Part shown: positions 1 through 32,621 of the stretch, in pieces
Layout of the letters: the number at the start of each line of letters is the position of its first letter
Position numbering within the stretch: the first letter of the stretch is position 1
Assembly (NCBI GenBank): GCA_018267055.1
Contig: JAFDZF010000189.1
Span: forward strand, 1 to 32,621
DNA: 32,621 nt
Source: Bacteroidota bacterium
Lineage (GTDB): Bacteria; Bacteroidota; Bacteroidia; Flavobacteriales_F; PHOS-HE28
Direction: 5' to 3'
Position numbers and translations under genes: made by a program
Notes under the pieces: generated by a model
The model's input: the letters and a program-made list of their open reading frames with translations, nothing else
Told to the model about the DNA's origin: nothing
Databases searched by the model: none

Positions 1-2
1 GC

Positions 3-2612
<2,610 letters not shown>

Positions 2613-2628
2613 CGGGCCCCACCGCCTT

Positions 2629-4560
2629 TCACCGGAAGCCCCTCCCCCTGGAGGGGCTTCCGGCTTGTGGGCCCTGGGGGTCCGCGCAAAGCGTATTGTC
2701 ACGCAGGGCCGTGGCGTGCCGCTGGATCACGGCCTCCAGCCGCTGGCGCAGCTCCTCCGTTCGCGCCGGCTCACTGGCGCGGAGGTCCCTGGCGAACAGC
2801 GTATCGGTGCGGTAGGCATGCAGCCCCGTGGCCCGTTCGCCATCGAAGGAGAGCAGGCGGTCGTCGGCGATGATCTGGTACTGCCCGTCCAGGTATTCCA
2901 CGGCGTACGGCGCGCGGTCGTGGCGGAAGAGCGAGCGCCCGAACGTGTTGATGGCGCCGTCGTAGCCGGTGAGGTCGAGGATCGAGGGGCCGATGTCGAG
3001 GTGCTGGGCCAGGGTGCCGTCATGGCCGCGCAGGCTCCCGTCGCCGCGGTGGAAGATGATCGGCACGGCGAAGCGCCCCGCGGGGTTATGGTACCAGGGC
3101 GGGTGCACGTTGTAGGCGAAGGTGTGATCGCCGGTGATCACGAAGAGCGTGCGGGGATACCAGGGCGCCCGCTCCACCCGCTGGAAGAACCGGCGCAGCG
3201 CCATGTCCACGTACCCGAGCGAGGCATGGATCTCCTGTGTGCCTTGTGGGAACCGGCCCTGCCAGCGCTCCGGGATCGGGAACGGATCGTGCGACGAGAG
3301 GGTGAACACCACCGAGCAGAACGGCTCCGGCTCGTGGTCCAGCCCATCGGCGAAGAACTGCAGGAACTCCTCGTCGTAGATGCCCCAATGCCCGTCGTAG
3401 GCGCTGTCGTCGCCGTACTCGTCCTTGCCGTAATAGCGGTCGAAGCCGCAGGCCCGGCTGAAGGAATCGAACCGGTACTCGCCGTTGAGGCCGCCGTGGT
3501 AGAAGCTGGTGCCGTAGCCCATCTCCTTCATGCGCTGGCCCAATCCGTCCACGCGGCCGTCCGCATAGGCCGTGTTCATGAACGCATCGTCGGTGAACGA
3601 AGGGATGCCGGCCAGCAGGGCGCACATGCTCTTGTTGCTGCGCTCCGCATTGGCGAAGGCATTGGTGAAGACCAGGGAGCGGTCGGCCAGGGAATCGAGG
3701 AAGGGCAGGTAGCCTTTCTCCCCACCGATGGAACCCAGGTATTCCCGGCCGAGGCTTTCCACGATGATGAACACCACGTTGGTGCGCGCATCGGTACTAT
3801 CGGCCCGCAGCACGTAGCGCAGCGGGAGCCGGCGGTCCAGCTCGGCCGCGTCGAAGTAGGTGCGCTCACGCAGCTCGGGGCCGGCGAGCGAGTGCAGGAA
3901 GGTGAAGGCTGAATTGGTGACCAGCGGGGCGAAGGCCACTTCCACGTGGTCGGCGGCATGGGCGGGCGAAAGACCCTGGTACTGCCATCCGCCGCGCCCC
4001 ACCAGGAAGAGCAGCCCACCGGCCACCACGAGCGCCACGGCCTGCGCCCGGGCCGGGGCCGCGACGGCCAGCTCCTCCGCCCTCGCCCGCCGGTAGCCGC
4101 GCCAGAGCATCACCACGGCGGCCAGGAAGGTGAGCGTGGCCCACCAGTAGTGGAGCAGGAAGCTCGGGGCGGTACGCACCCCCGCCTCGAGCTGGCCCAG
4201 CAGGTCGCGGGTCACACGCTTGTTGCTGAAGCCATAGAACACCAGGTCGATGCCGCAGATCAGCAACACGAGCGTGTTCGTCACCAGGAAGAGCACCAAC
4301 AGCATCCGCTGGTAGCCCGCCCGGCCGCGCATCGGGAGCGGCAGCAGGTGCAGCAGGATGAACGGCGCGTTCGCCATGACCACCGTGGACGCGTCGAAGC
4401 GGACGCCCTGGACCAGGATCGCCAGGGCCTGCGCGAAGGATGGCGCAGGGAAGGCGTGCGCGTGGGCGATGTAGAAGACCACGCGGAGCGCGAGCAGCAG
4501 CAGCAGCACCAAGCCCAGCCGCTGGAGGAGCAGCCGGACATGAACCAGGGATGTCCGCAT
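2629..4560 (-). CDS. Membrane-anchored sulfatase-family (LTA synthase-like) protein
   Basis: 643 residues. The N-terminal third holds about five hydrophobic segments (starting LLLQRLGLVLLLLLALRVVF). A periplasmic alkaline-phosphatase/sulfatase-superfamily domain follows: NVVFIIVESLGREYLGS (first metal site region), NAERSNKSMCALLAGIPS (the Thr/Ser nucleophile region of LTA synthase-like enzymes), VFTLSSHDPF, FVITGDHTF and HIPIIFHRGDG-like motifs (here VPIIFHRGDG). Relatives transfer glycerol-phosphate or phosphoethanolamine, or hydrolyse sulfate or phosphate esters, outside the membrane; the substrate cannot be told. I chose the ATG at 4560 (MRTSLVHV) because the upstream extension lacks a credible start and a promoter-like TAACATTG lies at 4569-4576 on the minus strand. 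Its 3' end carries the hairpin shared with the convergent neighbour. Confidence 0.85.
   Translation of the reverse strand: MRTSLVHVRLLLQRLGLVLLLLLALRVVFYIAHAHAFPAPSFAQALAILVQGVRFDASTVVMANAPFILLHLLPLPMRGRAGYQRMLLVLFLVTNTLVLLICGIDLVFYGFSNKRVTRDLLGQLEAGVRTAPSFLLHYWWATLTFLAAVVMLWRGYRRARAEELAVAAPARAQAVALVVAGGLLFLVGRGGWQYQGLSPAHAADHVEVAFAPLVTNSAFTFLHSLAGPELRERTYFDAAELDRRLPLRYVLRADSTDARTNVVFIIVESLGREYLGSIGGEKGYLPFLDSLADRSLVFTNAFANAERSNKSMCALLAGIPSFTDDAFMNTAYADGRVDGLGQRMKEMGYGTSFYHGGLNGEYRFDSFSRACGFDRYYGKDEYGDDSAYDGHWGIYDEEFLQFFADGLDHEPEPFCSVVFTLSSHDPFPIPERWQGRFPQGTQEIHASLGYVDMALRRFFQRVERAPWYPRTLFVITGDHTFAYNVHPPWYHNPAGRFAVPIIFHRGDGSLRGHDGTLAQHLDIGPSILDLTGYDGAINTFGRSLFRHDRAPYAVEYLDGQYQIIADDRLLSFDGERATGLHAYRTDTLFARDLRASEPARTEELRQRLEAVIQRHATALRDNTLCADPQGPQAGSPSRGRGFR
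2632..2663. terminator. Perfect 14-bp hairpin between convergent genes
   Basis: Left arm 2632-2645, loop 2646-2649 (ccct), right arm 2650-2663, with all 14 pairs matching. It begins 20 bases after the stop of the repeat protein and overlaps the last codons of the minus-strand sulfatase gene. There is no T tract, so termination is inferred from position and stem strength. It could serve both directions. Confidence 0.65.
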
Positions 4561-4608
4561 GATGCCGACAATGTTACCACGCCGCCCCTGTCCGGCGGCC
4601 CCCAACGA

Positions 4609-4634
4609 CGAAGGGCGCCCGTGGGCGCCCTTCG
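4609..4634 (-). terminator. Perfect 12-bp inverted repeat downstream of the M16 operon
   Basis: Arms 4609-4620 and 4623-4634 match perfectly with a 2-base centre. It lies 20 bases beyond the stop of the minus-strand M16 protein and before the sulfatase start. There is no T tract, so terminator function is an inference. Confidence 0.55.
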
Positions 4635-4654
4635 CAGGAGGTCGGCGGGACGTG

Positions 4655-6808
4655 CTATTCGACCGTGAACGTGGAGGCCGGGAGGCCCTTGTTCACCTCG
4701 ATGGCCGTCGCGCTGAAGGTCAGGTCCATGCCCGCGTTCTGGCGGATGGTGTAGGGGAACAGCACCCCGTTCACCGGCTTGTAGTCGCTGAAGTCGGTGA
4801 TCACCTGGAAGGTGCCCTCCTCGGAGGCCTGGGCCTCCACGCGGCGGATCTTCAGGCCGGTGGCCTGGTCGTAGTATTCGTTGAAGAGGCCGCCGCCGGA
4901 CGAGCGCACCTGCACCCGGTAGGCCTTCTTGCCGTTGACCTCCACCACCCCGTTCAGCAGGGCGGCGAAGTCGAGGTCGGCATAGTGCAGCTCAGGGAAG
5001 GCGTAGGCATCCTCCTTCACGTCCTGCAGCTCGGTGTCCACCAGTTCCTTCTTCCCGCCCATGCCGCTGGCCATCCCGCGGGTGCCGTCGAAGACCACCT
5101 TCTGGAGGGTCATCGCGCCGGAGCGCATCTCCATGGCGTACTTGTTCGGGGCGGCGTTGTACTCGGTCATCGTCACGGTCATGCCCTGCATGGAGGCGGT
5201 GTATTCCTTGCGCAGGTCCTTCACCTTCTCCACGGCGGCCTTGCCGCCGATGGCGGTGATGTAGGCGTCCAGCACGGTCTGCGCGGTCATGCCCGCGGGC
5301 GGCATCTCGAAGGCCTCGCGGTAGAGGTCCCCGTTCATATCGTAGTACACCACGCTCTTGGTGAAGCTGAGCGGCGCGAGCTTGTTCGCCACCTGCTCCT
5401 TGTCGCCCACCACCAGCACCATCGCATTGTCGGGATGCAGGAAGCGCTGCGCCGCCGTCTGCACCGAGGCCACGCTCACGGTGTCCAGGCGCTTCAGGTA
5501 GGTGGCGTAATGGTCCTTCGGCAGGTCGTTCAGGTAGGTGTTCAGCGCGAAGCGGGCGATGGTGCGCGGGTCCTCAAGGGAGCGGGCGAAGCTGCCCGCC
5601 ATGTAGCTCTTCGCCAGGGCGAGCTCGTCGGCCGTCACCGGCATCTCCTGGATGTGGCCGATCTCGAAGAGCAGTTCGGTGACCGCGCTATCGGTGACCG
5701 CGTTGCGCACGCTACACCCGGCGCTGAAGCTGCCGCACCAGCGGTCGGCATCGAGCGAGGAATAGGCGCCGTAGGTGTAGCCCTTGTCCTCCCGCAGGTT
5801 CTGCATGAGCCGGGCGTTGAACACGCCGCCGCCGAGGATGGTGTTGAGCACCTGGGCCTGCAGGGCCATGGGGTCATTGGGCTTCAGGTCCACCGGGAAC
5901 ACCGCCTTGATCACGCTCTGGGCGCTGCCGGGGCGGTCCACGAAGGCGACCTGCCGCGGGCGCGTGGCCTGCGGGGCCGCCGAGGCCTTGATGATGGGCC
6001 CGAGGTCCTTCACCACGTCATTGTCCGCCGCATCCTTGGTCACCGGCACGTGCGCACCGGTCCATTTGGCGAAGTACTTCTCGGCCGTCGCGCGGGCCTC
6101 CGCCTCGGTGATGTCGCCCACCAGCACCAGGTAGCCGATCTTCGGCTGGAAGAAGTACTGGTAGTAGGCATAGACCTGCGCCCGGGTGACCTTGTTGAGC
6201 GTGGCTTCGGTGACGACCTCCCCGTAGGGGAAGCCCTTGCCGTAGGTCAGCGCACGGCCCACCACATCGGCGATCTGGTCGGGGTCGTCGGCGCGGGCCT
6301 GCACGCCGGTGAGCATGGCCGTCTTGGCCTTCTCGAACTCCGCCGGCGGGTAGGTGGCGCTGGTGACCACCTCGAACACCAGGTCCATCAGCTGCGGGAA
6401 GTTCTTCTTGAGCGCGGAGGCGAAAAGGCCGTCGTTGCCACCATTGAGCTGTGCGCCCAGGCCGTCCACCAGCTCATCGATCTGCTGCTTGGTCCGGCGG
6501 TTGGTGCCGCTGGTGAGCAGCTCGCCCACTAGGTCCTGGTAGCCCACCTTGTCGCCTTGCAGCACCGGGGGGATGTCGAAGCGCACCTGCGCGCTCACCA
6601 TGGGCAGCTTGTGGTTCTCCACCACGATCACGCGCATGCCGTTGGCGAGGGTGAAGCTCTTGTGTTCGCCCAGGCGCACCTCGGGTGCGGGGCCGGCCGC
6701 GGGGGCCTTGGTACGGTCCACTTGTGCGGTCATCAAGGCCGGGATAAGGAGCAGGGTGGCCAGCGAAAGGGCCTGCGGGGTGTCCATGGTCGTCCGTCGG
6801 CGGTTCAT
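4655..6808 (-). CDS. M16-family (insulinase-like) protein, non-catalytic partner, with C-terminal lipoprotein-sorting-like domain
   Basis: 717 residues with an N-terminal signal peptide (LSLATLLLIPALMTAQ). Two M16 half-domains follow. At the usual zinc site HxxEH, the sequence reads GYQDLVGELLTSGT (about residues 89-102), so all three motif positions are changed and zinc catalysis is unlikely. The second half keeps the ARLMQNLREDKGYTYG stretch with the Arg/Tyr pair typical of the non-catalytic M16B subunit. After about residue 500 comes an extra segment of about 200 residues (from DAYITAIGGKAAVEKVKDLR), beta-rich and resembling LolA/outer-membrane lipoprotein-sorting folds. The start overlaps the upstream M16 stop as ATGA (6805-6808), implying coupled translation; an ATG at 6787 is an alternative. 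It is probably a periplasmic heterodimer partner. Confidence 0.88.
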   Translation of the reverse strand: MNRRRTTMDTPQALSLATLLLIPALMTAQVDRTKAPAAGPAPEVRLGEHKSFTLANGMRVIVVENHKLPMVSAQVRFDIPPVLQGDKVGYQDLVGELLTSGTNRRTKQQIDELVDGLGAQLNGGNDGLFASALKKNFPQLMDLVFEVVTSATYPPAEFEKAKTAMLTGVQARADDPDQIADVVGRALTYGKGFPYGEVVTEATLNKVTRAQVYAYYQYFFQPKIGYLVLVGDITEAEARATAEKYFAKWTGAHVPVTKDAADNDVVKDLGPIIKASAAPQATRPRQVAFVDRPGSAQSVIKAVFPVDLKPNDPMALQAQVLNTILGGGVFNARLMQNLREDKGYTYGAYSSLDADRWCGSFSAGCSVRNAVTDSAVTELLFEIGHIQEMPVTADELALAKSYMAGSFARSLEDPRTIARFALNTYLNDLPKDHYATYLKRLDTVSVASVQTAAQRFLHPDNAMVLVVGDKEQVANKLAPLSFTKSVVYYDMNGDLYREAFEMPPAGMTAQTVLDAYITAIGGKAAVEKVKDLRKEYTASMQGMTVTMTEYNAAPNKYAMEMRSGAMTLQKVVFDGTRGMASGMGGKKELVDTELQDVKEDAYAFPELHYADLDFAALLNGVVEVNGKKAYRVQVRSSGGGLFNEYYDQATGLKIRRVEAQASEEGTFQVITDFSDYKPVNGVLFPYTIRQNAGMDLTFSATAIEVNKGLPASTFTVE

Positions 6809-8130
6809 TTCTTCTGGCTTTGGGGCAGGTAGTGCAACACCACGCGGTTCTGCGGAACGAAGTACTGCTTCGCCACGCGCTGGAGGTCGGCCGCGGTCAC
6901 CGCCAGGTACTGTTCGATCTCGGTGTCCACCTGCTTGGTGCCGTCCAGGAAGGTGTAGGCACTGGCCAGGTTCTCGGCGATGCCGGACATGCGCGCGTTG
7001 GCCGAGATGAACTCCGTCTCCACCTGCGCCTTCAGCTTGTCCAGCTCGGCGGCGGACACCGGCGTGTCACGCACCAGTGCGAACTGGCGCTCCATGCTGG
7101 CCTCCAGCGTATCGGCGCTCACGCCCATGTTGGCGATGGCGAAGGCGATGGCCAGCCCGGGCTGCTCGAAGGGCAGGCTGAAGGAGCCCACGTAGACGGC
7201 CTTCTGCTCCGCGTCCTTCACGTTCTTCACCAGGCGGCTGCTGTTGCCATTGCTCAGCAGGCGGTTCAGCATGTCCACGGCGTAGAAGTCCTTGGTGCCG
7301 TATGCGGGGATCCGGTAGGCCTCCACCACGGCGGGCAGCTGGATCCGGTCGTACACCACGTCGCGGACCTCCCCTTTCATGGGCGGCTCCACGATCTTGG
7401 TGCGGGGGATCGTGCCGCCCTTGGGGATGGCGGCGAAGTACTTCTTCACCAGGTCCGGCGCCTTCTTCGCGTCGATGTCACCGGCCAGCACCAGCACGGC
7501 GTTGTTCGGCACGTAGAAGGTCTTGTAGAAGGTCTGGTAGTCCTTCTCGCTCGCGGCGTTCAGGTCCTCCATGAAGCCGATGGTCGGCCACTGGTACGGG
7601 TGTTCGGTGTAGGCGCGGCGCAGCACCTCGGGCAGGATGCTGCCGTAGGGCTGGTTCTCGAAGCGCTGGCGGCGCTCCTCCTTCACCACCTCGCGCTGGG
7701 TCTCGATGCCCTTGGCCTCCACCCGGGCGTGCATCATGCGCTCGCTCTCGAGCCAGAGGCCGAGCTCGACCTGGTTGCTGGGCAGCACCTCGTAGTAATA
7801 GGTGCGGTCGCCGTTGGTGTTGGCGTTGAGCACGCCGCCGGCCTTCTCCACGTATTTGGAGAACTCGCCCCGCCCGATGTTGTCGGAACCCTCGAACAGC
7901 AGGTGCTCGAAGAAGTGGGCGAAGCCGCGGCGGTCCTTCGCCTCGTCCTTGCTCCCCACGTGGTACATCACGCTCACCGCCACGATGGGGGTGCTGTGGT
8001 CCTCGTGCAAGATGACGTGGAGGCCGTTGGGCAGGTCGAACTCGGTGAACTTGATCTCGCGGGTCTGCGCCCCGGCGGTGATCGCTGCCATGGTGCAGGC
8101 GGTTGCGGTTAGGGTGGGGATCGCTCTCAT
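6805..8130 (-). CDS. M16-family zinc metallopeptidase, catalytic subunit
   Basis: 441 residues with a signal peptide (TATACTMAAITAGAQ). The motif HFFEH is at residues 72-76 in GFAHFFEHLLFEGS, and the third zinc ligand region VVKEERR lies about 75 residues later. This is the full M16 zinc site. The C-terminal half has the degenerate partner domain (SSRLVKNVKDAEQKAVYVG). It should cleave peptides in the periplasm or at the outer membrane. The gene is directly followed by the inactive M16 protein with a 4-base overlap, the usual two-gene layout of M16B heterodimers. The ATG at 8130 is followed by a good signal peptide. Confidence 0.93.
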   Translation of the reverse strand: MRAIPTLTATACTMAAITAGAQTREIKFTEFDLPNGLHVILHEDHSTPIVAVSVMYHVGSKDEAKDRRGFAHFFEHLLFEGSDNIGRGEFSKYVEKAGGVLNANTNGDRTYYYEVLPSNQVELGLWLESERMMHARVEAKGIETQREVVKEERRQRFENQPYGSILPEVLRRAYTEHPYQWPTIGFMEDLNAASEKDYQTFYKTFYVPNNAVLVLAGDIDAKKAPDLVKKYFAAIPKGGTIPRTKIVEPPMKGEVRDVVYDRIQLPAVVEAYRIPAYGTKDFYAVDMLNRLLSNGNSSRLVKNVKDAEQKAVYVGSFSLPFEQPGLAIAFAIANMGVSADTLEASMERQFALVRDTPVSAAELDKLKAQVETEFISANARMSGIAENLASAYTFLDGTKQVDTEIEQYLAVTAADLQRVAKQYFVPQNRVVLHYLPQSQKK

Positions 8131-8169
8131 GCCATACGTTCGGATAGGCTGGAAGGGGCGCTAAGCTAA

Positions 8170-8275
8170 CCGGTCGGCGGTCAGCGCCCAGGGGGGAGTG
8201 ACCAGCGGTCGGCAACCGACCACCGGTGGCCATCCACCCACTGACCACTGTCCACTATCCGCCGGCTACTGCCGA
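8170..8275. repeat. Intergenic low-complexity dyad array
   Basis: The 207-base gap between the divergent M16 and malate synthase-like genes is built from variants of GGTCGGC, GGTCAGC and CACTGACC words on both strands. It includes a clean hairpin at 8207-8221 (GGTCGG, loop CAA, CCGACC). The word AGCGGTCGGC (8204-8213) recurs at 12912-12921 and, inverted, at 12956-12965 and 15280-15289. No convincing promoter of the TAnnTTTG type was seen for either flanking gene. Confidence 0.5.
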
Positions 8276-8337
8276 CATTCGTACCTGCTTCCGTGAACCC
8301 AGCACGGCACTTGTGCGTAGTACGCGACCCGGAAGCC

Positions 8338-9873
8338 ATGCTCACGACCACCGCCGTCATGGAAGACCGCCTGCTCACGTCCGATGTGGTGAAGCTCGTC
8401 CAGGAGCTCACGCACCGGTTCGGCCCGCGGCGGAAAGAGGTGCTGGAGGCGCGTGCGCTCCGGCGGGCCGCCTTCCAGGAGGGCGCCGTGGCCCGGCTGG
8501 ACGAGACGGCCCACATCCGGCAGGCCCAGTGGAAGGTGGACCCCGTGCCCGTGGAGCTGCTCGAGCGCCGCGTGGAGCTGCTCGGCGGCTGCACCCGGCC
8601 CGAGATCATCCAGGGGATGAACGCCGGGGCCAAGAGCTTCGTGGCCGACCTCTGGAACATGTCGCTGGACGACCCCGCCAGCGTGCTCCGCGCCCACAAG
8701 AACCTGGAGCGCGCCGCCGATAACCGCCTCGCCTACGTGGATAGCGCGGGCGACCGCGTGCGCGTGAACCCCGGCAGCATCACCCGCCTGATGATGGCGC
8801 CCCGTCCCCTGCCCGTGCTCGAAGGCTCGGTGCGCATGGGGGGCGAGCCCGTACCGGCATCGTTCTTCGACCTGGCGGTGTACGCCAGCTACAACGCGGT
8901 GAAGCTGCGCGTGCGGCAGGCCGGCGTCTACCTCTACCTCCGCGGCGTGCACGGCCACCTGGAGGCCCGCCTGTGGCGCGAGCTCTTCGAGCACATCGAA
9001 GAGCACCTGTCGCTTCCCCGCGGCACCTTCCGCGCCACGGTGATGCTGGACTCCCTCGCTTCCGCCCTGGAGGCCGATGAGATCCTCTTCGAGCTCACCC
9101 ACCACTCGGCCGGCCTCTCGCTGGACCCGCAGGCCTATGCGGCCGACCATGTGGCCCTCTTCAGCGCCCCGGACCGTCCCGTGCTGCCCGACCGCGAGCG
9201 CATCGGCCTCAACGAGCATTTCCTGCGCAGCGTGAGCCTGATGGCCATCGCCGTGTGCCACCGCCGCCAGGCCCACGCCATCGGCGCGCCCGCCTTCGTG
9301 CTGCCGCCCGACGACCAGGGCAAGCTGAAGGCCGGCTACCTGGAGATGATCGCCGACAAGGAACGCGAGGCCGTGGACGGCCACGACGGCACGCTCGTGG
9401 GCCATCCCGGCCTGGTGAACCCCGCGATGATGGAGTTCAACAAGAGCATGCCCAAGTCGCACCAGATGTACTACGAGCGCCCGGACAACACCGCGCCGAG
9501 CGACCTGGTGCAGCGCCCCCAGGGCCCCTTGAGCACCGACGGCGTGCTGGGCGCCATCCGCACCGTGCTGCGCGCCCTGGTGTACCGCACCGCCGGCCAG
9601 GCCGTGATCGTGCAGGGCGGCCGGTTGCACGACCGTTCCTCCGTGCGCCTGTCCACCTTGTTGCTCTGGCAGTGGACCCGCAGCTCCTATGGCTCCATCA
9701 CCGATACGGGCCTGGAGATCCACGACGACATGGCCCGCTACCTGATCAAGAAGGAAGGCGACAAGCTCTTCCAGCACGAAGAGCCCGCGCTGAAGGAAGC
9801 GGGCAAGGCCGCCGTGGAGAAGCTGACGGCCACTGCCCTCCGGGCGGAAGTGCCGCCCGACCTGCTGGGATAG
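8338..9873 (+). CDS. Divergent malate synthase A-like protein
   Basis: 511 residues from the ATG at 8338; a GTG at 8293 is also in frame. The overall layout follows malate synthase A: GMNAGAKSFVADLWNMS (93-109), SFFDLAVYASYNA, HLEARLWRELF (207-217), EADEILFELTHHSAGL (245-260), DGHDGTLVGHPGLV (347-360), DRSSVRLSTLLLWQW (432-446). Length is close to the family norm of about 530. Several family signatures are changed. The usual FMADFEDS reads FVADLWNMS, IETL reads LDSL, and the GRWDYIFS block after the GL at 259-260 is replaced by DPQAYAADHVALF, losing the Asp expected as a metal ligand. MEDAATAEISR reads LHDRSSVRLST, keeping one Asp. It may be an altered-substrate or weak enzyme; no isocitrate lyase gene is nearby. 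Confidence 0.75.
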   Translation: MLTTTAVMEDRLLTSDVVKLVQELTHRFGPRRKEVLEARALRRAAFQEGAVARLDETAHIRQAQWKVDPVPVELLERRVELLGGCTRPEIIQGMNAGAKSFVADLWNMSLDDPASVLRAHKNLERAADNRLAYVDSAGDRVRVNPGSITRLMMAPRPLPVLEGSVRMGGEPVPASFFDLAVYASYNAVKLRVRQAGVYLYLRGVHGHLEARLWRELFEHIEEHLSLPRGTFRATVMLDSLASALEADEILFELTHHSAGLSLDPQAYAADHVALFSAPDRPVLPDRERIGLNEHFLRSVSLMAIAVCHRRQAHAIGAPAFVLPPDDQGKLKAGYLEMIADKEREAVDGHDGTLVGHPGLVNPAMMEFNKSMPKSHQMYYERPDNTAPSDLVQRPQGPLSTDGVLGAIRTVLRALVYRTAGQAVIVQGGRLHDRSSVRLSTLLLWQWTRSSYGSITDTGLEIHDDMARYLIKKEGDKLFQHEEPALKEAGKAAVEKLTATALRAEVPPDLLG

Positions 9874-9900
9874 GGTCCCCGTTCTCCGTTCCCGTCCGCC

Positions 9901-9962
9901 GATCGCGGTCGGATGTCGAACACGGGCAGGCCTGCTGGGCGTTCAGCGGACGATCCGCGATC
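9901..9962. repeat. Intergenic inverted repeat with central palindrome
   Basis: Arms GATCGCGG (9901-9908) and CCGCGATC (9955-9962) match perfectly around a 10-base palindrome GCAGGCCTGC (9926-9935). It sits in the 98-base gap before the DUF551 gene. The layout, outer arms around an inner palindrome, matches the repeat at 12912-12965. Confidence 0.45.
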
Positions 9963-9971
9963 TTGCGCCTC

Positions 9972-10247
9972 ATGCCTCCCGCCTGGACCCCCTGTTCGGA
10001 CCGGCTTCCCGCCGATGGCGCGCGCGTGCTTTGCTGGCTCCCCCGGAACACCGTGTACCTGCCCGGCAAGACCGGCGCCACCGAGGAGCGGAACGCCGTG
10101 GTATTGAAGTTCGCGGAGGACTGGTTCATCAAGAACCCCAGCAAGACCGGCCGGGCCACCCACCGCCATTTCTGGCTGGGCGAAGGCAGCAGCAACCACT
10201 TCTTCGAGGAGGTGACCCACTGGATGCCGCTGCCGGAAGCCCCCTAG
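9972..10247 (+). CDS. DUF551 domain protein
   Basis: 91 residues. The sequence opens W-T-P-C-S-D-R-L-P-A-D-G-A-R-V-L-C-W and closes with VTHWMPLPEAP; these two blocks are the hallmark ends of the DUF551 family. No function is established for that family, which is often seen in phage and accessory DNA. I chose the ATG at 9972 because the DUF551 opening begins four residues later and a GATCTTGCG promoter-like box lies 4 bases upstream. It converges on the FKBP gene across a bidirectional terminator and has no partner gene. Confidence 0.8.
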   Translation: MPPAWTPCSDRLPADGARVLCWLPRNTVYLPGKTGATEERNAVVLKFAEDWFIKNPSKTGRATHRHFWLGEGSSNHFFEEVTHWMPLPEAP

Positions 10248-10265
10248 GGCGGGCACATCCACATG

Positions 10266-10293
10266 AAAAAGGCCCGGATCGCTCCGGGCCTTT
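10266..10293. terminator. Bidirectional rho-independent terminator
   Basis: Stem GGCCCGGA (10271-10278) and TCCGGGCC (10283-10290) with loop TCGC, preceded by AAAAA and followed by TTTCTTC. It therefore works in both directions between the convergent DUF551 and FKBP genes. Confidence 0.9.
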
Positions 10294-10314
10294 CTTCGTT
10301 GATCGGGTCGGGGA

Positions 10315-11034
10315 TCACTTCACGATCTCCAGCAGCTCCACCTCGAAGATGGTCACGCTGTTCGCGGGGATCTCCGGGCCGGGGCTCTGCGCCCCCCAGC
10401 CCAGACCGGCCGGGATGTAGAGCTTCCAACGGGAGCCTACGGGCATCAGCTGCAGGGCCTCGGTCCAGCCGGCGATGACGCCGTTCAGGCTCGTGACCAT
10501 GGGCTGCCCCTTCTTGTAGGAGCTATCGAACTCGTTGCCGTTGATGAGGGTACCGCGGTAGTTCACCTTCACCTGGTCGGCCAGGGTGGGCTTGGGGCCT
10601 TTGCCGGCTTGAAGGACCTCGTACTGCAGGCCGCTGGCGGTGGTGATCACACCGGGCTTCTTGCCGTTCTCCGTGAGCCAGGCCTCACCCGCACGCAGGT
10701 TGGCCTCGGCCTCGGCCATCTGCTCGGCCATCATCCGCTTCTGCGCCTCCACCATGTAGGCCTGCACCATCGTGCGCACCTTGTCGGTGGTGATCTTCTC
10801 GGTGCTGTCGAACCCATCGCGGATGCCGGCGAAGAAGGCTTCGATGTTCAGGGAGTCCAGCCGCGCATTGCGCATGCTCTCCTTCAGGTTGTGCCCCACG
10901 TCGGTGCCCATGCCGTAGCTCACCGAATCGCGGTTGGTCAGCAGCGCGGCGCTGTCCTTCTGGCCGGTGACATGGTTGGTACAGGCGCTCAGCAGCATGG
11001 CCGCCAGCGCGGGAAGGCAGAAACGGATGTTCAT
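10315..11034 (-). CDS. FKBP-type peptidyl-prolyl cis-trans isomerase, lipoprotein
   Basis: 239 residues starting at MNIRFCLPALAAMLLSACTNH. LLSAC is a lipobox, so the protein is lipid-anchored, probably in the periplasm or outer membrane. A helical FKBP dimerisation-type N domain (about residues 30-125, YGMGTDVGHNLKESM to AQKRMMAEQMAEAEANL) is followed by an FKBP catalytic domain. That domain contains ASGLQYEVLQAGKGPKP, VNYRGTLINGNEFDSSY, VIAGWTEALQLMPVGSRWKLYIP and NSVTIFEVELLEI. The architecture is like Mip/FkpA folding factors. A promoter-like TATCTTCG (minus strand, 11055-11062) stands 20 bases before the start. Confidence 0.94.
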   Translation of the reverse strand: MNIRFCLPALAAMLLSACTNHVTGQKDSAALLTNRDSVSYGMGTDVGHNLKESMRNARLDSLNIEAFFAGIRDGFDSTEKITTDKVRTMVQAYMVEAQKRMMAEQMAEAEANLRAGEAWLTENGKKPGVITTASGLQYEVLQAGKGPKPTLADQVKVNYRGTLINGNEFDSSYKKGQPMVTSLNGVIAGWTEALQLMPVGSRWKLYIPAGLGWGAQSPGPEIPANSVTIFEVELLEIVK

Positions 11035-11105
11035 CTCGGGGTCTTGGGGGGCGGCGAAGATAGGCGGCCCCGGGGCCTTCCCACCGCGCCCTGCCCCTCG
11101 GCCCC

Positions 11106-11927
11106 TCAACGGGTATCGGGGCCCGTGAGGATCACCCGCAGCTTCCGGCGGAACCGCGCATAGGCGCCCAGGTCGCTGTGGTAGCCCTTGGCGAAGCTGA
11201 TCAGCTCGCGGTGCACGTCGGCGGGCACGGTGGCATAGAGCCGGAGCGCACTGCTGTAGGGCACCACCGGGTCGCGCTTGCCGTGGAAGATGTACACCGG
11301 GCACTTCACCCGCAGCATGGCCTTGTCGCTGCGGAACGGATAGCGCAGCAGCCAGCGGTACGGCAGGATGGCCAGGTAGTGCCGCGCCACGTCGAAGAAG
11401 TTCGCGAACGGCGATTCCAGGATGAGCAGCCGGGGCGCATGCGCCGCAGCGATGGGGACCGCCAGCCCCGTGCCCAGGGAGCGGCCATAGACCACGATGT
11501 CGGCCTCGGCGTACCGCTCCCGCAGGTGGGCGTACCAGGCGGCGGCATCGGTATGCAGGGCGGCCTCGGTGATGGTGCCCCGGCTCTTGCCATAGCCCCG
11601 GTAGTCGGGCATCAGCACGTCATAGCCCAGGGCGGTGAACCGCGCCGCACGGCGCCCCCACCGGCGGAGGCTGCCCGTGTTCCCATGGAAGTAGAGCACC
11701 ACGCCCCGGGGCTCGGGCACGGTGAACCGCAGCGCATGCACCCGCGCGCCGTCCGGCCGGTCCAGGAACACTTCCTCGAAGGGCTGCTTGAACCGGAACA
11801 CGTATTTGTCCGACACCCGGAAGCGCACGAAGATGAACCGCTCCTGGAACCACCAGTAGAAGAGGCACACCCCCGTGTAGGCCAGGAGCAGCAACAACAG
11901 GGTGGAAAGCACGAAGAGGGTCACCAT
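11106..11927 (-). CDS. Alpha/beta hydrolase (S33/BAAT-like), membrane-anchored
   Basis: 273 residues. One N-terminal transmembrane segment (residues 3-26) is followed by an alpha/beta-hydrolase domain. The oxyanion-hole motif HGNTGS is at 81-86, the nucleophile elbow YGRSLG puts Ser at 150, and the acid and base are Asp219 (HGKRDPVVP) and His250 (YHSDL), so the triad is complete. This resembles the Bem46/ABHD13-type family of uncertain substrate. The promoter-like TACTTTCG at 11929-11936 (minus strand) ends one base before the ATG, so either the mRNA is leaderless or the box is chance. Confidence 0.9.
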   Translation of the reverse strand: MVTLFVLSTLLLLLLAYTGVCLFYWWFQERFIFVRFRVSDKYVFRFKQPFEEVFLDRPDGARVHALRFTVPEPRGVVLYFHGNTGSLRRWGRRAARFTALGYDVLMPDYRGYGKSRGTITEAALHTDAAAWYAHLRERYAEADIVVYGRSLGTGLAVPIAAAHAPRLLILESPFANFFDVARHYLAILPYRWLLRYPFRSDKAMLRVKCPVYIFHGKRDPVVPYSSALRLYATVPADVHRELISFAKGYHSDLGAYARFRRKLRVILTGPDTR

Positions 11928-11928
11928 G

Positions 11929-11936
11929 CGAAAGTA
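11929..11936 (-). promoter_or_regulatory. Candidate -7 box touching the hydrolase start codon
   Basis: TACTTTCG on the minus strand ends one base from the ATG at 11927. No well-spaced TTG was found upstream, so confidence is low. It is listed because the same octamer precedes other genes here. Confidence 0.35.
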
Positions 11937-12024
11937 CCGTCGGGGCCCAACGGCGGTCCACCGTTACGACCAGCGCCGTGCCGGAGGTCACATACGGAGG
12001 GAAGCCCCCTCAGGGTTTGCCTTC

Positions 12025-12040
12025 GCGGGTGAACACCCGC
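12025..12040. terminator. Hairpin in the 165-base gap between YaaA and the hydrolase
   Basis: GCGGGTG (12025-12031) and CACCCGC (12034-12040) form a perfect 7-bp inverted repeat downstream of yaaA. It is flanked by direct repeats of CCGTGC(C)GGAGGTC (11976-11989 and 12048-12060) and outer arms GCGCCG/CGGCGC (11973-11978, 12061-12066). Terminator role is inferred; there is no T tract. Confidence 0.4.
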
Positions 12041-12092
12041 TCGTCCGCCGTGCGGAGGTCCGGCGCGGCCATGCCAGCGAACCCTATGTCGC

Positions 12093-12890
12093 TCAACGGA
12101 ACTGCGTAAGGGGAATGGACTTCTCGCGCGTGAACACCCATTCGCTTTCGCTGCTCAGCTCCTTGTTGAAACGGTATCCGTGCGCATCATACTGCTTCAG
12201 CTTGTCGGGGGCCATCAGGCGGTGGTCGATGATCCAGCGGCACATGGCCCCCCGATGGTATTTGGCGAAGACCATCACGATCCGGTAGCCGCTAGGCCCC
12301 TTGTCCTTGAACACGGGCGTGATGATGCGCCCCTTCAGCTTGCCGGGCTTCACGCTCTTGAAATACTCCGAGGAGGCCAGGTCCACCAGCACGTCGGTGC
12401 CGCTCGCCTCCAGCGCCGTGTTCAGCGCCTCGGTGATGCGGTCGCCCCAGAAGGCATAGAGGTCCTTCTTGCCGCGGCCGGGACTGAAAGGCGTGCCCAT
12501 CATCAGGCGGTAGGCCTGCATCAGGTCCAGCGGGCGCAGCACCCCATAAAGGCCGCTGAGGATGCGCACGTGCCGCTGCGCGAAAGCCAGGTCGGCCGCC
12601 ACGAGCGTGCGCGCCTGCAGCCCGCGGTACACCTCGCCGTTGAAGGCCAGCACCGCCGGCTTCGCGTTCTTCACCGTGAAGGGCCGCGACCATTCCTGGT
12701 AGCGCGCGTGGTTCAGTCCGGCCAGCTTCGGGCTCAGGTCCATCAGTTGCCCCACCTTCTTCGCGCTGAGCGTGCGCAGCTTGGTGATGAGGGCCTCGCT
12801 CTGGTCCAGGAACTCGGGCTGGGTGGCTTCCTTCATCGCCTTCACGGGCGACATGTCGAGGTCCTTCGCGGGCGAGAGCACGGTGAGCAT
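12093..12890 (-). CDS. yaaA: Peroxide stress protein YaaA (UPF0246)
   Basis: 265 residues from the ATG at 12890 (MLTVLSPAKDLDM). Family landmarks seen are LSPAKDLD at the N-terminus, AVLAFNGEVYRGL, VRILSGLYGVLRPLDLMQAYRLMMGT, NLAS-type block VDLASSEYFKSV, and KYHRGAMCRWIID near the C-terminus. YaaA in E. coli limits intracellular iron and protects DNA and proteins during hydrogen peroxide stress, and it binds DNA. The longer frame beginning at 12908 uses TTG and is less likely. A GATCTTTG box (minus strand, 12892-12899) sits just before the chosen ATG. The gene is divergent from the phosphoribosyltransferase gene. Confidence 0.94.
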   Translation of the reverse strand: MLTVLSPAKDLDMSPVKAMKEATQPEFLDQSEALITKLRTLSAKKVGQLMDLSPKLAGLNHARYQEWSRPFTVKNAKPAVLAFNGEVYRGLQARTLVAADLAFAQRHVRILSGLYGVLRPLDLMQAYRLMMGTPFSPGRGKKDLYAFWGDRITEALNTALEASGTDVLVDLASSEYFKSVKPGKLKGRIITPVFKDKGPSGYRIVMVFAKYHRGAMCRWIIDHRLMAPDKLKQYDAHGYRFNKELSSESEWVFTREKSIPLTQFR

Positions 12891-12911
12891 GGGCACAAAG
12901 ATCCTCAAAAC

Positions 12912-12965
12912 AGCGGTCGGCGATCGACGGGAGCACGAGCGGCCGGCCGTTGCCTGCCGACCGCT
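12912..12965. repeat. Intergenic inverted repeat with 10-bp arms and central palindrome
   Basis: AGCGGTCGGC (12912-12921) pairs perfectly with GCCGACCGCT (12956-12965). Between them is the palindrome CGGCCGGCCG. It lies in the divergent yaaA/phosphoribosyltransferase gap. The right arm and its flank, GCCTGCCGACCGCTT (12952-12966), recurs exactly at 15276-15290. Confidence 0.6.
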
Positions 12966-12978
12966 TGTGCACGTCCGC

Positions 12979-12986
12979 TACTTTCG
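12979..12986 (+). promoter_or_regulatory. Candidate -7 box before the phosphoribosyltransferase gene
   Basis: TACTTTCG ends 4 bases before the ATG at 12991. The nearest TTG triplets are 11 and 26 bases upstream, outside the usual spacing. If real, the mRNA would be nearly leaderless. Confidence 0.4.
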
Positions 12987-12990
12987 CACC

Positions 12991-13494
12991 ATGCCTCCCG
13001 AGCGCACCATCGTCCTGGACCACGACCGCGTGCAACGCAAGCTGCGCCGCATCGCCTTCCAGATCTACGAGGAGAACTGTGCGCAGCAGGAGCTGACCCT
13101 GGTGGGCGTCGTGCCGCGCGGGCTGCAGCTGGCCAAGCGCCTCAAGGCCATCTTGGAAGAGATCTCGCCGCTGCGCATCACGCTGCTGGAGCTGACGCTG
13201 GACAAGGACCAGCCGCTCACCGGCCCGGTGAAGCTCAATACCGCCATCGGCACGCTGGAAGGCCGTGTGGTGGTGCTGGTGGACGACGTGCTGATGAGCG
13301 GCCGCACGCTGATGCATGCCGCCACGCACCTGGTGCAGGTGCCGCTCGACCGCCTCACCACCGTGGTGCTGGTGGACCGCCGCCACCGCGCCTACCCCAT
13401 CCGCGCCGACATCGTGGGGCTCACGCTCAGCACCACGCTGCAGGAACACATCAGCGTGGAGCTCGGCCGCAAGGACGCCGTCTACCTCTCCTGA
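12991..13494 (+). CDS. pyrR: PyrR-like phosphoribosyltransferase
   Basis: 167 residues. The PRPP-binding loop VVVLVDDVLMSGRTL spans residues 93-107. It is followed by VVLVDRRHRAYPIRADIVG, which closely follows the PyrR signature (LVDRGHRELPIRADYVG). PyrR proteins are uracil phosphoribosyltransferases and, in some bacteria, RNA-binding attenuators of pyrimidine operons. No pyrimidine gene is adjacent, so the regulatory role is open. The ATG at 12991 gives the normal PyrR length; the upstream extension of the frame enters the divergent yaaA gene. The 3' end overlaps the convergent aroK gene by 13 bases. Confidence 0.85.
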   Translation: MPPERTIVLDHDRVQRKLRRIAFQIYEENCAQQELTLVGVVPRGLQLAKRLKAILEEISPLRITLLELTLDKDQPLTGPVKLNTAIGTLEGRVVVLVDDVLMSGRTLMHAATHLVQVPLDRLTTVVLVDRRHRAYPIRADIVGLTLSTTLQEHISVELGRKDAVYLS

Positions 13495-13997
13495 CCCGCG
13501 ACCGCCGCCTGGATCCGCTCCGCCACGGCGCGGGGAGCGTCCGCCGCGGGGATGCGCAGGTGCGCCCGCGCATAGACGGGCATGCGCTCCGCGAGCAGCG
13601 TCGCGATGCGTTCGCGCAGCGCCTCCCCCTTCAGGCCGAAGAGCAGCGGCCGGTCGCCGCCGGCGCGGGCCGCGCGCTCCACCAGCACGTCCAGCGGCAC
13701 ATCGAGGTAGGCCACGGTGCCCGCGGCCTGCATGCGGTCCAGGTTGTCGAAGGCCGTGGGCGTGCCGCCGCCGCAGGCGATCACCACGTCCTCCTCCTCC
13801 AACAGCTCGTGCAGCACGGCGCGCTCCACCTCCCGGAAGGCCGCCTCCCCTTCCCGCATCACCCAGGGCGTCAGCGGACCGATGCGCTGCTCGATCACCC
13901 GGTCGATGTCCAGCAGCCGGAGGCCGAGCAATGGCGCCAGCTCCCGGCCCACGCGGCTTTTGCCGCTGCACATGAAGCCGATGAGGAAGAGGCGCAC
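13482..13997 (-). CDS. aroK: Shikimate kinase
   Basis: 171 residues from a GTG start (reads RLFLIGFMCSGKS). The Walker A loop GFMCSGKS is at 7-14, the DxD magnesium site D30-I-D32, the shikimate-binding FREVE at 54-58, CGGG at 75-78 and the lid region DRPLL with Arg116. All expected sites are present, so it should phosphorylate shikimate in the chorismate pathway. The upstream box TACCTTGC (minus strand) lies a few bases before the GTG. It converges with the PyrR-like gene and diverges from the GNAT-like gene. Confidence 0.94.
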   Translation of the reverse strand: MRLFLIGFMCSGKSRVGRELAPLLGLRLLDIDRVIEQRIGPLTPWVMREGEAAFREVERAVLHELLEEEDVVIACGGGTPTAFDNLDRMQAAGTVAYLDVPLDVLVERAARAGGDRPLLFGLKGEALRERIATLLAERMPVYARAHLRIPAADAPRAVAERIQAAVAGQER

Positions 13998-14053
13998 GGT
14001 CGCAAGGTATGCCGACCTTCGCCCCGCCGCCCGCCACCAGCGGGCCCATCAGC

Positions 14054-15268
14054 ATGAGGATCGCCTCCGTGAACGACGCGCGCACCCTGCGCGACTGGAC
14101 CCGCCTCCCCTGGCGCATCTACGCCCAGGACGCCAACTGGGTGCCGCACCTGAAGCAGGACGTGGAGAAGGTCTTCGACCCCGCGGTGAACAAGCTGCTG
14201 CGCCCCAAGGAAGGCGCTGAGCCGGGCTCGCCCGAGGCGAAGGGCGGGGCTATCGCGCGCTGGGTGCTGTACGACGCGCAGGGCACCGCCATCGGCCGCA
14301 TCGCCGCCTTCGTGGACCCGCGCACGGCCTGGACCGACAAGCAGCAACCCACCGGCGGATGCGGCTTCTTCGAGTGCATCGACGACCAGGCCGCGGCGGA
14401 CCTGCTCTTCGACACCGCGCGCGACTGGCTCAAGGCCCGGGGCCTGGAGGCCATGGACGGCCCCATCAACCTGGGCGAGCGCAACATGTTCTGGGGCCTG
14501 CTGATCGAGAACTGGACCGATCCGCCCATCTACGGCACCAACTACAACCCGGCCTACTACGTCCGCCTGTTCGAGGCCTACGGGTTCCGGCTCTACTTCA
14601 AGCAGCTCTTCTTCAAGCGCTCGGCCACGGCGCCCATCCAGCCCATCTTCCTCCGCAAGTACGCCCAGTTCCAGCGCGACCCCGACATCGTGGTGCGCGA
14701 TGCGCGCGGGATCCCGGCGGAGAAGCTGGCCGAGGACTTCCGTACCGTGCTCAACGCCGCCTGGGTGGACCATGAGAACTTCAAGCCCATGACCGCCGCC
14801 GCCGCGCTGAAGACCGTCAAGCAGATGAAGCCCGTGATGGACCCCCGCATCGTGGTGTTCGTGTACCACAAGGGCGCGCCCATCGCCTTCTACATCAACC
14901 TGCCGGAACTGAACGAGATCTTCCGCCACGTCCATGGGGACCTCAACTGGCTGGGCAAGCTGAAGTTCGTCTGGCACAAGTGGAAGGGAACGGCCCGCAC
15001 CATGACCGGCATCGTGTTCGGCGTGGTGAAGGAGTGGCAGGGCAAGGGCGTGGAGGGGGCGATGATCGCGCACATGGGCGAATGGCTCCAGCGCACCGGC
15101 CGGTACGGCGACACCGTGCTCACCTGGATCGGCGACTTCAACCCCAAGATGCTCCGCGTCTGCGAGAACCTGGGCGCGACGAACTACCGCACGCTGGCCA
15201 CCTACCGCTACCTCTTCGACCGCACGAAGCCGTTCGAGCGCCTGCCCCTCATCGAGAAGAAGGGGTGA
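14054..15268 (+). CDS. Large GNAT-superfamily-like protein
   Basis: 404 residues from the ATG at 14054 (MRIASVNDARTLRDWTRLPWRIYAQ); an in-frame ATG at 14009 would add 15 poorly supported residues. The opening block WRIYAQDANWVPHLKQDVEKVFDP and the central RWVLYDAQGTAIGRIAAFVD resemble long acyltransferase-fold proteins common in Bacteroidota. The C-terminal part, GIVFGVVKEWQGKGVEGAMI, has the Q/RxxGxG/A acetyl-CoA loop of GNAT enzymes, followed by TVLTWIGDFNPKMLRVCENLGA and typical terminal strands. The substrate is unknown. A GACCTTCG box lies at 14014-14021. Confidence 0.75.
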   Translation: MRIASVNDARTLRDWTRLPWRIYAQDANWVPHLKQDVEKVFDPAVNKLLRPKEGAEPGSPEAKGGAIARWVLYDAQGTAIGRIAAFVDPRTAWTDKQQPTGGCGFFECIDDQAAADLLFDTARDWLKARGLEAMDGPINLGERNMFWGLLIENWTDPPIYGTNYNPAYYVRLFEAYGFRLYFKQLFFKRSATAPIQPIFLRKYAQFQRDPDIVVRDARGIPAEKLAEDFRTVLNAAWVDHENFKPMTAAAALKTVKQMKPVMDPRIVVFVYHKGAPIAFYINLPELNEIFRHVHGDLNWLGKLKFVWHKWKGTARTMTGIVFGVVKEWQGKGVEGAMIAHMGEWLQRTGRYGDTVLTWIGDFNPKMLRVCENLGATNYRTLATYRYLFDRTKPFERLPLIEKKG

Positions 15269-15315
15269 GCGCGGCGCCTGCCGACCGCTTTTCCCCGATC
15301 GGTTGAAAAACCCAC

Positions 15316-15345
15316 TTGGAGCGTATCACCGGATCGTTACTTTTG
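15316..15345 (+). promoter_or_regulatory. Bacteroidota-type promoter of tRNA-Lys
   Basis: TTG at 15316-15318, 19-base spacer, TACTTTTG at 15338-15345, an exact match to TAnnTTTG. The mature tRNA begins 44 bases further on. Confidence 0.8.
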
Positions 15346-15388
15346 CGCCCTCAAATCGCCCAAGGGGGTATCCCCGGAAGCGAGGGAG

Positions 15389-15461
15389 GATCCTGTAGCT
15401 CAGTTGGTAGAGCACAACACTTTTAATGTTGGGGTCCTGGGTTCGAGCCCCAGCGGGATCA
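15389..15461 (+). tRNA. tRNA-Lys (anticodon TTT)
   Basis: The cloverleaf folds by eye: acceptor GATCCTG/CGGGATC with one G-T pair, D stem GCTC/GAGC, anticodon stem CAACA/TGTTG with loop CTTTTAA and anticodon TTT at 15422-15424, and T arm CTGGG-TTCGAGC-CCCAG. The discriminator is A at 15461 and CCA is not encoded. Promoter and terminator flank it directly, so it is a single-gene transcript. Confidence 0.97.
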
Positions 15462-15463
15462 CA

Positions 15464-15498
15464 GAAGCCTCGGCGAAAGCCGGGGCTTCTTCCTTTTG
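15464..15498 (+). terminator. Rho-independent terminator of tRNA-Lys
   Basis: An 11-bp stem (15464-15474 with 15479-15489, one G-T pair) closed by a GAAA tetraloop and followed by TTCCTTTT. It starts three bases after the tRNA end. Confidence 0.9.
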
Positions 15499-15717
15499 TG
15501 GCCCTACGGGAATAGGGTTCTGGCAAATCGGGTGGTTCGGTTCCTGGGGCATCCGGGAGCCTCAGTTGCAAAAGAGTTGCAAATCGCTCTGGCCCGCTCT
15601 GGGGGTCGATCCCAGGGAGGGCAGGATCGTCCGGGAACGGTGACTGGATTCCTATTGGGGTCTGAAGAAGAAAAATTCCTCTTCCACCCGCCCCAGCATC
15701 CTGGTCAGGCCGGTCCA
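15499..15717. other. Non-coding spacer between tRNA-Lys and the low-GC unit
   Basis: 219 bases without a convincing gene. It holds two direct copies of AGTTGCAAA (15564-15572 and 15575-15583). I looked for a duplicated tRNA 3' end that would mark an attachment site and did not find one here. The GC content starts to fall in this spacer. Confidence 0.5.
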
Positions 15718-16941
15718 TCAAGGCAGGAGCACCACAGGCTTGACCATCCTGGCCCCGTTCCGGGCATGCAGGACGAGGGAGTAGGCCCCTACCATCCCCG
15801 GGGCCTGGATCATCAACTCATTGGAAGGTGGCGTGATCCCGTGTTGAACGACCCTCCCATGCGGATCGACCAGGTCATAGGAAGTGATGGAGAGGGCTGA
15901 CGGCATGCGGACGATGCATGGACCACTGGCCGGGTTCGGAACGACCAGGATATCCCGTGACACGTCCTGGTCGTTCACGCTTTGGATGGAAGCACAGTAG
16001 CCATCCTCACAATAATCGACCCCCAAAGTGAACGTCCCATCGTTCAGATCAAGAAATGGAGGCTGGGTGAGCAGAGGGGTAGCGTCACAGATGTCGATCA
16101 CACCTTGAAGGGCACCGTGGTTCTCGGAATGTGCCGCGATACAGATCGAGCCTCCCCCATTGATCAGGCCGTAGTTGTAGAAGTCATGGCAAACGACCGC
16201 TCCATCCGGGTAGAGCGTCATCCCTCCGCTGATGAACTGATTGCCGATGAAGAAGGCACTATCCGTTGTAATGGTCCCGTGGACAAGGGCCGTATTGTTG
16301 AAGATGAACAGGCTATCGGTGCGGATGACCGCTCCTGCTTCATTCTCAAAGAAGCCATGGAAAGAGAAGGCTCCTCCCCCCGCCATATCGCCTGCGTTCA
16401 CCCATCCGGTACCAGCGCCAAGCCCCTTGTTGAACGTGCAGGAGGCATTGTTGTAGAAGACATTCGCGGAAAAGCATCGATCGGCTGTTATCGAACCGTC
16501 GTTGACCATCACGCTGAAGTCCCCGCAAAACAGGGTATCGACCACTTCGATATGACCGGTATTGAAGAACGTATCGGCGTTCTCGATATGGATGGTCCCA
16601 GCCTGTATCGTTCCTGAGCAGCGGGCTTGGTATGGGATCATGGTCATGATCGTCCAAGCATTGACCACCCCCTCGCAGGAAAGGCCCGCATCGACCTCAA
16701 ATCGTCCGCTTACGGACAATGACCCGATGGCGCTGATGCGGAGATAGTTCGCTGAGAGCATGAGATCTCCCGTGTGGAAGACCTCATGCTCAATGATCAG
16801 CGTGTCACAGGAAGAGGGGTCGCAACCGCAACTCCAGATCGCAGGGTCGGTGAACGCACCATCCGCCAGGGTAGAACACGTGGTCGCCCTGGTCATCAGG
16901 GACCACAGGATCGAGATCATGAACAGTAGCCAACGGGACAT
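15718..16941 (-). CDS. T9SS-exported protein with beta-helix-like body
   Basis: 407 residues with a signal peptide (MSRWLLFMISILWSLMTRATTC). The first mature block, DGAFTDPAIWSCGCDPSSCDTLIIEHEV, has the shape of the lectin-like G8/parallel-beta entry motif common in Bacteroidota surface proteins (GxWxDPxxWxGxxPxxxDxVxI). The middle is a run of short alternating beta strands with repeats such as GTIQAGTIHIENADT, as in a beta-helix. The last 75 residues (ILVVPNPASGPCIVRM to ARMVKPVVLLP) are a T9SS type A sorting domain. It likely sits on the surface or is released. The gene is 11 bases after the lipoprotein gene, so they form one unit. Base use is visibly less GC-rich than neighbouring genes. 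No catalytic motif seen. Confidence 0.82.
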   Translation of the reverse strand: MSRWLLFMISILWSLMTRATTCSTLADGAFTDPAIWSCGCDPSSCDTLIIEHEVFHTGDLMLSANYLRISAIGSLSVSGRFEVDAGLSCEGVVNAWTIMTMIPYQARCSGTIQAGTIHIENADTFFNTGHIEVVDTLFCGDFSVMVNDGSITADRCFSANVFYNNASCTFNKGLGAGTGWVNAGDMAGGGAFSFHGFFENEAGAVIRTDSLFIFNNTALVHGTITTDSAFFIGNQFISGGMTLYPDGAVVCHDFYNYGLINGGGSICIAAHSENHGALQGVIDICDATPLLTQPPFLDLNDGTFTLGVDYCEDGYCASIQSVNDQDVSRDILVVPNPASGPCIVRMPSALSITSYDLVDPHGRVVQHGITPPSNELMIQAPGMVGAYSLVLHARNGARMVKPVVLLP

Positions 16942-16952
16942 GCGAGAACGTT

Positions 16953-17996
16953 CTATTCAGGAGGAGGGAGAGAAGAAAGGCGTCTCTTGGGAATGCCGTG
17001 TTTCCAGACCCATGTGTGATGATACGGTCCCATGGGGTAGTAAGGGGAGCCGTAATCCATCGGGCCGCCGGAAAGCACCGCATAGTCCGCAGACCAATCT
17101 TCCCAAATGACCTCCCTGCCCGGCTCGAAGGAAGAAGGCGGTGCAAAGAACTGCTTCATTGTCAGATAGCGGCTCCAATAGTTCGGGAAACATAGCTCTG
17201 TTGGCGAGTTCCATCCGGAGTGGATCCATCCCGGACCTTGACCATCGTACTGTGTTGTTGGCGTGCCCGCATAGACAGGATAATTGTTGAGCCCGGTCCA
17301 GACCTGTGTATTGTCGCCGATGATCTGTGGTAGGGATACCGATACGAAGTACGTCCCTAATGGATAGGTATGTAGATCCCTCATTTTCGACTTCATCACA
17401 TCCGCCGCATCATTTCGGGGGGATATTTCGACATTTCCGACGAGGGCCTTCCAGCAGCCGGGATCAGGTTCGATGATGCCCCGGTCCTCATTCGACGTGA
17501 TCTTGGTCCACGATGCTCTTAAGGCCACTAGTTCGCTACTGGCTTCCTGCATATCGATATGGACCAAGTAGAGCGTGCCTCCTTGCCGGACCTCGGTCAG
17601 CTCGCTCAATAATTCTTCTTGTTTCGTCAGGAGGTCACGATTGTTCACCCAAAGGCTTCCACCTTCCCCTTGATGCACCGGTAGAGTAAGATCGATCGTT
17701 CCCTCAGTGGCTTCACCCTCGTTGGCTGATGGGTCACATTTCATATAGTTGGCGTCAGCCTCGGATAGCCAGACCGCTTCATTCAAGGGGCGCTCTCCAA
17801 GGTCATCACTTGACCTTGAGCGAAAGATCGCTCTTTGGTGCTGGAATTGTCCCAGCAGTACATCGATCTGTGCTTGCTGTGGACTGAACGGGACATTTGT
17901 CGCTATGTCCGGTGTCGGCTCACCGCGTTCTTTGGAGCAGCCCGCCACGAGCAGCAACGCGGATATGGCGTACAATGATGAAAGCGAATGTTTCAT
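16953..17996 (-). CDS. Predicted lipoprotein of unknown function
   Basis: 347 residues starting MKHSLSSLYAISALLLVAGCSKE, with lipobox LLVAGC. I recognise no domain. A helical, charged N-terminal half (EELLSELTEVRQGG) precedes a Trp/Tyr/Pro-rich C-terminal half (QVWTGLNNYPVYAGTPTTQYDGQGPGWIHSGWNSP, split here by eye into extended segments). The ATG at 17996 is fixed by the signal sequence and by a well-formed promoter directly upstream. It is the first gene of a two-gene unit with the T9SS protein, suggesting an anchored partner of that exported protein. GC is low: 25 of 60 bases in the line at 17341. Confidence 0.75.
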   Translation of the reverse strand: MKHSLSSLYAISALLLVAGCSKERGEPTPDIATNVPFSPQQAQIDVLLGQFQHQRAIFRSRSSDDLGERPLNEAVWLSEADANYMKCDPSANEGEATEGTIDLTLPVHQGEGGSLWVNNRDLLTKQEELLSELTEVRQGGTLYLVHIDMQEASSELVALRASWTKITSNEDRGIIEPDPGCWKALVGNVEISPRNDAADVMKSKMRDLHTYPLGTYFVSVSLPQIIGDNTQVWTGLNNYPVYAGTPTTQYDGQGPGWIHSGWNSPTELCFPNYWSRYLTMKQFFAPPSSFEPGREVIWEDWSADYAVLSGGPMDYGSPYYPMGPYHHTWVWKHGIPKRRLSSLPPPE

Positions 17997-18020
17997 GATC
18001 GTACGTTTATGGATATAAAA

Positions 18021-18051
18021 CGAAATTATATCTTGATAGGTATAATTCAAA
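18021..18051 (-). promoter_or_regulatory. Promoter of the lipoprotein/T9SS unit
   Basis: On the minus strand: TTTG (18051-18048), 19-base A/T-rich spacer, TAATTTCG (18028-18021). The leader to the ATG at 17996 would be roughly 18 bases. It is one of the best-spaced sites in the window. Confidence 0.75.
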
Positions 18052-18100
18052 GCAGCTTCCCTAGGCCCAAGGCCTGCATGAGCGCCTGACCCCGATCCGT

Positions 18101-18115
18101 CGCGTTCGTAACGCG
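18101..18115. other. Hairpin downstream of the nuclease-like gene
   Basis: CGCGTT, loop CGT, AACGCG. It lies between the stop of the minus-strand gene at 18145 and the next promoter, and may end that transcript. There is no T tract. Confidence 0.35.
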
Positions 18116-18144
18116 GACGTCCCGAGAACAGCATTCTCAACGTC

Positions 18145-19152
18145 CTACTCCGGCTCCACCCGCCCCGCCGCCTCCTTCGCCATCTTCAGCTGCTCCTCCT
18201 CCGCCGCCAGCACGGCCTTCAGGCTATCGCTGACGTCCTTTTGCTCGAAGCGGTCCAGGTCGGGCTGGCCGGCATCCACCCAGGCGGAGTACCAGCAGCT
18301 GCCCAGGGTGATGATGGCCGCGTTCATCCGGCGCTCCACCAGCCCGGCCATGCTTTCCTCGTAGGCCCGGGTGAACTCCTGGGAGTAGAACCGCATGCTG
18401 CCCCGGCCGCGGTCCTCGAACACGTACTTCTTGTCCTCGGGAAAGCGGTCCTGCAGCTCGCGCTCCCGGGTGAACACCGTGTCCAGCGCCTGGTGGCTGG
18501 CGTGCACGGCGGTCCAGGCGGCGTCCAGCGGGCTGTCGAGATAGCGGGCGCGGCCCGTGAAATGGTCGTAGCCGTCGGCGCTCAGCTCGGGGATGCGGCT
18601 TTCCCAGAAGGCGTGGATGCCGTGCTGGCCGGTCAGCTGCCCGTTATAGTTCTCGGTGGTGTGCAGCGGCACGTGCGCGTCGGCCACATAATGCCCCAGC
18701 TCCGCGCTGTAATAGAGGATGCGGTCCACGCTGCCGCGCTGGAAGGCGTTCACCAGCCGGGCGTATTCCACCTGGATGTGCCAGGGCACGATGCCGTAGG
18801 CCTGCAGGGTGTCCTCGGTGAACTTCTTCACCGCCATGTCCCAGGTGCGGGGCACCTCGGCGAAGGGGTCCTGACCCGGCTGCACGTAGTGGTCGATGTC
18901 GATGTAGTGGCGGGGCGCCTCGGCGGCCACGGCGTAGCGGCGGCGGTCCGGGTCCACCGCGTGGTCGGTGAGGTAGTCGATGTGCCGCTTGTAGAAGCCG
19001 AACAGGGCCGGCGGCAGCGTGAAGCAGGCCATCCGGTTGATCCGCTTGTGGCCGTAGAAGCCCCAGGCGCCCGCATCCTCCCGCACGCAGAGCGGCCACG
19101 CGATCCCCAAGAGCGCGACGGCCAGGAGCGAGCGGGGCAGCAGGCGTCGCAT
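18145..19152 (-). CDS. S1/P1 nuclease- or zinc-dependent phospholipase C-like secreted protein
   Basis: 335 residues with a signal peptide ending near DAGA. The mature chain would start at Trp30 (WGFYGHKRINRMA), and an N-terminal Trp that binds zinc is the hallmark of this fold. Further metal ligands are seen in HYIDIDHY (82-89) and ELGHYVADAHVPLH (His154, Asp158, His160, His164), then HGIHAFWES (His177, His180, Glu184). These are the trinuclear zinc-site residues, so the enzyme looks active on phosphodiesters (nucleic acid or phospholipid) in the periplasm or outside. The family split between nuclease and phospholipase cannot be made by eye. The C-terminus has a charged helical tail. It follows the phosphosulfolactate phosphatase gene by 12 bases on the same strand. 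Confidence 0.85.
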   Translation of the reverse strand: MRRLLPRSLLAVALLGIAWPLCVREDAGAWGFYGHKRINRMACFTLPPALFGFYKRHIDYLTDHAVDPDRRRYAVAAEAPRHYIDIDHYVQPGQDPFAEVPRTWDMAVKKFTEDTLQAYGIVPWHIQVEYARLVNAFQRGSVDRILYYSAELGHYVADAHVPLHTTENYNGQLTGQHGIHAFWESRIPELSADGYDHFTGRARYLDSPLDAAWTAVHASHQALDTVFTRERELQDRFPEDKKYVFEDRGRGSMRFYSQEFTRAYEESMAGLVERRMNAAIITLGSCWYSAWVDAGQPDLDRFEQKDVSDSLKAVLAAEEEQLKMAKEAAGRVEPE

Positions 19153-19164
19153 GGCCGGGAGGGG

Positions 19165-19914
19165 TCAGACGGGCATCTTCACCAGCTTGCCATCGCGGAG
19201 CATGGGGATGGCGCGGGCCTGGTCGGGCGTGAGGCAGTACTTCACGTCGTCCAGCAGGTTCAGCTCTTTCAGGCGCTTGCGGCGCGGCGCGGCCTTGAGG
19301 ATGCTCATCACGTTGTCGCGCGCCGCCAGGTAGAGGTACTTGCTGGCGATGCTGCTGTCCTCCTCCACCCCGAACTTGCCGCTCTCCAGCAGCCGGTCCA
19401 TCACCGCCCCGGCGAACACGCTGTCCTCCAGGCTGAACTTGTCCTTCCAGCCCGAGCACAGCAGCAGGATGTTGTCGTTCTGCTGCAGCAGCCAGTCGGT
19501 GAGCGCGGTGAGGTTGAGGAAGGAGCCGATGACCAGCTTGCGCGCATCGCGGGCGAGGTTGATGGCCCGCGTGCCGTTGGTGGTGGTCATCACGATGGTC
19601 TTGTCGTGCAGGTCCATGGCCTTGAAGGCCAGCGGCGAATTGCCCACGGCGAAGCCGTCCACCACTTCGCCGTTGCGCTCAGCCGCGGCGATGTAGCCGT
19701 CGCGCCCGATGTACTGCTGGGCCTCCTCGATGGTGGACACGGGGATGATCTCCTTGACCCCGTGCTCGAAGGCGGCGACCATGGCGCTGGTGGCGCGCAG
19801 GATGTCGATGATGACCACGATGCCCATGTCGGGCCGGTACAGGGGGAACTGCCCCGGGAGGAAACAGGTCTCCACCCGGAAGCTGTAGTCGGCGTTCTGG
19901 CTGATGGCCTTCAT
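19165..19914 (-). CDS. comB: 2-phosphosulfolactate phosphatase
   Basis: 249 residues from the ATG at 19914. The block [33 protein letters not shown] near the N-terminus, with [16 protein letters not shown] and [13 protein letters not shown], is the ComB signature. ComB removes phosphate from 2-phosphosulfolactate in coenzyme M synthesis in archaea; bacterial copies are widespread and may serve sulfolactate or sulfonolipid metabolism. The start overlaps the gcvT stop as ATGA (19911-19914), so translation is likely coupled. No comA or other sulfonate gene is visible nearby. Confidence 0.9.
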
Positions 19915-21017
19915 GCAAGGGCCTGGTAGAAGGGCAGCTTCACCACGGTGCCGCGCAGCTTCTTGCCGCGCACATCGATCCACAGGGTACTGCCCACGGC
20001 GCTGAGGGCGGTGGGCACGTAGGCCATGCCGATGGGCTTCCGCAGGCTGGGGGCCATGGTGCCGCTGGTGACCTTGCCGATCACGTTCCCGGCCTCGTCC
20101 ACCACGGGGTGGTCGTGGCGGGGGATGCCACGGTCCACCAGCTCGAAGCCGACGAGCTTGCGCTGCACGCCGCTCTCTTTCTGCGCTTTCAAGGCGGTGC
20201 TGTTGGTGAAGTCCTTCGTGAATTTAGTGATCCAGCCCAAGCCCGCCTCCAGGGGCGAGGTGGTGTCGTCGATGTCGTTGCCGTAGAGGCAGAAGCCCAT
20301 CTCCAGGCGCAGGGTGTCGCGCGCGGCCAGGCCGGCCGGCTTGATGCCATGGGCGGCGCCGGCGGCGAAGACCTTCTCCCAGATGTCGACGGCCGCCTCG
20401 TTGGGCATGTAGATCTCGAAGCCGCCCGCGCCGGTATAGCCCGTGGCGCTGATGATGACGTCCTTGTGCCCGGCGAACGTGCCGATCTTGAACGTGTAGT
20501 ACTCCATCGCCTTCAGGTCGACGTCGGTCAGCTTCTGCAGCGCCTCGGCCGCCTTGGGCCCCTGCACGGCCAGCAGCGACATCCCCTCGCTCCGGTCCTC
20601 CATGCGGACACCGCCGGTGTTGTGCTCGGCGATCCAGCTCCAGTCCTTCGCGATGTTGCCGGCGTTCACCACCAGCATGTAGTCCTCGGCGCCGATGCGG
20701 TACACCAGCAGGTCGTCCACGATGCCACCGGTGGCATTGGGCAGGCAGCTGTACTGCACCTTGCCGTCCACCAGCTTGCTCGCGTCGTTGCTGGTGACGC
20801 GCTGGATGAGGTCGAGCGCGCCGGGCCCGGAAAGGAAGAATTCGCCCATGTGGCTCACGTCGAAGACGCCCACGGCGCTGCGCACGGCGAGGTGCTCATC
20901 GTTCACCCCGGTGTACTGCACGGGCATGAGGTAGCCGGCGAAGGGCACCATCTTGGCCCCCAGGGCCTCATGGACGTGCGTGAGCGCGGTCTTTTTCAGT
21001 TCGGTCGTTGCGGTCAT
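19911..21017 (-). CDS. gcvT: Aminomethyltransferase (glycine cleavage system T protein)
   Basis: 368 residues, normal for GcvT. Landmarks seen are [65 protein letters not shown] (folate site region with the catalytic-type Asp), [17 protein letters not shown] and [21 protein letters not shown]. It transfers the aminomethyl carbon from H protein to tetrahydrofolate. The ATG at 21017 overlaps the upstream glycosyltransferase gene by 50 bases; since conserved sequence begins at residue 7, a later start is unlikely. I saw no glycine riboswitch upstream, nor gcvH or gcvP here. Confidence 0.96.
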
Positions 21018-22107
21018 TGGTGCGTTGGTCGATCAGTTCGTTGAAATGGGCCACGTAGCGGTCCTGCCAGGCGCGGAGGCTGTAGCGGTCCTCCACGGTG
21101 CGGCGCGCGGCCACGCCCATCCGGCCGCGAAGCTCGGCATCCTCCACCAAGCGCGAGAGCTTTTCCACCCATTCCTCCGTCGTGGAGGGCAGGAAGCCGT
21201 CGTGGCCGTCGCGGATGATCCCGGTGTTCACGCCCACGGGGCTCATCAGCGTGGGGATGCCCAAGGCCATGTACTGCAGGCCCTTCAGCCCGCACTTGCC
21301 CCGCGCCCACTCGTCGTCGGGCAGGGGCATGATGCCGATGTCCATGGCGCGCAGGTCGTCCAGCTCGGTCTCCTTGCGCCAGGGCAACCCCTGCACGCCC
21401 AGCTCCTCCTCGCGGTAGCTGCCGTCGCCGATGACGCGGACGGCGATGCGGTCGCCGTACTTCGCCTTCAGCACGCGCAGGGCGGGGATGGCATAGCGGA
21501 AATGCTGGATGGTGGTGATGCTGCCGCTCCAGCCGATGACCACCGGGCCGGACGGCCGCTCCCCCGTGCGGGGCAGGTATTCGTCCGTGTCGATGGTGGT
21601 GGGCACGATGGCGGTGGCCGGGTTGAAGCGCCGGGCATAGTCCGCCAGGTAGGCGTTGCCGGCGAAGACGCGGTCGCTGAGGGCGATCAGCTTGCTGGTC
21701 TTGCCCGGGTCCTTGATCCACTTCCACCGCCGGTTGGCCTCGCTCACGCTCATCAGCCACACCGCGTCGTCGAAGTCGAAGATGAGCCGGGCCCGCGAGC
21801 GGCGGAAGCGCTCCTCGTAGCGGATGCTCCGGGTCATCAGCGCTTCGCGGTAGATGAAGATGACGTCGTAGTCGTCCATGCGCTCCACGTCGCGCTGGCG
21901 CACGGCGTGGCAGCGGCGCACGAAGCGGGCCTTCTCCCAGTAGTTGCCCTTCTGGTAGAGGATGCGGTCGTCGTCCGCGTTCGCCAGGGGGCTGTGGTCG
22001 CATCGCCACCCGGCGCGCTCCAGCGCGGGCATGTACTGCTCGAAGCGGAAGCGCTGCCCGGGCGAACGGTCGGGCCGGTGCTGGGTGATGAAGAGGACGC
22101 GGGGCAT
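20968..22107 (-). CDS. Glycosyltransferase (GT4-like)
   Basis: 379 residues from the ATG at 22107 ([22 protein letters not shown]). The N-terminal Rossmann half is followed by linker [13 protein letters not shown], then [15 protein letters not shown]. The C-terminal donor-binding half has [39 protein letters not shown], typical of GT-B enzymes of the GT4 clan. It probably adds sugars to a surface polysaccharide; donor and acceptor are unknown. Upstream is a TTTATTTG box (minus strand, about 22147-22154). Its 3' end overlaps gcvT by 50 bases, which joins an envelope gene to a metabolic one in one transcript. Confidence 0.88.
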
Positions 22108-22180
22108 GCGGTGGGCTCGGCGGATCCCCTCGGATGCGCCGGCGTTCGCAAATAAACGCAGCTGCCGGCCTTGGGCCATG

Positions 22181-22205
22181 CTGGGCCGTCATCAAGCCGG
22201 CCCAG
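22181..22205 (-). terminator. Hairpin after the epimerase gene
   Basis: CTGGGCCG (22181-22188) and CGGCCCAG (22198-22205), a perfect 8-bp stem with a 9-base loop, 13 bases past the epimerase stop. There is no T tract. Confidence 0.45.
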
Positions 22206-22217
22206 GGCCCGGCCCGG

Positions 22218-23210
22218 TCAGCGCCGCCAGAACGGTGGCAGCTTCTCCTCGATCTCGATGTGGCCGAAGGCCTGGCTCTCCCGGGCCCCGGTGCGCCGGG
22301 CCCATTCCGCCATGCGCCGCAGGCCTTCGTCCAGCGGGGTGTGCTTCCCTGCGCCGAAGATCCGGTGGGCCTTGGCGTGGTCGCTCCAGGCATGCACCAC
22401 CTCGTTGCGGGCCTCCACGTGCAGCAGCTCGCCCTGCACGCCCATGGCGGCCATCACCGCCTGCGCCAGCTGGTTCACCGTGTACGGCGTGTCGGCCCCG
22501 ATGTTGAACACCTCGCCGAAGGCCGCGGGCACGTTCACGCAACTGGCGATGATGGGCGCGATGTCGCCCACGTAGCTGAAGGCCCGCTGCTGCTCGCCGT
22601 CGCCGAAGACGCTCAGGGGCTTCCCCTGCATCAGCTGGTTCATGAAGATGCCCACCACGTTGCGGTAGCGGTCGCCGATGTTCTGGTATTCCCCGTAGAC
22701 GTTGTGCGGGCGGAACACCACGTAGTCCAGCCCGAACATGTGGCGGGCGGCGTACAGGTCCATCTCCACCGCCAGCTTGGCCACGCCGTAGGGGTCCTCC
22801 GGCCGCGGGGCCATGTCCTCCCGCATGGGCGGGTGCAGGGCACCGTAGACGGCGATGCTGCTGGTGAACACGAAGCATTTCACCTTGAAGCGCACGCTGG
22901 CGTTGATCAGGTGGATGCTGCCGATGAGGTTGTTGCGGTAGTTGAACTCGCGGATGAAATGGCTCAGGCCTTCGGCCGCATAGGCCGCCAGGTGGTACAC
23001 ATGGTCGAAGCGGTGCTTCTCGAAGAGCGCATCGATGAGGGCGTAGTCGTTGATGGAGCCGAGGACGAAGGTGGCACGCTCGTCCACCTGGTCCTTGAAG
23101 CCGCCGCTGAGGTCGTCCAGGACCACCACGTCGTGCCCCAGGGCCAGGAGCTCCTTCACCACGTGGGCACCCATGAAGCCGGCACCGCCGGTGACGAGGG
23201 AAACAGGCAT
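22218..23210 (-). CDS. NAD-dependent sugar epimerase/dehydratase (extended SDR)
   Basis: 330 residues from the ATG at 23210 (MPVSLVTGGAGFMGAHVV). The NAD loop GGAGFMG is near the N-terminus, VYHLAAYAAEG marks the beta-4 region, and FTSSIAVYGAL holds the catalytic Ser region. The catalytic pair is in PYGVAKLAVE (YxxxK). PHNVYGEYQNIGDRYRNVVGIFMNQ and FNIGADTPYTV follow UDP-glucose 4-epimerase relatives. The product should be an isomerised or dehydrated nucleotide sugar for glycan synthesis. It is divergent from the CapD-type gene. Confidence 0.92.
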   Translation of the reverse strand: MPVSLVTGGAGFMGAHVVKELLALGHDVVVLDDLSGGFKDQVDERATFVLGSINDYALIDALFEKHRFDHVYHLAAYAAEGLSHFIREFNYRNNLIGSIHLINASVRFKVKCFVFTSSIAVYGALHPPMREDMAPRPEDPYGVAKLAVEMDLYAARHMFGLDYVVFRPHNVYGEYQNIGDRYRNVVGIFMNQLMQGKPLSVFGDGEQQRAFSYVGDIAPIIASCVNVPAAFGEVFNIGADTPYTVNQLAQAVMAAMGVQGELLHVEARNEVVHAWSDHAKAHRIFGAGKHTPLDEGLRRMAEWARRTGARESQAFGHIEIEEKLPPFWRR

Positions 23211-23284
23211 GGAAGGGATGTTGCGGCCGTAAAGATGGACGGTTGTCCCGAAGACGGGCCGGATTGCCTGCGGAAGCCACAAGC

Positions 23285-23317
23285 TTGGGGCGGGAAGCCC
23301 GGGCCGGGATACCTTCG
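23285..23317 (+). promoter_or_regulatory. Candidate promoter of the UDP-sugar dehydratase gene
   Basis: TTG at 23285-23287, 22-base spacer, TACCTTCG at 23310-23317. The ATG at 23323 follows after 5 bases, so the transcript would have almost no leader. Confidence 0.55.
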
Positions 23318-23322
23318 CCGCC

Positions 23323-25197
23323 ATGGCCTTGATGCGTTCGGTCCCCCGCTGGGCGATCCTGCTCATCGACATGGGGCTGTGCGCCCTCTCGCTGCTGGCC
23401 GCCTACCAGCTCCGCTTCAACTTCCACGTGCCGGCCAACGAGTACGCGCTGCTCTGGCCCGTGCTGCCGGTGTTCTTCGCCGTGCGCCTGGGGTGGCACC
23501 TCGCGGCGGGGGTGCACCGCGGCATGGTGCGCTACACCAGCACGGAGGACGCCCGCCGCATCTTCCTCACCGTGCTGGCCGGCAGCGGCACGCTCGCCCT
23601 GCTGAACGTGGGCCGCTATTATGCGGTGGACGGCGCCTTCGTCCTCCCCTATTCGGTGATCATCATCGACTTCATGGCCACCGCCATGCTGATGATCGCC
23701 TCGCGCATCGCGGTGAAGCTGCTCTACCTGCGCACCCGCGGCGGCGACAAGGACATCAAGCGCGTGGTGCTCTATGGCGCCGGGCGCTCGGGGCTCATCA
23801 CCAAGCGCACGCTGGAGCGCGAAGGCACGGCGCGCTACCAGGTGGAGGCCTTCATCGACGACGACCCCGGCAAGGTGGGCAAGCGCCTCGAAGGCGTGCT
23901 GATCTCGTCCTCCGGCCAGCTGCCCGCTCTCCTGGCCGATGGCGGCGTCGACCAGGTCATCATCACCATCCAGCAGCCCGGCACCGAGAACCGCCGCAAG
24001 GTGGTCGACATGGCGATGGCCGCGAAGACGCAGGTGCTCACCGTGCCCCCGGTGAACGACTGGATCAACGGCCAGCTCAGCAGCGGCCAGATCCGCGAGG
24101 TGCGCATCGAGGACCTGCTGGGCCGCGCGCCCATCACCCTGGAGGACGCGCAGGTGAAGGCGCGCTTCGCCGGCAAGCGCGTGCTGGTGAGCGGGGCCGC
24201 GGGCAGCATCGGCAGCGAGCTGGTCCGCCAGCTGATCGCCCTGGGGGCGGCCGAGACCATCCTGCTCGACATCGCCGAAAGCGCCCTCTACGACGTGGAG
24301 ATGGAGCTGCGGCGCAAGGGCTTCACGGCCTTCCGCCCGGTGATCGGCGACGTGCGCGACCGGGACGCGATGGACGCCCTGTTCGCCGCCGTGCGGCCCG
24401 AGGTGGTGTTCCACGCCGCGGCCTACAAGCACGTGCCGCTGATGGAGGCGCAGCCCGACCAGGCCGTGCGCACCAACGTGGGCGGCTCGCGCATCCTGGC
24501 CGACCTCGCCATCGCCCACGGCGTGCAGGAGTTCATCCTGGTGAGCACCGACAAGGCCGTGAACCCCACCAGCGTGATGGGGGCGAGCAAGCGCGTGGCC
24601 GAGCTGTACGTGCAGAGCCTGGGGACAGGCGGCACCCGCTTCGTCACCACCCGCTTCGGCAACGTGCTGGGCAGCAACGGCTCGGTGATCCCCCTCTTCC
24701 GCAAGCAGATCGCCGAGGGCGGCCCCGTGACCGTGACCCATCCGGAGGTGACGCGCTTCTTCATGACCATCCCCGAGGCCTGCCGCCTGGTGCTGGAGGC
24801 CGCCACCATGGGCAAGGGTGGCGAGATCTACGTGTTCGACATGGGCGAGCCGATGCGCATCGCCGACCTGGCCGACCGGATGATCCGCCTCAGCGGCAAG
24901 GAGCCGGGGCGCGATATCGCCGTCCACTTCACCGGCCTGCGCCCGGGCGAGAAGCTCTACGAAGAGCTGCTGGCCACGCAGGAGAACACCCTGCCGACCC
25001 ATCATCCGCGCATCCTCATCGGCCGCACCCGCGAGGCCGCGCCCGCCGTGGTGCGCGCCGCGGTGGACGAGCTGCTGGCGGCCGCCGGTCACGGCGATAC
25101 CGACGCCTGCGTCCGCGGCATGAAGGCCCTGGTGCCCGAGTACCGGAGCCTCAATTCCACCTACAGTAATTTCGACCCGCCTTCGCCGATGCCCTGA
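23323..25197 (+). CDS. Membrane UDP-GlcNAc 4,6-dehydratase-type protein (CapD/WbpM/PglF family)
   Basis: 624 residues, the length of full-size membrane-bound members. Four hydrophobic segments span about residues 10-135. A first Rossmann-like domain has VVLYGAGRSG (148-157). The catalytic SDR domain starts at VLVSGAAGSIGSELVRQL (287-304), followed by VVFHAAAYKHVPLMEAQP. The motif STDKAVNPTSVMGASKR carries Met in place of the usual Tyr of YxxxK, as is normal for this family. It should convert UDP-GlcNAc to the 4-keto-6-deoxy sugar. Downstream sugars could be bacillosamine, QuiNAc or FucNAc. An aminotransferase and a small sugar-phosphate transferase fitting this route lie 4-7 kb away. Confidence 0.94.
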   Translation: MALMRSVPRWAILLIDMGLCALSLLAAYQLRFNFHVPANEYALLWPVLPVFFAVRLGWHLAAGVHRGMVRYTSTEDARRIFLTVLAGSGTLALLNVGRYYAVDGAFVLPYSVIIIDFMATAMLMIASRIAVKLLYLRTRGGDKDIKRVVLYGAGRSGLITKRTLEREGTARYQVEAFIDDDPGKVGKRLEGVLISSSGQLPALLADGGVDQVIITIQQPGTENRRKVVDMAMAAKTQVLTVPPVNDWINGQLSSGQIREVRIEDLLGRAPITLEDAQVKARFAGKRVLVSGAAGSIGSELVRQLIALGAAETILLDIAESALYDVEMELRRKGFTAFRPVIGDVRDRDAMDALFAAVRPEVVFHAAAYKHVPLMEAQPDQAVRTNVGGSRILADLAIAHGVQEFILVSTDKAVNPTSVMGASKRVAELYVQSLGTGGTRFVTTRFGNVLGSNGSVIPLFRKQIAEGGPVTVTHPEVTRFFMTIPEACRLVLEAATMGKGGEIYVFDMGEPMRIADLADRMIRLSGKEPGRDIAVHFTGLRPGEKLYEELLATQENTLPTHHPRILIGRTREAAPAVVRAAVDELLAAAGHGDTDACVRGMKALVPEYRSLNSTYSNFDPPSPMP

Positions 25198-25217
25198 ACG
25201 GCGGAGCGCCCGGAACC

Positions 25218-25622
25218 ATGACGCGCGACAAGAACCTGGAGATCGGCCGGCTGCAAAAGGAGATCGGCGACCACATCGGCGTTGGGGCCGACAGCCTGAT
25301 GTTCAACTACGTGGAGAAGGACGGCGAAGCCACCAAGCTCTACCTCATCACGCTGAACCCCCGCCACAACCAGAGCTTCCTCTTCCATGCCACCGAAGGC
25401 AGCGACAAGGGCGAGGCCCTGCGCGAGATGCTCGAGTACGTGCGCACCTACAAGGAACGGACGAGCAGCTACACCGTGCAATGGAGCGCCCGCGGCGAGA
25501 ACGTGCTGAACACCTCGTACTTCCGCGCCAAGAACGTGCTCGAGGCCCTCGACAAGCTCTTCTACGACCGCGACCCGAACAGCATCACGGTGTTCTCGGT
25601 GATCCTCAACCCCATTTCCTGA
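25218..25622 (+). CDS. Small conserved-looking protein of unknown function
   Basis: 134 residues, starting MTRDKNLEIGRLQKEIGDHIG, 20 bases after the dehydratase stop. I recognise no family. The composition is soluble with mixed helix and strand: SLMFNYVEKDGEATKLYLITLNP, then a helical KGEALREMLEYVRTYKER, then SYTVQWSARGENVLNTSYF and a final strand SITVFSVILNPIS. There is no signal peptide or membrane segment and only weakly placed His residues. Codon use matches neighbours, so it is a real gene. It may be co-transcribed with the dehydratase. Confidence 0.8.
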   Translation: MTRDKNLEIGRLQKEIGDHIGVGADSLMFNYVEKDGEATKLYLITLNPRHNQSFLFHATEGSDKGEALREMLEYVRTYKERTSSYTVQWSARGENVLNTSYFRAKNVLEALDKLFYDRDPNSITVFSVILNPIS

Positions 25623-25625
25623 ACA

Positions 25626-25693
25626 CGAGCCACGAGCCTTGAGCCCCGAGCTTATGCTCGGTATCAAGCTTGAGGCCCATGGCCAGTGGCTCG
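25626..25693. repeat. Nested inverted repeat built from GAGCC words
   Basis: Three nested stems: CGAGCCAC/GTGGCTCG (25626-25633, 25686-25693), CTTGA/TCAAG (25638-25642, 25664-25668) and CCGAGC/GCTCGG (25646-25651, 25656-25661) with loop TTAT. It fills almost the whole 84-base gap between two plus-strand genes and ends next to the TGCATTCG box at 25698-25705. Confidence 0.6.
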
Positions 25694-25706
25694 AAGCTGC
25701 ATTCGT

Positions 25707-26120
25707 ATGAGAACGAAGACCGCGATCCAGATCCGCTTCAACGACATCGACATGGCGCGGCACGTGCACAACGCCGTGTACCTCTCCTACTTCGAGCAGG
25801 GTCGCATGGCGTTCCTCCGCGGCTTCATCGAGAAGGAGCACGACTGGCGCACGCTGGGGCTGATCCTCGCCCGCAACGAGGTGGACTACCGCATCCCCGT
25901 GCACCTCGGCGACGACGTGGAGGTGGAGACCTGGTGCAGCAACATCGGCACCAAGAGCTTCGACCTCAGCTACGGCCTGTTCGTGACGAAGGACGGCCGC
26001 CGCAACCTGCATTGCCAGGGCCGCAGCGTGATGGTCTGCTTCGACTATGAACGGAACGCCAGCATCCAGGTGCCCACCGCCTGGCGCACGGCTTTGGCAC
26101 GAATGATGGAGAACGACTAG
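25707..26120 (+). CDS. Acyl-CoA thioesterase-like hotdog protein (4HBT family)
   Basis: 137 residues from the ATG at 25707 (MRTKTAIQIRFNDIDMARHVHNAVYLSYFEQGR). RFNDIDMARHVHNAVYLSYFEQGRM is the classic 4HBT active-site block: the Asp aligned with the catalytic residue, then the HVHNA loop. DYRIPVHLGDDVEVETW and IGTKSFDLSYG continue the hotdog strands. Relatives hydrolyse acyl-CoA thioesters in the cytoplasm. It is followed after 8 bases by the DUF4197 gene. Confidence 0.92.
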   Translation: MRTKTAIQIRFNDIDMARHVHNAVYLSYFEQGRMAFLRGFIEKEHDWRTLGLILARNEVDYRIPVHLGDDVEVETWCSNIGTKSFDLSYGLFVTKDGRRNLHCQGRSVMVCFDYERNASIQVPTAWRTALARMMEND

Positions 26121-26128
26121 CCATCCCC

Positions 26129-26866
26129 ATGAAGCACCTGTCCACCCTTTCCCTGCTGCTGCTCCTCGGCACCGCCGCCCACGCGCAGTTCCCCAAGTCA
26201 TTGAAGGATGCCGCGCAGAAGGCCACCGGCAAGGGCGGGTCCACCTCGGGCCTGACCAATGCCGACGTGGTGGCCGGGCTGAAGGAGGCCCTGGACAAAG
26301 GGACCGAGCGCTCGGTCTCGCTGGCCTCGGCCGCCGACGGCTTCTGGAAGAACGACCGCATCCGCATCCCCTTCCCTCCGGAGGCCGAGAAGATGAAGAC
26401 CACGCTGAAGGGCATCGGCATGACCAAGCAGGTGGACGAGTTCGAGCTCACCATGAACCGCGCCGCCGAGACGGCCGCGAAGGAGGCCGTGCCCGTGTTC
26501 CTCGAAGCGATCAAGGGGATGAGCATCGGTGACGGCTTCGCCATCCTGAAGGGCGGGGACAATGCCGCGACGAACTACCTGAAGGAGAAGACCACCGCGA
26601 ACCTCACCACCCGGTTCCGCCCCATCGTGGAGAAGGCCACGCAACAGGTCGCCCTCACCAGCTACTGGACGCCGCTGGCCAATGGCTACAACAAGGCCGG
26701 CGCCTTCACCGGGGCCAAGGCCGTGGACCCCGATCTCGACGCCTACGTGACTCAGAAGGCCATCGACGGCCTCTTCGTGCTGATCGCCGACGAGGAGCAG
26801 AAGATCCGCAAGGACCCCATGGCGCAGACCACCGACCTGCTGCGGAAGGTGTTCGGGGGACAATAG
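26129..26866 (+). CDS. DUF4197 domain secreted protein
   Basis: 245 residues with a signal peptide (LSTLSLLLLLGTAAHAQ) and cleavage expected before QFPKSL. The mature sequence is helical and matches the DUF4197 pattern: GLTNADVVAGLKEALDKGTERSV, IRIPFPPEAEKM, FELTMNRAAETAAKEAVPVF, YLKEKTTANLTTRFRPIV and YVTQKAIDGLFVLIADEEQKIRKDP. The family has no established function. Its start is 8 bases after the thioesterase stop, so the two are probably one transcript. Confidence 0.93.
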   Translation: MKHLSTLSLLLLLGTAAHAQFPKSLKDAAQKATGKGGSTSGLTNADVVAGLKEALDKGTERSVSLASAADGFWKNDRIRIPFPPEAEKMKTTLKGIGMTKQVDEFELTMNRAAETAAKEAVPVFLEAIKGMSIGDGFAILKGGDNAATNYLKEKTTANLTTRFRPIVEKATQQVALTSYWTPLANGYNKAGAFTGAKAVDPDLDAYVTQKAIDGLFVLIADEEQKIRKDPMAQTTDLLRKVFGGQ

Positions 26867-26880
26867 GAACGCCCGCCGAT

Positions 26881-26930
26881 CGATGTCCGATGATCAAGGC
26901 CGCCCGGCTTTTCTTGGTCGTTGGACATCG
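26881..26930. repeat. Long 50-base hairpin between two plus-strand genes
   Basis: Positions 26881-26898 pair with 26913-26930 as an 18-bp stem with three G-T pairs; the loop contains GCCG/CGGC. It begins 14 bases after the DUF4197 stop, so it may end that transcript. The last part overlaps the TTG of the next promoter. Confidence 0.65.
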
Positions 26931-26945
26931 AACGTTCTACCTTGA
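26914..26945 (+). promoter_or_regulatory. Candidate promoter of the nucleoside phosphorylase gene
   Basis: TTG at 26914-26916, 21-base spacer, TACCTTGA at 26938-26945, then 9 bases to the ATG at 26955. The -33 element lies in the descending arm of the hairpin at 26881-26930. Confidence 0.5.
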
Positions 26946-26954
26946 GCCTTTCCC

Positions 26955-27857
26955 ATGCACCCCATCCTGCTGACCGAGCCGGGCGTCGAACTGCCGCCCA
27001 GTGAACTGATCCTGAACCCCGACGGGTCCATCTACCACCTGGCGCTGCGGCCCGAGCATTTGGGCGACGTGGTGCTCATCGTGGGCGATCCCGGCCGCGT
27101 GGCCCTGATCAGCCAGCGGTTCGATGCGGTGGAGCACCGCTCGCAGAACCGGGAGTTCGTGGCGCATACGGGCACCTACCACGGCCGCCGCATCACCGTC
27201 CTGGCCACCGGCATCGGTACGGACAACATCGACATCGTGCTGAACGAGCTGGACGCCCTGGCGAACATCGACCTGGAGAAGCGCACGCCGCGCCCCTCCC
27301 CGCGCGCGCTCACCATCATCCGCCTCGGCACCTGCGGCGCGCTGCAGGAGGACATCCCAGTCGACCAGTTCGTGGTGAGCCACAGCGGCCTGGGGCTGGA
27401 CAATGTGCTGCACTATTACGCCCACGAGCAGACCCCCGCCGAGACCCGCCTCTGGCAGGCCTTCATAGAAAAGGCCGATTGGCCCGACAACCTGCCCGCG
27501 CCCTATGTGGCCGCCGGGGACGAGACCCTGGTGGGCCTCCTGGGCCAGGGCAATCACGTGGGCATCACCGCCACATCCGGGGGCTTTTACGCCCCGCAGG
27601 GCCGGCAGCTGCGCGGCATCCCCAGCGTCGACGGCCTGAACGAGCGGCTCACCGCCTTCGAGCACGAAGGCCTGCGCATCACCAACTACGAGATGGAGAC
27701 CAGCGCGCTGTACGGCCTGAGCGGCCTCCTCGGGCACAAGGCTTGCACCATCTGCGCCGTGGTGGCCAACCGCCTGCGCAAGGAGTACAGCCGGGACCAT
27801 CGCGCGGCCATCGAGCGCATGATCGACCTCGTCCTGGACCGCGTGGTGGGCGGGTGA
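26955..27857 (+). CDS. Nucleoside phosphorylase (uridine phosphorylase-like)
   Basis: 300 residues. Phosphate-binding GDPGRV is at 44-49, the substrate loop ATGIGTDNIDIVLNEL at 84-99, and RLGTCGAL at 123-130. ITNYEMETSALYGLSGLLGHKA holds the Glu/Met/Glu ribose-binding set typical of the PNP/UDP family. It should split nucleosides with phosphate in salvage. The length is somewhat above the usual 250, with an N-terminal extension (PSELILNPDGSIYHLAL) shared by Bacteroidota-type members. The base specificity is not certain. Confidence 0.92.
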   Translation: MHPILLTEPGVELPPSELILNPDGSIYHLALRPEHLGDVVLIVGDPGRVALISQRFDAVEHRSQNREFVAHTGTYHGRRITVLATGIGTDNIDIVLNELDALANIDLEKRTPRPSPRALTIIRLGTCGALQEDIPVDQFVVSHSGLGLDNVLHYYAHEQTPAETRLWQAFIEKADWPDNLPAPYVAAGDETLVGLLGQGNHVGITATSGGFYAPQGRQLRGIPSVDGLNERLTAFEHEGLRITNYEMETSALYGLSGLLGHKACTICAVVANRLRKEYSRDHRAAIERMIDLVLDRVVGG

Positions 27858-27875
27858 CGCACCCCGGCGGCGTCC

Positions 27876-27893
27876 GGCCCCGTATACCGGGCC
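27876..27893. other. Imperfect 18-base palindrome downstream of the phosphorylase
   Basis: GGCCC-c-GTATAC-c-GGGCC, with a single mismatched pair, 19 bases after the stop. It is a possible transcript end. A TACTTTCG box (27956-27963) lies further on, 31 bases before the next ATG. Confidence 0.35.
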
Positions 27894-27994
27894 ATCAACA
27901 GCCGGTTGGTTGAAAGATCGGACGCGCCGGACCCGGGCCCGCCGGAGGCCCCGGATACTTTCGTCGCGTCACACACCCCGCTGTGGACACCGCG

Positions 27995-28867
27995 ATGAGC
28001 GAGACCGAGATCCAAGCGTTGATCAACCTGATCGACGACCCCGATGAGGGGATCTACCGGCAGGTCCGTGATCGCATCGTGTCCATCGGCGGGCCCGTGG
28101 TGCCCGTGCTTGAGCGCGCCTGGGAGGTGGACGACCTCGGCGACCTCTTCCGCAACCGGATCGAGGACATCCTCCACACCATCCACCTCGACATCACCTT
28201 CGACCGGCTCAAGCGCTGGCACGACACCGGTGGCGAGGACCTGCTGGAAGGCGCCCTGGCCGTGTGCCGCTACCGCTATACCGAGCTGGACGAGCAGCGC
28301 GTGAAGGCGCGCCTGGCCACGCTGCGGCAGGACATCTGGCTGGAGCTGAACGACAACCTCACGGCCTTCGAGAAGGTGCGGGTGTTCAACCACATCTTCT
28401 TCCAGATCCACGGCTTCCGCGGCAACAAGCGCAACTACCACGCGCCGCAGAACAGCTACATCAATGAGGTGCTGGACACCAAGAAGGGCAATCCCCTCTC
28501 GCTCGCCATCATCTACCAGGTGCTGGCCGAGGAGCTGGAGCTGCCCATGCGCGGGGTGAACCTGCCCAACCACTTCGTGCTGGCCTACCTGGACGAGACC
28601 GGCGTGGCCAACAGCGCCCTCGGCCACGGTGACGTGCTCTTCTATGTGAACGCCTTCAGCCAGGGCGATATCCTCGGCAAGAACGAGATCGACGAGTTCC
28701 TGAAGAAGCTGGACCTCCCCGCACGGGAGAGCTTCTACCAGCCCTGCAGCAACATCGACATCATCCGGCGGCAGCTGAACAACCTGCTGAACAGCTACGA
28801 GAAGCTGAACGACCCCGATCGCGTGGAGGACCTGAAGCGGCTGCTCACCGCGCTGGAGCAAGGCTAG
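27995..28867 (+). CDS. SirB1/transglutaminase-like core-2 protein
   Basis: 290 residues from the ATG at 27995; a GTG at 27983 is also in frame. An N-terminal helical segment (about 1-80, IQALINLIDDPDEGIYRQVRDRIV) is HEAT-like. Then comes the SirB1 block: VFNHIFFQIHGFRGNKRNYHAPQNSYINEVLDTKKGNPLSLAIIYQVLAEELELPMRGVNLPNHFVLAY. At the point where true transglutaminases carry a nucleophilic Cys the sequence reads GNPLSLAI, as is usual for this subfamily, so protease or transglutaminase activity is not expected. The function of the family is not settled. The stop codon shares bases with the stop of the convergent sugar transferase (CTAG at 28864-28867). Confidence 0.88.
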   Translation: MSETEIQALINLIDDPDEGIYRQVRDRIVSIGGPVVPVLERAWEVDDLGDLFRNRIEDILHTIHLDITFDRLKRWHDTGGEDLLEGALAVCRYRYTELDEQRVKARLATLRQDIWLELNDNLTAFEKVRVFNHIFFQIHGFRGNKRNYHAPQNSYINEVLDTKKGNPLSLAIIYQVLAEELELPMRGVNLPNHFVLAYLDETGVANSALGHGDVLFYVNAFSQGDILGKNEIDEFLKKLDLPARESFYQPCSNIDIIRRQLNNLLNSYEKLNDPDRVEDLKRLLTALEQG

Positions 28868-29457
28868 AAGCCGCCGAACACCTTCCGGACCGTGACCGCG
28901 ATGATGCGCAGGTCGAGCGCAAGGCTGCGTTCGCGCACATAGCGCAGGTCCAGCGCCAGCTTGGCGGGCATCACCTTCTCGATGTAGGCCTTCTCCGGGT
29001 CCGCCGCGCGGGCCAGCAGCTCGTTCTCGTCGATGTAGTCCAGGCTGGCCATGCCGGTGATGCCCGGGCGGACGCTCAGCACCGCCCGCTGCTCGGCCGT
29101 GTAGAGCGCCACGTACTTCGGCACCTCGGGCCGCGGGCCCACCACGCTCATGTCGCCCGCCAGCACGTTCCAGAGCTGGGGCAGCTCGTCGAGCTTCGTC
29201 TTCCGCAGGACATAGCCCACCCGGGTGATCCGCGGATCGCGCCCCCCGATGGTGAGCTGCCCTTGGGCCTCGCTGCCCGGCCGCATGGTCCGGAACTTCA
29301 GCAGCCGGAACGGGCGCCCGCCCCGCCCCACCCGCTGCTGCCGGAAGAACGCCCCGCCGGGGGACGTGAGCGCCACGGCCGATGCGAACACGAGCAACAG
29401 CGGCGACAACAGCACCAGCAGCGTCAAGGCGAAGACGATGTCGAAGGCGCGCTTCAT
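28864..29457 (-). CDS. Initiating sugar-phosphate transferase (small PglC-like phosphoglycosyl transferase)
   Basis: 197 residues. One N-terminal hydrophobic helix (FDIVFALTLLVLLSPLLLVF) acts as a re-entrant anchor. FRQQRVGRGGRPFRLLKFRTM and TKLDELPQLWNVLAGDMSVVGPRPEVP follow, with the Asp-Glu catalytic pair in the latter, and RPGITGMASLDY next. This is the short form without extra membrane spans, like PglC. It transfers a sugar phosphate to undecaprenyl phosphate, the first step of glycan building. The start overlaps the aminotransferase stop (TGATG at 29455-29459), so the two are coupled. Confidence 0.94.
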   Translation of the reverse strand: MKRAFDIVFALTLLVLLSPLLLVFASAVALTSPGGAFFRQQRVGRGGRPFRLLKFRTMRPGSEAQGQLTIGGRDPRITRVGYVLRKTKLDELPQLWNVLAGDMSVVGPRPEVPKYVALYTAEQRAVLSVRPGITGMASLDYIDENELLARAADPEKAYIEKVMPAKLALDLRYVRERSLALDLRIIAVTVRKVFGGF

Positions 29458-30665
29458 CACGCCCCCATCACCTGCTCCGCCGCGTCCTTCACCGCCTTCA
29501 CCACTTCATCCACCTGCGCGTCGGTGAGGTCGAAGTACACGGGCAGGCTGATCTCGCGGCTGTAGTGCCTGTACGTGTTCGGATAGTCCGCGATGGCGTA
29601 GCCGAGCTCCTTGTAGTACGAGAGCATCGGCATAGGGATGAAGTGCACGTTCACGCTGACGCCGCGCTCGGCGATGGCCGCGATGATGGCATCGCGCTGC
29701 GCTTCGGTGGCCTGCGCCACGCGCAGCATGTACAGGTGGTAGCTGCCCTGCCGCTCCCCGTCCGCCAGGGCCGGTGGCACGAACCGGTCATCGCCGGCGA
29801 AGGCCGCCTGGTAGCGCTCGCAGATGGCGCGGCGGCGCGGCAGCGTCTCGATGTCGTACCGCTCCAGCTCGATCAGCCCGATGGCCGCCTGCAGGTCGGT
29901 CATGTTGCATTTCCAGCCCGCGATGGTGACGTCGTAGCGCCAGGCCCCGGGCTGCGTCTTGGCCAGGGCGTCCTTGCTCTGGCCGTGCAGGCTCATCACG
30001 TTGAAGGCCCGGTAGATCGCCTCCGCGTCGAACGCCGACGGCAGGTTGAACGCGAGCGCGCCGCCCTCGGCGGTGGTGAGGTTCTTCACCGCGTGGAAGC
30101 TGAACCCGGTGATGTCGGCCTGCGTGCCGAGCTTCTTCCCGGCGATGGCGGCGCCGAAGGAATGGGCCGCATCGCTGAGCACCAGCGGGCGTCCGAGCAG
30201 CTTCTGCACATCGCTGTCGGGCGTGAAGGCCGAGCGTGCTTCCTCCGCCAGCCGCATGATCGCCGGCACGTCCGCGGGCAGGCCCCCGATGTCCACCGGG
30301 ATGATGCACTTGGTGTCCGCCGTGATGGCGGCGCGCGCCGCCTCCACGTCCATGGTGAAGTCGTCCTTCACGTCCACCATCACGGGCTTGGCGCCCACGT
30401 GCATCACGATGTTCGCGGTGGCGCAATAGGTGTAGGCGGGCACGATCACCTCGTCGCCCGGGCCGATGCCGGCCCAGCGCAGCACCAGCTCGGCGGCGTT
30501 GGTCCAGGCGTTCAAGGCGATCACCTGCTCCACGCCGCAGTAGGCGGCCAGCTTCTTCTCGAACGCCTTGGTGCGCGGGCCGGTGGTGATCCAGCCGGAA
30601 CGCAAAGCCGCCGCCACCTCTTCGATGGTGCGTTCATCGATGCGCGGAGGGGAGAACGGGATCAT
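29457..30665 (-). CDS. DegT/DnrJ/EryC1/StrS-family sugar aminotransferase
   Basis: 402 residues. Landmarks are SGWITTGPRTKAFEKKLAAYCG, VIVPAYTYCATANIV, the PLP-phosphate and Asp region LSDAAHSFGA (Asp165), and the PLP lysine Lys194 in FSFHAVKNLTTAEGG. C-terminal elements SYHLYMLRV, VNVHFIPM and YSREISLPVYFDLTD match. It should transfer an amino group from glutamate to a keto nucleotide sugar, as PglE does for UDP-bacillosamine synthesis. The gene directly precedes the sugar transferase. A GAACTTCG box (minus strand, 30689-30696) lies 23 bases before the ATG. Confidence 0.95.
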   Translation of the reverse strand: MIPFSPPRIDERTIEEVAAALRSGWITTGPRTKAFEKKLAAYCGVEQVIALNAWTNAAELVLRWAGIGPGDEVIVPAYTYCATANIVMHVGAKPVMVDVKDDFTMDVEAARAAITADTKCIIPVDIGGLPADVPAIMRLAEEARSAFTPDSDVQKLLGRPLVLSDAAHSFGAAIAGKKLGTQADITGFSFHAVKNLTTAEGGALAFNLPSAFDAEAIYRAFNVMSLHGQSKDALAKTQPGAWRYDVTIAGWKCNMTDLQAAIGLIELERYDIETLPRRRAICERYQAAFAGDDRFVPPALADGERQGSYHLYMLRVAQATEAQRDAIIAAIAERGVSVNVHFIPMPMLSYYKELGYAIADYPNTYRHYSREISLPVYFDLTDAQVDEVVKAVKDAAEQVMGA

Positions 30666-30701
30666 GGGCGGGCCGGTATGGGGCGCCGCGAAGTTCGCGC
30701 T

Positions 30702-31919
30702 TCACCGGCGCTCACCGTGCGCAGCCGCCAAAAGCCAGGCGAAGAAGCCGAGGAACATCACCCCCGCCTGCACTTCGAGCATGCTCTCCACCGTCCAGTT
30801 CAAGGCGTTCAACAGCAGGAACGCCAGCAGGAGCCCTTCCTTCCGGCGGACGGCCGCCCACAACGGCACCAGCACCATCGCCAGCAGCAGCGCGACCCCG
30901 CCGACGCCGAGCGCCACCGCCGTGTTCAGGTACTGGTCGTGCGCGTTGAGCTGCTTCCGCAAGGGCTCCACATAGCCGTGCGCGGCATAGGACCGCAGCA
31001 GTTCGTCCTTCACGTCCCCCGTGCCCACGCCGAGCCAGGGGTGCGCCTTCGCCACCGGCCAGGCCGCGTGCCACACCAGCCGGCGGTCGTCGGTGCTGTT
31101 GGCCGCATCGGGCGTGGGGGCGCCCTCCTGCAGGGTGTCCACTACCTGCATCACGCGTTCGTGCACATAAGCATTGGTGCGGAAGAGGATGATACCCGCC
31201 GCCAGCGCGACGGACAGCCCCATCAGGATGGCGCGGCGCATCCGCCGGTCCCTGCGGTGCTCCATCAGGAACAGCACGCCCAGCACCAGCAGCACCAGCC
31301 ATCCGGCCTTGCTGGCGCAGAGGACCACCCCCACGACGAGCGTCGCTCCGAGGGCCCAACGGCGTCCCGCGGGCCAGCTGCCGCATAGCGCCGGACGCGT
31401 CAGCAGCACCAGGGCCAGCGTGAGGTACATCGCCATGTAGGTGGGATGCAGGAAGAAGGCCAGGTCCGAGGCGAAGAAGGGCACGCTGAGCGTATAGCCG
31501 GAAAGGGCCTCCTCCGGTCCCAGCTGCGACACATAGAGCGCCGCGCGGACGAGGGCGCGCACCAGGCAGACCAGCACTGCGGCCGTGTTCGCCAACACGA
31601 ACGCGCGCAAGGCCCCGCGCGCATCCGCCACCGGACCGCCCAGGAGGAAGAGCACGGGAAGGACGAGCAGCGGGGCCTTGATCCCGAGGTCCAGACCCGC
31701 GAAGTCGAAGTTCGTCGTCCAGAGCAGGCCCAGCAGGTGGGCCAGGTAGAACAGCAGCATCCAGGGCAGCGGGGACGACCAGGAGAAGCGCCGACGCACG
31801 CGCGGGCCCGCGATGAACGCCCAGGCTTGTGCCACAGCGAGGGCAACGAGCAGCACCGGGAGCGCCGCCGGCAGCACCGGCAGGGCGATCGCGAACGCCA
31901 CGGCCGATGCATTCACCAT
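30702..31919 (-). CDS. O-antigen ligase/polymerase-type membrane protein
   Basis: 405 residues from the ATG at 31919 (MVNASAVAFAIALP). About ten hydrophobic segments are seen, with a larger periplasmic loop containing DDRRLVWHAAWPVAKAHPWLGVGTGDVKDELLRSY and HDQYLNTAVALGVGGVALL. The R-x-x-W...HPWLGVGxG and HxxxL blocks are the Wzy_C/WaaL signature. It should polymerise or ligate lipid-linked glycans at the periplasmic face. The start lies 31 bases after the upstream glycosyltransferase stop, so they are likely co-transcribed; upstream in-frame starts would overlap that gene. Confidence 0.9.
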   Translation of the reverse strand: MVNASAVAFAIALPVLPAALPVLLVALAVAQAWAFIAGPRVRRRFSWSSPLPWMLLFYLAHLLGLLWTTNFDFAGLDLGIKAPLLVLPVLFLLGGPVADARGALRAFVLANTAAVLVCLVRALVRAALYVSQLGPEEALSGYTLSVPFFASDLAFFLHPTYMAMYLTLALVLLTRPALCGSWPAGRRWALGATLVVGVVLCASKAGWLVLLVLGVLFLMEHRRDRRMRRAILMGLSVALAAGIILFRTNAYVHERVMQVVDTLQEGAPTPDAANSTDDRRLVWHAAWPVAKAHPWLGVGTGDVKDELLRSYAAHGYVEPLRKQLNAHDQYLNTAVALGVGGVALLLAMVLVPLWAAVRRKEGLLLAFLLLNALNWTVESMLEVQAGVMFLGFFAWLLAAAHGERR

Positions 31920-31950
31920 GCGTGCCGGAAGGCCGGCCTTGCCGATGGCC

Positions 31951-32619
31951 TCAGGAGCGTCCACGGGCGCAGGATCGCAGGAGGTCGAAGGTGGCCGCGT
32001 CGAGGGATTCCGCATCGGCCTGGTTGCGCACGGCCATGGCGCGGCCGTTGGACCGCTGTCGATCACGCAGCACCTCGCGCAGCGCCTGGGCCAGCTCGCC
32101 GGCGTCCTGGCGGACGATCGCGCCGGGGACCACATCGGCCAGGCGGTCACGCACGTCGCCCACGTCGTTCGTCACCACGGGCAGGTCGCAGGCCATCGCC
32201 TCCTTCACCATGGTGGGGCTGCCCTCGCTGTCGCTGCACATCAGGAGCGCGTCGGCGGCGCTCAGCAGCACAGGCATCTCCTCCTGCGTGATGCCGCCCT
32301 GGAGCAGTTCGAGCTCCATGGGCACGCCTTCCGCCTGCAGCCGGCGCTCCACGTCCTGGGCGATGTCGAGCCGCTTGCGTTCCGGCGCGGTGGCGTTGAA
32401 GATCACCACCGGCGGGCGCTGCGCCCAGCCCAGCCGCTGCCGGGCCTCGTCGCGCGGCACGGGGATGTAGCGGCGCAGCTCCACCCCCATCGGGAGGATC
32501 CGCACGCCTTTCCGCCGCCACCAGAGCCGGTCGCGCAGCTGGGTGCTCACACAGATGATGCCCGCCGCGCCCAAGGCCGCCAGCTGCGACATCACGCGGC
32601 CGAGGAGGTCGCGGAGGAA
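31951..32619 (-). CDS. Glycosyltransferase, GT4 type (N-terminal part beyond the window)
   Basis: About 223 residues are visible, open to the right window edge (leading FLRDLLGRVMSQLAALGAAGIICVS). The hinge sequence KGVRILPMGVELRRYIPVPRDEARQRLG and then FNATAPERKRLDIA belong to the C-terminal half of GT-B enzymes. ADALLMCSDSEGSPTMVKEAMACDLPVVTNDVGDVRD is the donor-binding ExxxxxxxE-type block. The start is missing; the GTG/ATG near 32592 is internal because the upstream residues still align with the family. Confidence 0.9.
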   Translation of the reverse strand, partial: FLRDLLGRVMSQLAALGAAGIICVSTQLRDRLWWRRKGVRILPMGVELRRYIPVPRDEARQRLGWAQRPPVVIFNATAPERKRLDIAQDVERRLQAEGVPMELELLQGGITQEEMPVLLSAADALLMCSDSEGSPTMVKEAMACDLPVVTNDVGDVRDRLADVVPGAIVRQDAGELAQALREVLRDRQRSNGRAMAVRNQADAESLDAATFDLLRSCARGRS

Positions 32620-32621
32620 CC

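Follow-up and report, generated by a model that had tools for sequence, protein, structure and literature searches.

The closest described relatives of the protein reported here are the malate synthases and the CitE-like enzymes, whose Mg ligands have been described as absolutely conserved (PMC3832036). In published structures, the equivalents of Glu250 and Asp278 of E. coli AceB are Mg ligands, while those of Glu119 and Asp120 hold Mg-bound waters (PMC3832036, PMC3112382). The Asp117 equivalent orients an Arg, the Arg168 equivalent is this substrate-binding Arg, and the Asp447 equivalent is the base (PMC3832036, PMC3112382). In addition, the Trp aligned with AceB Trp365 lies beside the aldehyde carbon of glyoxylate (PMC3112382). 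The CitE-like superfamily (malyl-CoA lyases, the haloarchaeal malate synthase and malyl-CoA thioesterase) has the TIM barrel, the Arg and a lid-domain Asp in common with our protein, which also carries a Pro at the AceB Met330 position that can be compared with Pro231 of the Haloferax enzyme (PMC3112382). However, CitE-like enzymes retain the Mg-binding Glu and Asp (PMC3832036), which our protein does not. They also lack the N-terminal domain of malate synthase A, which is present in our protein, a malate synthase A by sequence.

Family assignment and predicted fold

The malate synthase A-like gene with an altered active site occupies positions 8338..9873 on the plus strand of the window, by which we mean the whole 32,621-nucleotide stretch that was analyzed. 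It begins with an ATG at 8338 and encodes 511 amino acids with no internal stop; an antisense ORF running across it (8266-9777, minus strand) was taken to be a shadow ORF in high-GC DNA. The protein is a member of the Pfam MS_TIM-barrel family (PF01274; 159.4 bits against a gathering cut-off of 26.4), and its N- and C-terminal malate synthase domains score slightly under the Pfam cut-offs. Against TIGR01344, the NCBIfam equivalog for malate synthase A, it reached only 305.7 bits, whereas the curated cut-off, at 594.5, is about twice as high. Its nearest solved relatives are the malate synthase A enzymes of B. anthracis and E. coli. Compared with malate synthase A (AceB, TIGR01344; PDB 3CUZ, 3CV2, 3CUX), it shows 28-31% identity, the same length and the same three-domain fold.

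The fold, with N-terminal, TIM-barrel and C-terminal domains, was predicted with confidence by AlphaFold2 from 41 sequences (pLDDT 92.3, pTM 0.93). VIA-align matched the model to 3cux with a Z of 51.9 and an rmsd of 1.6 Å over 490 aligned residues, with similar values for AceB, and Foldseek agreed with this match; since most rows of the alignment were canonical malate synthases, the agreement in fold is partly built in. A model made from only the four closest sequences was poor (pLDDT 46) and was discarded.

Active-site residues lost, kept and gained

Residues were numbered by ungapped alignment to AceB, with no gap between the flanking invariant residues. In this alignment FEDS corresponds to LWNM, IETL to LDSL and GRWDYIFS to DPQAYAAD. 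The initial annotation had described changes in these three blocks, with Asp in place of the Glu of IETL and Ala in place of the Asp of GRWDY. The block changes are borne out and are alike in all 30 genus members, and the alignment to AceB together with the published ligand roles indicates that the two metal positions, now Asp238 and Ala266, were read correctly. Acidic residues at both metal positions, named in that annotation as evidence against its reading, were not found in the sequence alignment.

D238 (9049..9051, plus strand, as for all residues below) replaces the Mg ligand Glu250 of AceB (Glu427 of MsG); this position is Asp in 30/30 variant proteins and Glu in 33/33 canonical ones. 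A266 (9133..9135) replaces the other Mg ligand, AceB Asp278 (MsG Asp455), and the variant proteins have Gly (16), Ala (13) or Gln (1) there (n=30). Both original ligands are thus gone in all 30 genus members. The second-shell pair Glu119-Asp120, which holds Mg-bound waters in AceB (PMC3832036), is replaced by W106-N107 (8653..8658), and the Asp120 position is mostly Asn across the variant clade. AceB Trp365 is replaced by L353 (9394..9396), with Leu, Ile or Met in 30/30. In the canonical sequences, Glu119, Asp120, Glu250, Asp278, Trp365, Arg168 and Asp447 were all invariant (33/33). A shift of the alignment that would put D263 in place of Asp278 was ruled out, as D263 is Ala in 4/30. H313, five residues ahead of the AceB Met330 position, was set aside as a metal ligand because His also occurs there in 18/33 canonical enzymes.

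In contrast to the Mg ligands, the Mg-water-holding Glu/Asp pair and the substrate-side Trp, three catalytic residues of malate synthase A are shared by our protein. D104 (8647..8649; AceB Asp117, hydrogen-bonded to the catalytic Arg in that enzyme, PMC3832036) is found in 30/30 variant and 33/33 canonical proteins, and R156 (8803..8805; AceB Arg168, MsG Arg338) in 30/30. The catalytic base, AceB Asp447, is kept as D432 within R429-L-H431-D432-R433 (9622..9636), again in 30/30; neither the kept base nor the kept Arg appeared in the initial annotation. On either side of the base, H431 (AceB Glu446) and R433 (AceB Ala448) are new and present in 30/30, with R429 in 28/30. Another new invariant pair, D270-H271 (9145..9150; 30/30), lies one helical turn past the lost Asp, with D270 replacing AceB Ser282, and AceB Met330 is changed to P318. 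There has also been drift in the CoA pocket, where AceB Thr95 is Ile or Leu in the variant and Pro369 is retained in about half of the clade. This suggests that CoA binding may have weakened.

The variant clade and its genomes

A search of the order yielded 45 genomes, all in the window's genus, 38 of them above the family cut-off. The variant set consisted of 30 proteins fetched from this genus and was compared with 32 other members of the class, all of which were canonical at the Mg-site, Arg and base positions. The presence of the same altered pattern in 30/30 genus proteins indicates that the changes are not due to chance or sequencing error. In a maximum-likelihood tree, the variant clade formed one side of a branch (support 100), its stem measuring 2.27 changes per column; the sister group is unsettled, since this was a quick tree and the program warned of long branches. 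A phylogeny had been proposed earlier as a check for changes shared by a whole clade, and this monophyly favors a functional change.

The wider phylum set was mostly canonical, with three divergent Bacteroidota homologues (L112, L126 and L134) also lacking parts of the site. Like the window clade, all three have lost the Mg-ligand Asp of GRWDY, but no well-supported branch groups them with it. The homologue of L112 (5086-6576, plus strand) is very divergent; it has lost FEDS, IETL and GRWDY and kept the base Asp, and no isocitrate lyase was found in its genome. In those of L126 (6766-8385, plus strand) and L134 (627-2228, plus strand), the GRWDY Asp is Asn and the base Asp is lost, whereas the window clade retains the base.

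The variant clade is under purifying selection, as pairwise dN/dS between related members was 0.07-0.17 (one near-identical pair left out). None of the 30 proteins has an internal stop. Within the variant, the pocket blocks had a mean entropy of 0.76 bits and the other positions one of 1.22 bits, a difference that demonstrates constraint rather than catalysis because these blocks are also structural core. The pocket value was below that of 5000/5000 random position sets, and in the stricter circular-shift test 6/370 shifts were as low. Eight of the 18 conserved-but-different columns fall in the pocket blocks. The gene is missing from five genus genomes, with no remnant found in any of them, and is therefore dispensable. 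The variant was not found among viral contigs. About 51 IMG/VR contigs labelled viral (L141-L191) encode relatives of malate synthase A, either as host contamination or as carried genes. A search of anti-phage defence families gave no match.

The gene is the sole malate synthase homologue in the window's genome, which is estimated to be 99.5% complete. It had been suggested to be a paralogue, but this is not so in the strict sense, as no canonical copy is left in the genome. Isocitrate lyase, noted earlier as not adjacent, was found nowhere in this genome, and neither was any HpcH/CitE family member. The search for a second, canonical malate synthase and for isocitrate lyase, also proposed earlier, thus found neither and favors a functional change. 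Of the 45 genus genomes, 44 have no isocitrate lyase, and the single exception is of lower quality. In the class sample, by contrast, 49 of the 52 other genomes that matched malate synthase also had isocitrate lyase (compared by hand, with the degenerate G197 excluded), often adjoining the malate synthase gene. Without isocitrate lyase, the window protein is cut off from its usual pathway. The sole genus match to isocitrate lyase (L065, L066; G026:C235) has a locus GC of 0.61, near the 0.63 of the malate synthase-like locus in that genome, and contamination is therefore not shown. In one other genus (f48/g101; L074, L075, L076), the malate synthase has the canonical metal residues and isocitrate lyase gave no match.

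Gene neighborhood

The locus has a conserved order of two M16-type peptidase genes (minus strand), the malate synthase-like gene, a DUF551 gene, and FKBP and alpha/beta hydrolase genes (minus strand). The 91-amino acid DUF551 protein (9972..10247, plus strand; PF04448, 44.8 bits) is encoded directly downstream and was considered a possible partner. Comparison of coordinates placed DUF551 directly after the malate synthase-like gene in 37/37 genus genomes in which both were found. However, an obligate partnership was rejected, since five genus genomes retain DUF551 but lack the malate synthase-like gene, and some class genomes with no malate synthase match carry DUF551 as well. The adjacency may reflect general synteny rather than a functional pair. 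The literature found on DUF551 is mainly on phages; the gene at this locus is chromosomal and conserved.

In some genus genomes, the same locus carries an AlkB-like gene, a member of the fatty acid desaturase (membrane desaturase/hydroxylase) family. In five genomes (L192, L193, L194, L195, L196) it takes the place of the malate synthase-like gene beside DUF551, and it precedes the malate synthase-like gene where both are present (L095, L096, L100, L101, L103, L105). A necessary link between the two was rejected, as the window genome has no AlkB-like gene. Elsewhere in the window, a secreted-type protein (93-2612, plus strand) that combines thrombospondin type 3 repeats with a Por secretion tail points to type IX secretion, and a glycine cleavage T-protein gene lies at 19911-21017 (minus strand).

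The bacteria of this lineage are uncultured, high-GC and of the Flavobacteriales type. Based on the fixed replacement of its Mg-binding residues and the loss of its metabolic partner, their malate synthase-like protein is probably a re-purposed enzyme rather than an ordinary malate synthase. The initial annotation had considered three possibilities, namely a different reaction, weak activity and a relative without catalysis. The departure from an ordinary malate synthase is supported by the clade-wide loss of metal ligands and the missing isocitrate lyase, which fit either another reaction or a non-catalytic role. The explanation that we consider best, with roughly even chances of being right, is a single-copy, vertically kept descendant of malate synthase A that has been re-purposed as a CoA enzyme without the canonical Mg/glyoxylate site. 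The re-purposing would have happened once, at the base of the lineage, removing that site and taking the protein out of any glyoxylate shunt. The enolization pair would remain, consisting of the general base Asp432 and of Arg156, which Asp104 orients. The retention of all three residues argues for the handling of an enolate or oxyanion, and an acyl-CoA or similar thioester is probably still bound. The new set of charged residues fixed around the pocket (D238, D270, H271, H431, R433 and mostly R429) may do the work of the metal through cationic side chains, or may hold a different ligand. Losing acidic residues from the metal site and gaining Arg and His by the base would balance charge without Mg2+. 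A more specific version, which we offer tentatively, is that the whole lineage has a Mg2+-free enzyme of malate synthase fold in which R429, H431 and R433 by the old base serve a reaction other than that of acetyl-CoA with glyoxylate.

Other explanations were weighed against the re-purposed CoA enzyme. A non-catalytic descendant, or pseudoenzyme, would perform no chemistry and use the fold to sense a ligand or to scaffold protein binding, perhaps together with the DUF551 protein. We regard this as rather unlikely, but the drift in the CoA pocket (AceB positions 95 and 369, the adenine-pocket Thr and Pro) keeps it alive. It also fits the loss of metal ligands that have been described as absolutely conserved in the superfamily (PMC3832036), the lack of a pathway partner and the DUF551 gene that always adjoins, and a conserved scaffold could likewise yield a low dN/dS. 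On the other hand, the catalytic Asp, the Arg and the Arg-orienting Asp are invariant, the pocket shows higher conservation than other parts of the protein, and its new residues are fixed rather than drifting. Nor is the pairing with DUF551 obligate, since that gene persists in genomes that lack the malate synthase-like gene and occurs elsewhere in genomes that gave no malate synthase match.

It seems improbable that the protein is a true malate synthase whose metal site has been rebuilt, with D238 and D270 or H271 binding a shifted metal and malate being made, perhaps with glyoxylate from another source. The loss of ligand Asp278 and second-shell Glu119, the change of Asp120 to mostly Asn, the loss of the Trp whose aligned counterpart sits next to the aldehyde carbon of glyoxylate (PMC3112382) and the lack of isocitrate lyase all argue against this reading. 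Nevertheless, Asp is strictly kept at the Glu250 position, the base and Arg are kept, and D270, a single helical turn away from the lost Asp, might in principle restore a metal site. The long stem branch and the five genus genomes without the gene might also suggest a decaying relic heading for loss. This is very improbable, considering that 30 proteins have no internal stops, dN/dS is 0.07-0.17, the new residues are fixed and no remnant was found where the gene is missing.

In conclusion, the finding is clade-wide and under selection. Within the malate synthase family it is best classed as a new variant, with the window protein best regarded as not a malate synthase A by function. Our search of open-licence papers found no account of this variant. 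Annotation pipelines that label the protein a malate synthase would wrongly assign half of a glyoxylate shunt to these bacteria. Further, a clade that retains the base and Arg but has consistently replaced the Mg ligands offers a natural test of metal-free Claisen-type or thioester chemistry on this scaffold.
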